Of a stretch of DNA of 64,000 nt, positions 1-64,000 are shown piece by piece. Within the stretch, counting starts at the first letter, position 1; each line of letters starts with the position of its first letter. Origin of the DNA: Streptomyces nigrescens (GTDB taxonomy: Bacteria; Actinomycetota; Actinomycetes; Streptomycetales; Streptomycetaceae). The notes under the pieces are model-generated. The model did no database searches. It worked only from the letters and a program-made list of their open reading frames with translations, and was not told the DNA's origin. Position numbers and translations under genes: made by a program. Location: the NCBI GenBank assembly GCA_024349765.1, contig AP026073.1:7440001-7504000 (forward strand), given 5' to 3'.

Positions 1-119
1 TACAGCGCAAGGGACGACACGCTTACGACGATATCGGGCCCCACCGACAATCGACCGGCCCCGATCGCCCTCCCCCGACCGACCTGCCCCGCAAGCGCAG
101 GCGCCCCCGAACGCAAGCG

Positions 120-203
120 CCCCTCACGCACCCGCCAGAGCCGACCTACCCTTGCTGCCTTCCGGCCCTGGGGGAGTTCAGTCAGATAGCGCCACGTGAG
201 GGG
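120..203 (-). ncRNA. ffs: Signal recognition particle RNA (small bacterial type)
   Basis: On the minus strand the ends pair (CCCCTCACG at the 5' end with CGTGAGGG at the 3' end). Between them lies the conserved SRP apical domain: CCAGGGCCGGAAGGCAGCAA, with the GGAA tetraloop and the asymmetric loop that bind Ffh. The length (about 84 nt) fits the short bacterial 4.5S-type RNA that directs membrane and secreted proteins to the translocon. An imperfect GC-rich inverted repeat at about 33-64 may be its terminator. Recognised from the conserved domain; the ends are set by pairing. Confidence 0.93.
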
Positions 204-339
204 CTGCGACCCACCCTAGCGGATCCCACCCCCAACCCACGAACCCGTCCCCCACCCCGACCCTCATCCACCCCCCTCCCGGACCTCGCCCCCGGATCAT
301 GTTCGCGAGCACTCCCCAACGTCTTGTATTGTTTGCGGC

Positions 340-424
340 GGAGGATTCGCCTAGTGGCCTAGGGCGCACGCTTGGAAAGCGTGTTGGGGGCAACCCCTCA
401 CGAGTTCGAATCTCGTATCCTCCG
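340..424 (+). tRNA. tRNA-Ser (anticodon GGA)
   Basis: Acceptor arms GGAGGAT (340-346) and ATCCTCC (417-423) pair and are followed by discriminator G. The anticodon stem CACGC/GCGTG encloses a loop with GGA at 374-376. A long variable arm (GTTGGGGGCAACCCCTC region) marks a class II serine tRNA, and the T arm contains GAGTTCGAATCTC. It reads UCC and UCU codons. CCA is not encoded. Confidence 0.96.
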
Positions 425-448
425 CACTCGCCCATCAGGGCAGATGAG

Positions 449-476
449 GGCCCCGACCGGTTCGCCGGTCGGGGCC
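449..476 (+). terminator. Terminator after tRNA-Ser(GGA)
   Basis: Perfect 12-bp stem GGCCCCGACCGG / CCGGTCGGGGCC with a TTCG tetraloop (461-464), 24 bases after the tRNA. There is no long U-tract, as is usual for Streptomyces hairpin terminators. Confidence 0.85.
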
Positions 477-662
477 TTCGTCGTTCTCCGTCCCAGTCTT
501 CGTCTCGGTTTTCGTCCCGGTCGGTCCCGGGAGACGCCCCGGCAGCCTCAGGAGACGCCCGGGTCGGGCTCCCGGAGTCCTGCTTCTTCGTGTGGGGGTC
601 GACGGCGTACGGGAGGGGAGCCGGTCGAGCGGTGGGTACCGGCCGTAGGCCAGTGGGTCGGT

Positions 663-1106
663 TCAGTCGCCGGAGTAGCCCCAGAAGTAGATCTCCTGCG
701 GTTCGCCCTCATCGTCGTGGAGCACGGCGCACCGGCCGTACCAACGCCAGTAGTCGAATTCCTCGAAGCGCGGCACGTGGGCCCGCGTGAGCCTCCGCGT
801 GCCCAGGACGCGCAGCGCCTCCTCCTCGGTCACCTGCTTCAGGGTGCCGTAGTCGGGCTCCTCATCCGGCCCGATGATCCGGAAGATGTCGAGGATCGAG
901 TGCGTCCCGTCGTGCTGGACGAGTTCGTGCTCCCACAGCTCGTCCATGGTCTTCGGCCACGGCAGCCGCTCCTCCTCCGGCCACCAGTCGGCACCGGGAC
1001 CCCAGTAGTACTCCCGCTTCTCGAAGACCGTCCGCCGCAGCCCCTCGAATGCCCCGACGAGATCCTCCTGATACGGCACGGAATAGTTCCACTCCGACGC
1101 GCCCAT
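663..1106 (-). CDS. Conserved hypothetical acidic protein (about 147 aa)
   Basis: I do not recognise a named domain. The protein is aromatic- and acid-rich, with WYW-type clusters (WGPGADWWPEEER, FDYWRWYG, IYFWGY) and a short repeated-looking EEALRVLGTRRL segment. It has no signal peptide or membrane segment, so it is probably cytosolic. An earlier in-frame start exists to 1328, but the ATG at 1106 has GAGAGGGA four bases upstream, and the upstream part is low-complexity (DGNRDGNRDG), so the short form is preferred. It stands alone between the tRNA terminator and the convergent-free 3' end of the penicillin-binding protein. Function unknown. Confidence 0.72.
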   Translation of the reverse strand: MGASEWNYSVPYQEDLVGAFEGLRRTVFEKREYYWGPGADWWPEEERLPWPKTMDELWEHELVQHDGTHSILDIFRIIGPDEEPDYGTLKQVTEEEALRVLGTRRLTRAHVPRFEEFDYWRWYGRCAVLHDDEGEPQEIYFWGYSGD

Positions 1107-1353
1107 GCGGTCCCTCTCCATCCAGCCCTTCAGAACGGCCGGACGCTCACAGCGGCCACTGACACCCGGGCGTGAACGCGGGCACCAGGTGGAGACGGTC
1201 CGGCCCGGTGCCAGGCCGTCTCGGTTTCCGTCTCGGTTTCCGTCTCGTTCGGCTGCGTTCACCGCCGTAGAGGCGGGGCCATCGGCCCTCGGCCGCCCGT
1301 GAATGCAGGTGAGCGGCCGTGGGCGCACCCCTCACCCCGGCAGACGCGCACGG

Positions 1354-3705
1354 TCACCGGCACTTGTGGTGGCGGCACTTGGGGCTCGTTGTCGGTGCGT
1401 ACGGCGTGGGGGTGGGAGCGGTGGTCGCTCGCTTGCCGTGCTTGCCGGTTCTGTCGGGCGTGCCGGTCTTTCCGCCCTTCTTGGCGGGGGTGGTGGTCGG
1501 GGAGGGCGTGGGGACGCCCGGCTCGTCGGTGCCGTGGCCGAGGGGGGCGGGGGTGGGGAAGGGGGTGTCGGGGAGGCCGGCGAGGGCGTCGCTCATGTAC
1601 CGGGTCCAGATCTCGGTGGGGATGTCGCCGCCGAACACCTTTTGCAGGCCGCCGACGCCCACCAGGGACTGGAGCTGGGGATGGGCCGCGTCCTCGCGGA
1701 AGAGGACCACGGAGGTGGCCAGTTGGCGGGTGTAGCCGACGAACCAGGCCGAGTGGTAGTCGTCGGTGGTACCGGTCTTGCCCGCGGCCGTCCTGCCCAG
1801 GGCCCTGGCCTTGGTGCCGGTGCCCCGGGCTATGACGCCCCGGAGGACGTCGGTCACGTTGTCGGCGACGGCCGGCGGCAGCGCCCTTACGGGGGCGGGT
1901 GCGGTGAAGCCGGGGAGTGCGGAGCCGTTGTGGGTCACCTTGGTCACCGAGTAGGGGGTGGCCCGCATACCGGAGGCGGCGAAGGTCGAGTAGGCGCCCG
2001 CCATGCGGATGGTGCTCGGTGTAGAGGTACCGATGTAGAAGCCGGCGCTGGGGGCGGCGAGGCTGCCGCGGCGCAGGCCGAGGGCTTGCGCCGTGCCCGC
2101 CACGTTCCGGTAGCCGACGTCCTCCCCCAGTTGCACGTACGGCGTGTTGACCGACTGCTCCATCGCCTTGCGCAGGGAGATGTAGCCCCAGCGCCGGGGG
2201 GTGTCGTTGTGCTGGTGGAGGAGGCCGGTGGGGTCCTTGTCGTCGGTGACGTAGTCGCCCTGCCGGTCCTTGATCTTGATGCCGTCGTCACCGTTGAACT
2301 TGCTGGCCGGGGTGATCGGTGCCGGGGGCTTGCCGGGTTGCAGTACCGCCCGGTGCTGGAGCGCGGCGGCGAGGACGACGGGTTTGAACGTCGAGCCCAC
2401 CGGGACGCCGGAGGTGTCGGCATTGTCCGAGTAGTGGGCGTGGGCGTAGCCGGGGCCGCCGTAGACGGCGAGGATCCTGCCGGTCCTGGGGTCGACCGAG
2501 GCGGCGCCGACCTGGACGTCCCGGTCGACCGACCGGTGGGCGGGGTCGAGGCGTTGCGCGCGGACCTTGGCGACGGCCCTGGCCAGCTCCGCGGTCCGTT
2601 TCCTGTCGAAGGTGGTGTGTATCTGGTAACCGCCCCTGCTCAGGCTGCTGTCGGTGATCGTCGGGCCGTGTGCCTGGGCGTACGACCGGGCGAGCTGGAC
2701 CAGGTAGCCGGTCTGGCCCGGGAGACCCGACCCGAGGGTCCACTTCCTGGGTGCCGGGAATCCCGCGGCCGCGTAGCGTGCCCGCTGCCCCGGCGTCAGC
2801 TTGCCGATCTTCACCATCCGGTCGAGCACCCAGGACCAGCGTGCCCGCGCCTTCGCCCGGGCCGTGGGGTCGGAATCCGCGTGCTGGAAGAGGCTCGGCT
2901 CGTTGACCGCCGCGGCGAGGAAGGCGCCCTGGCTCGCGTTGAGCTTCTGCACCGGAAGGCCGTAGTACATGCGGGCCGCGGCCTGGATGCCGTTGGCCTG
3001 CCGGCCGAAGAAGCAGGTGTTCAGATACCCCTGGAGGATCTGCTGCTTGCTCATGGCGGCGCCGATCTTGGTGGAGATCAGCAGTTCCTTGATCTTCCGC
3101 GAGACCGTCTGCGACTGGTCCAGGTAGGTGTTCTTGACGAACTGCTGGGTGATCGTCGACCCGGACTGCACGGAGCCGCCCTCGGCCATGTGGACGACGG
3201 CGCGGAGGACGCCTTGCGGGTCGATGCCCGGGTCGGTGTAGAAGGAGGCGTTCTCCGCGGCGATGAAGTCCCACCGCACGCCGGCGGGGACCTGGGAGAG
3301 CGGGACGTTCTGCCGGTTGACGCTGCCGTCGGTCGCCAGGACCCTGCCGTCCGACCAGTAGTAGACGTTGTTCTGCAGCAGGGTCGAGGGGTTGGGGTCG
3401 GGGATGGTGACCGTGGCGTAGGCATAGCCGACGGCCGCCGCCGTGCCGCCGAAGAAGAACAGGAAGAGCGCCAGCAGTTGCCGCATCGACGGCAGCCAGC
3501 GGCGCGGGCCCGTCCTGCCCCGGTGCGGGTAGTCGATCCACCGCCTCTTCTCCGGCCCCTTCTCCGGCGCCGTTCTCCGGGCACGGCGTGACGTGCCCGG
3601 TCCGTGGGGCCGGTGCCGCGAGGGGCGGTGGCCCGTGGTGCGGACGCCCTCGGCAGGCGTGCCGCCACGGGATTGCTGCGACGGTCGGCGCCGGTGTCCG
3701 CTCAT
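1354..3705 (-). CDS. Class A (bifunctional) penicillin-binding protein
   Basis: Peptidoglycan glycosyltransferase/transpeptidase that polymerises lipid II and crosslinks the stem peptides outside the membrane. Residues 1-73 are a basic, disordered cytosolic tail, with one membrane segment at about 75-97. The glycosyltransferase (GT51) domain follows, with catalytic Glu in AAENASFY (E151), GSTITQQF (182-189) and a KIKELL helix. The transpeptidase domain has all three motifs: STFK (438-441, acylated serine), SVN (518-520) and KTGT (642-645). The C-terminus is a Pro/Thr/Lys-rich tail ending in a Cys/His cluster (CRHHKCR). Its 783 residues are typical of the class A family. A five-copy 10-bp repeat lies in the leader just upstream of the ATG. 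The gene is downstream of, and on the same strand as, the MatB-like gene. Confidence 0.95.
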   Translation of the reverse strand: MSGHRRRPSQQSRGGTPAEGVRTTGHRPSRHRPHGPGTSRRARRTAPEKGPEKRRWIDYPHRGRTGPRRWLPSMRQLLALFLFFFGGTAAAVGYAYATVTIPDPNPSTLLQNNVYYWSDGRVLATDGSVNRQNVPLSQVPAGVRWDFIAAENASFYTDPGIDPQGVLRAVVHMAEGGSVQSGSTITQQFVKNTYLDQSQTVSRKIKELLISTKIGAAMSKQQILQGYLNTCFFGRQANGIQAAARMYYGLPVQKLNASQGAFLAAAVNEPSLFQHADSDPTARAKARARWSWVLDRMVKIGKLTPGQRARYAAAGFPAPRKWTLGSGLPGQTGYLVQLARSYAQAHGPTITDSSLSRGGYQIHTTFDRKRTAELARAVAKVRAQRLDPAHRSVDRDVQVGAASVDPRTGRILAVYGGPGYAHAHYSDNADTSGVPVGSTFKPVVLAAALQHRAVLQPGKPPAPITPASKFNGDDGIKIKDRQGDYVTDDKDPTGLLHQHNDTPRRWGYISLRKAMEQSVNTPYVQLGEDVGYRNVAGTAQALGLRRGSLAAPSAGFYIGTSTPSTIRMAGAYSTFAASGMRATPYSVTKVTHNGSALPGFTAPAPVRALPPAVADNVTDVLRGVIARGTGTKARALGRTAAGKTGTTDDYHSAWFVGYTRQLATSVVLFREDAAHPQLQSLVGVGGLQKVFGGDIPTEIWTRYMSDALAGLPDTPFPTPAPLGHGTDEPGVPTPSPTTTPAKKGGKTGTPDRTGKHGKRATTAPTPTPYAPTTSPKCRHHKCR

Positions 3706-3724
3706 GGGCTCGGATCACGGTCCT

Positions 3725-3774
3725 CTCGGTAGAACTCGGTAGAGCTCGGTAGAACTCGGTGCGACTCGGTGCGA
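3725..3774 (-). repeat. Five 10-bp tandem repeats in the leader of the penicillin-binding protein gene
   Basis: Five consecutive decamers (plus strand): CTCGGTAGAA, CTCGGTAGAG, CTCGGTAGAA, CTCGGTGCGA, CTCGGTGCGA. They start 20 bases upstream of the start codon at 3705 and lie one per helical turn. They could be phased protein-binding sites or a mutable spacer in the 5' UTR. Confidence 0.85.
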
Positions 3775-3824
3775 GTGCGCTGTGGCGTGTGGTGCGGGCT
3801 GCCGGAAATCGATGGGGGTGGGGG

Positions 3825-6233
3825 TTACCGGTAGCCGTTGTGAGGTGGGGGCTGCGGCGGGGCGTCGTGGGGTTCCGCCCGGTGGAGGCGGTCGTACGGT
3901 GCCGGCCGGTGGAAGTCGGCGTACAGCTCCGGCTGGTGGAAGGGGTCGTACGGTGCCGGCTGCGGCACGGCCTCGTACGGTGCCGGCTGCGGCAGGGCGT
4001 CGAACGGTGCCGACCGCGCGGAGGCGGGATCCTGGGCGGGCAGGCCGTGGCCGGGCGGCTCGGCGCCCGCCGGGGCCCGGAGGCTGCCGTACCGCTCCAT
4101 CCGCTGCCATCTCAGGCGGGAGCCCGAAACGGCGGTGAAGACGGACTGGATCACCACCAGGTACATCAGCTGCCGGTAGACGAACTGCTGCAACGGCAGG
4201 CTCCACAGCGGACCGGGCCGTTCCCCGTCCAGGTGGAACGCGTAGCGGCCCATCAGGAGTTGCAGCAGCAGGAAGGCCAGCCAGAGCCCGATGATCCGGA
4301 CCGGGTCGAGGAAGAGCAGCCCGTACAGGGCGAAGATGTCCACGACGGGGGCGAGCAGGGGCAGCAGGACCTGGAAGAGGAGGAGGTAGCCCAGGCCGCG
4401 GCGGCCGAGTTTCCCGGCAGCGCCGCGCTGCACCAAGGCGCCACGGTGCTTCCACATCGCCTGCAGGGTTCCGTAGCACCAGCGGTACCGCTGCCGCCAC
4501 AGGGCGTTCAGTGACGCGGGCGCCTCCGTCCAGGCCACCGCGCCCTCCTCGTACACCACACGCCAGCCGGCGCGGCACAGCGCCATGGTGAGGTCGGTGT
4601 CCTCGGCGAGGGTGACGTCGCTGACGCCGCCGAGGGCGAGCAGCGCCCGGCGGCGGAACGCGCCGACCGCCCCCGGGACGGTCGGCATGCATTCGGCGAG
4701 GTCGAACAGGCGGCGGTCGAGGTTGAAGCCGACCACGTACTCGATGTGCTGCCAACGGCCCAGCAGGCCACCGCGGTTGACGACCTTGGCGTTGCCCGAG
4801 ACGGCGCCCACCCGGGGATCGGCGAAGGGCTGCACGATCGTGCGGACGGTGTCGGATGCGAAGACCGTGTCGCCGTCGACCATGACCACCAGCTCGCACG
4901 AGGCGGCGGCGAGCCCCGTGTTGAGCGCGGCGGGCTTGCCCGCGTTCTGCTGCCGGATCACCCGCACCCCCGGCAGGTGGAGCGACTCCACCAGGTCGGC
5001 GGTGCCGTCGGTGGAACCGTCGTCCACCACGATGATCTCCACCGGATGGTCCGAGGCGAGCAGTGAGCGCACGGCCGCCTCGATCCCGGCGCTCTCGTTG
5101 TACGCGGGGACGATGACGCTGACCGGTTCGGTCACCGGCGGCCCCCAGGGCCGGCCGCGGGGGCCCGTCCGCAGTCGCCGGTGCCGGCGGGCCGCGATCA
5201 GCACGACCGCCGCGCGCAGCACGCTGATCGCTCCGGCCGCGTACATCAGCACGCCGAGCATCCACACGGTCCAGTCGCCCCCCTGCAGCAGCCCGATGAG
5301 GGCCATGCCTTGCAGATGGTCGCCGGGCCCGGCGGGCCGGACCGGCGCGGCCATGCCGACCGAGGCGCCGACCGTGGCGAACCGGAAGCCCTGCGCCTTG
5401 AGCCGCGGGATCAGGGCGCCCAGCGCGGCGACGGTCTGTGAGCGGTCACCGCCGCCGTCGTGCATCAACACGATCTGCCCGGCGTGGCCGTGGGGTGTCG
5501 CATGGGCGAGGACGCGGTGCACACCGGGGCGCTGCCAGTCCTCGGCGTCCCGGGTGGAGAGCACCGTGACATAGCCCGCCGCGTCCGCCTGCCGGAGGAC
5601 GGACCAGTCGGCGTCGTCCAGCGCGTCGTTCTCCGAGGAGTACGGCGGCCTGAGCAGAGCGGTGGTGACCCCCGCGGCGCCGGCCACCGCCAGCTGCGTC
5701 TCCCGCAGTTCCAGGGAACGCTGCCAGGGGGCGAGGCGGGCCAGGTCGGCATGGGTGAAGGTGTGGATGCCGATCTGGTGGCCCTCGGCGACGATCCGGC
5801 GGACCAGCTCCGGGTGGGCCACGACCTGGGTCCCGACGACGAAGAACGTCGCGTGGACGTGGTTGCGGCGCAGTACGTCCAGGATGCGCGGCGTCCAGAC
5901 GGGGTCGGGGCCGTCGTCGAAGGTGAGGGCGAGGGTGCGGTCCTTGACCCGGGCGGTGTGCGCGGAGGTGGCGGCGTCCGCGATCACGGGGCCGCCGTGG
6001 GTCACCCGACCGGGCACCTCCTCGTGCCGTCCCCGGGCACCGGTCACGGCGTCCGAGGTGATCTTGAACGTGTGGTGGGTGTAGCCCTGGAGCAGGAGGG
6101 CCGTCGACAGGGTCACCACGAGCACGCTCAGCAGGAGCCAGTGGGCGCGGGGGGTGATCCGGCGGGTGCGGCCGTGGCGGCGGACAGGAGCGTTGCGGTG
6201 TCGGCGGTCGGTCACGTCGGGGCCTTGGATCAC
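3825..6233 (-). CDS. Bifunctional polysaccharide deacetylase / family 2 glycosyltransferase, MatB-like membrane protein
   Basis: Predicted to make and de-N-acetylate an extracellular amino-polysaccharide. One membrane segment (about 32-49) is followed by an extracellular NodB deacetylase domain: TFDDGPD (104-110), metal ligands HTFTH (157-161) and RPPYS (195-199). A second membrane segment (about 322-348) leads into a cytosolic GT2 domain: VIVPAYNE (373-380), DDGS (404-407), DGD (453-455), ED (544-545) and QRYRW (581-585), the signature of processive synthases. Further membrane segments span about 605-720. The C-terminal tail is a QPAPYD-type repeat. The same domain fusion is seen in MatB of the S. 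coelicolor matAB locus (mycelial aggregation); orthology is my inference. The GTG at 6233 overlaps the upstream stop as GTGA, implying translational coupling; a GTG at codon 7 is an alternative start. Confidence 0.9.
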   Translation of the reverse strand: MIQGPDVTDRRHRNAPVRRHGRTRRITPRAHWLLLSVLVVTLSTALLLQGYTHHTFKITSDAVTGARGRHEEVPGRVTHGGPVIADAATSAHTARVKDRTLALTFDDGPDPVWTPRILDVLRRNHVHATFFVVGTQVVAHPELVRRIVAEGHQIGIHTFTHADLARLAPWQRSLELRETQLAVAGAAGVTTALLRPPYSSENDALDDADWSVLRQADAAGYVTVLSTRDAEDWQRPGVHRVLAHATPHGHAGQIVLMHDGGGDRSQTVAALGALIPRLKAQGFRFATVGASVGMAAPVRPAGPGDHLQGMALIGLLQGGDWTVWMLGVLMYAAGAISVLRAAVVLIAARRHRRLRTGPRGRPWGPPVTEPVSVIVPAYNESAGIEAAVRSLLASDHPVEIIVVDDGSTDGTADLVESLHLPGVRVIRQQNAGKPAALNTGLAAASCELVVMVDGDTVFASDTVRTIVQPFADPRVGAVSGNAKVVNRGGLLGRWQHIEYVVGFNLDRRLFDLAECMPTVPGAVGAFRRRALLALGGVSDVTLAEDTDLTMALCRAGWRVVYEEGAVAWTEAPASLNALWRQRYRWCYGTLQAMWKHRGALVQRGAAGKLGRRGLGYLLLFQVLLPLLAPVVDIFALYGLLFLDPVRIIGLWLAFLLLQLLMGRYAFHLDGERPGPLWSLPLQQFVYRQLMYLVVIQSVFTAVSGSRLRWQRMERYGSLRAPAGAEPPGHGLPAQDPASARSAPFDALPQPAPYEAVPQPAPYDPFHQPELYADFHRPAPYDRLHRAEPHDAPPQPPPHNGYR

Positions 6234-7105
6234 TTCACGGGCTTGTGGGACGAGCCGAGGGCACGCCCCCTGGGGGCGGGGGCGGCGGCCCTGGTGGGGG
6301 CGGCGGTCGTGGTCGGCGCAGCCGTGGGCCGGGACGGGGCCACCGGGCCGGCGGAGGCTGTCGGCCGGCCGGTGGGGCCGGGGGTCTTCCGCGCCGCGGT
6401 GCCGGAGTTCGTCGCGGTGGGGCTCGCGCTCCGCGCCGGGTGCCCGGTGCCGGGCGAGGGGTCGGGGGCGGTCGCCGTGGGCCTGGCCGGGTGCGCGGAG
6501 TCCGCGTGCGGGACGAACGGAGAGCTGATGCTGGGGCCGCCCAGCATCGTGCTGATCAGCACGGCGACATAGCCGCCGGCAGGGATCACCAGCAGCCGGG
6601 CGGCGCGGAGCACGCGGCGCTGGCGTCGCCCCGAGGAATCGACGAAGACGGGCCGCGCCGTCTCGCTCTGGGGCGCGTCGGGTGCCGGCACGGGGTGATC
6701 GGGTGCGTCGAACACCGGGAGCTGCGCCGTGTCGGCCACCGGGAGCTGGTCCGTGCCGAACACCGGGAGCTCCGCCGTGAGGACGTCACCGTGCGGGGAG
6801 TCGTCCCATGCCGTCGTGGCCTGCGCCGTCCGGTGCGTCCACGGCGCGGGCGATGCCTCGTTCCAGGCCGGCGGGGCCGTGCCGGTGGTGACGCCCGTGA
6901 CGCCCCCTCCGTACGCGTCCCCGTAGGCGGACTCGTGACCGTGGGCGGGCTCGTGGCCATAGGCGGACTCGTGGCCGTAGGCGGACTCGTGGCCGTAGGC
7001 GGGCTCGTGGCCATGGGCGGGCTCGTGGCCATAGGCATAGCTGTAGCCGGCGCCGCCGTACGGATCCTCGCCGTACACCGCTCCGCTTCCGTCCGTCCAC
7101 CGCAC
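6230..7105 (-). CDS. Membrane protein with GHE/AYGHE repeats, coupled to the MatB-like gene
   Basis: No recognised catalytic domain. After a GTG start at 7105 (AGGGGA nine bases upstream) the N-terminus is Tyr/Gly-rich and carries seven 6-residue repeats (YGHEPA/YGHESA). It is followed by a Pro-rich linker with repeated (T)xxLPVF motifs, a basic stretch (RRQRRVLRAAR), one membrane helix (LLVIPAGGYVAVLISTML) and a Pro/Thr/Ala-rich extracellular C-terminus. The topology is therefore cytosolic N-terminus and surface-exposed C-terminus. It overlaps the MatB-like start by 4 bases, so it is probably an accessory of the same polysaccharide machinery. An in-frame extension to 7258 exists but is not compositionally convincing. 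Confidence 0.75.
   Translation of the reverse strand: MRWTDGSGAVYGEDPYGGAGYSYAYGHEPAHGHEPAYGHESAYGHESAYGHEPAHGHESAYGDAYGGGVTGVTTGTAPPAWNEASPAPWTHRTAQATTAWDDSPHGDVLTAELPVFGTDQLPVADTAQLPVFDAPDHPVPAPDAPQSETARPVFVDSSGRRQRRVLRAARLLVIPAGGYVAVLISTMLGGPSISSPFVPHADSAHPARPTATAPDPSPGTGHPARSASPTATNSGTAARKTPGPTGRPTASAGPVAPSRPTAAPTTTAAPTRAAAPAPRGRALGSSHKPVK
6923..7048 (-). repeat. In-frame 18-bp minisatellite (seven units)
   Basis: Seven consecutive 18-bp units, e.g. gtaggcggactcgtggcc at 6977-6994, encode the GHE repeats of the membrane protein. The last unit is degenerate. Units differ by one to three bases, and the length is always a multiple of three, so copy-number change would keep the frame. Confidence 0.9.
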
Positions 7106-7305
7106 GAGTCGTGTCCCCTGTCCTGGCCGACCGACGCGGTCGCCCGCATGAAGAGAGCGAACTCGGCCGGAAGTGTTACACCCGCGCCCCACGCTGCAGC
7201 GACGTGAAGGACCCCTGGACGTCGTGACACTTTTGTGAGGGCGGACGCTGTTCACCATGGGAACCGCCGTTACGACCGGAGCACGGCGGCCGACACGGAC
7301 CCGCT

Positions 7306-7965
7306 ATGAACCCGGTGCGAACGAGGACGGTCTTGGGCCAGGCAGGGCAACCCCGGCGCGCGAAGACGTACGACGGGGAATTGGGCACAGCGGTCGCGCA
7401 GGCCCAGAACGGCGACGAGGCCGCCTTCGCGGTGGCCTACCGGCTCGTGCAACCGGGCCTGCTCGGCTATCTGCACGGGCTGGTCGGTGAGGACGCGGAG
7501 GACGTGGCTTCCGACGCCTGGCTGGAGATAGCCCGCGACCTCGGACGTTTCAAGGGGGACGGGGCCGGGTTCCGCGGCTGGACCGCGGCCATCGCCCGGC
7601 ACCGGGCACTGGACCACCTGCGCCGCCAGCGCGTGCGGCCCCGCGCCGGCGGGACCGAACAGGACGTGCTGAACCTGCCCGGACCGCACGACACCCATGA
7701 CCAGGCGCTGGAATCCCTCTCCACCGAGCAGGCCCTGGAGCTGGTCCGCGGGCTGCCGCGGGACCAGGCCGAGGCGGTGCTCCTGCGGGTCGTCGTGGGT
7801 CTGGACGGTCCTGCCGCGGCACGCATCCTCGGCAAGCGCCCGGGAGCGGTGCGCACGGCCGCCCACCGGGGCCTGAAGCGTCTCGCCCGCCAGCTGGGTG
7901 TCGGCGGCGAGGCGGACGAGGGTGTGACGGATGGGGCTTCCCGAACGCTGGGGAAGTCGGAATGA
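7306..7965 (+). CDS. ECF-type RNA polymerase sigma factor
   Basis: Group 4 sigma factor of about 219 aa. Region 2 (about 32-100) has the ECF pattern AFAVAYRLVQPGLLGYL, EDAEDVASDAWLEIAR and FRGWTAAIARHRALDHLRR. Region 4 (about 140-200) has LPRDQAEAVLLRVVVGLDGPAAARIL followed by a helix-turn-helix (GKRPGAVRTAAHRGLKRLA). The linker between them is short, as usual. The stop codon overlaps the next ATG (ATGA), so the membrane protein behind it is probably its regulator. No clear Shine-Dalgarno precedes the ATG. Confidence 0.9.
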   Translation: MNPVRTRTVLGQAGQPRRAKTYDGELGTAVAQAQNGDEAAFAVAYRLVQPGLLGYLHGLVGEDAEDVASDAWLEIARDLGRFKGDGAGFRGWTAAIARHRALDHLRRQRVRPRAGGTEQDVLNLPGPHDTHDQALESLSTEQALELVRGLPRDQAEAVLLRVVVGLDGPAAARILGKRPGAVRTAAHRGLKRLARQLGVGGEADEGVTDGASRTLGKSE

Positions 7966-8864
7966 ACGACGAGGGCGACAGTGGACGGCCGGAAGGCGTC
8001 GAGCCCGGCACCTCGACGGATCGACACGGTCGGACGAGAACGGAAGCGGACATGGGTGAACGGCTGAGCGGCGACGGAGCACCGGCCCGTCACCGGCATG
8101 GGCACCCTGACGGCAGCGTGTCCGGCCCGCCGGACGTGCATGACCCCGCGACGCTGGAAACGGTGCTGGGCGCCGCCATGCGTACGCACCGCCCCGATCC
8201 CGAGGCCGAGCAGCGGGCCCTGGCCGCCTTCCGGGCGGCCGCCCACGGCACGGACGGGCGCCGGGCACGGACCCGGCGCCGGGACGACTGGCGGCCGCGC
8301 GAGGAGCGGCGGGTCCGGCGTCCGGCACGGTTGACGTTCGGCGTGGTGTTCGCCGGCCTCACGCTGGGCGGTGTCGCGGTCGCGGCCGTCGGTTCGGCCG
8401 GCTCGTCCACCGACGGTGCCGGTAGCGGTCGGGGGACCACGCATCCCTCTGCGGTCGCCCCGAGCCGGCCGGGCGGTACGGCCTCGCCGTCGCCCTCCGG
8501 CCGCCCCGGCCCCACGGACCGCCTCTCCCACGCCCGGGACACCGAGGCCCACTGCCGCGCCTACAAGCAGGTCGAAGGGCGCGGCAAAGCCCTCGATGCG
8601 ACGGCCTGGCAGCGGCTCGTCGCGGCCGCCGGTGGAAAGGACAAGGTCGCCGCGTACTGCTCCGAGCAGCTGACGCGGGCGACGGGCGCGCCGAGCGGGC
8701 CGGCCGGCACGGGCAAACCCGGCAAGGGCCCCGCGAACCCCGGCAACGGCGCGGCGAGGAACGCCGGCGGCAACGGCACGCCCGACGCCAACCCCGGCAG
8801 CACACACAGCGCGACCGGGAACGGCCAGCCGAGCGAGGGGAACGGCGGCGGGAAGCACCCGTAG
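7962..8864 (+). CDS. Single-pass membrane protein, probable anti-sigma partner
   Basis: About 300 aa, starting in the ATGA overlap with the ECF sigma gene. The cytosolic part has a short conserved segment (DPATLETVLGAAMRTH ... EQRALAAFRAAA) but no HxxxCxxC zinc anti-sigma motif. One membrane helix (RLTFGVVFAGLTLGGVAVAAVG) is followed by a Ser/Pro linker and a small extracellular domain with two cysteines (HCRAYKQVEGRGKALD ... AAYCSEQL), then a Gly/Asn/Pro-rich tail. Position and topology suggest it holds the sigma factor at the membrane; that role is inferred. Confidence 0.75.
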   Translation: MNDEGDSGRPEGVEPGTSTDRHGRTRTEADMGERLSGDGAPARHRHGHPDGSVSGPPDVHDPATLETVLGAAMRTHRPDPEAEQRALAAFRAAAHGTDGRRARTRRRDDWRPREERRVRRPARLTFGVVFAGLTLGGVAVAAVGSAGSSTDGAGSGRGTTHPSAVAPSRPGGTASPSPSGRPGPTDRLSHARDTEAHCRAYKQVEGRGKALDATAWQRLVAAAGGKDKVAAYCSEQLTRATGAPSGPAGTGKPGKGPANPGNGAARNAGGNGTPDANPGSTHSATGNGQPSEGNGGGKHP

Positions 8865-9003
8865 CCCCTGCGCCGTGCCCGATGGCCCCGCGCCGTGCCC
8901 GATCCGCGCCATGCTTCGCAACGGCACGCCGCTCTGGGGCACGACTCCGGCGCTCCGGCCCACGGCGCACCGGGACGCCGGGGTCTCCTGCGGCGGAGCT
9001 CGG
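8865..9003. other. Short convergent spacer
   Basis: Spacer between the plus-strand sigma partner and the 3' end of the transporter. It contains a duplicated GCGCCGTGCCCGAT (about 8870-8903) but no clear terminator hairpin or gene. Confidence 0.4.
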
Positions 9004-10008
9004 TCACGAGAAGTGCAGTGCCCCCCCCCACAGCGCCACGACCGCGAGGGTGAGTGCCGCGGGCACCGTGAGGAGGCCGAGGCGGGTGAACTCCCCTAGG
9101 TCCACCTCGTGTTCGTGCTGGTGGAGGATGCGGCGCCACAGCAGGGTGGCCAGGGAGCCGGCGTAGGTGAGGTTGGGGCCGATGTTGACGCCGATCAGGA
9201 CGGCGAGGACGGCGCCGGGGCCGGTCGGGGCGGTCAGGGGGAGCAGAACCAGTACGGCCGGCAGGTTGTTGATCACGTTGGCGAGGAACGGGAGCGAGGC
9301 GGCCCTGAGCAGGCCGAGGGCGGTGGTGCGCCGCCGTATCAGGGCGCGTACGGCGAGCAGCAGGGCGCCGGCGGTCGCCGCCCAGGCCGGGTCCACGCCC
9401 ACGGCCGAGGCGAGGAGGAAGCCCGCCAGCGTGCCGGCCACGGTGAGCAGCGGGAACAGCGGCAGTGGGGGCTCCACGGCGGTTGGCGCGTCCGGGGCGG
9501 TGGCCGCCGCGTCGAGGTCGACGGCCGCCGCGTCCGGGTCGGTGACCCCCGCGTCCGGGTCGGTGACCCTCGCGTCCAGGTCCGTGGCGAAGAAGCGGCG
9601 GAAGACCGCGTACTCGACGGCGATGGCCGCGAGCCAGGGCAGGGCCATCAGCGCCGCGAAGCGGGTGAAGCTCAGGCCGCTGGCGGCGAAGGCGAGCAGG
9701 TTGGTGAGGTTGGAGACGGGCAGCAGGAGCGACGCGGTGTTCGAGAGGTGGGTGCAGGCGTAGACGTGCGGCTTGGCGCGGGCGCCCATGCGCGCGGCGG
9801 TGGCGAGGACCACCGGGGTGAGCAGCACGATCGTCGCGTCCAGGCTGAGCACCGCGGTGATGGCGGACGCCAGGCCGAAGACCGCGGCGAGCAGCCGCCG
9901 GGGCCGCCCGGCCGCCGCCCTCGCCGTCCAGGCCCCGCACGCGCGGAAGAGTCCTTCGTCGTCGCAGAGCCGCGCGAGCACCAGTACGGCCGCGAGGAAC
10001 CAGATCAC
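9004..10008 (-). pseudogene. SLC13/ArsB-type ion transporter, 5'-truncated
   Basis: A multi-span transporter of the arsenite/dicarboxylate (ArsB/SLC13) fold. Conserved stretches are LAAVLVLARLCDDEGLF, LSLDATIVLLTPVVLATA, LSNTASLLLPVSNLTNL and the C-terminal repeat FLANVINNLPAVLVLLP with GVNIGPNLTYAGS. The first usable start is the GTG at 10008, already inside the second conserved helix. Family members normally have roughly 65 more N-terminal residues. The frame upstream runs through GEAGRLGS and then Arg/Gly-rich sequence to a TAA at 10084-10086, so the missing helices are absent, not shifted. The cytosolic linker carries DPDA repeats (15-21 bp units, about 9500-9590). Either a pseudogene or a shortened protein; transport is doubtful. 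Confidence 0.62.
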
Positions 10009-10086
10009 CGAGCCGAGACGCCCGGCCTCCCCTTGCCCCTGCCGCCGGCACCGACCGCGCCCTTGCCCGTCCCCCGCGCGCGCTTA

Positions 10087-10103
10087 TTGCACATGATTCG
10101 CAA
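10087..10103. promoter_or_regulatory. FUR-family-like palindrome
   Basis: TTGCACATGATTCGCAA is an 8-1-8 imperfect palindrome (TTGC..AT G AT..GCAA, 6 of 8 positions paired). It sits between the beheaded transporter (minus) and the tsaD-like gene (plus) and overlaps the expected -35 of a candidate -10, TACTCT, at 10122-10127. The shape recalls actinobacterial Zur and Nur boxes; which regulator, if any, cannot be told from sequence. Confidence 0.45.
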
Positions 10104-10171
10104 ATGCGGTCCATCGGCAACTACTCTGGGCGGCGCCGAGGGGCTCGTCGTGTCCCGGGAGGAGGAACCGT

Positions 10172-11245
10172 ATGCGTGCGGCACCCGTGGTGCTGGGGAT
10201 CGAGTCGTCCTGCGACGAGACGGGCGCGGGCCTGGTGCGCGACGGCCGGCTGCTCGGGCACGCCGTGGCGTCGAGCATGGACGAGCACGCGCGGTTCGGC
10301 GGGGTGGTGCCGGAGATCGCGGCCCGCGCCCACGTCCACGCCCTCCGGCCGGTCGTCCGGCGCGCGCTGGGCGAGGCGGGCCTGCGGATGGCGGACATCG
10401 GGGCGGTCGCGGTGACGACGGGGCCGGGGCTGTCGGGGGCGCTCCAGGTCGGGCTGGCCGGCGCCAAGGGGCTGGCCTACGCGCTCGGTGTGCCGCTGTA
10501 CGGCGTGCACCACCTGGCCGGCCATGTCGCCGCCGACACCCTCGCGCACGGGCCGCTGCCGAACCCCTGCGTCGTACTGATCGTCTCCGGCGGCCACACC
10601 TCCCTCCTCCTCGTCCGCGATCTGGCCCGCGACCGCATCGTGCACCTCGGCGACACCCTGGACGACGCTGCCGGGGAGTGCTTCGACAAGGTCGCCCGGG
10701 TCTTCGGGCTGCCGTATCCCGGCGGTCCGGCCATCGACCGGGCAGCGCGCGTGGGGGATCCGCGCGCTGTCCCCTTTCCCCGTCCGCTCACCGGACCGCG
10801 TGACGATCCGTACGGCTTCTCCTTCTCGGGGCTGAAGACCGCTGCCGCACGGTGGGCCGAGCGGCACCAGGGGCGGGCGCTGCCGGTGGCGGACGGTGCC
10901 GCCGCGCTCCAGGAGGCGGTCGCCGACGTGCTGACCCGTAAGGCGGTGGCGGCCTGCACCGCCCACGGTGTCGGCACGCTCGTCGTGGTCGGCGGGGTGG
11001 CCGCCAACTCCCGGGTCCGGGCACTGGCGGAGGAGCGGTGCGCGGCGGCCGGGATCGCCCTGCGGGTGCCGCCGCTGAAGCTGTGCACGGACAACGGCGC
11101 GATGATCGCCGCCATCGGGGACCTGCTCGTCCGGGCGGGCGCGGAGCCCGCGCCGCTGGATGTCTCGATCGATCCGTCGGCTCCCCTGGAGTACGCCGCA
11201 CTGCATCCGGTGGCCCGCGCCGCCGCGGCGGCCGGCGCTCCCTGA
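10172..11245 (+). CDS. TsaD-like protein (tRNA N6-threonylcarbamoyladenosine transferase family), stand-alone copy
   Basis: Kae1/TsaD family protein of about 357 aa, full length. TsaD moves the threonylcarbamoyl group onto A37 of ANN-decoding tRNAs. Motifs present: [12 protein letters not shown] (9-20), [10 protein letters not shown] (45-54), metal ligands in HHLAGH (113-118), SGGHTSL (139-145), [13 protein letters not shown] (164-176) and TDNGAMIA (306-313, D307 a metal ligand). A strong site, GGGAGGAGGAACC, precedes the ATG. The usual Streptomyces tsaD sits in a block with tsaB, rimI and alr. None of these is here, so this may be a second copy, which needs the rest of the genome to confirm. 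A FUR-like palindrome overlaps its promoter. Confidence 0.85.
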
Positions 11246-11275
11246 CGCCGTACCGCCGCTCCCGGTCCCCGCGTC

Positions 11276-13336
11276 TCAGCCGTGCCAGGCCCCCGCCCCC
11301 GGCTGTCCCGCCAGGCTGGGCGGCGGTGCCGGCTGCCCGTTGTGGCCCGGCGGGTGGGCGTGGAAGAGCGTGGAGTACAGGCCGTTGTGGGCCAGGAGTT
11401 CGGGGTGGGTGCCGGATTCGACGAGGCGGCCCCGGTCGAGGACGAGGATGCGGTCGGCGTCGGTGGCGAGGTCCAGGTCGTGGGAGATCACGAGGGTGGT
11501 GCGGCCCTCCGCGAGGCGCCGCAGGGGGGCGAGGATGCGCTGGGTGGCCAGGATGTCCAGGCCCGTCGTGGGCTCGTCGAGGACGAGGACGGGGGCGTCG
11601 CGCAGCATGGCGCGGGCGATCGCGACGCGCTGCAGCTGGCCGCCCGAGAGCCGGGCGGTGCCCGGGGCGATGACCGTGCGGTAGCCGTCCGGGAGGGCGG
11701 AGATGAAGGTCTCGGCGTCGGCGGCGCGGGCGGCGCGGACCACGTCCTCGTGAGTGGCGTGCGGGCGGCCGCAGCCGATGTTCTCCTCGATGGTGTCGTG
11801 CAGGACGAGGGTGTCCTGGGGGAGCAGGGTGATGTTGCGGCGCAGCTGGGCGAGCGGCATCTGGTGGACGGGGATGTCGTCGAGGCGGACGGTGCCGGTG
11901 TCGGGGTCGTAGAACCGCAGCAGCAGCGCGGCCAGGGTGGACTTGCCGGCGCCGCTGGGGCCGGTGAGGACCAGCAGTTCGCCGGGGACCGCGGTGAAGG
12001 AGAGGTCGTGCAGGACCTCGTCGGGGCTGTCGGGGTAGTGGAAGCCGACGTGCCGGACCTCGATCTCGCCGAGGGCGCGGGTGAAGCGCGGCGGGGCGAC
12101 GAGGGACGGCGGCGGGTCGGTGACCGCGGGGCGGGCGTCGAGGATCTCCAGCAGGCGCTCGGAGCCGGCGGTGGCCTCGGTGGCGGTCAGGCCCAGCTGT
12201 CCCAGGGAGCGGATGGGCGGGTAGAGGTAGCCGACGAACGCGGCGAAGGCGAGCAGCTGGCCCAGGGTCATCCGGCCGGCGGAGATCTCCCACGCGCCGA
12301 GGCCGATGATCGCCAGGACGCAGAGCGTTTCGAGCAGCTCGACGACCTGCTCGTACAGCTCGTTGAGGCGGGCGCTGGTCACCGATGCCCGGAACCAGGC
12401 GCGGGCCTGCCGGTCCAGCCGCTTCTCCTCCTCGTGCCGGCGGTTGTACGCCTGGGTGAGCACGACGTTGACCAGGCCCTCCTCGACGACCGAGGTGATC
12501 GCGCCGTCCGCCGCGCGCTCCCGGCGGGACACCTCCTTGACCCGGCCGGTGAAGCGGCGGGTGGCGCTCCAGAACACCGGTGCCAGCACGAACGTGGCCA
12601 GCGCGAGGTCCCAGCGCAGCCAGAGGGCCGCGCCGGCGTAGAAGATGACGCCGAAGAGGGCGGTGGCCGCCTGGACGAGCCCGGAGACCACCAGCTGCTC
12701 GATGGCGTCGACGTCGCCGGTGAGCCGCTCGACCAGGTCACCGCGCCGGTTGCGCTGGAAGAAGTGCGGCGGCAGCGTCTGGAGATGGGCGAAGACCCGG
12801 GCACGTAGGCGCATCACGAAGCGCTCGGCGGTCCAGGCGGCGAGCGAGTTGCCGAGGTAGCCCACCACCGCGCCGATGACGGCCACGGTCAGCCACAGCC
12901 CGGCCGGCTGCCAGAAGGCGCTGACCGAGCCCTTCTGCAGGGCGTTGTCGGTGAGTTGGGCGAAGAGGAGGATGGCCGCGGTCTCGGTGAGCGCGGCGGC
13001 GACGGCGCACAGGCAGACCAGGAGCAGCCAGCGCCGGTCGCCCTTGGTCAGTGGCCAGAAGCGGCGGAGCGACTCCTTGAGTCCGACGCGCCGGGTGCGG
13101 ATGGTGGGATCGGCCAGCGGGCCCCACAGGCCCCGGCCGAATCCTTCGGAGGCGGGCTCCCGGTCCGGGGGTTGCCGTTCCGGGCCGCCCCCAACGGACG
13201 CGTGATCCCAGGCCGGTTGGGGCGCTGGCGGTGTCGACGCCGCCGGCGGTGCGAAGGCTTCGGTCGGCGCCGGGGCCGGTGGCGTCTCGGTGCGCACCGG
13301 CCGCCGTCGCGAGCTGCGCAGATGCATGATGGCCAC
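11276..13336 (-). CDS. ABC exporter half-transporter (membrane and ATPase domains fused)
   Basis: A 686-aa ABC-B/MsbA-type protein. Residues 1-85 are a disordered Pro-rich cytosolic extension. The six-helix membrane domain (about 100-395) contains the conserved PPHFFQRNRRGDLVERLTGDVDAI coupling region. The ATPase domain contains Walker A GPSGAGKST, signature LSGGQLQRVAIARA, Walker B VLVLDEPTTGLD and the switch histidine in LVISHDLD. It would act as a homodimer or with a partner; no second half-transporter is nearby. The substrate is unknown. It ends 30 bases from the tsaD-like gene, convergently. The start may be ATG 13336 or the ATG three codons later. Confidence 0.93.
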   Translation of the reverse strand: MAIMHLRSSRRRPVRTETPPAPAPTEAFAPPAASTPPAPQPAWDHASVGGGPERQPPDREPASEGFGRGLWGPLADPTIRTRRVGLKESLRRFWPLTKGDRRWLLLVCLCAVAAALTETAAILLFAQLTDNALQKGSVSAFWQPAGLWLTVAVIGAVVGYLGNSLAAWTAERFVMRLRARVFAHLQTLPPHFFQRNRRGDLVERLTGDVDAIEQLVVSGLVQAATALFGVIFYAGAALWLRWDLALATFVLAPVFWSATRRFTGRVKEVSRRERAADGAITSVVEEGLVNVVLTQAYNRRHEEEKRLDRQARAWFRASVTSARLNELYEQVVELLETLCVLAIIGLGAWEISAGRMTLGQLLAFAAFVGYLYPPIRSLGQLGLTATEATAGSERLLEILDARPAVTDPPPSLVAPPRFTRALGEIEVRHVGFHYPDSPDEVLHDLSFTAVPGELLVLTGPSGAGKSTLAALLLRFYDPDTGTVRLDDIPVHQMPLAQLRRNITLLPQDTLVLHDTIEENIGCGRPHATHEDVVRAARAADAETFISALPDGYRTVIAPGTARLSGGQLQRVAIARAMLRDAPVLVLDEPTTGLDILATQRILAPLRRLAEGRTTLVISHDLDLATDADRILVLDRGRLVESGTHPELLAHNGLYSTLFHAHPPGHNGQPAPPPSLAGQPGAGAWHG

Positions 13337-13460
13337 GCCGTATCAGTCAGCTGGTCGGACCGGGCGGAAAGGCCGCTGAGGGGCCCTCACGCACATCCGC
13401 TCAAACGCACGAGGCGGACCCGCGCGCCACGCGAGCCTGCCTCGAACTCAGAGGTGTGGG

Positions 13461-13592
13461 TCAGTAGTCGTAGTCGAAGAAACGGCGCCTGTTGTGCCGG
13501 CGGCCGTACCTGCGGCGACGCCTCCTGTAGCGGTCCCGGTCACGGTCCCAGTCGCGCCTGTTCCTGCGCGGGAAGACTTTCCGGAAGCTCAT
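13461..13592 (-). CDS. Very small Arg/Asp-rich basic protein (43 aa)
   Basis: Chosen because a near-perfect ribosome site (AAGGAGG, four bases upstream) precedes the ATG at 13592; a longer frame to 13664 lacks one. The peptide begins MSFRKVFPRRNRRDWD and continues with alternating DRD and RRRRR runs, ending RRFFDYDY. No domain is recognised; the composition suggests nucleic-acid or polyanion binding. The region upstream is unusually AT-rich for this genome and contains a small inverted repeat. Confidence 0.6.
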   Translation of the reverse strand: MSFRKVFPRRNRRDWDRDRDRYRRRRRRYGRRHNRRRFFDYDY

Positions 13593-13690
13593 GCTGCCTC
13601 CTTGATTGTTTCCTTTCCGACGCCCCGTTACCGGTGGCGTCAACTCCCAAGCTACGTCGCCCACCTACTGACAACAAGGAAAATACGTGA

Positions 13691-13713
13691 AATTTCAGAC
13701 GAAAGCTGAAATT
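13691..13713. promoter_or_regulatory. AT-rich inverted repeat upstream of the small basic protein
   Basis: AATTTCAG (13691-13698) and CTGAAATT (13706-13713) pair perfectly around a 7-base spacer, in the AT-rich 13670-13760 segment between the MFS 3' end and the small gene. It could be a terminator or an operator. Confidence 0.45.
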
Positions 13714-13786
13714 CTTAATTTTCCTGCACAGAGTGGACAATTCATCACTCTCCGCAGCCGCCTTTCCCCGGTCCCGGATCGCCCGT

Positions 13787-15301
13787 TCACCGATCACCCG
13801 CCGTGGCCGCCACGGGACTTGACCGCATACCGGCCGCGGCGACGACGGTGCAGGTGAGCAGGGCGACCGCGGCCCAGAAGGCATCGCGTACGCCGTGCAG
13901 CGCGAAGAGCGCGCCGGTGACGCCGGCCGACGGGACCGCGGGGCCGCTGAAGGCGTGGAAGAAGACCGCGCCGAGCAGTGCGGTGCCGAGCGTGCCGCCG
14001 AGCTGCTGGGCGGCGTTGAGCAGCCCGGCCGCCGAGCCCGTCTCGTGCGGCCGGACCCGGTGCAGCGCGGTGGTGAAGAACGGGACGGCGAACAGCCCCT
14101 GTCCCAGCCCGCAGACCGCCAGCGCCACCGGCAGCGGCCACGGGTAGGAGGCGGCGGGGGCGGTGGCGTAGACGGCGACGGCGGCCAGCGCGCCGGCGAG
14201 CAGTGCGGCGAGCCCGGCGAACATCACCCGGGAGCCGTAGCGGGGCACCAGATGGGCGCCGGCGCTCCAGGACGCCACCGCCATCGCGGCCGACCAGGGC
14301 AGCAGGGTGAGCCCGGACGACCGGGCGTCGGTGTGCAGGCCGAGCTGGAGCTGCAGCACGACGACCATCATCAGACCGTTCACCACCGCGAAGAACAGCA
14401 GCGAGGCGGCCAGCGCGGCGGGGAAGCCGCGGCCGCGGAACAGTCCCGCCTCGACCAGCGCGCTACGGCCCTTACGCGCACGGCGGCGCTGCTGCAGCCC
14501 GAAGACGGTCAGCACGGCGAGCCCGCCGGCCAGGACGGCCCAGGGCCGGAGCGCGAAGCGGGGCAGCCCGTCGTCGAGGAGCGGCTGGACGAGCAGTCCG
14601 GTGCCGAGGACGGCCAGCGCCGTGCCGGTGAGGTCGAGCCGCGGCCGCCGCTCCGAGCGGTCCTCGGGCAGCAGCGGGGTCGCGGCGAGGACGGCGAGGC
14701 CGAGCGGGAGGTTGACGAGGAAGACCGCCCGCCAGGACGAGCCGAGCAGGTCGGCGTGGGTGAGCACCCCGCCGAGCACCGGCCCGCAGACCGCGGCCAG
14801 CCCCATGACCGGGCCGATGCTGCCCATGGCCCGGGCCAGCGCGTCGCCGTGGAACATGGCCCGGATCAGCCCGATGGTCTGCGGGATGACCAGGGCGGCC
14901 GCGGCGCCCTGGACGGCCCGCGCGGCGATCAGCATCGCCGGGGAGACGGCCAGCGCGCAGACCGTGGAGGCCAGGACGAAGCCGGCGATCCCCAGGCGGA
15001 GCAGCCGCCGGCGGCCGGCGATGTCACCGAGCCGGCCGCCGGTGATCAGCAGCACCGCGAAGGGCAGCGTGTACGCGGCGCTGTACCAGGGGATGCCGGA
15101 CGCCGGACCGCCGAGGTCGGCGTGGATCACCGGCGCCGCGACCGTCATGATCGTGGAGTCGAGCAGGTTCATCGCCTCGGCGAGCAGCAGCGCCGCCAGC
15201 GCGGTTCGGCGCCGGGGGTACGGCGCGGCCGGCGGACCGGCCGGGCGGGCCGGCAGCGGGCGGGCCGGCCCGGAGCTCTTCGACAAGGGGTGGTTCGGCA
15301 T
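13787..15301 (-). CDS. MFS drug exporter, DHA2 (14-helix, EmrB/QacA) type
   Basis: A 504-aa proton-coupled exporter. The N-terminal helix carries the DHA2 hallmark LLDSTIMTVAAPVIHADLG. It is followed by the A motif GGRLGDIAGRRRLLRLG, motif C-like VMGLAAVCGPVLGGVLT, and about 14 hydrophobic segments. The substrate cannot be told. It is divergent from an Lrp-type regulator, and an inverted repeat brackets the shared promoter, so repression by that regulator is likely. Confidence 0.9.
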   Translation of the reverse strand: MPNHPLSKSSGPARPLPARPAGPPAAPYPRRRTALAALLLAEAMNLLDSTIMTVAAPVIHADLGGPASGIPWYSAAYTLPFAVLLITGGRLGDIAGRRRLLRLGIAGFVLASTVCALAVSPAMLIAARAVQGAAAALVIPQTIGLIRAMFHGDALARAMGSIGPVMGLAAVCGPVLGGVLTHADLLGSSWRAVFLVNLPLGLAVLAATPLLPEDRSERRPRLDLTGTALAVLGTGLLVQPLLDDGLPRFALRPWAVLAGGLAVLTVFGLQQRRRARKGRSALVEAGLFRGRGFPAALAASLLFFAVVNGLMMVVVLQLQLGLHTDARSSGLTLLPWSAAMAVASWSAGAHLVPRYGSRVMFAGLAALLAGALAAVAVYATAPAASYPWPLPVALAVCGLGQGLFAVPFFTTALHRVRPHETGSAAGLLNAAQQLGGTLGTALLGAVFFHAFSGPAVPSAGVTGALFALHGVRDAFWAAVALLTCTVVAAAGMRSSPVAATAGDR

Positions 15302-15314
15302 GGGGTGTCCCTTC

Positions 15315-15441
15315 GGCCGTCACGGATGCACGGCCGAGCCTGCGGGCGCGTACGGTGAACGTTCCAGCCAGGGGGTTCCACTCGCAGTTTCTTTCCACCA
15401 CGGGCCCGTTCGGCGAGGAATTCGTCCATCCGTGCACGGCC
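15315..15441. promoter_or_regulatory. Divergent promoter with paired operator-like half sites
   Basis: GGCCGTCACGGATG (15315-15328) recurs in inverted orientation as CATCCGTGCACGGCC (15427-15441), one base longer. One copy is close to each start codon in the MFS/Lrp spacer. Two inverted copies about 100 bp apart would allow an Lrp oligomer to loop and shut both promoters. Confidence 0.55.
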
Positions 15442-15454
15442 AGGAGGCCCGGGT

Positions 15455-16450
15455 ATGCCGCTCGACGAGATCGACCGCGGGCTCATCCACGCACTGCACC
15501 TCGACGGCCGGGCGCCGTTCAGCCGGATCGCCGAGGTGCTGGGCGTCTCGACGCAGACCGTGGCCCGCCGCTACCGGCGGCTGTCCGCCGAGGCCGGTCT
15601 GCGGGTCGTCGGGCTGGCCGATCCGCACCGCGCGGGCCGGGCCCAGTGGCTGGTCCGGCTCACCGCGACCCCGCACAGCGCCCAGGACCTCGCCCGTGCG
15701 CTGGCCCGGCGGCCGGACACCTCGTGGGTGAAGCTCGCCTCCGGCGGGACGGAGATCATCGCCGTGGTGCACACCCCGGCCGGCGGCGCCGACGGCCGGT
15801 CCCTCCTGCTGCACGACATCCCGCGCACCGCCGGCATCGCCGCGGTCTCCGCGCACTACCTGCTGCACACCTACCTCGGCGGCCCCACCGCCTGGCGCGG
15901 CCGCGCGAACGTCCTCGACGCCCGACAGCGTCGCCAACTCGCGCCACCGGCACGGGAGAACGCCGCCCCCTCCCCCTCCGCGGGCGCCGCGCCGGCCGAC
16001 GGCGACCAGGCGCTGCTGGCCGCGCTGCAGCGGGACGGCCGGGCCGGCCAGGCCGAACTTGCCGCGGCCACCGGCTGGTCACCGGCCACCGTCGCCCGCC
16101 GGCTGGCCGCCCTGCGGGCCTCCGGTGCGCTGTTCTTCGACGTCGAATGCGATGACGCGCTGTTCGGCGCCACCACGCAGGCGCTGCTCTGGATGACGGT
16201 GGCCCCCGCCCGCCTGGAGCAGGTCGCCACCGCCCTGGCCCGACACGACGAACTCGCCTTCGTCGCCGCCACCACCGGCCGGACGAACGTGGTCGCGCAC
16301 GCCCTCTGTTCCGACCCGGCGGCCCTGCACCGCTACCTCACCCACCGCCTCGGCGGCCAGCGCGCGATCCACGCCCTGGAGACCGCACCGGTGCTCCGCA
16401 CCGTCAAGGCGGCCGGGCCACTCGTCGCCCCTCCTACGAGGGCACGTTGA
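15455..16450 (+). CDS. Lrp/AsnC-family regulator with two HTH-ligand modules
   Basis: At 331 aa it is about twice the usual Lrp length and contains two units. The first HTH (DEIDRGLIHALHLDGRAPFSRIAEVLGVS ... VARRYRRL) is followed by a RAM-like segment (QWLVRLTATPHSAQDLARAL). The second HTH (DQALLAALQRDGRAGQAELAAATGWS ... VARRLAALR) is followed by another RAM domain (WMTVAPARLEQVATALARH). A Pro/Ala linker joins them. Such tandem Lrp proteins usually act as local repressors of the divergent gene. The ATG follows CCAGGAGGCCCGGGT. Confidence 0.88.
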   Translation: MPLDEIDRGLIHALHLDGRAPFSRIAEVLGVSTQTVARRYRRLSAEAGLRVVGLADPHRAGRAQWLVRLTATPHSAQDLARALARRPDTSWVKLASGGTEIIAVVHTPAGGADGRSLLLHDIPRTAGIAAVSAHYLLHTYLGGPTAWRGRANVLDARQRRQLAPPARENAAPSPSAGAAPADGDQALLAALQRDGRAGQAELAAATGWSPATVARRLAALRASGALFFDVECDDALFGATTQALLWMTVAPARLEQVATALARHDELAFVAATTGRTNVVAHALCSDPAALHRYLTHRLGGQRAIHALETAPVLRTVKAAGPLVAPPTRAR

Positions 16451-16480
16451 CGCGCCGTCGACCGGGGCCGGGGCCCCGCC

Positions 16481-16867
16481 TCACCACGTCTGCCGCTGGG
16501 TGACCCCCACCACGTAACCGTTGAGGTCGGTGAAGTAGAAGAGCTTCTGGCCGTGGTGGGTCAGCACGTCCTTGGTGACGCTGACCAGGGGGCGGATCCG
16601 TTCGACGTAGGCCTCGAAGTCCTCGACGGCCAGGTAGAACATGCCGAACGCGCCCACCGGGGTGTCCTTGAGGACCGGGAGCCAGCCGCGCAGGTGCTGG
16701 TCCCGGTAGACCATGAACGCGAATGCGCCGTCGAAGAGCAGGATGCGCAGGTCGTCGTCCGAGTCGTCGGTGCCCGGCAGGGCGGTGAAGCCGAGCCTCT
16801 CGTAGTAGTCGCAGGCCGCCTGGGTGTCGGGCACGCCCAGGCACGGGGCGATGACGGGGGACTTCAT
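16481..16867 (-). CDS. VOC/glyoxalase-fold protein
   Basis: About 128 aa, a single vicinal-oxygen-chelate subunit with paired beta-alpha-beta modules: VIAPCLGVPDTQAACDYYERLGF at the N-terminus, then FMVYRDQHLRG, AFGMFYLAVEDFEAYVERI, and YFTDLNGYVVGVTQ. Members bind metals or small toxic compounds (glyoxalase, fosfomycin, bleomycin families); the exact role is unknown. The ATG at 16867 follows GAGGAGGAG. It is tail-to-tail with the Lrp gene and downstream of the DNA glycosylase. Confidence 0.85.
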   Translation of the reverse strand: MKSPVIAPCLGVPDTQAACDYYERLGFTALPGTDDSDDDLRILLFDGAFAFMVYRDQHLRGWLPVLKDTPVGAFGMFYLAVEDFEAYVERIRPLVSVTKDVLTHHGQKLFYFTDLNGYVVGVTQRQTW

Positions 16868-16924
16868 CGGGGCTCCTCCTCGGGGTGATCGCCTCGGGCC
16901 ACGGCACGGCACGGTACGTCGGGT

Positions 16925-17701
16925 TCACGGCTGGCAGCGGGGGCACCACACCGTGCCCCGCCCGGCGACCCGCGTCCGGCGCAGTGGTGTGCCGCAGCGC
17001 GGGCAGGACGGGCCGGGGTCGTCGCGCCGGCCGGTGAGCCAGGAGTCGCGCGGCGGGACGCGGCCCGCCCGGACCGCCGCCCGCAGGGTGCGGCGCATCT
17101 CGGTGTGCAGCCGGTCGCAGTCGTCGGCGGACAGGTCACCGGCGCGGCGGCCGGGACGCAGGCCGGTGCGCCAGAGGATCTCGTCGACCAGCAGATTGCC
17201 GAGCCCGGCGAGGACCGACTGGTCCATGAGGACGGCCTTGAGGCTGCCGCGCCGCCCGGCGAGCGCGGCCCGGAAGTCCGCCCGGCCCACCTTCCCCGCG
17301 TCCGGGCCCTGGCGGCTCAGGATCCGTTCCGTACCGGCCGGGTCCATGAGCCACAGGCCCTGGAGTTTGCGCTGGTCGCGGTAGCGGAGCTGGCGCTCGC
17401 GGCCGAGCGTGAAGACCACCCGGTCGTGGGGGTGGACCGGATCGTCCGGGGAGCAGCAGACCAGCCGTCCGGTCATCCCGAAGTGCAGCAGCAGGGTGGG
17501 GCCGCCGGTGTGCGCGAGCAGCCATTTCCCGTGGCGCTCCGGCTCGGTGAACCGGCGCCCCTCCAGCTCGCCGCGCAGCCGCTGCCGGCTCACCCCGTGC
17601 AGCACGCCCTCGTCGTACACCTCGATCCGCCGGATCACCCGGCCCCGCGCACACGCGACGAGCGTCCGCCGGAAGCCCTCGACGTCCGGCAACTCGGGCA
17701 T
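16925..17701 (-). CDS. Fpg/Nei-family DNA glycosylase/AP lyase
   Basis: Base-excision repair enzyme removing oxidised bases. The start is placed at the ATG giving MPELPDVEGFRR, because the catalytic proline must follow the initiator Met and the Glu after it is essential. The conserved Lys is in the HGKWLLAH stretch, and the H2TH region reads GLGNLLVDEILWRTGL. The C-terminal zinc finger CPRCGTPLRRTRV ... CPRC has all four cysteines and the DNA-binding Arg. At 258 aa it is normal length. More Nei-like than MutM-like by the PDVEG N-terminus, but not certain. Confidence 0.9.
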   Translation of the reverse strand: MPELPDVEGFRRTLVACARGRVIRRIEVYDEGVLHGVSRQRLRGELEGRRFTEPERHGKWLLAHTGGPTLLLHFGMTGRLVCCSPDDPVHPHDRVVFTLGRERQLRYRDQRKLQGLWLMDPAGTERILSRQGPDAGKVGRADFRAALAGRRGSLKAVLMDQSVLAGLGNLLVDEILWRTGLRPGRRAGDLSADDCDRLHTEMRRTLRAAVRAGRVPPRDSWLTGRRDDPGPSCPRCGTPLRRTRVAGRGTVWCPRCQP

Positions 17702-17734
17702 CCGGCCCACCGCCCCTTGGGAGGTCGGCCTTTG

Positions 17735-18472
17735 CTACGCGTGACGCGACGAGTGCCGCGCCGCGTGCGGCGAGGAGTGCCGGGCCGTGTGCGGGGACGA
17801 GTGCGGGGACGAGTGCCGGGCGGGGCGCCGTACCGAGGGCGCTGACGGATGCGTTGACGGGTGCGTCGACGGATGCGTGGACGAGTGGCGTGCCGCGGGC
17901 GGTGACGAGGGCTTGGCCGACGGCGGGTGGACGGCGGACGGCGGGTTCTCGGAACCCGGTGGGAGGTTCTGGTCGCCCGGCGGATTCTCGGTACCCGACG
18001 GGTCCTGATCACCCGACGGGTCCTGGTCGCGCGGCGGATCCTCATCCCGCGGCGGATCCTCATCCCGCGGCGGATCCTCATCGCGCGGCGGGTCCTCATC
18101 GCGCGGCGGATCGGCCGCCGGCGGGTCCTCCTGGTAGTCGTCCGACGGGGCCAGCTGCAGGCTGCCGTAGCGGGCGAACACCGCCTCCGTGCCGGCCCGG
18201 ACGGTGGCCATCGGGTTGCCGGTGCAGTCGCGCGAGGGCCACAGGACGAGGTCGAGCGGGGTGTCGTTCACCACCCCGCCGCCCCCGGGCCCGAGGCCGT
18301 AGCAGTGGTCGTCGCCGGGGTCGACGATCTGGTACTGCCGGTTGCCCGGCCGCATGTGGAAGATGATGGTGCCGGTGGTGGCCCGCGCCGTGGGCGGTAC
18401 GGACACGGCGAGCGCCGCGCTGAGCGCTCCGGTGAGGGCCACGGCGCCGAGAAGAGCGGTCTTGCGTCGCAT
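17735..18472 (-). CDS. Secreted protein with charged PPRDED and HSSPH repeats
   Basis: 245 aa with a signal peptide (MRRKTALLGAVALTGALSAALA, cleavage near ARA-TTG). A small domain of about 80 residues follows, with two cysteines (DHCYGLG, SRDCTGN) like small Streptomyces secreted beta-rich proteins. The second half is low complexity: six-residue PPRDED repeats, then Pro/Ser, then His/Ser-rich HPSTHPST and RHSSPHS repeats that could bind metal. Function unknown. It lies between the DNA glycosylase and the helicase on the same strand. Confidence 0.72.
   Translation of the reverse strand: MRRKTALLGAVALTGALSAALAVSVPPTARATTGTIIFHMRPGNRQYQIVDPGDDHCYGLGPGGGGVVNDTPLDLVLWPSRDCTGNPMATVRAGTEAVFARYGSLQLAPSDDYQEDPPAADPPRDEDPPRDEDPPRDEDPPRDEDPPRDQDPSGDQDPSGTENPPGDQNLPPGSENPPSAVHPPSAKPSSPPAARHSSTHPSTHPSTHPSAPSVRRPARHSSPHSSPHTARHSSPHAARHSSRHA
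18018..18116 (-). repeat. In-frame 18-bp repeats encoding PPRDED
   Basis: Units such as ggcggatcctcatcccgc repeat in tandem at about 18030-18116, with related degenerate units on either side. The lengths keep the reading frame of the secreted protein. Confidence 0.8.
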
Positions 18473-18501
18473 GGACCCAACGTTCCCGAGACCGTTTTGT
18501 C

Positions 18502-20661
18502 CTATTCCTCCCGGCGCGCAGATTCACCCGCCGTGCCGCTCGGCCGGACGCTGCCCAGCCACAGCACGTCCCGCGCCCGGGTCATCGCCACGAAGAGCTG
18601 GCTCCGCATCAGTTCTCCCTGCTCACGGGCGGTCCCGCCGTCCTCCTCCGCCTCCTTCCCGTCCGTCAGGTTCGCCTCGTGACGGGGCAGATAGACCCGC
18701 TTGAACTCCAGCCCCTTGGCCCTCCGGTAGCTGCCCAGTTTCACCGCCGCGACCGGCCGCCCGTCGTAACTCTCCAGCAGGCACACCCGTACGCCCGCCC
18801 GGGTCAGCAGCCGCCGGTAGCGTTCGATGGCGCGGGTGGCGGGGCACAGCACCGCGGAGTCCGCCAGTTCCTGCGGGGTCAGGCCGCGCAGCACCGCCAC
18901 CAGCGCCGCGTCGTGCGCCGCGGGCGAGGGCAGCACCGCGCGGACCACCTCGCCGTGGTGGTACGTCAGGTCGACGTCCCGCCGGCCCGGGGTCCGCGAG
19001 CCGTCGATGTCCTCGAAGGCGTCCCCGGCGACGACGGACAGCGCGGTGTCCACGATCTCCTTGCTGTTGCGGTAGTTGGCGCGCAGCACCTGCCCCCGGT
19101 CGCCGCGGATGTCGATCCCGGCGTCCGAGAGCCGGAACCCGCCGGGGTAGACGGCCTGCTGGCCGTCGCCCACCAGCAGCAGCCCGTTGGGGCTGTCCCC
19201 CACCAGGGAGTGCAGCAGCCGCACGCCGACCAGGGTGAGGTCCTGGACCTCGTCCACGACGACGGCCGTGTACGGGGAGTGGCCACCGCGGCCGGCCGTC
19301 TCGGCGAGCGCGAGGGAGAGCACGTCGTTGAAGTCGTGCACCACGCGTTCTCTGCGCTGCGCCTCGTACGCCTCGTAGAGGGCCCAGACGGCCTGCCGGT
19401 GCGGATGGCGCAGGCTGGTGCGGCGGCGCAGGCGGGGCAGTGCGGCGTACTCGTCGAAGGAGGTGATCCCGCGGCCCTTGATGACGTGGTCGATCTCCTC
19501 CTTCCAGTAGCGGGGCAGCGGATCGATCTCCGCCAGGCAGCTGTCCCGGCCGAGGTGCTTCCAGGCGAGGCTGAAGGCCGTCTCCGCCTTCTCCCGGTGC
19601 AGGCGGACCGGTACGTCGCGGGACTGGAGGTAGGTCTGCGCCCAGTGGTGCAGGCTGCTGAATTCGATCCGGTCGGCCACCGCGGGGGCCATGGTGGTGA
19701 GGAACGTCGCCTGCACCCGCGGCAGGTTGTTGGCGAAGGTGACGTACAGGACGCGGCCGCCGGTGCGCTGGGCGAGGTACGCGGCGCGGTGCAGCGCGAC
19801 CACCGTCTTGCCGGTGCCGGCCGGGCCGCTGATCCGGGCCGGGCCGGCCCAGTTGCGGCGCACCAGCGCGAGCTGGTCGGGGTCGAGGAAGGTCATCCAC
19901 CGCTCGATGGGGGCCCGCCGGGCCTCGTCCAGGGCGGCCTGCCGCAGCCCGTCGAGGTCGAAGAGGCCGTCGTCCGCCGGGGAGGGTGCGGCCGGCGTGG
20001 TCCCGGCCCGGTGCCGCGCGGTCCGGGCGCCCGTCCTGTCGGCCGCCGGGTCCTCGTACTCGGGGAAGACCCGGCCCAGGTGCTCGGCGAGCGCCCGCAC
20101 CGAGCCCGCGGAGAGCCGGGTGCGTTCCGACAGCAGCGCCGGGCCGATCTCGTGCTCGCCCAGCAGCCGCAGCCGGCCCAGTTCGGTGTCGACGCGCTGG
20201 CCGGCGAAGGCCATCAGCGGGCGGACCGCCACCGGTGACATGCCCAGCGCCGCCACCGCGCCCTCGGCGGCCTTGGTGACCGCGAGGAGTTTGCGCCGGT
20301 GCTCGTCACGGGAGAACCCGCCGGCCCGCAGCCGCCCGCCGGACGGTTCCGGGGCGGCCCGCCAGTTCTTGACGTCGATGACGAAGACCCCGCCGGGCCC
20401 GATCAGCAGCATGTCCACGTTGGCGGCCCGGGTGCCCGGCCAGCGCCGGTCCACCAGCAGCCGCCAGCCCCGCTCGGTCAGCATCAGCAGCTGGGCGGCG
20501 ATCCGCCGCTCCCCCTCGCTCGCCGCCTCCCAGCGTTCGGCCCGCTGGCGGGCGGCCCGCCACTGCTCCCGTAACAGCCGCTCCTGGCGCCGGGCCTCCT
20601 GGGCCCGCCGTGATGCCGATCCGCCCGCCGCGCTCCCCGCCGCCGACCCGCCTGCCGTCAT
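18502..20661 (-). CDS. NERD-domain UvrD/Rep-like DNA helicase
   Basis: About 719 aa. The N-terminus is a NERD (nuclease-related) domain: GERRIAAQLL ... NVDMLLIGPGGVFVIDVKNW, with the D and DxK of the PD-(D/E)xK core. The helicase follows with Walker A GPAGTGKTVV, motif Ia FANNLPRVQ, DEVQDLTLVG (motif II), GDGQQAVYPGGF (III), ANYRNSKEIVDTA (IV) and RRAKGLEFKRVYLPR (V), then AMTRARDVLWLG (VI). A stand-alone repair or defence enzyme of superfamily 1A. Start set at ATG 20661 behind GAGGGGGCGC. Next to a DNA glycosylase, but with a separate gene between. Confidence 0.88.
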   Translation of the reverse strand: MTAGGSAAGSAAGGSASRRAQEARRQERLLREQWRAARQRAERWEAASEGERRIAAQLLMLTERGWRLLVDRRWPGTRAANVDMLLIGPGGVFVIDVKNWRAAPEPSGGRLRAGGFSRDEHRRKLLAVTKAAEGAVAALGMSPVAVRPLMAFAGQRVDTELGRLRLLGEHEIGPALLSERTRLSAGSVRALAEHLGRVFPEYEDPAADRTGARTARHRAGTTPAAPSPADDGLFDLDGLRQAALDEARRAPIERWMTFLDPDQLALVRRNWAGPARISGPAGTGKTVVALHRAAYLAQRTGGRVLYVTFANNLPRVQATFLTTMAPAVADRIEFSSLHHWAQTYLQSRDVPVRLHREKAETAFSLAWKHLGRDSCLAEIDPLPRYWKEEIDHVIKGRGITSFDEYAALPRLRRRTSLRHPHRQAVWALYEAYEAQRRERVVHDFNDVLSLALAETAGRGGHSPYTAVVVDEVQDLTLVGVRLLHSLVGDSPNGLLLVGDGQQAVYPGGFRLSDAGIDIRGDRGQVLRANYRNSKEIVDTALSVVAGDAFEDIDGSRTPGRRDVDLTYHHGEVVRAVLPSPAAHDAALVAVLRGLTPQELADSAVLCPATRAIERYRRLLTRAGVRVCLLESYDGRPVAAVKLGSYRRAKGLEFKRVYLPRHEANLTDGKEAEEDGGTAREQGELMRSQLFVAMTRARDVLWLGSVRPSGTAGESARREE

Positions 20662-20762
20662 CCCGCGCCCCCTCACCTCGCCCCGCGTCCCACGGGGTCA
20701 TGAACCATAGGTCCGGGGCACCTGACGCGGTAGTGCGCACAGCAGGGGCACGGGGGCATGGC

Positions 20763-20795
20763 GCGGGCCCGTGGTCCGCGGTCCCACGGGCCCGC
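20763..20795 (-). terminator. Hairpin downstream of geosmin synthase
   Basis: GCGGGCCCGTGG (20763-20774) pairs with CCACGGGCCCGC (20784-20795), a 12-bp stem with a 9-base loop, just past the geoA stop codon. Confidence 0.75.
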
Positions 20796-20800
20796 CGCCG

Positions 20801-23208
<2,408 letters not shown>

Positions 23209-24078
23209 TCAGACGCTTTTCCGACGCCGCGTGTTCGTTTCCCCGGTCGTGGGGGTGGCACAGGCGGTACGGGCGGGGAGAGCGGTGCGGGCGGTGCGCA
23301 GGGCGAGTTCCGCCAGTGCCTCCGGCGCGCCCGCCTGCCCCCGTATGCCGGGGAAGGCGTTGACGTCGACGACCACCGGGCCGTCCGGGCCGAGCAGCAC
23401 GTCCACGCCGTAGACCGCCAGGCCGAAGACCCCGCCGGTGCGCAGCGCGAGCTCGGCCCAGCCCGCGGGCAGGTCACCGGGCGGCAGCGGCCGGGTCGGC
23501 CCGCGCCCGTCCGGTGCCAGCTCCGAGCGGCGCAGCCCGGCGAAGAGCCGCCCGTCGACCACCCACAGCTTGTGGTCCCAGCCGCTGTTCGCGGTGAACT
23601 CCTGGACCACCACCGGCTCCTCGGGCCAGGCGGCCGCCAGTTCCCGCAGCTCGGCGGCGGTGTCGGCGCGGGCCACCAGGTCGCCGCGCCGGCTGTACCG
23701 GCTCTTGACCACCAGCGGCCCGGCCGGCTCCCCGGCCGCCGCCAGCTCCTCGATCGCGTCCACCGGCCGGGTCGCGGCGAACGGCAGCCCCGCCGTCCGC
23801 GCCAGCTCCGCCATCGCCACCCGGTCCTGGCAACGCGCCGTCGCCGCGGCGGAGTTGAGCACCGGGACGCCGTACGACTCCAGGCGCGCGGCCAGCGCCA
23901 GCGCCCGCGGCGTCCGCGCCTTGAGGAGGTACACGTCGGCGAGCGCGCCGCGGTCCGGGCCGGGCGCCTCGCCGTCCGGGTCCAGGTGCTCGACCCGGTG
24001 GCCGTCCCCGGTCAGCACACCGGTGGCCGCGGCCAGCACCGGGTGCGCCGGATCCGCCGTGATCAGGCCGATCCTCAC
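23209..24078 (-). CDS. ATP-grasp ligase B (second of a coupled pair)
   Basis: About 289 aa. An N-terminal pre-ATP-grasp Rossmann-like part (VRIGLITADPAHPVLAAA) is followed by the ATP-grasp fold: ATP-binding lysine in LVVKSRYSRRGDLV, VVQEFTANSG and the C-terminal metal site in VYGVDVLLGPDGPVVVD then VNAFPG. Such enzymes form amide or peptide bonds via acyl-phosphates. The GTG start at 24078 overlaps the preceding stop (GTGA). The glycine-rich loop is replaced by an Arg-rich one compared with its partner, so substrate or activity may differ. The product is unknown; no precursor peptide gene is visible nearby. Confidence 0.82.
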   Translation of the reverse strand: MRIGLITADPAHPVLAAATGVLTGDGHRVEHLDPDGEAPGPDRGALADVYLLKARTPRALALAARLESYGVPVLNSAAATARCQDRVAMAELARTAGLPFAATRPVDAIEELAAAGEPAGPLVVKSRYSRRGDLVARADTAAELRELAAAWPEEPVVVQEFTANSGWDHKLWVVDGRLFAGLRRSELAPDGRGPTRPLPPGDLPAGWAELALRTGGVFGLAVYGVDVLLGPDGPVVVDVNAFPGIRGQAGAPEALAELALRTARTALPARTACATPTTGETNTRRRKSV

Positions 24079-24983
24079 CGGTCGCCGCCGATCGCCGCCA
24101 GCGGGACGGTCTCCGGCGCGGGCGGCGCCGCGGCGGCCGGCACCGGCAGGCCGCGGCCCGTGCCGTTCCCGCCGCCCCCGCCGGCGAGCCGCAGCACCGC
24201 CGCCGACACCCGGGCCACCGCGTCCGGCACCTGACGGAAGCTCGGGAAGTCGTTGATGTCGACGACCACCGGCCCGTCCGGGCCGAGCAGCACGTCCACG
24301 CCGTAGAGGTCGAGCCCGAAGACCGCGCCGATCTCCGCCGCGATCCCGGCGACCTCGGCGGTGAGCGGCACCTGGCGCTCCGGTACGTCGTGCCCGGGGT
24401 GCAGCGGCGAGCACCGCTCGGTGGCGTACAGCTCACCGGCGACGCAGTAGACCTTCAGATCGGTACCGGAGTTGGGGACGTACGGCTGCGCGATCAGCAG
24501 CCCGCCGGCCTGCTCCGGCGCGTCCGGCCCGGTCAGCCGGCCGGGGCTCTCGACCAGCCGCACCGCGCGCCCCGAGCTGCCGTCCGCGGGCTTCACCACC
24601 AGCGGGAACGCGCTGGGGGGCAGCTCCGCGAACTCCTCGGCCCGGGCCGCCGCGTAGGTCACCGGCACCGGCAGGCCGTGGGTGCGGGCGATCACCGCGG
24701 CCAGCGCCTTGTCCCGGACGCCGCGGATCGCCCGGGCGTCGTTGACCGTGGTCAGCCCGACCGCGGCGGCGGCCTCCAGCAGGGTCAGCCCCGGCCCGCC
24801 CGAGACGGTCTTGAGGACCCAGGCGTCATGGCTGCCGGCCCGCACCGACTCGGATATCGGGATCAGCGAGCGGCCCGGCCACACGACGTCCACCTGATGG
24901 CCCCAGGCGCCGAGTTGGCGGATCACGTCCCGGGGCATGCCGTCGTGGCGGTACTGCTCCTCCACCAGGAAGCAGAGTCTCAT
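24075..24983 (-). CDS. ATP-grasp ligase A (first of a coupled pair)
   Basis: 302 aa, RimK-like ATP-grasp enzyme. Start MRLCFLVEEQYRHDG; lysine and glycine loop in FPLVVKPADGSSGRAVRLV; LIAQPYVPNSGTDLKVYCV; metal site LYGVDVLLGPDGPVVVD then INDFPSF. It shares a 16-residue identical block (YGVDVLLGPDGPVVVD) with the next gene, so the pair arose by duplication. The tail is Gly/Pro/Ala-rich. Predicted amide-bond ligase; substrates unknown. Divergent from an exported amidohydrolase, with a 24-nt motif in the spacer. Confidence 0.85.
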   Translation of the reverse strand: MRLCFLVEEQYRHDGMPRDVIRQLGAWGHQVDVVWPGRSLIPISESVRAGSHDAWVLKTVSGGPGLTLLEAAAAVGLTTVNDARAIRGVRDKALAAVIARTHGLPVPVTYAAARAEEFAELPPSAFPLVVKPADGSSGRAVRLVESPGRLTGPDAPEQAGGLLIAQPYVPNSGTDLKVYCVAGELYATERCSPLHPGHDVPERQVPLTAEVAGIAAEIGAVFGLDLYGVDVLLGPDGPVVVDINDFPSFRQVPDAVARVSAAVLRLAGGGGGNGTGRGLPVPAAAAPPAPETVPLAAIGGDR

Positions 24984-25115
24984 CGGGGCATCCTCGTCAT
25001 CGCCGCGCGTCCGTCCACCGTCCGCCCGGCAGATCCATGACGCACCAGGATCCCACGCGGGGCCCGGCAGGGACCGTGAGGGCCCGTACGCCGCTACGGA
25101 TCCCCGCCCGCCCCA

Positions 25116-25139
25116 TGTTTCGGCGAGGTTACGCCACCC
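25116..25139. promoter_or_regulatory. Copy 1 of a 24-nt motif in a divergent promoter
   Basis: TGTT-N3-GCGAGGTTACGCCACCC, between ATP-grasp A (starts at 24983, minus) and the amidohydrolase (starts near 25340, plus). The 17-base core is repeated exactly at 29116-29132, also in a divergent spacer. The rest of 24984-25339 shows no gene. Confidence 0.55.
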
Positions 25140-25339
25140 TCCCCGCCCGGTCCGCCCCTCCTGACCAGGCGCGCCACCGCCACCGCCCGGCCCAGCGCCA
25201 CCCCCCGCCCCACCTCGTAAATCCCGTATGCCGGAACCCTTGTTCCGCTTCTGGCCCGGTCCTAGGGTCGGGCCACCCCGGGGACGGATCGGCGAACGGT
25301 ACGCACCACGTACCGGAGTACGGGAAGCAGGCGAGCGGG

Positions 25340-26791
25340 TTGGCGAACGAACAGCACAGCGGATTCGGCCGGCGGGGATTCCTGGCCGGCATGGGCGGAC
25401 TCATCGGCGCATCGGGACTCGGCGGTACGAGCCCGGCCGCGGCCGCCGCACCCCACCACGGGCCGCGGCCCGAGGACTTCCACGGCCACCGGCAGCTGCT
25501 CGTGCCCGAGCTGCTGCTCCTGCCCGAGGGCCCGGTGCGCGACCGCGCGGTCCTCGTCTCCGGCGGGACGTTCCGCGCCGTCGGGCCGGCCGAAGCGCTC
25601 ATCGCCGCCCACCGCGACCTCGAACCGGTCCGCCTGGACGGCCACTTGCTGATGCCCGGCTTCGTGGACGCGCACCACCACCTGACCCAGAGCTTCGGCA
25701 AGGCCCAGTCCTTCGGCCAGCCCTCGGAGATCTTCAAGACCGTCTGGGAGCCCCTGGAGCACGCCCTCGACGAGGAGAGCGCCTACGTCTCCGCGAAACT
25801 CGCCGCCCTGGAGGCGCTGCGCGGCGGCTTCACCACCGTCGCCGACGCCGGCACCCGCGCCCCCGTCGACGTCGCGGCGATCGCCAGGGGCACCGAGGAA
25901 GCCGGCATCCGCTGCGTGCTGTCCAAGATCGTCTCCGACGGCACCGGCGGCCCCGCCCACCTGGAACGGTGGGACGGCCACCCCCTCGTCCACCCCTCCC
26001 TGGCCATCGCGGTCCCCGAGGACGCCCCCGCCGGGACCCTCAAGAGGACCGCCGCCCTGTGCACCGAGGCCGGCGCCGTCCTCCAGATCCACGTCAACGA
26101 GCACCTCGCCTCCGTGGAACGCTCGTTGAAGAGCGTCGGCCGGCGCCCCGTCGAATACCTCCACCACATCGGCGCCCTGGGCCCGCACACCCTCGGCGCC
26201 CACGCCACCCTCCTCACGCCCACCGAGATGCGGCTGCTCGCCGACTCCGGCGCGGCCATCAGCTACAACCCGGTGGCCAGCGCCTGGAAGGGCAACGGCG
26301 TCGCCCACGCCACCATGCTGGCCGCCCTGGGCGTCCGCTTCGGCATGGGCACCGACGGCACCCGCGGCGACGGCTTCCGCCTGATCGACGCCGGCGAGAC
26401 CGCCCAGCGCCTCGCGTACGGGCTGGGCTCCGGCGACTCGGTCTGCGGCGCCGGCCGGATGTGGCTGGACCACGCCACCACCCACAGCGCCGACGCCGTC
26501 GGCCTCGGCAAGGTCACCGGCGAGATCGCCGCCGGCAAGGCCGCCGACTACCTCGTCGTGGACCTCGACGTCCCCGAACTCACCCCCTCCTACGACCTGC
26601 GCTGGGAACTCGTCCGGCTCGCGAACCGCGACCAGATCGCCGCCGTCGTCGTGGCCGGCCGGCTCCGCCTGTGGCACGGCCGGCCCACCGACTGGGACGC
26701 CCAGGCCCTGGTCGCCCGCGCCGCGAAACTCGGCCCCCAGGTCGTCGAACGGGCGGGGCTCCAACGGGTGGAGCCGGTCTACGAGTCCTGA
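25340..26791 (+). CDS. Tat-exported metal-dependent amidohydrolase
   Basis: About 483 aa. The N-terminus is a twin-arginine signal (GRRGFLAGMGGLIGASGLGG ... AAAAAP). The amidohydrolase TIM barrel has the metal site DAHHHLTQS, later ligand regions LQIHVNEHLASVE and LGAHATLL, and GMGTDGTRGDGFRLID as the final Asp. The C-terminal strand is AADYLVVDLDVPEL, typical of the chlorohydrolase/cytosine deaminase (TrzN/SsnA-like) branch. The substrate is unknown, perhaps deamination of an N-heterocycle. The start is probably TTG 25340, because the Tat motif should be near the N-terminus; no strong ribosome site is seen. It is divergent from the ATP-grasp pair. Confidence 0.85.
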   Translation: MANEQHSGFGRRGFLAGMGGLIGASGLGGTSPAAAAAPHHGPRPEDFHGHRQLLVPELLLLPEGPVRDRAVLVSGGTFRAVGPAEALIAAHRDLEPVRLDGHLLMPGFVDAHHHLTQSFGKAQSFGQPSEIFKTVWEPLEHALDEESAYVSAKLAALEALRGGFTTVADAGTRAPVDVAAIARGTEEAGIRCVLSKIVSDGTGGPAHLERWDGHPLVHPSLAIAVPEDAPAGTLKRTAALCTEAGAVLQIHVNEHLASVERSLKSVGRRPVEYLHHIGALGPHTLGAHATLLTPTEMRLLADSGAAISYNPVASAWKGNGVAHATMLAALGVRFGMGTDGTRGDGFRLIDAGETAQRLAYGLGSGDSVCGAGRMWLDHATTHSADAVGLGKVTGEIAAGKAADYLVVDLDVPELTPSYDLRWELVRLANRDQIAAVVVAGRLRLWHGRPTDWDAQALVARAAKLGPQVVERAGLQRVEPVYES

Positions 26792-26798
26792 CGGCGAC

Positions 26799-26826
26799 GG
26801 GCGCGGGACCCTTCGGCCCCGCGCCC
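26799..26826. terminator. Bidirectional hairpin between amidohydrolase and MFS gene
   Basis: GGGCGCGGG (26799-26807) pairs with CCCGCGCCC (26818-26826) between two converging genes. Confidence 0.7.
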
Positions 26827-26834
26827 GCCCGGCC

Positions 26835-28319
26835 TCACCGCCCCCGCTCCCCGGGCATCCAGCACGCCACCGGCACCGCCGTCACCGCCAGCGCGGCGGC
26901 CAGGGTCAGCGTCGCGCTGTGCAGACCGTCCGTGAACGCCGTGACGACCGCGTCCCGCACCCCCGGGTCGGACGTACGGGCCTCGGCCGCCGCGACCGTC
27001 GTCGGAGCGCCCGGCCCGGCCAGCGCCGCGGGCAGCCGGGCGGTGAAGACCGCGGTGGTCACCGTGCCGGTCACCGCGATGCCCACCGCGCTGCCCAACT
27101 CCCGGCTCAGGCTCTGCAGTCCGGACCCGGTCCCGGCCCGCTCCGGCGGCAGCGCGGCCATCATGGCGTGCGACAGCAGCGGCGTGGCGATCCCGCAGCC
27201 CAGCGCCGTCAGCCCGGCACCCAGCGCATAGCGCGGATACGGGGTGCGGGCGTCGGCCGCGGACACCGTGCACAGCCCGCCGGCCAGCACCAGCATGCCC
27301 ACCACCACCGCGCCCCGCCGCCCGACCGCCCGCTCCAGCAGCAGCCCGCAGCGCGGCCCGGCCAGCAGCGCCCCGGCCATCGGCAGCAGCCGCAGCCCCG
27401 CGCCGAACGGCCCGTACCCCTTCGCGTACTGCAAATACTGGCCGTTGAGGTAGAACAGGCCGAACATGCCGGTGAACAGCGCCGCCATGCCCACCGCCCC
27501 GGCCCGCACGGCCGGCCGCGCGAACAACCGCGGATCCAACAACGGCCGCACCGAACGGAGTTCACTCCGCGCCCAGCCGGCCAGCAGCAGCCCCGCCGCG
27601 CCGAACGCCCCCAGCACCACCGGACTCCCCCAGCCCTCCCCCGGCCCGCTGACGATCCCGTAGAGCAGCGCCAGGAACCCCCCGGTGAACAGGGCACTGC
27701 CGCCCGCCGGGACCGGATGCGGCCGGCCGCCGGCCACCCCGGCCGGGGCGACCGCGGCGACCAGCAGCAACGCACCGAGCGCCAGCGGCACCACACAGCG
27801 GAACAGCGTCCGCCAGCTCCCGAACTCGATGGCCGCCCCGCCCCCGACGTTCCCCAACACGGCGGCGAGCCCCGTCATCGACGCCCACACCGCGATCGCC
27901 CTGCGCCGCGCCCGGTCCTCCCGCCCCTCCACCAGCAGCGCCAGCGTCGTCGGCAACACGGCCGCGGCGCCCACCCCGCTGAGCATCCGCCCGGCGATCA
28001 CCCACCCCACCCGTGCCGCCACCGCACAGACCACCGCGCCGAGCGCGAACACCCCCAGCCCGCACAGCAGCGTCCCCTTGCGCCCCCACCGGTCGGCGAG
28101 CGCCCCCGCCGGCACCAGCAGACACGCGAAGACCACGACATAGCCGTCCACGACCCAGACCACCGCCTGCGCCGACGGACGCAGCGCACTCGCCGACAGG
28201 TCCGGCAGCGCCAGATTGACCGCGGACACCATGCCCACCACCAGCGTGACGCACAGGCACATCGCGACCGTCAGCGCACCACGCCGCCCCGGCGCGGCCC
28301 CAACCCGCTCACTCCACAA
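26835..28319 (-). CDS. MFS drug exporter, DHA2 type
   Basis: 494 aa. Helix 1 is MCLCVTLVVGMVSAVNLALPDL (the usual LD..I hallmark is diverged). It is followed by motif A GALADRWGRKGTLLCGLG and C-like GLAAVLGNVGGGAAIEFG, with about 14 hydrophobic segments in all. Likely a proton-driven efflux pump of unknown substrate. The frame overlaps the end of the GntR gene by 11 bases if it starts at the TTG at 28319; an ATG at 28262 is possible. It would be co-transcribed with, and presumably controlled by, the GntR regulator. Confidence 0.86.
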   Translation of the reverse strand: MWSERVGAAPGRRGALTVAMCLCVTLVVGMVSAVNLALPDLSASALRPSAQAVVWVVDGYVVVFACLLVPAGALADRWGRKGTLLCGLGVFALGAVVCAVAARVGWVIAGRMLSGVGAAAVLPTTLALLVEGREDRARRRAIAVWASMTGLAAVLGNVGGGAAIEFGSWRTLFRCVVPLALGALLLVAAVAPAGVAGGRPHPVPAGGSALFTGGFLALLYGIVSGPGEGWGSPVVLGAFGAAGLLLAGWARSELRSVRPLLDPRLFARPAVRAGAVGMAALFTGMFGLFYLNGQYLQYAKGYGPFGAGLRLLPMAGALLAGPRCGLLLERAVGRRGAVVVGMLVLAGGLCTVSAADARTPYPRYALGAGLTALGCGIATPLLSHAMMAALPPERAGTGSGLQSLSRELGSAVGIAVTGTVTTAVFTARLPAALAGPGAPTTVAAAEARTSDPGVRDAVVTAFTDGLHSATLTLAAALAVTAVPVACWMPGERGR

Positions 28320-29073
28320 CGGAGTTGACGCCCCGCGCCCGGTCCAGCGTGGCCTGCAGCGTCAACCGGTCCCCGCGCAGATGGATGAACTCCAGATCGG
28401 CCGGCCGCCCGTCGGCGAGCCGGGTCAGCCGCTCCACCGCGAGCACCGCCCCGCCCTCCGGCATCGCCAGCACCTCACACGTCGCCGGATCCGCCACCAC
28501 CGCCCGCACCGACACCTCCGCCCGGCCCAGCGGCGCCCCCGCCACCCGCTCGATCAGATCGAAGACGTCCTGCCGCTCCAGCGTCGCCCGCCCCCGCGCC
28601 AGCAGCGGCTCCCCGACCTCCGGAATCAGATACGTGCAGTCCAGCGACAACGGCGCCCCGTCCACCCGCCGCAGCCGCTCCAGATAGACCGCCGCCGCCC
28701 CCTCCGCCAGCCCCAGCCGCCGGGCCACCGCCAGCGGCGGCCGCACGCTCCGCGCCTCCCGCACCTCGTTGACGACCACGCCGTGCCGCTGCAGCACCTC
28801 CGCCAGCCCGGACAGCTCCCCCAGGGGATGCTGGTACGTCCGCCCCGCCACCACGGTGCCGACTCCCCGGCGCCGCTCCACCAGCCCCTCGTCCCGCAGC
28901 AGCCCCAGCGCCTCCCGCACGGTGTTCCGCGACGTACCGAACTCGGCCACCAGCGCCCGCTCGTCCGGCAGCACCCCGTCCGGGAACGCCCCGCGCAGCA
29001 CCTGGCCCCGCAGCACATGCGCCACCCGGCGCGCCTGATCCGCCCGCCGCCCCTGTTCCGCCGCCATCCGCAT
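28309..29073 (-). CDS. GntR-family regulator, HutC subfamily (UTRA domain)
   Basis: 254 aa. The N-terminal winged helix (RVAHVLRGQVLRGAFPDGVLPDERALVAEFGTSRNTVREALGLLRDEGLVERRRGVGTVV) is followed by a UTRA ligand-binding domain (about 100-250) with LGLAEGAAAVYLERLRRVDG and LSLDCTYLIPEV. The ligand is unknown. It is the first gene of a two-gene unit with the MFS pump. Copy 2 of the 24-nt motif lies 36 bases upstream of its start and may be its operator or promoter. Confidence 0.9.
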   Translation of the reverse strand: MRMAAEQGRRADQARRVAHVLRGQVLRGAFPDGVLPDERALVAEFGTSRNTVREALGLLRDEGLVERRRGVGTVVAGRTYQHPLGELSGLAEVLQRHGVVVNEVREARSVRPPLAVARRLGLAEGAAAVYLERLRRVDGAPLSLDCTYLIPEVGEPLLARGRATLERQDVFDLIERVAGAPLGRAEVSVRAVVADPATCEVLAMPEGGAVLAVERLTRLADGRPADLEFIHLRGDRLTLQATLDRARGVNSVVE

Positions 29074-29108
29074 CCCTCCTCCCTACGCCCGCGACGCTAG
29101 GGGACCGG

Positions 29109-29132
29109 TGTTGCCGCGAGGTTACGCCACCC
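29109..29132. promoter_or_regulatory. Copy 2 of the 24-nt motif
   Basis: TGTT-N3-GCGAGGTTACGCCACCC with the same spacing as copy 1 at 25116. It lies just upstream of the GntR start and in the divergent spacer to the Lrp gene. The remaining spacer to 29344 holds CGATCACGC-type short repeats (29222-29310) and no gene. Confidence 0.55.
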
Positions 29133-29344
29133 CATCTGACCTGCACAGATTCCTGAACTGCCGGTTTGCGGGACGGCCCCGGGGCTGCGCCACCGCCCGG
29201 CGCCGGCGGACCGCTACCGTGAGGCGATCGCGCACACCGCGCACACCGTTCGGCGATCACGCGCTCACACGCGCCCGCGGCGATCACGCACACTGAGGCG
29301 ATCACGTGCTCACGCAGGACTGGTAAGGACAGGGAGGTCCAGCC

Positions 29345-29833
29345 GTGACCCACAAGGCCGTGCCCTTCGACGACCTCGACCGGAAGATCATCGCGGCGCT
29401 GCTCGACAACGGCCGGGCGAGCTTCGCGGAGATCGGGACGGCCATCGGGCTGTCGTCCACCGCGGTCAAACGCCGGGTGGACCGGCTGCGCGAGCACAAC
29501 GTGATCACCGGGTTCTCCGCCACCGTCCGCCCCGCCGCCCTGGGCTGGCTGACCGAGGCGTACGTCGAGGTGTACTGCGACAGCGCCGCGCCGCCCCGCC
29601 GGCTGGCCGAGGTCGTCCGCAACCACCCGGAGATCGCGGCCGCGATGACCGTCACCGGCGGCGCCGACGCCCTGCTGCACGTGCGGGCCACGGACGTCGA
29701 GCACTTCGAGGAGGTCCTGGAGCGGATCCGGACCGAACCGTTCATCCGGAAGACGATCAGCTACATGGTCCTCTCCCACCTCCTCCCGGACAGCCCGGAA
29801 GCCGGCGCCCAAGCAGCAAACAAGCGCATCTGA
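29345..29833 (+). CDS. Lrp/AsnC-family regulator of the arginine/ornithine genes
   Basis: 162 aa, one HTH plus one RAM domain. The HTH reads DDLDRKIIAALLDNGRASFAEIGTAIGLSSTAVKRRVDRL; the RAM domain reads AYVEVYCDSAAPPRRLAEVV ... MTVTGGADALLHVRATDVEHFEEVL. It sits 168 bases upstream of the dimethylargininase gene on the same strand, and feedback control by arginine or ornithine is plausible. The spacer contains GCAGGAATCCTGC-like dyads and TTACCGTGGTAA at about 29902-29913, possible operators. Confidence 0.9.
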   Translation: MTHKAVPFDDLDRKIIAALLDNGRASFAEIGTAIGLSSTAVKRRVDRLREHNVITGFSATVRPAALGWLTEAYVEVYCDSAAPPRRLAEVVRNHPEIAAAMTVTGGADALLHVRATDVEHFEEVLERIRTEPFIRKTISYMVLSHLLPDSPEAGAQAANKRI

Positions 29834-29901
29834 GCGAAACCACGCAGGATTCCTGCCTACATGCGCAGCATTTGTTGCTTGTGGCCGGAATCCACCCCTC
29901 C

Positions 29902-29913
29902 TTACCGTGGTAA
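29902..29913. promoter_or_regulatory. Perfect 12-bp palindrome upstream of the dimethylargininase gene
   Basis: TTACCGTGGTAA has strong dyad symmetry (TTACC/GGTAA) and lies about 88 bases before the GTG at 30001. It fits an Lrp-type half-site pair or a promoter -10 region. A second dyad, GCAGGATTCCTGC, is at about 29842-29854. Confidence 0.45.
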
Positions 29914-30000
29914 GGCCCGGGTGACGATCAGTGACACTGCGTCATGACCCATCGATCGCCGTCACCCACCTGCCTCACCGGAGAGGAAGGGATACTTCTG

Positions 30001-30881
30001 TGCCGACGAGTAGTGCGACGAGCACCCCGAGCAGTGCGAACAGCCCCGTCCCGGCAGCCGCCCGCGTGGCGCGCCCCCGCCGGTACCTGATGTGCGAGCC
30101 CCGCCACTTCGACGTGCGCTACGCCATCAACCCCTGGATGCGCGAGGGCACACCGGTCGACACCGCCCTGGCCGCCCGCCAGTGGGAGGCCCTGGCCGAC
30201 GCCTACCGCGCACACGGCCACACCGTCGAGACCGTCCCGCCGGTCCCCGGCCTGCCCGACATGGTGTTCGCGGCGAACTCCGCGCTCGTCGTGAACGGCC
30301 GGGTCTTCGGCTCGCGGTTCCACGCCCCGCAGCGCCGCCCCGAGTCCACCGAGTACGAGACCTGGTTCAAGGCCGCCGGCTACGACGTGTACCGCCCGGA
30401 GGCCCTGTGCGAGGGCGAGGGCGACCTCGTCCCGGCCGGCCGCTACGTCCTCGCCGGCACCGGCTTCCGCACCTCCCGCGCGGCCCACGACGAGGTGCAG
30501 GAGCACTTCGGCGTCCCGACCATCGGCCTGCAGCTGGTCGACCCGTACTTCTACCACCTCGACACCGCGCTCTTCGTCCTGTCCGAGGACCCCGGCACCG
30601 GCGACGCGGAGATCGCCTACTACCCGGGCGCCTTCTCGTCCGGCAGCCGCGAGGTGCTGCGCCGGCTCTTCCCCGGGGCCGTGCTCGCCACCCGGGACGA
30701 CGCCATGGCGTTCGGCCTCAACTCCGTCTCCGACGGCCGACACGTCTTCGTCGCGCCGCCGGCCACCGCCCTGATCGACCAGCTCGCCGCGCGCGGCTAC
30801 GTCCCCGTCCCCGTCGACCTCTCGGAGTTCCACAAGGCCGGCGGCGGCATCAAGTGCTGCACCCAGGAGATCCGCTCATGA
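30001..30881 (+). CDS. ddaH: Dimethylargininase (DDAH), amidinotransferase superfamily
   Basis: About 293 aa. Hydrolyses N-methylated arginines to citrulline plus methylamines; relatives act as arginine deiminases or citrullinases. The pentein fold has RYLMCEPRHFDVRYAINPWM at the N-terminus, acidic substrate residues in FAANSALVV, catalytic His in FYHLDTALFVL and catalytic Cys in GGIKCCTQEIR near the C-terminus. The GTG start at 30001 follows GAGAGGAAGGG. The stop overlaps the rocD start (ATGA), so it is translationally coupled to the ornithine aminotransferase. Confidence 0.9.
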
Positions 30882-32128
30882 CCGCACCCGTCCGCACCGC
30901 CCCGGCCCCCACCGCCCCCGTCGGCGCGCCCCGTTCGTCCGCCGAGCTGATCCGGGCCGAGGGCCCGGTCCTGGCCCACAACTACCACCCGCTGCCCGTA
31001 GTCGTGGCGCGCGCCGAGGGCGTCTGGGTCGAGGACGTCGAGGGCCGCCGCTACCTCGACATGCTCGCCGGCTACTCGGCACTGAATTTCGGCCACCGGC
31101 ACCCGGCCCTCATCGAGGCCGCCCACCGCCAGCTCGACCAGCTCACCCTCACCTCCCGCGCCTTCCACAACGACCGCCTCGCCGGCTTCGCCGAGGCCCT
31201 CGCCGAGCTCACCGGCCTGGACATGGTCCTGCCGATGAACACCGGCGCCGAGGCGGTGGAGAGCGGCATCAAGGTCGCCCGCAAATGGGCCTACGACGTC
31301 AAGGGCGTCCCGGCCGACCGCGCGACGATCGTGGTGGCCGACGGCAACTTCCACGGCCGCACCACCACCATCGTCGGCTTCTCCGACGACACCACCGCCC
31401 GCACCGGCTTCGGCCCCTTCGCCCCGGGCTTCCGCACCGTCCCCTACAACGACCTCGCCGCCCTCGAAGCCGCCGTCGACGACACCACGGCCGCCGTCCT
31501 CATCGAGCCCATCCAGGGCGAGGCCGGCGTCATCATCCCCGACCAGGGCTATCTGACCGGCGTCCGCGAACTGACCCGGCGGGCCGGCTGCCTCTTCATC
31601 GCCGACGAGATCCAGTCCGGCCTCGGCCGCACCGGCACCACCCTCGCCGTCGAGCACGAATCCGTCGTCCCCGACGTCCTCCTCCTCGGCAAGGCACTCG
31701 GCGGCGGCATCGTCCCGGTCTCCGCGGTCGTCGCCCGCCGCGAGGTCCTCGGCGTCCTGGGCCCCGGCCAGCACGGCTCGACCTTCGGCGGCAACCCGCT
31801 CGCGGCCGCGGTCGGTTCGGCCGTCATCGAGCTGCTCGCCACCGGCGAGTTCCAGCGCCGCGCCGCCGAACTCGGCGAACAGCTGCGCACCGGCCTGGCC
31901 GCCCTCACCGGCAAGGGCGTCACCGGCTTCCGCGCCCGCGGCCTGTGGGCCGGCGTGGACATCGACCCGGCCCTCGGCACCGGCCGCGAGATCAGCGAAC
32001 GCCTCCTGGCGGAAGGCATCCTGGTCAAGGACACCCACGGCTCCACCATCCGCCTCGCCCCGCCCCTGACCATCACGTCGGAGGAACTGGCATCGGCCCT
32101 GACGAGCCTGGAACGGGCCTTGGCCTAG
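30878..32128 (+). CDS. rocD: Ornithine aminotransferase
   Basis: 416-aa class III PLP aminotransferase moving the delta-amino group of ornithine to 2-oxoglutarate to give glutamate semialdehyde. Conserved: DMLAGYSALNFGHRHP, PMNTGAEAVESGIKVARKW, NFHGRTTTIVGFS, FIADEIQSGLGRTG (Asp for PLP) and Schiff-base lysine in LLGKALGGGIVPVSAV, then HGSTFGGNPLA. These residues are typical of RocD. It forms an Lrp-ddaH-rocD unit for arginine and ornithine catabolism. Confidence 0.95.
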   Translation: MTAPVRTAPAPTAPVGAPRSSAELIRAEGPVLAHNYHPLPVVVARAEGVWVEDVEGRRYLDMLAGYSALNFGHRHPALIEAAHRQLDQLTLTSRAFHNDRLAGFAEALAELTGLDMVLPMNTGAEAVESGIKVARKWAYDVKGVPADRATIVVADGNFHGRTTTIVGFSDDTTARTGFGPFAPGFRTVPYNDLAALEAAVDDTTAAVLIEPIQGEAGVIIPDQGYLTGVRELTRRAGCLFIADEIQSGLGRTGTTLAVEHESVVPDVLLLGKALGGGIVPVSAVVARREVLGVLGPGQHGSTFGGNPLAAAVGSAVIELLATGEFQRRAAELGEQLRTGLAALTGKGVTGFRARGLWAGVDIDPALGTGREISERLLAEGILVKDTHGSTIRLAPPLTITSEELASALTSLERALA

Positions 32129-32155
32129 GGGCCGTTACGGGGCCACCGGCTGTCG

Positions 32156-32950
32156 CTACGAGGCCGCCGGCTCCGCGCCGTCCGACCGGGCCGCCGCCAG
32201 CAGCACCTCGGCGGCGGCCCGCGCCTGCCGGGCCGCCCCCGCCTCCCCCGCGACGGCGGCCGCACTGATCGCCCCGTCGACGAGCAGCGCCAACTGGCCG
32301 GCGAGCAGGGCGCGTTGCCGCACCGGAAGCTCACCCGGCAGGTCACTCACGAGCCCGTCCAGGTAGCTCACCAGCGCCCGCTTGTGCTCCCGCGCGGCCC
32401 GCGCGACCTCCTCCGACGTGGCCCCCAGCTCCCCGAACGAGTTGAGGAAGGCACACCCCCGGAAGTCCGGCTCCGCGAACCACTCCGCCAGCCAGTCGAA
32501 GACCGCCGGCACCCGCCCCTCCGGCCCCCCGCCGCGCGCGTCCACGTACTCCGCGAGCGCCGCCCGCCACCGCGCGTCCCGCCGCAGCAGATACGCCTCG
32601 ACAAGATCCCGCTTGGCCGGAAAGCACTGGTAGAGCCGCTTCAGCGAAACCCCCGCGGCGGCCCGCAGCTCATCCATCCCCACGGCCTGAATCCCGCGCC
32701 CGTAGAACAGCCCCTCCGCAGCATCGAGTATCCGCACCCGGACTTCGTCGCCATGAGCCGTACTGGCTCTGCCACGCCCCGCAGGGGCCGCGCCGTGAGC
32801 CGCGGGGGCCGCGCCGTGGGCCGTGGGGGTCTCGTCGTGAGCCGTGGGGGTCTTGCCGTGAGCCGTGGGGGTCTTGCCGTGAGCCGTGGGGGCCTTGTCG
32901 TGAGCCGTGGGGGTCTCGTCGTGAGCCGTACGGGCTTCTTCCTGGCGCAT
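32156..32950 (-). CDS. TetR-family repressor with a repetitive N-terminal extension
   Basis: 264 aa as read from the ATG at 32950. The HTH (VRILDAAEGLFYGRGIQAVGMDELRAAAGVSLKRLYQCFPAKRDLVEAYL) begins only at about residue 70. Residues 8-55 are seven-residue TAHDETP/TAHGKTP repeats. The C-terminal ligand domain is of the TetR_C type seen in AcrR-like proteins. Such long N-terminal repeats are unusual in TetR proteins and the true start might lie downstream, though no better start is visible. It is divergent from an NTF2-like gene with palindromic operators between. Confidence 0.85.
   Translation of the reverse strand: MRQEEARTAHDETPTAHDKAPTAHGKTPTAHGKTPTAHDETPTAHGAAPAAHGAAPAGRGRASTAHGDEVRVRILDAAEGLFYGRGIQAVGMDELRAAAGVSLKRLYQCFPAKRDLVEAYLLRRDARWRAALAEYVDARGGGPEGRVPAVFDWLAEWFAEPDFRGCAFLNSFGELGATSEEVARAAREHKRALVSYLDGLVSDLPGELPVRQRALLAGQLALLVDGAISAAAVAGEAGAARQARAAAEVLLAAARSDGAEPAAS
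32793..32932 (-). repeat. In-frame 21-bp minisatellite in the TetR gene
   Basis: Six to seven units close to gtgagccgtgggggtcttgcc in tandem. Units at 32838-32879 are nearly identical. They encode the TAHxxxP heptads. Confidence 0.88.
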
Positions 32951-33035
32951 GGGGCACGTCCGGGCTGGTCGGGCCGACCGGAAGCCGGCCGGGGGGCGGG
33001 GGAGGCGGGGGCGGGGCCGATCGGGGAGCCCCCTG

Positions 33036-33061
33036 GCGTAGAGAACGATCGTTCTCTACGC
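33036..33061. promoter_or_regulatory. Perfect 26-bp palindromic operator for the TetR regulator
   Basis: The core GAGAACGATCGTTCTC is extended by GCGTA on the left and TACGC on the right, perfectly symmetrical over 26 bp. It is centred 98 bases from the TetR ATG and 106 from the NTF2-like ATG, the expected place for autoregulation plus control of the divergent gene. Confidence 0.85.
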
Positions 33062-33078
33062 TAACCCACACACCACCA

Positions 33079-33094
33079 GAGAACGCTCGTTCTC
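33079..33094. promoter_or_regulatory. Second, weaker TetR operator
   Basis: GAGAACGCTCGTTCTC repeats the core of the 26-bp palindrome with one central mismatch, 43 bp away (centre to centre about 38 bp). Confidence 0.75.
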
Positions 33095-33154
33095 CTCACT
33101 CGAACCCGCCTACCCACCCCCACCCCGCCACCCCCTCTCCGAGAGGAATGCGCC

Positions 33155-33616
33155 ATGACATCACCACGCCCGCCCTTCCCCCCGTTCGACGAGCAGAGCG
33201 CCCTGCAGAAGGTCCAGGCCGCCGAGGACGCCTGGAACACCCGCGAGCCGGAACGAGTGGCCCTCGCCTACACCGAGGACTCGATCTGGCGGAACCGCGA
33301 CACCTTCCTCCGCGGCCGCGACGAGATCGTCGCCTTCCTCCGCCAGAAGTGGGCCCGTGAACTGGACTACGCGCTGCGCAAGGAACTCTGGTCGTTCCAC
33401 GGCAACCGCATCGCGGTCCGTTTCCAATACGAGAGCCATGACACCGACGGCCAGTGGTGGCGCAGCTACAGCAACGAGCTGTGGGAGTTCGACGAGTACG
33501 GCCTGATGCGCCGCCGAGAGGCCGGCATCCACGACGTCCCCATCCAGCAGTCCGCCCGCCGCATCTTCGGCCCCCGCCCCGACCACGAAAAGGGCCACCC
33601 TCTCCCCTTCGCCTGA
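33155..33616 (+). CDS. NTF2-like protein (DUF1348 family)
   Basis: 153 aa covering a complete cone-shaped NTF2 fold: [43 protein letters not shown], then [42 protein letters not shown]. Members are small cytosolic proteins of unknown or hydrolase-like function. The ATG follows CCGAGAGGAATGCGCC. It is the likely target of the divergent TetR repressor, so it may respond to a small xenobiotic. Confidence 0.88.
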
Positions 33617-33699
33617 CCCCACTCCACACCCCACTCCACACCCCACACCCCCTCACCCCACGCCCCCTCACCCCTCTAACTCTCTGCTACTCTCAGGCT

Positions 33700-33743
33700 G
33701 GAACTAATCACACTCCGTAATCGTTGCCGGATAAGAGGAGGCA
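33700..33743 (+). promoter_or_regulatory. Promoter-like element, copy A
   Basis: GGAACT, 17 bases, then GTTGCCGG, followed by TAAGAGGAGGCA. It resembles an ECF sigma promoter with a following ribosome-site-like sequence. It lies between two converging genes, so neither neighbour is its obvious target. A near-identical copy is at 38606-38648. The 33617-33907 gap otherwise holds CAGCAGAGACAGGCG-type repeats and no convincing gene. Confidence 0.45.
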
Positions 33744-33747
33744 GCAG

Positions 33748-33860
33748 CGGCAGGCAGTAAGGCAGACGCAGCAGAGACAGGCGCAGCAGAGACAGGCAGT
33801 GAGGCAAGTGAGGCAGGCGCAGCAGAGACAGGCGCAGCAGGGGCAGGCGTGAGACAGACG
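33748..33860. repeat. Imperfect GCAGGCAG/GCAGAGACAGGC repeats
   Basis: A purine-rich run of short units (gcgcagcagagacaggc occurs several times with variants) directly downstream of promoter-like element A. No start codon with a ribosome site and no stable coding frame were found. Confidence 0.6.
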
Positions 33861-33907
33861 GTGAGACAGGCCAGGCAGGGAGCGCGATCAGACGCCCGCC
33901 CTCCGCG

Positions 33908-35719
33908 TCATGGCGTCCGCCCCGCGCTCCCCGCCCCGCCCAGCCCCACCACCTCCCCCAGCCCAGCCACCCCCTCCGCGATCTCCCCCGCCGTCCGCGC
34001 CGCATAGCCGAGCACCAGCCCCGGCGCCCCCGCCCGCTGCCGGTGCCAGGACAGCGGCTGCACCTTGACGCCCCGCTCAAGCGCGGCCGCCGCCCACTCC
34101 ACGTCGACCACACGAGCCGAGTCGACGGAGCCCGGAAGGTCGTGCGCCCCGAACGGCCGAAGGTCGCGCACCCCGAACGTCAGCGTCAGGTGGAGCCCCG
34201 CCGCCGCGCCGTGCACGGTCGCGCCGGGCAGATGGCGCCGGACCGCGGCGATCATGGCGTCCCGGCGCTGGCGGTGGCGCCGCCGCACCCACCGCAGCCG
34301 GCGCTCCAGTTCACCCGTCTCCATCAGCCGCGCCAGCACCAGCTGCGGCAGCACCGCGTTGCCGAGGTCCGCGAACCGCCGGGCGTCGACCAGTGCCTCC
34401 CGGTACGCCGGCGGCGCCAGCAGCCAGCCCACCCGCAACGCGGGCGCGAGCAGCTTGGACACGCTGCCCGCGTAACAGACCTGCTCGGGAAGGAGCGAGC
34501 GCAACGCGGCCACCGGGGGGCGGTCGTAGCGGTGCTCGGCGTCGTAGTCGTCCTCGATGATCAGCCCGCCGGCCTCCGCCGCCCAGCGCATCAGCTCCCG
34601 CCGCCGCGCACCGCCCAGCACCACGCCGGTGGGGAACTGGTGCGCCGGCGTGAGCAGCACCGCCCGCGCCCCGCTCGCCCGCAGTTCCTCGACCCGCACC
34701 CCCTCCTCGTCCACCCCCACCGGCGGCGTCGCCACGCCCCAGTACCGCAGATGCTGCCGCGCCCCCAGCGACCCCGGATCCTCCACCGCGATCTCCCGGA
34801 TTCCCGCGCCCCGCAGCACCTGCGCGACCAGCCCGAGCGCCTGCGCCGTACCCGCGGTGATGATCACCTCCTCCGGATCCACCGCGATCCCCCGGTAGCG
34901 CGCCAGCCAGCCGGCGACCGCTCGCCGCAGCGCGAGCGCGCCCCGCGGATCCCCGTAGCCGAAGCCGGCGGCCGGCAACCCGGCGAGCACCTCCCGCTCG
35001 GCCCGCAGCCAGGCGGCCCGCGGAAACGCGGCGAGATCCGGTACGCCCGGCGACAGATCGATCCGCGCCGGCGCCGCCCGCAGCACATCGAAAACGTCGG
35101 GCCCGATATCCGCTCCGAAGCCCGACCCAGCCCCCGTCCCGAAGCCCGTCCCAACCCCCGACCCGAAGCCCGACCCTGCCCAGGAAGCGAACGGCTCCGG
35201 CGAGCCCGCCCCGCCCGCCGCCTCACCCGCCGCCTCACCCGCCGGTTCGCCCACCGGATCGGCCACCGGATCGGCCGTAGAAGTGACCACCGAGCCGACC
35301 GAAGGCCCGCCCACCCGACGTTGGGTCACCCGGCTGCCTGAAGAACGGGCCCCAGGCCCGGCCGCCACGCCACCCGAAGCGCCAACCCCAGGCCCGGCCA
35401 CCGCGCCACCCGAAGCACGGACCCCAGGCCCGGCCACCGGCGCCGCCACGACCACCGTCCCGCCCCTCCCCCGCCCCGCCAGTTGCCCGTCCTCCCCCAG
35501 GCGCCGGTACGCCTCGGTCACCACGCCCCGCGAAACCCCCAGGTCAGCGGCGAGCACCCGGGTCGCCGGCAGCCTGCTCCCGACCGGCAGCCGACCGTCC
35601 GCGATCGCTTCCCGCAGCCGTCGCGCCAGCCAGTCGGCCCGTCCCCCGGCCGGCGCCTCCCCGATGTCCAGCTGAAGAAAATCGGAGGTCCCCGCCGCCC
35701 TTATGGACCCCTCAGCCAC
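33908..35719 (-). CDS. MocR/GabR-family regulator (GntR HTH fused to aminotransferase fold)
   Basis: About 603 aa from GTG 35719 (another GTG lies at 35740). The N-terminal winged helix reads GGRADWLARRLREAIADGRLPVGSRLPATRVLAADLGVSRGVVTEAYRRL. It is followed by an unusually long Gly/Ala/Val linker (about 100-210) and the fold-type I aminotransferase domain with PLP lysine in AGSVSKLLAPALRVGWL and IIEDDYDAEHRYDRPP. MocR proteins usually have 450-500 residues; the excess is the repetitive linker. It is divergent from a methyltransferase gene, with TTTGGACC and GATCCATT in the spacer as possible sites. Confidence 0.88.
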   Translation of the reverse strand: MAEGSIRAAGTSDFLQLDIGEAPAGGRADWLARRLREAIADGRLPVGSRLPATRVLAADLGVSRGVVTEAYRRLGEDGQLAGRGRGGTVVVAAPVAGPGVRASGGAVAGPGVGASGGVAAGPGARSSGSRVTQRRVGGPSVGSVVTSTADPVADPVGEPAGEAAGEAAGGAGSPEPFASWAGSGFGSGVGTGFGTGAGSGFGADIGPDVFDVLRAAPARIDLSPGVPDLAAFPRAAWLRAEREVLAGLPAAGFGYGDPRGALALRRAVAGWLARYRGIAVDPEEVIITAGTAQALGLVAQVLRGAGIREIAVEDPGSLGARQHLRYWGVATPPVGVDEEGVRVEELRASGARAVLLTPAHQFPTGVVLGGARRRELMRWAAEAGGLIIEDDYDAEHRYDRPPVAALRSLLPEQVCYAGSVSKLLAPALRVGWLLAPPAYREALVDARRFADLGNAVLPQLVLARLMETGELERRLRWVRRRHRQRRDAMIAAVRRHLPGATVHGAAAGLHLTLTFGVRDLRPFGAHDLPGSVDSARVVDVEWAAAALERGVKVQPLSWHRQRAGAPGLVLGYAARTAGEIAEGVAGLGEVVGLGGAGSAGRTP

Positions 35720-35769
35720 CCCGCCTTTGGACCTGTTCACCGATCCATTATCCGCGCGACGCTGTCCCC

Positions 35770-36612
35770 ATGCCCACCACGAACCACGCCCCGGCCACCA
35801 ACTCCCCCTATGTACACGGCTATTCACCCCAGGAGACCCGCCGCCTCGGCGACCAGGCCGACACCCTCGCCGCCCTGCTGCACGCCGGTACGGCATACGA
35901 GCCCGGCAGCCGCGTACTGGAGGCCGGCTGCGGGGTGGGCGCGCAGACCGTCCACCTCGTACGGAGCAGCCCCGGCGCGCAGATCGTCGCCGTCGACCAC
36001 TCCGAGGAGTCACTCGCCCAGGCCCGCGCCCACGTCACGGCCCAGGCCCCCGCCGCCCCCGTCACCTGGCGCCACGCCGACCTGCGCCAACTCCCCTTCC
36101 CTCGCGCCTCCTTCGACCACGTCTTCACCTGCTTCGTCCTGGAACACCTCCAGGACCCCGCGCAGGCGCTGGCCGAACTGCGCCGCGTCCTACGGCCCGG
36201 CGGCACCCTCACCGTCATCGAGGGCGACCACGGCTCGGCGCTCTTCCACCCGGACAGCCGCCACGCGCAGACGGTGATCGACCACCAAGTACGCCTCCAG
36301 TCCGCGGCCGGCGGCAACGCCCTGATCGGCCGCGAACTCCACCCCCTGCTCGCGCGAGCGGGGTACGCCGCGATCACCGTGCGCCCCCGCACCGTCTACG
36401 CCGACGCGACCCGCCCCACCCTGGTGGACGGCTTCACCCGCAAGACCTTCATCGCCATGATCGAATCCGTACGCGACGAGGCACTGGCGGCCGGGCTCAC
36501 CACCACGGCCGCCTGGAACCGCGGAATCACCGACCTCCGCCGCACCACCGACCCCGACGGCACCTTCCACTACACCTTCTTCAAGGCAACGGCCCGCAAG
36601 CCCCAGCCCTGA
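35770..36612 (+). CDS. Class I SAM-dependent methyltransferase
   Basis: 280 aa, Methyltransf_11/25 type: motif I VLEAGCGVGAQTVHLV, acidic loop IVAVDHSEESLAQA, motif II DLRQLPFPRASFDHVFTCFVLEHLQDP and post-motif LRPGGTLTVIEGDHG. The C-terminal lid contains FIAMIESVRDEALAAG. A small-molecule methyltransferase of unknown substrate. It is divergent from the MocR gene. A start at ATG 35770 without a clear ribosome site, and CATTAT 22 bases upstream, make a short leader or leaderless mRNA likely. Confidence 0.88.
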   Translation: MPTTNHAPATNSPYVHGYSPQETRRLGDQADTLAALLHAGTAYEPGSRVLEAGCGVGAQTVHLVRSSPGAQIVAVDHSEESLAQARAHVTAQAPAAPVTWRHADLRQLPFPRASFDHVFTCFVLEHLQDPAQALAELRRVLRPGGTLTVIEGDHGSALFHPDSRHAQTVIDHQVRLQSAAGGNALIGRELHPLLARAGYAAITVRPRTVYADATRPTLVDGFTRKTFIAMIESVRDEALAAGLTTTAAWNRGITDLRRTTDPDGTFHYTFFKATARKPQP

Positions 36613-36900
36613 CCGCCGCCACGAACTCCCCCCTCCCCCCCGGGGCTCCGACGGGAAACACGACAACCGGCCCACCCCTCACCTCGGAGCTCCCCGAACG
36701 GGAACACCGGCAGGGTGGCCGTCGAGGACCTCGACGCAGCCTCCCTCGGACGAACCGCGGTACGACGCCTTGCGCCAACCGCTCGCCTCAGGCACCCCGC
36801 CCCACCTCCCCGTCCTTGATCGCCGCGATGAACCCCGTCGGGCCCGTCCGCCCGGCCGGCGGATGCGGTAGATCCGAAAGGCGGTCGGAGCCGACACTCC
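36581..36900 (-). pseudogene. Two DUF397 gene remnants, one frameshifted
   Basis: On the minus strand a first remnant ends in GFIAAIKDGEVGRGA and stops at 36788-36790. It overlaps a GTG (36795) that opens a second DUF397 frame: SGWRKASYRGSSEGGCVEVLDGHPAGVPVR, which hits a TGA at 36679. The rest of the domain continues in another frame (RGGPVVVFPVG, GEFVAAVRAG) to 36581. DUF397 proteins are small partners of XRE regulators; no XRE gene is left here. The 3' end overlaps the methyltransferase gene tail-to-tail. Confidence 0.7.
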
Positions 36901-36986
36901 AACTCACCGACATCCCCCCATAGGCCCCCGCGTGCGAGGGCGCTAATGTCGAATTCCAGGAACGTAACGGGGGAGGGCAGCCGCCG

Positions 36987-37238
36987 ATGGTGCAGGACGA
37001 CGCGGTGATCGGCTGCACGGGAGTGCTCCTGATCGGCACTCGCGGGGCTGCCGGTCCCGGTGAGGTTCTGGTGCGGGTCAGGGGTGGCTCCGAGGCCTTT
37101 CTCGCCTGGTCCGCCGAGCCCCTTCCAGTAGGGGCAACCGTGCTTGTGATCGAGTCCCGTGGCAATCGCCAGGTCGACGTCATGGAGTGGACCGATCCGT
37201 TGGACGCGTTGACCGGCGACGCCGGCAACGCCGGCTGA
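36987..37238 (+). CDS. NfeD-like soluble OB-fold protein
   Basis: 83 aa, mainly beta strands: GCTGVLLIGTRGAAGPGEVLVRVRGGSEAFLAWSAEPLPVGATVLVIESRGNRQVDVMEW, matching the C-terminal OB domain of NfeD proteins without their membrane helices. NfeD and flotillin genes are normally paired, and here the SPFH gene follows after 10 bases. The ATG is preceded by GGGGGAGGGCAG. Confidence 0.78.
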   Translation: MVQDDAVIGCTGVLLIGTRGAAGPGEVLVRVRGGSEAFLAWSAEPLPVGATVLVIESRGNRQVDVMEWTDPLDALTGDAGNAG

Positions 37239-37248
37239 GGAGACGAAG

Positions 37249-38418
37249 ATGTTCGGTTACCGCGTTCCCGCCCCAGATCAAGCCATGCTGATCTCGGGTG
37301 GCAGGCGTGGACAGGGCGGCGCGCCATTCCGGGTGGTGACCGGTCACGGCAAGTTCGTGCTGCCGGTGTTCCGCAAGGTGCGCTTCCTGACCCTGGCGAT
37401 GTGCGAGGCAGAGGTCGCCGAGACCTGTGTGACCCGGCAGGGCATCGCGCTCACCGTCCGTGCCGTGATCGCGTTCAAGGTGGGCAACGACACCGAGAGC
37501 GTGGTCAACGCCGGCCAGCGGTTCCTGTCGGACCAGGACCAGATGTCGGTCCTGACCGGCCGGATCTTCGCCGGTCACCTGCGCTCCATCATCGGTTCGA
37601 TGACGGTCGAGGAGATCGTCACCGAGCGGCAGAAGCTGGCCACCGAGGTGCTGGAGACGTCCAAGACCGAGATGGCCAAGATCGGCCTGATCGTCGACTC
37701 GCTGCAGATCCAGTCCATCGACGACGGCGACACCGGCTACATCGAGGCGATGTCCGCCCCGCACAAGGCCGCCATCCAGCGCCAGGCCCAGATCGCCCAG
37801 GCCCAGGCCACCCAGGCCGCGGTCGAGGCGCAGCAGGAGGCCGCCCGTAATCAGGCCCAGTACAACCGGCAGACCGCGGTCGTCCAGGCCGAGTACTCCG
37901 CCGAGGTGGACCGCGCCCAGGCCCACGCCGCGCAGGCCGGCCCGCTCGCCCAGGCCCACGCGCAGCAAGAGGTCCTCGCCGCCCAGACCGAGCTCGCCGA
38001 ACGCCGTGCCCTGCTGCGCCAGCAGGAACTGGTCGCCGAGGTCGTCAAGCCCGCCGAGGCCGAGGCCGAGCGCATCAAGCTCCTGGCCATGGCCGAGGCC
38101 GAGCGCATGAAGATCCAGGCCGAGGCCGCCGCCTCGTACGACCGTGTGGCCCTGGACCGCATGCTCATCGACCAGCTCCCCCAGATCGTCAAGGAAGCCT
38201 CCGCGGGCCTGTCGAACGCCAACGTCAACGTCCTCAACGGCACCGACGGCCTCGGCGAGATCGCCGCCGGCCTCGTCGGCCAGGGCCTCACCATCCTCGA
38301 CTCGGTCCGCCGCAACCTCGGCACCCCCGACAACCAGTCCCCCACCAAGTCCTCCTCGGCCTCCACCCCTAATTCCCCCTCCAACCCCGCCCCCTCCGGC
38401 CGGGTAGAAATCGAATAG
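37249..38418 (+). CDS. SPFH/flotillin-like protein
   Basis: 389 aa. The SPFH/band-7 domain (about 5-200) is followed by a long Ala/Gln/Glu heptad-rich coiled coil (QRQAQIAQAQATQAAVEAQQEA to EAERMKIQAEAAASYD), then the flotillin C-terminal segment LPQIVKEASAGLSNANVNVLNG and a Ser/Pro tail. Flotillins scaffold membrane microdomains. No N-terminal membrane hairpin is apparent, unlike FloA/FloT, so attachment may be peripheral or via the NfeD-like partner. The two genes form an operon (10-base gap). Confidence 0.87.
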   Translation: MFGYRVPAPDQAMLISGGRRGQGGAPFRVVTGHGKFVLPVFRKVRFLTLAMCEAEVAETCVTRQGIALTVRAVIAFKVGNDTESVVNAGQRFLSDQDQMSVLTGRIFAGHLRSIIGSMTVEEIVTERQKLATEVLETSKTEMAKIGLIVDSLQIQSIDDGDTGYIEAMSAPHKAAIQRQAQIAQAQATQAAVEAQQEAARNQAQYNRQTAVVQAEYSAEVDRAQAHAAQAGPLAQAHAQQEVLAAQTELAERRALLRQQELVAEVVKPAEAEAERIKLLAMAEAERMKIQAEAAASYDRVALDRMLIDQLPQIVKEASAGLSNANVNVLNGTDGLGEIAAGLVGQGLTILDSVRRNLGTPDNQSPTKSSSASTPNSPSNPAPSGRVEIE

Positions 38419-38605
38419 CCCTCCGCCTCGGGGCCACCCGGGGTCACCCCCGGGGCCATCCCTGGGGCCACCCCCGGGCCCGACCTCACCAGGGCCCGGG
38501 GCTTCCCCCGGCCCACGTGCCGCCCCCCAGCCCCCAACCCTCAACCCCACCCCGCGGGGCGATCACCCCACCCCCAACTCCATCACAATCAGCGACACTC
38601 AACCC
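38419..38605 (+). terminator. GC-rich hairpin region after the SPFH gene
   Basis: Overlapping CCCCGGGG-type inverted repeats (38428-38512), for example CGGGGCCACCCGGGGTCACCCCCGGGG, can fold into one or two hairpins. The remainder to 38605 has no gene. Confidence 0.5.
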
Positions 38606-38648
38606 GGAACTAATAACTCTCCGTAATCGTTGCCGGAATAAGGAGGCA
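38606..38648 (+). promoter_or_regulatory. Promoter-like element, copy B
   Basis: GGAACT, 17 bases, GTTGCCGGA, then ATAAGGAGGCA: about 90 percent identical to copy A at 33700 and also in a convergent spacer (SPFH gene plus, MarR gene minus). Confidence 0.45.
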
Positions 38649-38691
38649 CACGCAAGGCGAACCACGCAAGGCGAACCACACGGGAAAGGCC

Positions 38692-39198
38692 TCAAGCGCC
38701 CCGGCGCCGCTGGCGTTCCTCCTCGGCGTGCTCGGCGTGCTTGTGCCGGGCGTAGCCGACCAGGTGGTTGAGGACCGCGACGGTGGCGGCGACGTCCGCG
38801 TCGTCGAAGTCGGCAAGAGCGTCACGCAGGCCGGCCTGACTGGTCTGCTGCAGGCGCTGGAGGACGGCCTTGCCGTGCGGGGTGATTGCCACCTTCCGGG
38901 CGCGCCGATCCAGCGAGTCCTGCGTACGTTCGACCAGGTCCTGCGCTTCCAACTGGCCGATCTGCCGGGTGACATGGGGCGGCTCGACCATCAGCAGCTC
39001 GGCGAGATCGCCGACGCGGCAGACGCCGCCGCTGTCCTCCAGGGCCATCAACAGCCAGAGATCGGAGCGGGCCGCCGTCACGCCCGCCTGAGCCGCCTGG
39101 CGCTCGTGAGCCCGTGAGCGGGTGAGCAGATAGGACAGCGTGGCCAGCACCCTTTGCAGCGCGGCGGTGGGGTCCTGGTCTCTTCCGGGGTCCGGCAT
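38692..39198 (-). CDS. MarR-family regulator
   Basis: 168 aa winged-helix repressor: LWLLMALEDSGGVCRVGDLAELLMVEPPHVTRQIGQLEAQDLVERTQDSLDRRARKVAITPHGKAVLQRL, flanked by dimerisation helices. The start is ATG 39198; TAAAGT six bases before it looks like a -10, so the mRNA is probably leaderless. It is divergent from the P450 gene, separated by 600 bp that contain a nine-copy 23-bp repeat and a TTA-rich dyad. Likely regulator of itself and perhaps of the P450-ferredoxin pair. Confidence 0.88.
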   Translation of the reverse strand: MPDPGRDQDPTAALQRVLATLSYLLTRSRAHERQAAQAGVTAARSDLWLLMALEDSGGVCRVGDLAELLMVEPPHVTRQIGQLEAQDLVERTQDSLDRRARKVAITPHGKAVLQRLQQTSQAGLRDALADFDDADVAATVAVLNHLVGYARHKHAEHAEEERQRRRGA

Positions 39199-39280
39199 GC
39201 AGGCACTTTAGCGGCCCTTGGGATCCCGGAACCCCCAGCGCATACCAGGATCAGCGCTGCTCAGTACCTGTTTGCACGCT

Positions 39281-39486
39281 GGTTCCCGTACCCGAGCCGG
39301 AACGGTTCTCGCACCGCAGCCGGAAGGGTTCTCGCACCCGAACCGGAACGGCTCTCGCACCGCAGCCGAACGGTTCTCGCACCCGAACCGGAGCGCTTCT
39401 CGCACCCGAGCCGGAGCGGTTCTCGCACCGCAGCCGGATCGGTGCTCGTACCCCATCCGTGCCGGTTCCCTCACCCGGGCCTGCCG
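39281..39486. repeat. Nine 23-bp tandem repeats between the MarR and P450 genes
   Basis: Units begin at 39281, 39304, 39327, 39350 (22 bp), 39372, 39395, 39418, 39441 and 39464. The consensus is GGTTCTCGCACC followed by CGAGCCGGAAC; unit junctions form the dyad GAACGGTTC. Outer units are most degenerate. There are no spacers, so it is not CRISPR. The flanking 39199-39280 and 39487-39658 show no gene. Confidence 0.93.
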
Positions 39487-39658
39487 GGTCCGGTGCCCAT
39501 TCAACTCTGCTGCCTGTGTGGCGGTTCGGGTGCGGCGGCCCGCGCGGGGCGGGACCTGTGGGGCGGGTGGGGCCTCGGTTTTGAGCCAACCTTGGGGAGG
39601 CTCGGATCTTTCCTTCCGTCGCTTGCCGGCGCTGAGTTAACGTGTGAACGGTTAGTTG

Positions 39659-39673
39659 CTTAACTTAGGTAAG
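39659..39673. promoter_or_regulatory. MarR-type operator candidate upstream of P450
   Basis: CTTAACTTAGGTAAG has outer symmetry CTTA-N7-TAAG and lies in the only AT-rich stretch (39640-39680) of the spacer, 131 bases before the P450 ATG. Confidence 0.5.
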
Positions 39674-39803
39674 TAGTTGTGCGCGCGCCGGGCCGGAATT
39701 CGGACGTCGTGTCGTGCGCTTGCAACGCCCCGTCGAGGAGTGGCGCCACCCCGCACCGTTGGCCACGGCAGAGCCGTGTCCCGATCGTGGAAGGACCAGC
39801 CGA

Positions 39804-41210
39804 ATGACGACCGTAGAACCCATCGACGTGGAGAATGGCGCCGGCAGCGTTGAGGCCCTTGGCACCGCTGGGACTGCTGGGGCCGTTGGCAACTCCGGAA
39901 CCATCGAAAACACCAGCGCCATCGGAAATACCAGCACCATCGGAAACACCAGCACCATCAGCAGCACCCACCGCCCCGGAACCACCCACGCCACCAGTGA
40001 CCCCGGCAGCGCCCCTCTCGCCAGTGAGAGTGGGCTGGTGGTGCCGGTGGGGCGGGGGGACGGGTGTCCGTTTGATCCGCCGGCGGGGGTGGAGCGGGTG
40101 CGGCGGGAGCAGCCGGTGGCGCGGGTGACGCTGTGGGACGGGTCGTCGTGTTGGATGGTGACGCGGCATCAGGATGTGCGGGCGGTGCTCGGGGACCCGC
40201 GGTTCAGCGCTGATGCGACCCGGCCCGGGTTTCCGTTCCTCACGGCCGGTGGGCGGGAAATCGTCGCCAACAACCCCACCTTCCTCCGCATGGACGACCC
40301 CGAGCATGCCCGGCTGCGCCGGATGCTCACCGCCGACTTCATGGTCAAGAAGGTGGAGGCGATGCGGCCCGAGGTGCAGCGCATCGCCGACGAGTTGCTC
40401 GACCGGATGACCGACGGGCGGAGTGCGGCGGACCTGGTGGCCGAATTCGCGCTGCCGTTGCCCTCGTTGGTGATCTGCCTGCTGCTCGGCGTGCCGTACG
40501 AGGACCATGAGTTCTTCCAGCAGCGCAGCGGCATCCTGCTCAGCCTCCGGTCCAGGCCCGAGGACATCCGGACCGCTCAGCAGGAACTGCACGCGTACCT
40601 GGTCCGGCTCGCCGGGTCCAAGCGTGAGCGGCCGGACGACGCCATCGTCAGCCGGCTGGTCGCCCGGGGCGAGCTCGATGACGACGAGATCGCGTCGATG
40701 GGGCGGCTGTTGCTGGTCGCCGGGCATGAGACGACCGCCAACATGACGGCCCTCTCGACGCTCGCGCTGCTCCGTAACCCCGGCCAGATGGCGCGGCTGC
40801 GCAACGACCCGTCGCTGATCAAGGGTGCCGTGGAGGAACTGCTGCGCTATCTGACGATCGTGCACAACGGTCTGCCGCGGATCGCCACCGAGGACGTCAC
40901 GCTCGGCGGCGTCACCATCCGCGCCGGCGAGGGCGTGCTGTGCACGCTCAACAGCGCCAACCGCGACGACGAGGTCTTCCCCGGCGGGGACGCGCTCGAC
41001 GTCGGGCGCGATGCGCGCCGCCATGTGGCGTTCGGCTTCGGTGTCCATCAGTGCCTGGGGCAGCCGCTCGCCAGGGTGGAGCTGCAGATCGCGCTGGAGA
41101 CGCTGCTCCGCCGGCTCCCGGACCTGCGGCTCGACGTCGCCTTCGAGGAGATCCGCTTCCGGCACGACATGGGGGTCTACGGGGTGTACGCGCTGCCGGT
41201 TGCGTGGTGA
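39804..41210 (+). CDS. Cytochrome P450
   Basis: About 468 aa from the ATG at 39804 (GGAAGGA upstream). I-helix LLVAGHETTANM, ExxR in EELLRY, and heme loop FGFGVHQCLGQPLARVE with the Cys ligand are intact, typical of bacterial class I P450s (CYP105/107-like). Before the catalytic domain there is a 75-residue low-complexity extension with NTSxIG repeats encoded by 18-bp units (about 39895-39965), not normal for the family. The next gene is its electron-donor ferredoxin; a reductase must come from elsewhere. The substrate is unknown. Confidence 0.93.
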   Translation: MTTVEPIDVENGAGSVEALGTAGTAGAVGNSGTIENTSAIGNTSTIGNTSTISSTHRPGTTHATSDPGSAPLASESGLVVPVGRGDGCPFDPPAGVERVRREQPVARVTLWDGSSCWMVTRHQDVRAVLGDPRFSADATRPGFPFLTAGGREIVANNPTFLRMDDPEHARLRRMLTADFMVKKVEAMRPEVQRIADELLDRMTDGRSAADLVAEFALPLPSLVICLLLGVPYEDHEFFQQRSGILLSLRSRPEDIRTAQQELHAYLVRLAGSKRERPDDAIVSRLVARGELDDDEIASMGRLLLVAGHETTANMTALSTLALLRNPGQMARLRNDPSLIKGAVEELLRYLTIVHNGLPRIATEDVTLGGVTIRAGEGVLCTLNSANRDDEVFPGGDALDVGRDARRHVAFGFGVHQCLGQPLARVELQIALETLLRRLPDLRLDVAFEEIRFRHDMGVYGVYALPVAW

Positions 41211-41280
41211 GCCGGACCACGGCCTGCCCGTCGTTCGGTCCCACCGCCGGTGCCAGGCGCCGGCCCCGCCGTTTTTTGCC

Positions 41281-41335
41281 ACCGCTGAACAACCACTGAG
41301 CCACCACTGAGGCGCCACTGAGGCCCCACTGAGGA
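41281..41335 (+). repeat. Five 11-bp tandem repeats before the ferredoxin gene
   Basis: accgctgaaca, accactgagcc, accactgaggc, gccactgaggc and cccactgagga follow each other exactly, ending eight bases before the ferredoxin start codon. Each later unit contains TGAGG, so the array also multiplies a weak ribosome-site-like element. Confidence 0.88.
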
Positions 41336-41342
41336 GAGAGTC

Positions 41343-41549
41343 ATGCGCGTCCACATCGACCAGGAGAAGTGCTGCGGGGCCGGGAGCTGTGTGCTGTCCG
41401 CGCCCGAGGTGTTCGACCAGCGGGAGGAGGACGGCATCGTCGTGCTGCTCGATGCCGCGCCGCCGGCGGAGCTGCATGACGCGGTGCGGGAGGCCGCGGC
41501 GATCTGCCCGGCGGCCGCGATCACCGTGGAGCAGGTCGAGCGGGTGTAG
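41343..41549 (+). CDS. [3Fe-4S] ferredoxin for the P450
   Basis: 68 aa. Cluster cysteines C10 (or C11), C16 and C55-P fit the CxxxxxC ... CP pattern of actinobacterial P450 ferredoxins (MRVHIDQEKCCGAGSCVLSAP, AAAICPAAAI). It transfers single electrons from a ferredoxin reductase to the P450 132 bases upstream. GGAGAGAG precedes the ATG. Confidence 0.93.
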   Translation: MRVHIDQEKCCGAGSCVLSAPEVFDQREEDGIVVLLDAAPPAELHDAVREAAAICPAAAITVEQVERV

Positions 41550-41652
41550 CCGTCGGCGGGCGGCGCCCGGCGATGCCCGTGGATCGATCGGCGATGCCCG
41601 CCGGATCGATTCGGCAGTACTCCTTCGTGTGACGGGCACATCGTCGGGCGTG

Positions 41653-41728
41653 CGCATGGGCAGCTCGCTTTTCGCGCGGGGGCGCCGAGCCCCCCGCGGG
41701 AGAAGTAGGGAAGGAAGCTGCCCATGCG
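41653..41728. repeat. 76-bp near-palindromic element ending in the next gene's start
   Basis: CGCATGGGCAGCT (41653-41665) is repeated in inverted orientation as AGCTGCCCATGCG (41716-41728). Inside, GCGGGGGC and GCCCCCCGC form a second stem with an imperfect CTTTTC/GAGAAG arm. The right arm contains the ATG at 41724 and the loop side holds its ribosome site. Confidence 0.75.
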
Positions 41729-42260
41729 TGTGCCCGAGAGCGTGTCCAAGAGCATGTCCGAGAGCGTGTCCAAGAGCATGTCGGAGAGCGTCTCCGAGAC
41801 CGTGTTGTCCGTAGGCTCCGTGGGCCTGTCCGGGGGCGGGTCCGTGGGTGAGCCTGGGGAGGGGTCCGTGCGTGAGCCGAGGCGTGGGTCCGTGCGTCGG
41901 CCCGGGCGTCTGCGTCGATCCGTCACCGCGGTCGCCACCGCGGTCGGGGCCCTCGCGCTCGCCGTCGGGCTGCCGGCGTCCCCGGCCGGGGCGGCCACCG
42001 GCCCGTTCAGCTACGTCTACGACGACGGGACCGGTACCCCGCGCCTGGGGCTGCTGGACGATCCGCCCAGCCGGGAGTGCATCACGCTGCCGGAGGTCGC
42101 CGACCCGGCCGTTCCGCCCGCGCACACGCCGAGGAACTACACCGGCTCCACGGCGACGGTCTTCGCCGGCGCCGACTGCACGGGCGACTACTTCAACCTT
42201 CGGCCGAACGGCGGCCATGCCTCCGAGCGTCTGAAGGTGCGGTCGGTCGTCTTCTCCTGA
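41724..42260 (+). CDS. Small secreted protein with SVSKSMSE repeats at the N-terminus
   Basis: Up to 178 aa. An Arg-rich stretch and a signal sequence (RLRRSVTAVATAVGALALAVGLP ... AGAA) precede a roughly 90-residue mature domain with two cysteines (SRECITLPEV, GADCTGDYFNLRPNGGHASERLKVRSVVF) like small beta-rich secreted Streptomyces proteins of unknown function. The first 60 residues, before the signal, are an odd (SVSKSMSE)n and GSVxEP repeat; the true start may be a GTG further in, for example near 41868. The ATG at 41724 lies in a strong hairpin. Confidence 0.62.
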   Translation: MRVPESVSKSMSESVSKSMSESVSETVLSVGSVGLSGGGSVGEPGEGSVREPRRGSVRRPGRLRRSVTAVATAVGALALAVGLPASPAGAATGPFSYVYDDGTGTPRLGLLDDPPSRECITLPEVADPAVPPAHTPRNYTGSTATVFAGADCTGDYFNLRPNGGHASERLKVRSVVFS

Positions 42261-42263
42261 CGA

Positions 42264-42360
42264 CATGCCCACGGCCACGCCCGTGCCTGTGCCCATGCCC
42301 ATGGCCACGCCCGCGCCTGTGCCCATGCCCATGCCCATGCCCATGCGCAAAACGGCCACG
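42264..42360. repeat. GCCCAT-rich hexanucleotide microsatellite
   Basis: Runs of GCCCATGCCCATGCCCATGC alternate with GCCACGCCCGCGCCTGTG units between two genes. A frame reading PMPMPM exists here but has no ribosome site and pure repeat composition, so it is not called a gene. Confidence 0.85.
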
Positions 42361-42574
42361 CCCGCGCCTGTGCCCCTGCGCATGGCCGTACCCGTGCTGC
42401 CCACGACCACGGCCAGGCGCATGCCCCGACCCGGGCGCATCCCCGTGCCCGTAGGGGCCGTGGCGCCGTAGGCCCGCCCGCCGTCCCAAGGTGGTTCCGC
42501 CAGTACTAGGCCTGCTGTGCATATGTTGAACGGTGCACTGGTTACGGAAAGCGGAACCACGCATTCTCGGTGGC

Positions 42575-43630
42575 ATGACCCATACCTCTGTCTCTGCGTA
42601 CGCCGCCCCCGCCCCGAAAGCACCGCTGGAGCGGATCACGATTCCGCGCCGCGAGCTGGGGTCCCACGACATCCTGATCGAGATCAAGTACGCCGGCATC
42701 TGCCACTCCGACATCCACACCGTGCGCGCCGAGTGGGGCGACGGCGGGAACTTCCCGATCGTCCCCGGCCATGAGATCGCCGGTGTGGTGGCCGAGGTCG
42801 GTGCCGAGGTCACCCGCTACCGGACCGGTGACCGGGTCGGCGTCGGCTGCTTCGTCGACTCCTGCCGCGAGTGCGACAACTGCCGGGCCGGCCTGCAGCA
42901 GTACTGCACCGGTGAGCTCGGCAACGTCGGTACGTACAACGCGACCGGCCGGGACGGCGAGACCACCCACGGCGGGTACTCCACCCACCTCGTCGTCGAC
43001 GAGAACTACGCGCTGCGCATACCCGACTCCCTCCCCCTGGACGCCGCGGCCCCGCTGCTCTGCGCCGGCATCACCCTCTACTCCCCGCTCGCCCACTGGA
43101 AGGCCGGTCCCGGCAAGAAGGTGGCCGTGGTCGGTCTGGGCGGACTCGGGCACATGGGCGTGAAGATCGCGCATGCGATGGGCGCGGAGGTGACCGTGCT
43201 GAGCCAGTCGCTGCGCAAGAAGGACGACGGCCTGCGGCTGGGCGCGGATCACTACTACGCGACCTCCGACCCGGCCACGTTCGAGCAGCTCGCGGGCACC
43301 TTCGACCTGATCGTCAACACCGTGTCGGCGAACCTGGACCTGAACGCGTACCTCGGGCTGCTGCGCACCGACGGCACGCTGGTCCAGGTCGGGGCCCCGG
43401 GGCACCCGCTGCCGGTCGCGGCGTTCGCGCTGATCCCGGGGCGGAAGTCGCTCGCCGGGTCGATGATCGGCGGCATTCCGGAGACGCAGGAGATGCTCGA
43501 CTTCTGTGGTGAGCACGGGCTGGGCGCGGACATCGAGGTGATCAGCGCGGAGCAGATCAACGAGGCGTACGAGCGGGTGCTGGCGAGTGACGTGCGGTAC
43601 CGGTTCGTGATCGACGCGTCGACGATCTGA
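42575..43630 (+). CDS. Zinc-dependent NAD(P) alcohol dehydrogenase, YahK/cinnamyl-alcohol type
   Basis: 351 aa. Catalytic zinc Cys and His in GICHSDIH and GHE (VPGHEIAG); structural zinc site [21 protein letters not shown]; Rossmann fingerprint [17 protein letters not shown]; then [15 protein letters not shown]. It would reduce aldehydes or oxidise primary alcohols in the cytosol. No clear ribosome site precedes the ATG at 42575, but the homologous N-terminus begins here. Stands alone. Confidence 0.93.
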
Positions 43631-43668
43631 GGCAACCGGCCGAGGGTGCGCACCGTTGCGGCGAACCG

Positions 43669-43764
43669 GCGGTGGAAAGCGATGCGCGGAACCGGCGGAC
43701 GCGGTGGAAGGCGATGCGCGGAACCGGCGGACGCGGTGGGAAACGGTGCGCGGAAGAAATCCGG
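43669..43764. repeat. Three 32-bp tandem repeats
   Basis: Units start at 43669, 43701 and 43733 (GCGGTGGAAAGCGATGCGCG followed by GAACCGGCGGAC); the third is degenerate. Located between the dehydrogenase and the LAXTG protein. Confidence 0.85.
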
Positions 43765-43838
43765 GTGCGTGCGGCAACCCCCGCGTCCGCCGGGCGTCGT
43801 GAGGGGTGAGGGCGCCAATCGGCGCCGCCCTTCGACGC

Positions 43839-44417
43839 ATGAACGTGGAGCAGCCGACCGTGACCCCGAAGCACACCCCGTTCCCCCCTACGGATCCCAC
43901 CACGGACCCGACCTCGTTCCCCACCACGGGGCACGCCCCCTCCCCCGCCCACCGGGCCCCTGCCCGCGCCGGGCTCGTCGCGGCGCTCGCGCTGGCCGTC
44001 GTACCGGTGCTCGCCGTCCCGGTGGTGGCTGCCGGGTCGGCGTACGCCGCGGAGCGTTCGCCGGCCGCCGGTGCGTCCGCGGTGCCGAGTCCCCGGCCCA
44101 CCACTCCCGGCCACCACGGACCGACCGCCCCGCCCTCCTCCCGCCCTGAGCCGTCCGCCTCGCCGACCCGGCCGGGACCGCGGCCGAGCACGGCGACGCC
44201 CAGCCCCAGCGTGCCGCCGAGCACGAAGCCGACCGCGGCGCCGAGCCCCGTTCCGTCGTCTCCGTCGTCTCCGTCGTCCGCGCCCGCCGGGAGCGGCAAG
44301 CAACTCGCGCGTACCGGTGCCTCTTCCGGGACCACCGCGGCGATCGGCGGTGCCGCGGCCGCGCTGATCGCCGCGGGTGGCACCACCGTCTACGCGGTCC
44401 GCCGCCGGCGCGGCTGA
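43839..44417 (+). CDS. Cell-wall anchored protein with LARTG sorting signal
   Basis: About 192 aa. Signal peptide (ARAGLVAALALAVVPVLAVPVVAAGSAYA) after a 45-residue Pro/Thr-rich leader, then a wholly Pro/Ser/Thr-rich spacer. The C-terminus is a complete sortase signal: LARTG, a hydrophobic helix (GGAAAALIAAGGTTVYAV) and RRRRG. LAXTG is the class E sortase motif of Streptomyces. No sortase gene is in the window. It has no globular domain, so it is probably a stalk or surface mucin-like protein. Confidence 0.8.
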   Translation: MNVEQPTVTPKHTPFPPTDPTTDPTSFPTTGHAPSPAHRAPARAGLVAALALAVVPVLAVPVVAAGSAYAAERSPAAGASAVPSPRPTTPGHHGPTAPPSSRPEPSASPTRPGPRPSTATPSPSVPPSTKPTAAPSPVPSSPSSPSSAPAGSGKQLARTGASSGTTAAIGGAAAALIAAGGTTVYAVRRRRG

Positions 44418-44452
44418 GTCCGTCCGCGCCGCCCGTTCCGGTACGTACGTCC

Positions 44453-45229
44453 ATGGAGTACTCCGCAGCCGTCTGCCCCGCCCCGGTCCGGTTCGCCGTG
44501 CCGGGGCGCCGGCGTGCCCGGTGGCGGTGGCTGGTGCCTTCGCGGTGGCTGCTGCCCGCGCGGTGGCTGCTGCACACCGTCCGCCCGGCCGCCGGCCACC
44601 ACGACACCTCCCACCACGGCACCTCCCACCACGACACGCCCCACCACGACGCCTCCCCCCGCGACGTCTCCCGGCCCGCGGGGCCCCGGCCGGCGTCGAC
44701 ACCCGCGCCGGGGCCCGTCCCCGCCACCCCACCGCCCGACCCCCCGCCCACGATCAGCGAGCTCTACCACGCGCAGCGGCTCGCGATGGTGCGGCTGGCG
44801 GTGCTGCTGGTCGACGACCGGGCCACCGCCGAGGACGTCGTCCAGGACGCGTTCACCGCGCTCTACAAGCGGCACGGCGAGCGGCTCGCGGACGTCGACA
44901 ACGCGCTGGCCTATCTGCGTACCGCGGTCGTGAACGCCGCCCGTTCGGTGCTGCGGCGCCGACGTACCGCGCGTGACTACACCCCGCCCCACGAGGCGGA
45001 CGCGCCGTCCGCCGAGGAGCGGATCGTGCTGGACGAGGAGCACCGCGAGGTGTTCGCCGCGCTGAGCGGGCTGACCGCGCGCCGCCGGGAGGTGCTCGTG
45101 CTGCGCTACTGGGGCGATCTGACGGAGGCTCAGATCGCGGCCACGCTGGGGATCAGCCGCGGTGCGGTGAAGTCGATCGCCAGCCGGGCGCTGGACTCCC
45201 TGGAGAAGATCTTGGAGGGGCGGTCATGA
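44453..45229 (+). CDS. ECF-type (SigE-family) sigma factor with His-rich N-terminal extension
   Basis: 258 aa. The sigma core starts near residue 103: region 2 ISELYHAQRLAMVRLAVLLVDDRATAEDVVQDAFTALYKRHG and region 4 LTARRREVLVLRYWGDLTEAQIAATLGISRGAVKSIASRALDSLEKIL. The first 100 residues hold RWLLPARWLL repeats and a HHDTSHHGTSHHDTPHHD run, unusual for a sigma factor and perhaps metal-binding; no good start lies between it and the core. The stop overlaps the partner gene (ATGA). Confidence 0.86.
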   Translation: MEYSAAVCPAPVRFAVPGRRRARWRWLVPSRWLLPARWLLHTVRPAAGHHDTSHHGTSHHDTPHHDASPRDVSRPAGPRPASTPAPGPVPATPPPDPPPTISELYHAQRLAMVRLAVLLVDDRATAEDVVQDAFTALYKRHGERLADVDNALAYLRTAVVNAARSVLRRRRTARDYTPPHEADAPSAEERIVLDEEHREVFAALSGLTARRREVLVLRYWGDLTEAQIAATLGISRGAVKSIASRALDSLEKILEGRS

Positions 45230-45903
45230 ACGGTCCTGGCAGGCGGTCCGTGCGGCCGGTGGAAGACCGGTTGCGGCGGGCCTTCGCGGCGCGCGCGGAG
45301 AGCATCGACGTCCGGGACCTGCGGCCGGCCGCGCCGCCCGGGCCGCGGTCGCACCCCGCCCGGCGGCCGGCCGACCCGCAGCGGTCCCGAGCCCGCCACT
45401 CCTGGCTGCGCCCGTCCTGGCTGCGCCACCCCGGGCTGCGCCGCTTCGGCCTGCCGTTGGCCGCGGCCGTGGCGGCCGCGGCCGTCGCCTTCGGATATCT
45501 CGCGGCCGCTCCCGACGCGTCCCGGGGCCCGTCCGACCGGCCGGCGCCCGCGACGCCGCCGCGCCCGGTACGCCCGTCGCCGTCGCCGTCGCTCCCCGGG
45601 CCGCCCACCGGCCCGGACGGGCCGTCCGCGCGCCCCTCGCCCGGCCGCACGTTCCCGGGCAGTGCCGACCCGGACGGTGCGTCAGCAGGCGGCGCATCCG
45701 CAGGCAGTACGTCCCCGGGCGGTACGTCCGGAGCCACCGCCTCGCCGGGGCCGGACGGCGAGCCGTCCCGGGCGCCGCGCACCGAGCCGCCAAAGCCGCC
45801 GCGGAGCAGCGGTACGGCGCGCCCGTCGGCGACTCCCACCCCCGGCACGAGCACCGTGCCGACCGCGCAGAGCAGGGCGAACACCTCGCCGGCCGCGCCG
45901 TAG
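45226..45903 (+). CDS. Single-pass membrane partner of the ECF sigma factor
   Basis: 225 aa. A cytosolic segment (VEDRLRRAFAARAESIDVRDLRPA) typical of sigma-associated membrane proteins is followed by Arg/Ser-rich sequence, a membrane helix (LPLAAAVAAAAVAFGYLAAA) and a long Pro/Ser/Gly-rich exterior. No folded extracellular domain remains. Its 3' end overlaps, on the opposite strand, an acyltransferase remnant, so the C-terminus may have been replaced by a rearrangement. Coupled to the sigma gene by ATGA. Confidence 0.65.
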   Translation: MNGPGRRSVRPVEDRLRRAFAARAESIDVRDLRPAAPPGPRSHPARRPADPQRSRARHSWLRPSWLRHPGLRRFGLPLAAAVAAAAVAFGYLAAAPDASRGPSDRPAPATPPRPVRPSPSPSLPGPPTGPDGPSARPSPGRTFPGSADPDGASAGGASAGSTSPGGTSGATASPGPDGEPSRAPRTEPPKPPRSSGTARPSATPTPGTSTVPTAQSRANTSPAAP

Positions 45904-46245
45904 ACCGTCTCGGTGCGCGGCTGTACGGGCAGTTGGGCGACGAGGGTCTGCCGGTCCGCGGTGAAGTGGTCGGCCGTGGACCGGATTCGGCCCTGGTGGT
46001 GAAGTGGTCGGCCGTGGACCGGATCCGGCCCTGGTGGTGAAGTGGTCGGCCGTGGACCGGATCCGGCCCTGGTGGTCGACGGCGGTGGCGACGCCGCGCA
46101 CGGACCGCCGGATCACGGCGTAGCCGTATTCGACGGAGCGGAGGACGGCCCGCTGGGCGTGCGGCGCGTCGAAGCCGGGCCAGTCGACCTTGCCGTCCGG
46201 GGTGACCGGTGCGGCGGCGTTCCGTACGCAGGGGGTTCCTCGCCC
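45800..46245 (-). pseudogene. C-terminal remnant of a nitrilase-fold membrane protein (Lnt-like), disrupted by a 38-bp repeat
   Basis: Minus-strand reading gives PDGKVDWPGFDAPHAQ, then AVLRSVEYGYAVIRRSVRGVATAVDHQGRIRSTADHFT. After removal of two of the three repeat copies it continues ADRQTLVAQLPVQPRTETVYGAAGEVFALLCAVGTVLVPG. That is the C-terminal catalytic edge and last membrane helix of the apolipoprotein N-acyltransferase/carbon-nitrogen hydrolase family. The N-terminal 80 percent is absent, and the two extra copies (76 bp) shift the frame. Confidence 0.62.
45961..46074. repeat. Three 38-bp tandem repeats
   Basis: Units at 45961-45998, 45999-46036 and 46037-46074 are identical except for one base in the first (T instead of C, in GGATTCGG). 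Recent expansion is likely. Confidence 0.95.
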
Positions 46246-46250
46246 GTGGG

Positions 46251-46281
46251 CGTTAGCCGCGCGTTAGCCGATCAGCAGCGG
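46251..46281 (+). promoter_or_regulatory. GTTAG-N6-GTTAG element upstream of a DUF4232 lipoprotein, copy 1
   Basis: CGTTAGCC occurs at 46251 and again at 46262, exactly 11 bp apart, followed by GATCAGCAGCGG. The same arrangement is at 57640-57670 before the other DUF4232 gene. Direct repeats spaced 11 bp are typical of OmpR-type response regulator sites. Confidence 0.6.
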
Positions 46282-46323
46282 CGGCGCGGAAGGTCAGGTA
46301 CACGCCACCGTCCGGGAGCCCTC

Positions 46324-46923
46324 ATGCCGCCGCTCTTCACCTCCGCCCGCCGGGCACTCGCCGCGGCGCTGACCGTCACCGCCGTCCTCGCGCCGGCCGC
46401 CGCCTGCCACGGCACCGGCGCCAACCGGTCCGACGACCCGGCCACCGCCGTCTCCCCGGCCCCCGCCTCGCCGACCGTGACGGACGGCGGTCCGCCCCGG
46501 GGTCCGGGCGGCCGGGTCATCTGCACGCCCGAGATGCTCCGCTTCCACGCCGGCGCGCTGCCGCACCGGGCCCGCCGGATGCTGCTGACGGTTACCAACT
46601 ACGCAAACCGGCCCTGCGACTTCGCCGCTCCGCACCATGTGCTGCTGAGCTTCGGCGAGGGCCGCCGACCCGCCGTGCCGGTGATCGGGCGCAGCCGGCC
46701 GGGCTCCGTCGCCACCCTCGCACCCAACGGGACGGCCTACGCCCTGATCACCACCGGTACGGGCGGCAGCGGCCGGAAGGTCTCCCAGTTCGGGGTCGCG
46801 CTGGCCGCGCACACCGTCCCCACCCAGGTCGGCCTGGACGACCGCACCCCGGCCCGGGTCGATCCGCACACGGCCCGCGTCACGTACTGGCAACCCAGCC
46901 GGGCGGCCGCCCTGCGCTGGTGA
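46324..46923 (+). CDS. DUF4232 lipoprotein
   Basis: 199 aa. Lipobox LAPAAAC near residue 28 (signal MPPLFTSARRALAAALTVTAVLAPAAAC), then a Ser/Pro linker and a DUF4232 beta domain with conserved cysteines (VICTPEMLRFHAGALP ... LLTVTNYANRPCDFAAPHHVLLSF) and the TLAPNGTAYALITT strand. Surface-exposed, function unknown. The ATG follows CCGGGAGCCCTC. Shares an upstream element with the second DUF4232 gene at 57743. Confidence 0.85.
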   Translation: MPPLFTSARRALAAALTVTAVLAPAAACHGTGANRSDDPATAVSPAPASPTVTDGGPPRGPGGRVICTPEMLRFHAGALPHRARRMLLTVTNYANRPCDFAAPHHVLLSFGEGRRPAVPVIGRSRPGSVATLAPNGTAYALITTGTGGSGRKVSQFGVALAAHTVPTQVGLDDRTPARVDPHTARVTYWQPSRAAALRW

Positions 46924-47091
46924 GGCGGATCCGGGGGCCCGCGCAGCGACTTCCTGGCGGGTGCCTGCCCGGCAGGCCCCGGGCCCGGACCAGGTCATCG
47001 GCGGTTTCGGTCCCGGTTTTCGGGCAAAGATCACCTTTCCACCGCTGCGGGATGGCTGCGCCCGGTGCCGCTCGCCCGGTAGGCTTTCCGT

Positions 47092-47388
47092 GTGATCTTC
47101 AAGCGCATCGGAAATGGGCGGCCGTACCCCGACCACGGCCGGGAGAGCACCCGCCAGTGGGCGGATGTCGCCCCGCGCCCGGTACGCCTCGACCAGTTGG
47201 TGACCACCAAGCAGCAGCTCGACCTGGAGACGCTGCTCGCCGAGGACTCGACGTTCTACGGCGACCTCTTCGCGCACGTCGTGAAGTGGGAGGGCGACCT
47301 GTATCTGGAGGACGGTCTGCACCGCGCGGTGCGCGCCGCGCTCCAGCAGCGCCAGGTGCTGCACGCCCGGGTCCTCGAACTGGACTGA
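47092..47388 (+). CDS. Conserved 98-aa actinobacterial protein (VapB-like annotation in relatives)
   Basis: MIFKRIGNGRPYPDHGRES, then TLRQWADV-like and LDQLVTTKQQLDLETLLAEDSTFYGDLFAHVVKWEGDLYLEDGLHRAVRAALQQ. Conserved in the upp/LytR_C neighbourhood of Streptomyces; sometimes named an antitoxin-like protein, but no toxin gene is adjacent. GTG start at 47092 with TAGGCT six bases upstream, which indicates a leaderless transcript. Probable core housekeeping role unknown. Confidence 0.85.
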   Translation: MIFKRIGNGRPYPDHGRESTRQWADVAPRPVRLDQLVTTKQQLDLETLLAEDSTFYGDLFAHVVKWEGDLYLEDGLHRAVRAALQQRQVLHARVLELD

Positions 47389-47641
47389 CACCCCGCCAGC
47401 AGCCCGCGCCCGAACGGCACGTACCCCCTGCCGGACCCACCCCTGCGCCGAGGCCCGGCCGCTCCCGCACGCCGGCCGCCGCGGACTCCCCTGCACACCG
47501 GGCAAAAACCGGCCCTTACCGCCCGACCCGGCACGTCCCCACCCAACCCACCCTGCCCGAATTGACCCTTTTGGGTTGGGTCTCGCGCCACGCGTTGATC
47601 ATCTAGTAGGCACGGCCTGTCACCCGCACTACGCTGCGCCC

Positions 47642-48292
47642 ATGAGCATGCTGACGCCCCCGGGCATGGGCGGTAAGAAGTACCGCATCACGGGCGACAG
47701 GTATCCGCGGATGCGCCGCCCCCGCCACCGTCGCCGGATCGTCCTCACCCTCCTCGCCACGGCCTGCGCGCTCGGCCTGGTGGGCTGGGGCACCCTGCAG
47801 CTCATCGACGTCTTCGGTGGCCGGTCCGGTACCGCGCAGGCCGCCCAGGACAAGAAGCACTGCCCGGACGGCGGCGGGAAGACCGCGGTACGGGCCACGC
47901 CGGCCGCACAGAAACCGCCCGCGCCCGGCACCCTCACCGTCAACGTCTTCAACGCCACCCAGCGGTCCGGGCTCGCCAAGCGCACCGCCGACGAGCTCAA
48001 GAAGCGCGGCTTCAAGATCGGCAAGGTGGGCAACGCCCCGGCCGCCTACGACAAGAAGGTCAAGGGTGCCGGAATACTCCTCGGCCCCACGGCGGCGGCC
48101 GACGGCCCGCTGAAGGTGCTCGCCACCCAGCTCACCGGCGCCGAGCAGAAGACCGACGGCCGCAAGGGCGCCGATCTCGACCTGATCATCGGCGATGCCT
48201 TCAAGGAGCTCGCCACCCCGCAGGCCGCCGCCAAGTCCCTGGCCGTACTGAACCGTCCGGCTCAGGAACCGGCCCGCGACGCCACCTGCTGA
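47642..48292 (+). CDS. LytR_C domain membrane protein
   Basis: 216 aa. Basic N-terminus (RMRRPRHRRR), one membrane helix (IVLTLLATACALGLVGWGTLQLI), then an extracellular LytR_C domain: LTVNVFNATQRSGLAKRTADELKKRGFKIGKVGNAP ... GAGILLGPTAAADGPLKVLATQL ... LDLIIGDAFKEL. Likely interacts with cell-wall glycopolymer metabolism; it lacks the LytR-CpsA-Psr catalytic domain. TACGCT about seven bases before the ATG suggests a leaderless mRNA. Confidence 0.88.
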   Translation: MSMLTPPGMGGKKYRITGDRYPRMRRPRHRRRIVLTLLATACALGLVGWGTLQLIDVFGGRSGTAQAAQDKKHCPDGGGKTAVRATPAAQKPPAPGTLTVNVFNATQRSGLAKRTADELKKRGFKIGKVGNAPAAYDKKVKGAGILLGPTAAADGPLKVLATQLTGAEQKTDGRKGADLDLIIGDAFKELATPQAAAKSLAVLNRPAQEPARDATC

Positions 48293-48323
48293 CCGTACGG
48301 AAGCCGCAACACCCGGCGGCCAT

Positions 48324-48366
48324 GCGATCGGGCCCCGCACCACCGGATGGTGCGGGGCCCGATCGC
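48324..48366. terminator. Bidirectional terminator between LytR_C and upp genes
   Basis: A 19-bp perfect stem GCGATCGGGCCCCGCACCA (48324-48342) with its complement at 48348-48366 and a CCGGA loop, between two converging genes. Confidence 0.92.
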
Positions 48367-48387
48367 TGCTCGGAAAGAAGGGTGGGG

Positions 48388-49023
48388 TCAGCCGGCGGTG
48401 CCGTACATCCGGTCGCCCGCGTCGCCGAGGCCCGGCACGATGTAGCGGTCCTCGTTCAGCCGCTCGTCGACCGCCGCGGTGACCACCGTCACCGGCGTAC
48501 CGGCCAGCGCCTTCTCCATGACCGCGACGCCCTCCGGCGCGGCCAGCAGGCAGATCGCGGTGACGTCGTCCGCACCGCGCTTGATCAGCTCCTGGATCGC
48601 CGCGACCAGCGTGCCGCCGGTGGCCAGCATCGGGTCGACGACGTACACCTGCCGGCCCGAGAGGTCGTCGGGCATCCGCGTGGCGTAGGTGTGCGCCTCG
48701 TAGGTCTCCTCGTTGCGGACCATGCCCATGAAGCCGACCTCGGCGGTGGGCAGCAGCCGCACCATGCCGTCCAGCATGCCCAGACCGGCCCGCAGGATCG
48801 GCACGACCATGGGCCGCGGGTGCGAGAGCCGCACGCCGGTGGTCGCCGTCACCGGCGTCTCGATGTCGACCTGCTCGGTGCGCACGTCCCGGGTGGCCTC
48901 GTAGGCGAGCAGGGTGACCAGCTCGTCGGCGAGCCGCCGGAAGGTGGGGGAGTCGGTGCGCTTGTCGCGCAGAGTGGTGAGTTTGTGCGCCACCAGCGGG
49001 TGGTCGACGACGTGGATCCGCAT
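48388..49023 (-). CDS. upp: Uracil phosphoribosyltransferase
   Basis: 211 aa. Salvages uracil with PRPP to [23 protein letters not shown] at the N-terminus; [19 protein letters not shown] loop [31 protein letters not shown] at the C-terminus binding uracil. Normal family length. The ATG at 49023 is fixed by the conserved N-terminus. Converges with the LytR_C gene across a strong terminator. Confidence 0.97.
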
Positions 49024-49198
49024 GACATCGACAGTAACCGAGGCGGAGGGCCCCGGCGCCCGCCGTGCACCGCCCGGCCGCCGGACACGATGGCGCGGCC
49101 CGGCTGGCATCACTGCACCGGATAGCGGGAAAGTGGGCACGTACGCCCGATCATGCGTCGCGTCCTCGGGCGCAGTCCTCGCCGAGGTGGTGTGCAGC

Positions 49199-49420
49199 GT
49201 GCCCGACCCCCAGTGGACCGACAACACCGACGACGCCGACGACATCGACGACGCGGGCACCGCCCGTGACCCCGAGAGCGAGGCGGCGCGCCGACGGCGC
49301 CGGGCGCAGTTCCTGCGCGAACTGCACGAGGCGAAGGAGCTCCGCAACCGCGTCCAGCCGCGCCGGGTGCGGGCCGAGCGGATGCGCCAGGCCATGCGGA
49401 TGCGCTCTTTCCGCTGGTAA
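49199..49420 (+). CDS. Small conserved charged protein (73 aa)
   Basis: Starts at GTG 49199 (GAGGTGG upstream). The acidic half ([23 protein letters not shown]) is followed by a strongly basic helix ([45 protein letters not shown]). No domain recognised. Present at the same position between upp and the tadA pair in other Streptomyces, as far as I recall. Soluble; function unknown. Confidence 0.75.
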
Positions 49421-49630
49421 TCGAGGGCATTCCGCTGAGAGCGGAACAGGCCCCGGTGCCCGGTAATGCTGCGGCACGTGAGCGACATCTCGCACAACCT
49501 CCGCACGACGCAGCGTCGAAGACCCCGCGCGAACGCGTTGTTTCTGCCACGATTCCGAAGGGGCGGGACCACCGGCGTGCACGCCGCCCCGCCCCGGCCC
49601 GGCACGCCTATGACCAGTGGGAGAGTCACG

Positions 49631-50831
<1,201 letters not shown>

Positions 50832-50932
50832 CCAACGGCGGGGCCGCGCCCCCGCCCCGCCCCCGCCCCGTTCGTCCCGCCCCCGGGAATCCGATTTCGG
50901 TGCACGGCCCCCCGTGGGCTAAGCTCTCTCTC

Positions 50933-51019
50933 GGTAGCGTGTCCGAGCGGCCGAAGGAGCGCGCCTCGAAAGCGCGTGAGGGGGCAACTCCTCCGTGGGT
51001 TCAAATCCCACCGCTACCG
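50933..51019 (+). tRNA. tRNA-Ser (anticodon CGA)
   Basis: Acceptor GGTAGCG (50933-50939) pairs with CGCTACC (51012-51018), discriminator G. Anticodon stem CGCGC/GCGCG encloses CTCGAAA, anticodon CGA. A long variable arm (TGAGGGGGCAACTCCTCC) and T arm GTGGGTTCAAATCCCAC are present. It reads UCG. Confidence 0.96.
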
Positions 51020-51029
51020 CTCAAGGGCA

Positions 51030-51060
51030 AAGGCCCCGATCCCTTCCGGATCGGGGCCTT
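51030..51060 (+). terminator. Terminator after tRNA-Ser(CGA)
   Basis: AAGGCCCCGATCC (51030-51042), loop CTTCC, GGATCGGGGCCTT (51048-51060): 13-bp stem, 11 bases after the tRNA. Confidence 0.9.
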
Positions 51061-51080
51061 CGTCATGTCCGGGGTGGCGG

Positions 51081-51605
51081 CTAGTCGTTGCGCCGGCCCC
51101 GCAGCGCACGGCGCACGAAGTGCACGATCAGCCAGATCACCAGAACGATGAGGACCAGGAAGACGACGAACAGGACGATCAGGAAGATGCCCAGCTTCTT
51201 GAAGAAGCCGCGCTTCTTCTTCGTCTTGCCCTTCGACTTCCAGGAGGACTTCTTGTCCTTGGAGACGGTCGTCAGGTGCGACGTCGAGTGGTGCGAGCCG
51301 TGCGACGAGTGGAACGAGTGGAACGCCCCGTGGTGGCCGTAGGCGGCGGACTGCGCGGGGGCGGCGGCGAGCGCGCCCGCGGCCTCGGTGCGGACGGTCT
51401 CGGTGCGTACGGCTGCGGTGCGGGCCGTCTCCGGGGCGGTGCGGCCGGCCGCGGTGGCCGGGGCGACGGCTGCGGCCAGCAGGCCGGCCAGCAGTGCCAG
51501 CACCACCGCCGTGCGCCGGCGGGCGGCGGAGGGGCGCGGCGAACCGGAGCCGGATCGTGCGGAGTTCACCGGCGTGGGTGTGGGTGTGGGTGCGGATGTG
51601 GGCAT
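51081..51605 (-). CDS. Exported His/Ser-rich protein with C-terminal membrane anchor
   Basis: 174 aa. Signal-type helix (TAVVLALLAGLLAAAVAPATAA), an Ala/Thr/Val low-complexity segment, a His/Ser cluster (YGHHGAFHSFHSSHGSHHSTSH), a Lys-rich block (KDKKSSWKSKGKTKKKRG) and a long C-terminal membrane helix (LGIFLIVLFVVFLVLIVLVIWLIVHF). No domain recognised; the His cluster could bind metal. On the minus strand behind DUF2127, perhaps in one unit with it (34-base gap). Confidence 0.7.
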   Translation of the reverse strand: MPTSAPTPTPTPVNSARSGSGSPRPSAARRRTAVVLALLAGLLAAAVAPATAAGRTAPETARTAAVRTETVRTEAAGALAAAPAQSAAYGHHGAFHSFHSSHGSHHSTSHLTTVSKDKKSSWKSKGKTKKKRGFFKKLGIFLIVLFVVFLVLIVLVIWLIVHFVRRALRGRRND

Positions 51606-51639
51606 GGTGGGGTCCCCCCGGGGTCGGACGTTGGGGCGT

Positions 51640-52419
51640 TCAGGCGTTGTGGGTCGTGGTGGACAGGCCGGCCGAGGTCTCGACCTCCAGGAGGGAGGCG
51701 CTGTGCCGCTCCGCGTCGAAGGCCGCCCGGCCGCCGCGTAGCCCGAACAGCCGCTTGGCGAGCGCGATGTAGAGCACCGCGAGGATGTTGATGACGAGCG
51801 TGGCGATCTTGAGCCAGCTGACCTTCTCGGTGAGCTCGTAGATCTCCAGCGGCAGGAAGGCGGCGGTCGCGACGACGGTCAGGTACTCCGCCCACCGCTT
51901 GGCGTACCAGAGGCCCACGCCCTCGACGATCTCGATGACGGCGTAGACCAGCAGGGCCACGGCCACCAGCACCAGGGTGGAGTGGCGGTAGCCGAAGGTC
52001 TTCTGGATGGTGCCGACGACCGGTGAGTGGTCCAGGTCGTAGTGGAAGTGGCGGGCCACCGGGCGGAGCACGGCGATGTACTCGTCGAAGAACCGCCGGA
52101 CCGCGTCCTTGCGGTTGCTGAACTGCCAGACGCCGACCGCGGCCAGCACGATGAAGACGCCGCGCACCGCCCGTTCGACGGCCAGGAAGCGCAGGATGAA
52201 CAGGTCGCGGAGGACCTTGCCGCGCGGGACGAGCGGGGCGTCGGCGGCCGGCCCCGTGCCGTGCGGCTCGCCGAGCGCGAAGTCGCCGCAGCGCAGGCAG
52301 CGCCAGGCCTCGCCGAGCGCGGTGTCGGCCCGCAGGTTCTGCCGGAGGTGCTCCTCGGTGGGGAGGTAGGTGATGTGCCCGCGGCGCGCGCAGGTACGCC
52401 GGTCCCAGTCGATCTTCAT
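51640..52419 (-). CDS. DUF2127 membrane protein
   Basis: 259 aa. A cytosolic N-terminus with CARRGHITYLPTEEHLR and a CLRCG pair (possible zinc site with the first Cys) is followed by four predicted membrane helices in the DUF2127 domain (LRDLFILRFLAVERAVRGVFIVLAAVGVW ... LVLVAVALLVYAVIEIVEGVGLW ... ATAAFLPLEIYELTEKVSWLK ... LVINILAVLYIALAKRLFG). Conserved, unknown function. Start ATG 52419, where the soluble N-domain begins. Confidence 0.88.
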   Translation of the reverse strand: MKIDWDRRTCARRGHITYLPTEEHLRQNLRADTALGEAWRCLRCGDFALGEPHGTGPAADAPLVPRGKVLRDLFILRFLAVERAVRGVFIVLAAVGVWQFSNRKDAVRRFFDEYIAVLRPVARHFHYDLDHSPVVGTIQKTFGYRHSTLVLVAVALLVYAVIEIVEGVGLWYAKRWAEYLTVVATAAFLPLEIYELTEKVSWLKIATLVINILAVLYIALAKRLFGLRGGRAAFDAERHSASLLEVETSAGLSTTTHNA

Positions 52420-53036
52420 CGTCGGAGCCCGTGGTCCTTTCGTCGTCCCACGCGGCCGTCCGCACCGCGCCGCGGCGCGCCGCCGCGCGTCATTCTGTCG
52501 CGTACATGATGCATGGACGCCGCGCCGTACGAGGTGAGAGACGCGGGGACGGCGGGTGACGGTTGCGTGCGGCGCCGGGACCACGGCGGGCCGGTCCGGG
52601 GGGAGCGGCCTCAGGGAAGCCGCTCCCCCCGGTGCGGACCGAACCCCCAAGCCCACGCCGCTTTCCGGGGGGAAGTCACGGCGTGGACCCCGCAGCGAGG
52701 CCCAGGTCCGGGGCCCGCGGATTCCTGCCAGATCCCTCGGGCCACCGCTTTCATGGTGCCTGCCGGGCCCACTCCGACGGTCCGGCAAAGGACCTGCTTC
52801 GCCGGGCCTTTGGTCCATAAAGTCCGGATCAGGGACGGGGTCAGGGACCGGGTCGGAGCCCGGGTCGGAGCCCGGGCCGGGGTGCGGGCCGCCCCCGCCG
52901 GACGGGAACCGTGCGTACTCCCGGCTCCCCGGATCGAACACGTGTGGTTACACTCGCCCGACTGCATCCGGCCGCCCGCACCACCGCGGGAGCTGCAGGG
53001 ACACCGCAGGGGACTGCCACAGGGGAGACGGGACGA
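52420..53036. other. 617-base gene-free region with a strong hairpin
   Basis: No supported gene on either strand. At 52596-52632 a 14-bp stem (CCGGGGGGAGCGGC with its complement, loop CTCAGGGAA) could terminate transcription. 52840-52890 has short CGGGTCGGAGCC repeats. I looked for cobalamin, c-di-AMP, RNase P and 6S-like features and found none. Confidence 0.5.
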
Positions 53037-53200
53037 TGGCGCAGGCCAAGAAGATCGTGTTGTACCTACTCATCGTCTTCGTGCTGTACACGATCATCAC
53101 CTCCCCCCAGCGTGCCGCCCAGCTGGTCCAAGTAGGCTTCGAGGGCATCTCGTCCGCTGCTCAGGGCGTCGGCGAGTTCATGACCCAGCTGATCAAGTAG
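53037..53200 (+). CDS. Small membrane protein (54 aa)
   Basis: MAQAKKIVLYLLIVFVLYTIITSP, then QRAAQLVQVGFEGISSAAQGVGEFMTQLIK: one N-terminal helix and an amphipathic tail. The ATG follows AGGGGAGACGGGACG. A conserved Streptomyces small protein of unknown function, too short for most gene finders. Confidence 0.78.
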
Positions 53201-53253
53201 GGCCGCCCGCTCCCGGGCCGGCCCCGTTGATCACCCGCCGCACGGAGGCCCCT

Positions 53254-53547
53254 GTGATCCGCCACCTGGTCCTGTTCAAGCTCAACGACGGCGTCTCCCG
53301 GGACGAGGAACGCGTCCAGGCCGGCGCCCGGGCCTTCGCGGCACTCGAGAACGAGATCCCGGAGCTGACGTTCTGGGAGTGCGCCTGGAACATCACCGAC
53401 CGCCCGATCGCCTACGACTTCGCGATCAACTCGGCGGTGGCCGACAAGGACGCCCTGAAGCGGTACATCGAGCACCCGGCCCACCAGGCGGCCGCTGCCC
53501 AGTGGCGCGAATTCGCCACCTGGGTGATCGCGGACTACGAATTCTGA
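53254..53547 (+). CDS. Dabb (stress-responsive A/B barrel) protein
   Basis: 97 aa ferredoxin-like dimeric barrel: VIRHLVLFKLNDGVSRDEERVQAGARAFAALENEIPELTFWECAWNITDRPIAYDFAINSAVADKDALKRYIEHPAHQAAAAQW. The GTG at 53254 follows CACGGAGG. Relatives bind small molecules or act as cyclases/lyases; no role can be given here. Confidence 0.88.
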   Translation: MIRHLVLFKLNDGVSRDEERVQAGARAFAALENEIPELTFWECAWNITDRPIAYDFAINSAVADKDALKRYIEHPAHQAAAAQWREFATWVIADYEF

Positions 53548-53844
53548 GCCTCGGCACCCCGCACCCGGCCCCCCGGAGCGCCCGGCGCGCGATCCGCATA
53601 CCTTCCACAGCCGTTCACCGGAGCCCCTCGCCCCCCGCGGGCGGGGGGCTTCCGCGCGCCCCGCCGCACTCCCTCCACACCCCCGCAGCACCCCCTCCCA
53701 CCACCCCTCTCACCACCCAACTCTCTCTTCAACACGGCGTTATGGGGTGCTTGCACACAGTGCACATGTCTTGTGATGCTATGACCGCTTTTGCCGGATA
53801 CATGCACTGCGAGTCCCTGCACCGCCGAGCACTGGAAGGGTGGC

Positions 53845-54654
53845 GTGACCGTGACGGCCCGTACTGCGCCCAAGGCTCCGTCCCGCGAGAGCCGGAGCGC
53901 GGACACCCGGGCGCTCACACAGGTGCTGTTCGCCGAGCTGTCCGACCTCGAACCCGGCACCCCCGAGCACACCCGCGTCCGTGCCGCCCTGATCGAGGCC
54001 AACCTGCCGCTCGTGCGCTACGCCGCGGCCCGCTTCCGCAGCCGCAACGAGCCCATGGAGGACGTCATCCAGGTCGGCACGATCGGCCTGATCAACGCGA
54101 TCGACCGGTTCGACCCGGACCGCGGCGTCCAGTTCCCCACCTTCGCCATGCCAACCGTCGTCGGCGAGATCAAACGCTACTTTCGAGACAATGTCCGCAC
54201 GGTCCATGTACCGCGCCGCCTCCACGAGCTGTGGGTGCAGGTCAACGGCGCCACCGAGGACCTGACGGTGCTGCACGGCCGCTCCCCCACCACCGCCGAG
54301 ATCGCCGAACGGCTCAAGATCGGCGAGGACGAGGTGCTGGCCTGCCTGGAGGCCGGCCGCTCGTACCACGCCACCTCACTGGAGGCCGCGCAGGAGGGCG
54401 ACGGCCTCCCCGGCCTGCTGGACCGCCTCGGATACGAGGACCCCGAGCTCGCCGGCGTCGAGCACCGCGACCTCGTACGGCACCTCCTCGTCCAGCTCCC
54501 CGAACGCGAACAGCGGATCCTTCTGCTGCGTTACTACAGCAATCTGACGCAGTCCCAGATCTCCGCCGAACTGGGGGTGTCGCAGATGCATGTCTCCCGG
54601 CTACTGTCGCGGAGCTTCGCCCGCCTGCGATCCGCAAACAGGATCGACGCATAA
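53845..54654 (+). CDS. SigB/SigF-type alternative sigma factor (first of two)
   Basis: About 269 aa group 3 sigma factor. Region 2 [64 protein letters not shown], region 3 [22 protein letters not shown] ... [18 protein letters not shown], region 4 [47 protein letters not shown] 53845 (GGAAGGG upstream). In S. coelicolor two such genes (sigF, sigN) lie in this neighbourhood; which is which cannot be settled. No anti-sigma gene is adjacent. Confidence 0.93.
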
Positions 54655-54843
54655 CCGGGACGGGCGACCCGATCCTGCACAGATATGTCGACAAGGCGCT
54701 ACAGCGTGTTGCCGACATGTGACATTCTGCAGGAACCGCGTTTGCCGTAGCGCTGCCTCCGGTATTCAGGTGGAGGCATCACTTCCCGGTCCGCCTCGGG
54801 CCGGGACGCCGCAGCGATCCGTCCGCGACCTCAAGGGGGTGGC

Positions 54844-55680
54844 ATGTCCGTAGAACTGGGCAGCTCAAAGGTGCTTCCTGCGATTCCCGCGCCCGCACCG
54901 CACGTGCACGACGACGACGCCATCAACACCCGCACGCTCTCCCGCTCCCTGTTCCTGCGGCTGGCCTCGCTCGACAAGGACTGCGCGGAGCGCACGTACG
55001 TGCGTGACACGCTCATCGAACTGAACCTGCCGCTGGTGCGCTACGCCGCGGCCCGCTTCCGCAGCCGCAACGAGCCGATGGAGGACATCGTCCAGGTCGG
55101 CACGATCGGTCTGATCAAGGCGATCGACCGTTTCGATTGCGAACGCGGGGTGGAATTCCCGACCTTCGCGATGCCGACCGTCGTCGGCGAGATCAAGCGC
55201 TTCTTCCGCGACACGTCGTGGTCGGTGCGGGTCCCCCGCCGGCTCCAGGAGCTCCGCCTCGCCCTCACCAAGGCCAGCGACGAGCTCTCCCAGAAGCTCG
55301 ACCGCTCCCCGACCGTCCCCGAACTCGCCCTGTGCCTGGGCGTGTCCGAGGAGGACGTGGTCGACGGCCTGGCGGTCGGCAACGCCTACACCGCCTCCTC
55401 GCTGGACTCCCCCTCCCCCGAGGACGACGGCGGCGAGGGCTCCCTCGCGGACCGCCTCGGCTACGAGGACAGCGCCCTGGAGGGCGTCGAGTACCGCGAG
55501 TCCCTCAAGCCCCTACTGGCCAAACTCCCCGCCCGGGAACGCCAGATCATCATGTTGCGCTTCTTCGCCAACATGACCCAGTCGCAGATCGGCGAAGAGG
55601 TCGGCATCTCCCAGATGCACGTCTCCCGCCTGCTCACCCGCACCCTGGCGCAGCTGCGCGAGGGCCTGATCTCCGACTGA
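54844..55680 (+). CDS. SigB/SigF-type alternative sigma factor (second of two)
   Basis: 278 aa, same architecture as its upstream neighbour: region 2 [64 protein letters not shown], region 4 [47 protein letters not shown]. The identity through region 2 shows a tandem duplication. ATG 54844 follows AAGGGGG. Likely developmental or stress regulon, to judge from the subfamily. Confidence 0.94.
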   Translation: MSVELGSSKVLPAIPAPAPHVHDDDAINTRTLSRSLFLRLASLDKDCAERTYVRDTLIELNLPLVRYAAARFRSRNEPMEDIVQVGTIGLIKAIDRFDCERGVEFPTFAMPTVVGEIKRFFRDTSWSVRVPRRLQELRLALTKASDELSQKLDRSPTVPELALCLGVSEEDVVDGLAVGNAYTASSLDSPSPEDDGGEGSLADRLGYEDSALEGVEYRESLKPLLAKLPARERQIIMLRFFANMTQSQIGEEVGISQMHVSRLLTRTLAQLREGLISD

Positions 55681-55849
55681 GGAACGGTCCGCCGAGGGGC
55701 CTTTGACGCTCCGCGCCGCTCGGCGGACAGTTGAAGAATCCGGAGACGAGAACCCCTGACGGGACCTGTGCCGCACCGGCTACGGGGCCCGCTTTAGGCG
55801 TGCCTGGGCCAGTTGCCCCCCAATGCGGCGCGTCGGCCCCGCACTTGGG

Positions 55850-55985
55850 TCGATACGGCGCCTTCGGCGCGACGCAGCGACTTCAGCGCGATACGGCAAC
55901 TTCGGTGCGTTACAGGCGACTTCGACGCGCTACGGCGCGTTACGGGTGACTTCGGCGCGTTACGGTACGTTACGGCGCATCACGG
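55850..55985. repeat. Short interspersed GCGTTACGG / ACTTCGGCGCG repeats
   Basis: ACTTCGGCGCG or ACTTCGACGCG alternates with GTTACGG, CTACGG and ATACGG several times. The whole 55681-56055 gap has no gene; TATACA near 56028 may be the -10 of the next gene. Confidence 0.65.
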
Positions 55986-56055
55986 CGAGCATCGCCCGAA
56001 CCCGCAGAACCGTCCTACCCCATCCCTATACACCTGACGCTCCGTCAGCAACACT

Positions 56056-56877
56056 GTGCCGATGCGACGACGGACGACAACGACCCTCGCCTCCGCCTCG
56101 GCGGCCGTGCTGTGTCTGGGTGTCCTGCTCACCGGCTGCGGGGACGCGGCCGACCGAGGCCACGTCGCGGTGGGCGCGGCCGGCCCGGGCGACGGAGCGG
56201 CGCCACAGCACCCCGTACCGCCGCGCGACGGCATCGAGCTGACGCCGTACGACGGGAACGGGGACGGGCCCGACGGCGGCAGGGCCGGCGGAGGCAGCGG
56301 CGGCAGCAGTAACAGCGCCCGGGGGAACGGCAGCGGCGGGAGCCCTTCCGGCCCTACGAGCGCAGGGAGCGGCTCGTCCACCACGGCGCCCGGTGCCCAC
56401 CGTCCCGGCGGCGGTAGCGGTGAGGGTCCCCCTGGAGGCCAGGAGATCCCCTCCCCCGGCTCGCACGGGACGCCAACGCCCACCCCGCGGCCCACCGACC
56501 CCACCCGTCCCCCGCACCACGACTCCCCCGCGTCGCCTGAGCCCGGCATCCCCGCCGGTCCGGGCGCCCCCGGCGGTCTCCTGGTCGGCCATCCCGTCCT
56601 CGCCGGCACCGACGTCCGCTGGTGCCAGAAGGTCAGCCTCGACTTCGTCAACACCGGCGACCACCCCGTCACCACCGGAAAGGTCACGTTCGGCAGCCAC
56701 GTCATCGGACCCCTCGGCGTCGACTGGGCCACCCTCACGTCCACGCACGAGGTGCCGCTGCCTCTGGCCCCCGGCACGAAGGAGACCGGCAGCTGGCGGG
56801 TGTGCGTGGACGCCTGGCGGGTGCCGCTGGGCATGCACCTCGACACCAGGGACTTCAGCTTCGCGTGGGGCGCGTGA
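56056..56877 (+). CDS. Lipoprotein with low-complexity linker
   Basis: About 273 aa. Lipobox LLTGC follows the hydrophobic signal (LASASAAVLCLGVLLTGC). A 130-residue Gly/Ser/Pro-rich linker leads to a C-terminal beta domain (VRWCQKVSLDFVNTGDHPVTTGKVTFGSHVIGPLGVDWATL ... GSWRVCVDAWRVPLGMHLDTRDFSF) that looks like an Ig-like or cellulose-binding fold, with two cysteines. Unknown function. Start GTG 56056 or ATG 56062; no ribosome site seen, so perhaps leaderless from TATACA. Confidence 0.7.
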   Translation: MPMRRRTTTTLASASAAVLCLGVLLTGCGDAADRGHVAVGAAGPGDGAAPQHPVPPRDGIELTPYDGNGDGPDGGRAGGGSGGSSNSARGNGSGGSPSGPTSAGSGSSTTAPGAHRPGGGSGEGPPGGQEIPSPGSHGTPTPTPRPTDPTRPPHHDSPASPEPGIPAGPGAPGGLLVGHPVLAGTDVRWCQKVSLDFVNTGDHPVTTGKVTFGSHVIGPLGVDWATLTSTHEVPLPLAPGTKETGSWRVCVDAWRVPLGMHLDTRDFSFAWGA

Positions 56878-57031
56878 CCCGTAGAGATTTCCGCTCGTGG
56901 GCGGCTCGTAGGGATTTCCGCCCGGATGGCGAGGCGTACCGGCCGGTGCAACGGTCGATACAGGTAACGCACGCCACAACGTCCGACCGCGGACCACGAA
57001 CCGTGGGCCGCAGACCCCGCAGGAGATCGCC

Positions 57032-57505
57032 ATGCCCCGCATCACCCCCAACCTCTGGTTCGACACCCAGGGCAAGGAGGCCGCCGAGTTCTACTGCTCG
57101 GTGTTCCCGAACTCGAAGATCACCAGCGTCACGCACTACAACGAGGCGGGCCCGCGCGAGGCCGGCACCGTCCTGACCGTCGAGTTCGAGCTCGACGGTC
57201 AGCCGTACATCGCGATCAACGGCGGCCCGGAGTTCACCTTCACCGAAGCGATCTCGCTCATGGTCAACTGCGCCGACCAGAAGGAGATCGACTACTACTG
57301 GGCCAAACTCTCCGAGGGCGGCGAGGAGGGCCCCTGCGGCTGGCTGAAGGACAAGTACGGCCTGTCCTGGCAGGTCGCGCCGGGCGGTATGGCGGAGCTG
57401 CTGAACGACCCGGACCAGGAACGGGCGACCCGCGCCATGAAGGCCATGCTCGGCATGAAGAAGATCGACATCGCCGCGCTGGAGGCCGCGGCGGACGCGA
57501 CGTAA
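57032..57505 (+). CDS. PhnB-type VOC protein
   Basis: 157 aa, 3-demethylubiquinone methyltransferase-like (PhnB) VOC family: ITPNLWFDTQGKEAAEFYCSVFPNSKIT, TVEFELDGQPYIAINGGPEFTFTEAISLMVNCADQKEIDYYWAKLSEGGEEGPCGWLKDKYGLSWQVAP. Dimeric beta-alpha-beta fold, enzymatic role unproven in this family. The ATG follows CGCAGGAGATCGCC. Confidence 0.9.
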   Translation: MPRITPNLWFDTQGKEAAEFYCSVFPNSKITSVTHYNEAGPREAGTVLTVEFELDGQPYIAINGGPEFTFTEAISLMVNCADQKEIDYYWAKLSEGGEEGPCGWLKDKYGLSWQVAPGGMAELLNDPDQERATRAMKAMLGMKKIDIAALEAAADAT

Positions 57506-57639
57506 GCGAGGTAGGCGAGGTAGGCGACGAGATGGCGGGATAGCGGGGGGGAAGGGACGGTCCCCGGTCCGAAGGGCCGCCCTTCCTGCTCTCCGCTCTC
57601 CCCTCCCCCTCTCCCCCTCTCCCCCTCCTGCCGTCCGGA

Positions 57640-57670
57640 CGTTAGCGAGCTGTTAGTTGATCAACAGCGG
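57640..57670 (+). promoter_or_regulatory. GTTAG-N6-GTTAG element upstream of a DUF4232 lipoprotein, copy 2
   Basis: CGTTAGCG at 57640 and TGTTAGTT at 57651 place GTTAG 11 bp apart, then GATCAACAGCGG. Matches the element at 46251 over its whole length. Confidence 0.6.
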
Positions 57671-57742
57671 GCGACGGGAGTCTGGTGTCAGCGGGCCGGA
57701 GGTCGGGCCGCGACCGTACTGACGCAGCCAGGGGGACTCCCG

Positions 57743-58489
57743 ATGTCGCACCACACCACGCTCCGCCGCGGACGCAAGGCAGCCGCCGCCACCGTGATCG
57801 CCGCGGCCGCGCTGGCGCTGACCGCCTGCCAGGGCAACTCGCCGAAGGCGGACCCCGCGGGCTCCCCGAGCCCCGCGTCGTCCGCCGGGGCGAGCGGTTC
57901 GTCCGGGTCGGACTCGGGCACGGGCTCGGGCTCGGGTACGTCCGGCGGTCAGGGTTCCGGTACGACGTCGGGCGGCGGCTCCCAGTCCGGCAAGAACGGC
58001 TCCGGCACGGGTGGCAGCGGCGGCTCGGCCTCGCAGACCTCCTCGAAGGACGGCTCCTCCGCCCGCTGCTCCACCGGCAGCCTGCAGGCCGGCTGGGGCT
58101 CGTCGGGCGGCGGCATCCCGGACATGCACAGCGACGCGCAGCAGAACGTCACCGTGTGGCTGAAGAACACCGGACACAGCGCCTGCACGATCAGCGGCTT
58201 CCCCGGCGTGCAGCTCAAGGCCAACGACGGCCACTCGATCGACCTGCCGCGCTCCTCGAAGAAGCCGGCGCCGGTGACGCTGAAGCCGGGCGGGTCCGCG
58301 TCGTTCACCATCACGCTCCTGCCGTCGGTCAGCTCCGAGGACAGGAAGATCGAGCCGGGCATGGTGCTGGTCACGCCGCCGAACGAGAAGCAGCACTTCC
58401 AGCTGAAGTGGCCCTACGGCGGCGCCATCCTGGACCAGTCCGGCGCCACGCACCCGGGCACCTACGTCAACCCGGTCAACGCCGCCTGA
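57743..58489 (+). CDS. DUF4232 lipoprotein
   Basis: 248 aa. Signal with lipobox LALTAC, a 70-residue Ser/Gly linker, then a DUF4232 domain with RCSTGSLQAGWG, DAQQNVTVWLKNTGHSACTISGFPGVQLKANDG, LKPGGSASFTITLLP and FQLKWPYGGAILDQSG. Extracytoplasmic, unknown function. Carries the same upstream element as the lipoprotein at 46324. Confidence 0.9.
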   Translation: MSHHTTLRRGRKAAAATVIAAAALALTACQGNSPKADPAGSPSPASSAGASGSSGSDSGTGSGSGTSGGQGSGTTSGGGSQSGKNGSGTGGSGGSASQTSSKDGSSARCSTGSLQAGWGSSGGGIPDMHSDAQQNVTVWLKNTGHSACTISGFPGVQLKANDGHSIDLPRSSKKPAPVTLKPGGSASFTITLLPSVSSEDRKIEPGMVLVTPPNEKQHFQLKWPYGGAILDQSGATHPGTYVNPVNAA

Positions 58490-58693
58490 CCCCTCGACGC
58501 CACCCCCCGCCACCGCGCCGGCCGTGCCCTCACACGGTCGGCGCGGTCGTCGTCTGCGCGGTCGCCATCTGCGCGCCCGTCCGCCGTGCACCCGGGCCCG
58601 CCAGGGGGAATCACGGTGCGGCGCTCCGGGAACGGGTGCCCGGCTGCCGGGGTCTGCAGCCCCCGTTAGTCGGTGTCGGTCGGTGACGGCCGG

Positions 58694-59455
58694 TCAGCTC
58701 AGCCTGGCGTCGGCGTAGGCCGCCATCGCGTCCCGCTGGTACTCGGCCAGACCGGCGGCGACCCGGTCGTAGGCCGCGCGCCACGTCGCGTCGTCGACGT
58801 AGGTCTGCCCGAGGGCCTTGAACGCGGCCGCGCTCGGGGTCCACATCCGGCAGATGCCCTGGTAGTGCGCCTCCACCTCGGCCTGTACCGCCGGGTCGGT
58901 CACCGGCGTACCGGCCCGCAGGAACTCCGCCACGCGCACCATCGCGGCGGTCGCGTCACGCTGCATCGCCTCCATGTCCGCCTCGCTGAGCGTCGCCGCG
59001 AACTGCCCCGACTGCTCCGCCTGCTGGGGCCACCGCTCGTCGGCGGCCTCCTCGTGGCGAGTGGTGTCGAAGCCGACGAACAGGTTCTCCGGGCTACTGA
59101 TCTTTTCCATGGTGTCGGTGTCCTTGTCATCCTCCAGTTCGGCGATGGTGCGGCCGATCGTGCGGACCAGCGCATCGAGCCGGTCCCGCTCGGCCGCCAG
59201 CCTGCGCATGTGCGCGCGCAGCGCGGCCGCCTGGTCGACCTGGTGCTCCAGAACGTTCGCGATGTCGCGGAGTCCCAGACCCAGTTCACGCATCAGCAGG
59301 ATCTGCTGCAGGCGCAGCAGCTCGGCCTCTCCGTAGTGGCGGTGGCCGTTGCTCCCGAGGTATGCGGGGACGAGCAGGCCGATGTCGTCGTAGTGCCGCA
59401 GGGTCCGGGACGTCACCCCGGACATCCGGGCCACGTCCGCGATCGACCAGGCCAT
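58694..59455 (-). CDS. TipA-like MerR regulator
   Basis: 253 aa. MerR HTH (MAWSIADVARMSGVTSRTLRHYDDIGLLVPAYLGSNGHRHYGEAELLRLQQILLMRELGLGLRDIANVL), a coiled coil (about 75-110) and a TipAS-type domain (EEAADERWPQQAEQSGQFAATLS ... GICRMWTPSAAAFKALGQTYVDDATWRAAYDRVAAGLAEYQRDAM). In TipAL a cysteine in the last domain is modified by thiopeptides; the aligned position here seems to be serine (in WTPS), so covalent capture is unlikely. The promoter has the MerR 19-bp spacer. An internal ATG at MEKISSP could yield a short ligand-only form as in TipA. Confidence 0.9.
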   Translation of the reverse strand: MAWSIADVARMSGVTSRTLRHYDDIGLLVPAYLGSNGHRHYGEAELLRLQQILLMRELGLGLRDIANVLEHQVDQAAALRAHMRRLAAERDRLDALVRTIGRTIAELEDDKDTDTMEKISSPENLFVGFDTTRHEEAADERWPQQAEQSGQFAATLSEADMEAMQRDATAAMVRVAEFLRAGTPVTDPAVQAEVEAHYQGICRMWTPSAAAFKALGQTYVDDATWRAAYDRVAAGLAEYQRDAMAAYADARLS

Positions 59456-59502
59456 GACCGTGCCCTTTCATCGCCGGGCCGGTCTTTCCGGCCTCGAGAA
59501 CG

Positions 59503-59533
59503 AACGTAGAAGTTGACGCAACGGAAAGCGCAA
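59503..59533 (-). promoter_or_regulatory. MerR-type promoter with 19-bp spacer
   Basis: On the minus strand TTGCGC (59533-59528), a 19-base spacer holding the dyad GTTGCGTCAAC (59512-59522), then TACGTT (59508-59503). Over-long spacers that the regulator untwists are the hallmark of MerR autoregulation. About 48 bases upstream of the TipA-like start. Confidence 0.75.
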
Positions 59534-59825
59534 GTCGTTCCGGAGGGGGCAGGTTGCTCCCCCGGGCCCCGCCCCCACGGCCGGTGCACCCACGGCTGGC
59601 AGCCCGGCAGCTTGACGACGCAGCGCCACCGCCAATTCGCTTGCGGGGATGGGGAATACGGGGCCCCTGCCCTCGCGTTGTGGCCCCAGCAGGGGGCGCG
59701 TGCGACCCTTACGGGATCTGCTCGGCTGTGCCCTAGGGGCTGCCGGGGCAGGGTGTGCGCTGCGCGCCGTACGACCTACGGGATGCCCTACCCGTCGTCG
59801 GAGGCCGGGCTCGCCTCGCCGTTCA
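59534..59825. other. Gene-free, decayed stretch
   Basis: About 290 bases without a supported gene, between the MerR promoter and GntR remnants. Confidence 0.5.
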
Positions 59826-59940
59826 CTACTCGCTATCGGGCTGACGAGACGTCACGAAGGACCCCATCCCCGGCGTGGTGACGATGAGCCCTTCCTCCCG
59901 AAGGGCGGCCGTGACCTTACGAACGGTCACGAACTCCACG
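59826..59940 (-). pseudogene. GntR winged-helix fragment (3' end only)
   Basis: Minus strand reads VTVRKVTAALREEGLIVTTPGMGSFVTSRQPDSE and stops at 59826-59828. That is the recognition helix and wing of a small GntR regulator. The N-terminal part is missing, because the neighbouring GntR gene's stop follows directly. Confidence 0.6.
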
Positions 59941-59942
59941 GC

Positions 59943-60216
59943 TTACGGGGCGTCCGGGGGCTGGCCGGCGTCCTTGAGGATCTCCGCGGCGTTCTTCGCG
60001 ACGAACGAGCCCATACCGGGTTCCGTGTAGATCAGCCCCTCGGCACGCAGCCCGCTGTTCACCTTCTGGCGTCGCCACCGCGATGCCGAACTCTTCCTGC
60101 AGCTGGATCACCGACGGGACACGCGTACCGGGCGGGTACGTGCCGTCGGCGATGCGCTGGCGGATTACGTCAGCAACCTGGCGCCACCGAGGTCTGTCAG
60201 GAGCAAATTCGATCAC
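59943..60216 (-). pseudogene. Small GntR regulator with a frameshift
   Basis: Begins MIEFAPDRPRWRQVADVIRQRIADGTYPPGTRVPSVIQLQEEFGIAVA; the frame then goes wrong near 60067-60072. Dropping one base restores RQKVNSGLRAEGLIYTEPGMGSFVAKNAAEILKDAGQPPDAP and a TAA at 59943-59945. Single-domain GntR proteins of this type usually sit next to the two small genes that follow on the plus strand, as here. Confidence 0.75.
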
Positions 60217-60366
60217 CTGAACACGCTAAGCGTGGTATGGCGCATCAGGCGATCTGTCAAATACCTAGTGCACCATAGAATACTTCGCTAGACTCGAAGC
60301 GACCCCGGCGGGTGCGCCAACACCCCCGAGGCCTGGTCAACCTCCGCCTGAAGAGAGCAGGTCGAC

Positions 60367-60606
60367 ATGCCGAAGCTTATGCATACCCTCATCGCCCTGT
60401 TGGGGGAACGGCACACTCGCCACGCCCCCGTCGCCGCCCTTCGACCCAAGCCACCACGTCCACAGCATCTCCACGCTCCCCGCCGCCCCGAATCCCCCCT
60501 CGACGGCGACACCTCCCCCCTCGTACGCCCCTATCTCCTCGCCCACGAGCGGCAGCAGGCCCGCCGGGAACGGGCCTTTCTGCGCGAGATGGCGGTTGCT
60601 TCATGA
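60367..60606 (+). CDS. Small conserved protein next to GntR (79 aa)
   Basis: Low-complexity Arg/Pro-rich N-terminus, then the conserved tail LVRPYLLAHERQQARRERAFLREMAVAS, known from small Streptomyces proteins adjacent to single-domain GntR genes. Function unknown. Its stop overlaps the next start (ATGA). Confidence 0.68.
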   Translation: MPKLMHTLIALLGERHTRHAPVAALRPKPPRPQHLHAPRRPESPLDGDTSPLVRPYLLAHERQQARRERAFLREMAVAS

Positions 60607-60884
60607 GGCGTAGCGGGATGCGGCTGCTGCCCTGGAGCGGGCCGGACGGGCAGCCCTGTTACCTCTCCACCGACCACAGCGGCGGGTTTCTCTCACAGCT
60701 CGCCGACGACATGGAAGAGGTGCAGGTGAGCACCGGCGAGGAAGTGTTGGCGCGGGCGACCGAACTGCTGCGGGAGTCGGCAAGGCCGTCTGCCGACGAG
60801 CTCCGGTTCTGTGTCCACAGGCTGTGTGAAGCGCTGCGGGATGCGCTGCGGATCGTCGAGAGCCGGGGCGGACGAACCGGCTAA
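60603..60884 (+). CDS. Small conserved protein coupled to the preceding gene (93 aa)
   Basis: MRRSGMRLLPWSGPDGQPCYLSTDHSGGFLSQLADDMEEVQVSTGEEVLARATELLRESARPSADELRFCVHRLCEALRDALRIVESRGG: soluble, helical C-terminal half. Found in Streptomyces beside GntR and the 79-aa gene; no function known. ATGA overlap with the 79-aa gene. Confidence 0.78.
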   Translation: MRRSGMRLLPWSGPDGQPCYLSTDHSGGFLSQLADDMEEVQVSTGEEVLARATELLRESARPSADELRFCVHRLCEALRDALRIVESRGGRTG

Positions 60885-60906
60885 CACCTGAAGAGCGCAA
60901 GAGAGC

Positions 60907-60936
60907 GGGGCCCGGCGGTTGTTACCGCCGGGCCCC
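60907..60936. terminator. Terminator after the two small genes
   Basis: GGGGCCCGGCGGT, loop TGTT, ACCGCCGGGCCCC: 13-bp perfect stem between converging genes. Confidence 0.9.
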
Positions 60937-60982
60937 GTCCACGTAAAGCCGAGATCCGAGAGCAAGAGCTAAGGGCGACGCG

Positions 60983-61201
60983 TTACGACAGCGCCAGCCA
61001 GGCCGCGCCCGCGATGACCAGGACGGCGACGATGACGCCGACGATAACGCCCACGCGGGGGCCGGCCGACTGCTGGGGGGCCGGGGCGCGGCGGCCGCCG
61101 GTCTGGGGGGTGCCGCCCTCGTCCACGAAGGCACGGAACATCTGCGTGCTGCCCGCCGGGTCGTAGTTCCCGTCGGCCTGGTTCTGCGGGTTGGTCGCCA
61201 T
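60983..61201 (-). CDS. Small tail-anchored membrane protein (72 aa)
   Basis: MATNPQNQADGNYDPAGSTQMFRAFVDEGG, a Pro/Ala linker, then one C-terminal membrane helix (VGVIVGVIVAVLVIAGAAWLAL). A conserved Streptomyces protein of unknown function with a cytosolic N-terminal peptide. Confidence 0.8.
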   Translation of the reverse strand: MATNPQNQADGNYDPAGSTQMFRAFVDEGGTPQTGGRRAPAPQQSAGPRVGVIVGVIVAVLVIAGAAWLALS

Positions 61202-61556
61202 GAGGCAGGACCCTAGCGAACCGGGGGCCCGGGGGCACCCCTGGGGCGCGTGTGGGGCGACCAGGGGAGGAGGGGGACGGGTGGGTCGATGGGGAGAGCC
61301 CGCCGCGTGAGGTGTGCCACTTGTGCGTGTTGTGTTCGCGTTGTGGCGATATGGACAGAGCCCCCGGACACCCCAGCGGACCTGCGGCTTTGAGCGAACC
61401 GGCCAATTGTTGACGGATTCGCGACAAGAGCTTGGGGCACCCTTTGCCTGTACATGCCACCCATTCGTTTGCCTTCAGCAACCAACCGTGCGTATGGTTG
61501 CCCCAAGCAACGAAAGAAGTGCGATCGAGCTGAGCGATGGATGGGTGGAGGAGCCG
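61202..61556. other. Promoter region upstream of the MarR-MFS pair
   Basis: No gene. The last 100 bases carry the inverted repeats listed next. 61390-61430 includes TTGACGG, a possible -35. Confidence 0.5.
61478..61508. promoter_or_regulatory. Overlapping dyads, probable MarR operator
   Basis: GCAACCA (61478-61484) pairs with TGGTTGC (61495-61501). The right arm also begins GTTGC-CCCAA-GCAAC (61497-61511 region). Just upstream of the MarR start. Confidence 0.6.
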
Positions 61557-62030
61557 GTGGCCGCTCACAGTCAGTACGAGGAGCTGGCCAGGCAACTCAG
61601 CGCCATCGGGGCCGTGAAGCGGGAGATGGGGCGGATCCTGCCCCAGGACTGCCCGCCCGCCTCGGCCGCGGTGCTCACCCTTCTCGACCGGCACGGCGAG
61701 ATGCGGATGAGTCAGCTGGCCGAGCTGATGGCGATCGACATGTCCGTCACCAGCCGGCACGTGGCGCACGTCTGCGAGCGCGGCTGGATCGAGCGTGAGC
61801 CCGATCCGGCGGACAAGCGGTCGCGGCTGCTGCGCCTGACCCCGAGCGGCACGGAGATGCTCCAGGAGCTCTCCGAGCGCTACACCGCCGCGCTCGCCCG
61901 GTATCTCGGCGACTGGAGCGACGACGACGTCGGTCTCCTCAACGAGCTGCTCGCCCGGCTCCGTACGAGCTTCGGCGACTGCCGGACCCGGGCACACCAC
62001 GACTTCAGCACCCGTACACCCGCAGGATGA
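61557..62030 (+). CDS. MarR-family regulator of the downstream exporter
   Basis: About 157 aa. HYEELARQ-like N-terminus (VAAHSQYEELARQLSAIGAVKREMGRIL), winged helix ASAAVLTLLDRHGEMRMSQLAELMAIDMSVTSRHVAHVCERGWIEREPDPADKRSRLLRLTPSGTEMLQEL. GTG 61557 behind GGAGGAG fits relatives better than the ATG at 61494. The MFS exporter starts 11 bases after the stop, so a repressor-pump unit. Confidence 0.9.
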   Translation: MAAHSQYEELARQLSAIGAVKREMGRILPQDCPPASAAVLTLLDRHGEMRMSQLAELMAIDMSVTSRHVAHVCERGWIEREPDPADKRSRLLRLTPSGTEMLQELSERYTAALARYLGDWSDDDVGLLNELLARLRTSFGDCRTRAHHDFSTRTPAG

Positions 62031-62041
62031 AAAGGAACCAC

Positions 62042-64000
62042 ATGGCTACGACCACACCAGCCGGTGTGCGGGGCGGCCACGCCAAGCATGGAGGCGGTCA
62101 TCACCACGCCTCCGACGGGGCCCCCATGACGCACCGTCAGATCATGGAGGCGCTGTCCGGGCTGCTGCTCGGCATGTTCGTCGCCATCCTCTCGTCGACG
62201 ATCGTCTCCAACGCGCTGCCCGAGATCATTCACGACCTCGACGGCGGGCAGAGCGCCTACACCTGGGTCGTGACCGCCTCGCTGCTGGCGATGACGGCGA
62301 CCACGCCCCTGTGGGGCAAGCTCTCCGACCTGTTCAGCAAGAAGCTGCTGGTGCAGTTCGCGCTGATCATCTACGTCGCGGGCTCGGTCGTCGCCGGTCT
62401 GTCGCAGAACACCGGCATGCTGATCGCCTGCCGCGTCGTGCAGGGCATAGGCGTGGGCGGTCTGTCCGCCCTGGCCCAGATCGTGATGGCCGCGATGATC
62501 TCGCCGCGGGAGCGCGGCCGGTACAGCGGCTACCTCGGCGCCACCTTCGCCGTCGCCACCGTCGGCGGCCCGCTGCTCGGCGGCGTCATCACCGACACCA
62601 GCTGGCTCGGCTGGCGCTGGTGCTTCTACGTGGGTGTGCCGTTCGCGGTGATCGCCCTGATCGTGCTCCAGAAGACCCTGAAGCTGCCCGTCGTCAAGCG
62701 CGAGGGCGTCAAGGTCGACTGGGCGGGCGCGTTCTTCATCAGCGCGGCGGTCTCGCTGCTGCTGGTGTGGGTGACGCTGGCCGGCGACAAGTACGACTGG
62801 ATGTCGTGGCAGACGGCCGCGATGGTCGGCGGCGCGGTGGTGCTCGGCGCGGTCTTCGTCTTCGTCGAGACCAAGGCCAAGGAGCCGATCATCCCGTTGC
62901 GGCTGTTCCGCAACAAGACGATCACCCTGGCGTCGGTGGCCTCCCTGTTCGTCGGTATCGCGATGTTCACCGGCACCGTCTTCTTCAGCCAGTACTTCCA
63001 GCTGGCGCGCGGCAAGTCGCCGACGATGTCCGGCATCATGACGATCCCGATGATCGGCGGGCTGTTCATCTCCTCGACCGTCTCGGGCCAGGTCATCACC
63101 AAGACCGGCCGCTGGAAGGCCTGGCTGGTCTCCGGTGGTGTGCTGCTGACCGCCGGCCTCGGCCTGCTGAGCACCATCCGCTACGACACCGAGTACTGGC
63201 ACATCGCGATCTTCATGGCGCTGATGGGTCTCGGCATCGGCATGATGATGCAGAACCTGGTGCTCGCCACGCAGAACCAGGTGGCCCCGTCGGACCTCGG
63301 TTCCGCCTCGTCCGTCGTGACCTTCTTCCGTTCCCTCGGTGGTGCGGTGGGCGTCTCGGCCCTCGGTGCGGTGCTCGCCAACCGCGTCACCCACTACGTC
63401 AAGGACGGCCTGGCCGACCTCGGCCCCAAGGCCGCCAAGGCCGCCGCGCACGCCTCCGGCAACAGCGGCGGCATCCCGGACCTGGACGCCCTCCCGGCGC
63501 CGCTGCGCACGGTCATGGAGAGCGCCTACGGCCACGGTGTCGCCGATGTGTTCCTCTACGCGGCGCCCTGCGCGCTGCTCGCCTTCCTCTTCACCCTGTT
63601 CATCAAGGAGGTCGCGTTGAAGACGCGTGGCGGACTGGCCCAGAGCTCGGAGGGCGCCCAGAGCGGCGCGGGCGCGCCGTCGTCGGCGAGCCCGTCGGTG
63701 ACCCCGTCGGAGGCGACGCTTCCGCTGCAGGCGGCTGCCGCGGCGGGCGGCGCGGCCGAGGAACGGGAGCCCGTCCTCGTCGGTGCCGCGCCGGTGACCT
63801 CCGACGACGGCGGCCACACCCCCTCGTGGGCGCAGCCGGCCGCGCAGCCCCTGCAGGGCTACGCCTCGGCCGGTGGCGGCGACGCCGTGCCCGCCGGGCC
63901 GTCCATCCACGGCTTCGTGCGCAACGCGGAGGGCCACCCCGTCCCGCGCTCCGCGGTCACGCTGATCTCGCTCGGCGGCCGTCAGCTCGGCCGGGCGGTC
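62042..64000 (+). CDS. MFS drug exporter (DHA2) with C-terminal carboxypeptidase-regulatory-like domain, runs off the window
   Basis: At least 653 aa, incomplete at the 3' end. N-terminal His-rich HAKHGGGHHHASDG, then the 14-helix DHA2 unit: LLLGMFVAILSSTIVSNALPEI, GKLSDLFSKKLLVQFALII, GATFAVATVGGPLLGGVI, ending near FTLFIKEVALKTRGG. An Ala/Ser/Pro linker of about 90 residues follows, then SIHGFVRNAEGHPVPRSAVTLISLGGRQLGRAV, the start of a carboxypeptidase regulatory-like (beta-sandwich) domain. RBS AAAGGAACC. Regulated presumably by the MarR protein. Confidence 0.92.
   Translation, partial: MATTTPAGVRGGHAKHGGGHHHASDGAPMTHRQIMEALSGLLLGMFVAILSSTIVSNALPEIIHDLDGGQSAYTWVVTASLLAMTATTPLWGKLSDLFSKKLLVQFALIIYVAGSVVAGLSQNTGMLIACRVVQGIGVGGLSALAQIVMAAMISPRERGRYSGYLGATFAVATVGGPLLGGVITDTSWLGWRWCFYVGVPFAVIALIVLQKTLKLPVVKREGVKVDWAGAFFISAAVSLLLVWVTLAGDKYDWMSWQTAAMVGGAVVLGAVFVFVETKAKEPIIPLRLFRNKTITLASVASLFVGIAMFTGTVFFSQYFQLARGKSPTMSGIMTIPMIGGLFISSTVSGQVITKTGRWKAWLVSGGVLLTAGLGLLSTIRYDTEYWHIAIFMALMGLGIGMMMQNLVLATQNQVAPSDLGSASSVVTFFRSLGGAVGVSALGAVLANRVTHYVKDGLADLGPKAAKAAAHASGNSGGIPDLDALPAPLRTVMESAYGHGVADVFLYAAPCALLAFLFTLFIKEVALKTRGGLAQSSEGAQSGAGAPSSASPSVTPSEATLPLQAAAAAGGAAEEREPVLVGAAPVTSDDGGHTPSWAQPAAQPLQGYASAGGGDAVPAGPSIHGFVRNAEGHPVPRSAVTLISLGGRQLGRAV

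Follow-up and report, generated by a model that had tools for sequence, protein, structure and literature searches.

A second TsaD gene behind a Nur-type box in Streptomyces nigrescens, probably encoding a nickel-regulated isoenzyme

We consider it likely, from sequence comparison, that tsaD2, a second tsaD gene in the 64-kb window (the whole stretch of DNA that was analyzed), encodes a working TsaD isoenzyme that is repressed by nickel-loaded Nur and made upon nickel starvation. TsaD is the threonylcarbamoyl-transferring subunit in the modification of A37 in tRNAs that decode ANN codons. Comparison across genomes establishes the paralogy, the purifying selection on tsaD2, a conserved box of the sodF type in front of it and a Nur gene in the same genome, as well as nickel or superoxide genes that adjoin tsaD2 in some genomes and genomes in which a protein of the TsaD2 type is the sole TsaD. 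The features of the locus are collected in Table 1.

Metal-regulated spare housekeeping enzymes are known for zinc, and a nickel-sensor case acting on tRNA modification, in some strains together with an alanyl-tRNA synthetase (AlaRS), would extend this theme. We know of no need for nickel in translation, and among the matches listed in a search of the mainly open-access literature by titles and beginnings of abstracts, none dealt with a role of Nur or nickel in controlling TsaD or AlaRS. If true, our reading suggests that nickel supply is tied to translation in many soil actinomycetes carrying tsaD2. It makes two questions testable, namely which metal TsaD carries in vivo and how nickel affects t6A and decoding, and a natural genetic test is offered by genomes that have no copies but the spare ones and lack the box.

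Table 1. Features of the tsaD2 locus (positions within the window)
Feature	Position	Strand	Remarks
tsaD2, second TsaD (t6A transferase subunit)	10172..11245	+	357 aa; ATG 10172, stop 11245
TsaD2 metal ligands H114; H118; D307	10511-10513; 10523-10525; 11090-11092	+	Alignment to solved TsaD chains
Likely ribosome-binding site of tsaD2, GGGAGGAGGA	10157..10166	+	Putative; read from the sequence
Nur-type box, 23 bp, TTATTGCACATGATTCGCAAATG; core 10087-10103	10084..10106	.	31.3 bits, sodF-derived matrix; best site of the window
ArsB/CitMHS-like transporter gene, divergent from tsaD2	9004..10008	-	CitMHS 72.8 bits, ArsB 65 bits; partial matches

TsaD2, its paralogue and its descent

The original prediction had claimed a complete tsaD-like gene, and this is what profile searches returned: the protein encoded by the window passed the TsaD equivalog model TIGR03723 with 392.3 bits (cut-off, 296.1) and also exceeded the cut-off of PF00814. 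An identity as a HypF/TobZ carbamoyltransferase was considered and rejected, HypF_C_2 giving only 20 bits (cut-off, 27). The same genome (9.33 Mb in 2 contigs) has the canonical gene, tsaD1, at full length (C1:8229984-8231003); a TsaB hit precedes it by about 0.8 kb, and the two TsaD proteins share 62% identity. The paralogy and the location outside the usual tsaB context that had been proposed are thereby confirmed, and the genome search, in which absence of a canonical tsaD had been set beforehand as the refuting outcome, found one. TsaD2 resembles canonical bacterial TsaD (YgjD/Gcp) in passing the equivalog model, in its H-H-D ligands and in being the sole TsaD of some genomes, but it differs in forming a clade of its own and in lying away from tsaB.

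The HxxxH and Asp ligands were likewise found in place, as had been claimed. In the alignment to solved TsaD chains, H114, H118 and D307 fall on the H-x3-H and CTDN positions, that is, on the H-H-D metal-ligand motif of TsaD as given in the excerpt of PMC11648230. These ligands were kept in all 49 TsaD2 rows, and the rows of the clade that represent sole copies retained both HxxxH (21/21) and CTDN (21/21). Moreover, the SCDET cysteine and the metal ligands were identical between TsaD1 (20/20 rows) and TsaD2 (49/49 rows). Since all metal ligands are kept, TsaD2 is no simple metal-free spare, and a metal-free replacement enzyme was ruled out by the ligands of both TsaD2 and its occasional partner AlaS2. 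H113, beside the ligand H114, was dropped as a hallmark of TsaD2; it is N in the TsaD1 proteins of the genus but H in two of the solved chains aligned.

Of 150 genomes drawn from the genus, our own included, 39 had a gene whose product is 81 to 100% identical to the window protein; named carriers include S. microflavus, S. globisporus and three Kitasatospora, with Glycomyces paridis at 70%. Two further genomes outside the 39 (G083 and G010) hold tsaD2 in two pieces each, at 82 to 88% identity. Draft assemblies among the compared genomes can miss genes, and two drafts of the genus (G008 and G050) yielded no TsaD or TsaB hit, probably owing to assembly gaps. A quickly built tree of 150 TsaD proteins placed TsaD2 in a clade of 73 rows, which has an SH-aLRT of 100 and whose stem measures 0.45 substitutions; support within the clade is weaker (SH-aLRT, 64 to 99). 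Across 13 tsaD2 gene pairs, dN/dS was 0.06 to 0.16, which indicates strong purifying selection.

Some genomes run on this type of TsaD alone. One full TsaD of the clade, together with TsaB, was found in G113, G135, Actinomycetospora callitridis, G436 and 16 further genomes whose promoters were scored for the box; G459, a fragmented assembly, has a sole TsaD of the clade and gave no TsaB hit. In G113 and G135, one TsaD and one AlaRS are present, both of the second type and adjacent, and in G436 the sole TsaD2 is followed by an AlaS2-like gene. The first two are drafts of ∼480 to 550 contigs at 99% completeness, G436 has ∼20 contigs, and the three possibly represent one lineage. Because TsaD2 and AlaS2 occur as sole copies, both can apparently carry essential functions.

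The Nur-type box and its candidate regulator

The box is separated from the ATG of tsaD2 by 65 bp. Its core palindrome, TTGCACATGATTCGCAA, has 6 of 8 arm positions complementary by eye and fits the Nur consensus tTGCaa-N5-ttGCAA given in the excerpt of PMC3919588; the right side of the box (TCGCAAATG) is weaker than in most tsaD2 boxes. The sodF promoter of the same genome carries TTGCACATTGATTGCAA, the same kind of site. While the palindrome that had been noted is thus present, its supposed overlap with the −35 element gained no support from a crude sigma-70 scan, which found no promoter-like site at tsaD2 and which covers Streptomyces promoters poorly. Genome-wide, the bare pattern TTGC-N9-GCAA has 32 occurrences and the reversed control more (88); being common, the pattern was rejected as a measure of significance.

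Sites were scored with symmetrized 23-bp matrices, the first derived from 23 unique sodF sites and the second restricted to tsaD2-negative genomes (14 unique sites). At 30 sodF loci, the best stretch in the 200 bp upstream matched TTGCA-N7-TGCAA at 8 to 10 of the 10 fixed positions, each stretch being a best-of-many pick without a null of its own and the one at L226 being chosen by hand; L230, a region shared by sodF and tsaD2, was excluded from the matrix. For each gene, we scanned the 250 bp that precede the conserved G-I-E-S-S-C-D-E-T codons, took the top-scoring site and set the threshold at the 99.9% point of 10,000 random 250-bp windows. Within the 64 kb, the next best site reached 9.5 bits, versus 31.3 bits for the tsaD2 box.

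Where tsaD2 occurs alongside a canonical tsaD, the second matrix detected a box above this threshold in 52 of 54 copies, so that the predicted conservation of the palindrome in orthologous promoters is borne out. The two exceptions are G078, where the match begins at residue 28, and Pseudonocardia CNS-139, where the gene is in two pieces; one of the 52, from another family (G213), has a weak box (17.8 bits with the first matrix). The set of 54 excludes the broken copies of G083 and G010, though these are boxed (29.4 and 29.2 bits). In contrast, the same matrix found the box in none of 21 TsaD2-clade genes that are the sole TsaD (maximum, 5.8 bits), a set that excludes G193, G240, G274 and G375, in each of which the single TsaD is of roughly this type. 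Three of the 21 are in the genus (G113, G135 and G436, all boxless before tsaD2) and 18 are elsewhere, where the absence could reflect another regulator or another type of box. The sodF promoters of G113 and G135 also have no Nur-type site (3.1 bits). Being found in two-copy and missing from sole-copy promoters, the box goes with second-copy status.

Upstream regions of canonical-type tsaD genes (54, mostly from other actinomycetes and with our own genome represented twice, as L001 and L003) did not exceed 12.6 bits. A background pool of 110 loci (659 kb) contained three sites above 15 bits, at 29.2, 16.4 and 15.9 bits, the strongest of which lies in the promoter of a tsaD2 remnant in G010 (L158); without it the maximum is 16.4 bits. 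The first null set contained tsaD2 loci and the second still contained L158, and the remnant in the pool means that the thresholds used were too strict rather than too lax. In 51 promoters aligned on the box, the mean information was 1.60 bits per column within it, a value inflated by alignment on the best match, and 0.13 and 0.32 bits in the 35 bases before and the 45 bases after, so that the flanks still show little else in common. TAnnnT directly precedes the box in 18 of the 51.

The genome of the window has four Fur-family genes. One of their products is close to 3MWM, a "metal uptake regulation protein" (Zur-like) that we take to be S. coelicolor Zur, and two are close to neither 3MWM nor 3EYY. 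The remaining gene, at C1:7115584-7115913, encodes a protein near-identical to 3EYY (218 bits over 110 aa), which is S. coelicolor Nur according to a figure legend in PMC7055735; the other three proteins gave no match to 3EYY at an E value of 1e-10. Nur is described in the excerpt of PMC7055735 as the nickel-loaded repressor of sodF and nikABCDE. Judged by the sodF-derived matrix and the Nur consensus, the box points to Nur, and thus to nickel, over zinc as the control of tsaD2. Of the metal control originally proposed, the part that stands is a box of the metal-sensor type, apparently of the Nur kind; the zinc theme as such gains no support from a site of the sodF/Nur kind. tsaD2 resembles the S. 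coelicolor Nur regulon (sodF and nikABCDE, with sodN regulated inversely) in the kind of box, the orthologous regulator and the co-presence of sodF, but it differs in that the targets named in the excerpts of PMC3919588 and PMC7055735 are superoxide dismutases and nickel uptake, with no tRNA-modification enzyme or aminoacyl-tRNA synthetase among them.

AlaS2 and other neighbors of tsaD2

In some strains tsaD2 is accompanied by alaS2, which encodes a full alanine-tRNA ligase (TIGR00344, 758 bits; cut-off, 457) with 52 to 56% identity to AlaS1 and with the zinc ligands of HxxxH and CGGTH kept. At an identity of at least 78%, alaS2 was found in 10 of the 150 genomes, namely in 9 of the 39 with tsaD2 and 1 of the 111 without it (G094). 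It lies directly behind tsaD2 at L011, L189-L194, L197 and L198 and apart from it in G051 (L195), where it has a Nur-like site of its own (20.2 bits with the first sodF matrix). The genome of the window has a single AlaRS, of the AlaS1 type, and G012 has a second AlaRS of another type (44 to 49% identity). Short AlaRS-like genes covering ∼400 profile positions form a separate class, with 13 rows in the genus (e.g., G067:C1:150556 and G011:C18:98394). The S. coelicolor gene called alaS2 (SCO7600), WblC controlled according to the excerpt of PMC7157823, shares its name with the gene described here, which does not imply that they are the same.

Searching 54 tsaD2 loci by tblastn, we found SodF at 5, a NicO/NicT-type permease at 2, a CobL-type protein (CbiE/CbiT) at 9, AlaS2 at 11 and GNAT at 8; this set differs from that scored for the box in containing three sole-copy loci, and its flanks were mostly 1.5 kb, with 3.5 kb for eight. 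None of these five was found at 20 tsaD1 loci, whose flanks were somewhat shorter (total locus length, 2.6 to 3.9 kb). Within the flanks searched, the majority of the 54 tsaD2 loci lacked any gene related to nickel or superoxide. G067 carries sodF, nicT, tsaD2 and GNAT in this order; sodF and tsaD2 are each preceded by a box, and a further, weaker box (22.7 bits) is found close to the start of nicT, whose product passes the NicT model NF052500 (598 bits; cut-off, 450). G105 has divergent sodF and tsaD2 genes with one box each, and two Kitasatospora have a single box between the two genes. Overall, sodF was present in 39 of 39 genomes with tsaD2 versus 89 of 111 others (Fisher, 0.001, kinship ignored; with related genomes such values overstate independence).

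The neighbors of tsaD2 in the window, an ArsB-like transporter and an ABC transporter, are not nickel genes. They were found by tblastn at none of 56 other tsaD2 loci, where the box is kept. The ArsB/CitMHS-like protein falls below the NCBIfam ArsB cut-offs; its GTG lies 75 bp from the box, and it could share its control with tsaD2.

Farther afield, a ureG-like gene follows the clade gene, there the sole TsaD, in three of the four genomes listed for group f18 g35 (G243, G443 and G358; not G196); the G243 protein passes TIGR00101, and that of G443 is of the cobW/UreG type by Pfam. In G213, genes for a deformylase, a Fur-family protein and a methyltransferase are grouped with tsaD2. Neighbors of TsaD2-clade genes in other actinomycete groups (L313:7702-8448, L319:1695-2411, L315:3904-5144 and L316:5389-6105) are of the ureG-like, peptide deformylase and, once, Fur-family types, and perhaps belong to a wider metal-linked cluster. 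A figure legend in PMC2464607 places def, gcp, ureG and a precorrin gene around actinobacterial fur genes, so that the proximity of gcp to a fur gene has been published before.

Possible roles of the second copy

Under the regulation that we propose, Ni-loaded Nur would occupy the box when nickel is sufficient and keep tsaD2 off. When nickel is scarce, Nur would be released and TsaD2 made alongside SodF and the nickel uptake proteins, in some strains with co-induction of the AlaS2 encoded directly behind it. We infer Nur binding and nickel repression of tsaD2 from known Nur biology. TsaD2 would presumably pair with the TsaB and TsaE of the cell, either replacing TsaD1 or acting beside it.

We know of no TsaD property that explains a need for a second TsaD at low nickel. 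With less support than the regulation, we suggest that TsaD1 (and AlaS1) perhaps work poorly in nickel-starved cells and that a differently tuned metalloenzyme is held in reserve. Such cells would lose Ni-SOD and draw in other metals, and either mis-metallation of TsaD1 or superoxide damage to it would fit, since TsaD of A. aeolicus accepts Fe, Zn or Mg for activity and carries an oxidized active-site cysteine, Cys10, according to the excerpt of PMC11648230 (further metals are named in that of PMC9654439).

It is possible, if somewhat doubtful, that TsaD2 is instead a reserve against oxidative stress, with Nur reading the box, TsaD2 being useful as a superoxide-resistant enzyme once Ni-SOD is lost and nickel serving as a proxy. 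The sodF-type box of tsaD2, the presence of sodF in the flank at 5 of 54 loci and the oxidized Cys10 of A. aeolicus TsaD, which can use Fe2+ (PMC11648230, in excerpt), agree with this idea, but TsaD1 and TsaD2 do not differ in the SCDET cysteine or the metal ligands, and no residue change is obviously protective. We regard it as improbable that TsaD1 and AlaS1 are themselves nickel loaded or nickel favored and that Nur would switch TsaD1 to TsaD2 and AlaS1 to AlaS2, from nickel to another metal, in parallel to the switch from SodN to SodF. The nickel-to-iron switch of the dismutases is similar in its nickel-dependent choice of isoenzymes, and tsaD2 bears the sodF-type box; however, SodN is a nickel enzyme, whereas nickel use by TsaD1 is hypothetical.

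Spare drug targets are common in Streptomyces, and a drug-insensitive TsaD (and AlaS2) could protect against an inhibitor of the housekeeping enzyme. Translation paralogues, including an alaS2, respond to antibiotics via WblC in the excerpt of PMC7157823. Nevertheless, the flanks of tsaD2 vary, those read by eye share no biosynthetic cluster, and the promoter bears a sodF-type box instead, which makes target protection quite unlikely.

A Zur-repressed, zinc-independent TsaD that spares zinc appears more unlikely still. Such paralogues of zinc enzymes have been described for nine families, HisI, PyrC, Cam, HemB, CysRS, ThrRS, AmiA, QueD and DksA, of which ThrRS and CysRS keep their zinc ligands (PMC2770081, in excerpt); TsaD can bind Zn (excerpts of PMC9654439 and PMC11648230), and a Zur-like gene is present in the genome. 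tsaD2 shares with Zur-controlled paralogues that it duplicates the gene of a housekeeping metalloenzyme and follows a box of the Fur-family type, with ligands kept in some of them. It differs in its box, which by the sodF-derived matrix is of the Nur (nickel) kind, in belonging to TsaD, a family outside the nine named in that excerpt, and in keeping all its metal ligands, ligand loss being a feature of some, not all, of the class. Finally, we give almost no credence to a coincidental short palindrome before a decaying duplicate, since the 32 occurrences of the bare pattern and the broken copies in G083, G010 and Pseudonocardia CNS-139 are outweighed in the sequence comparison, which already contradicts this idea, by the box in 52 of 54 copies against a background maximum of 16.4 bits, by the low dN/dS and by genomes living on the TsaD2 type alone.

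Strong Nur-type boxes were also observed away from tsaD2. One of 33.7 bits, the third strong box of our own genome (L244:3731-3753; C1, near 3797230), lies at the 5′ end of the reading frame of an MFS transporter, a possible Nur target, and others were found in G067 (L245:2771; 33.7 bits) and G019 (L247:2519; 32.3 bits).
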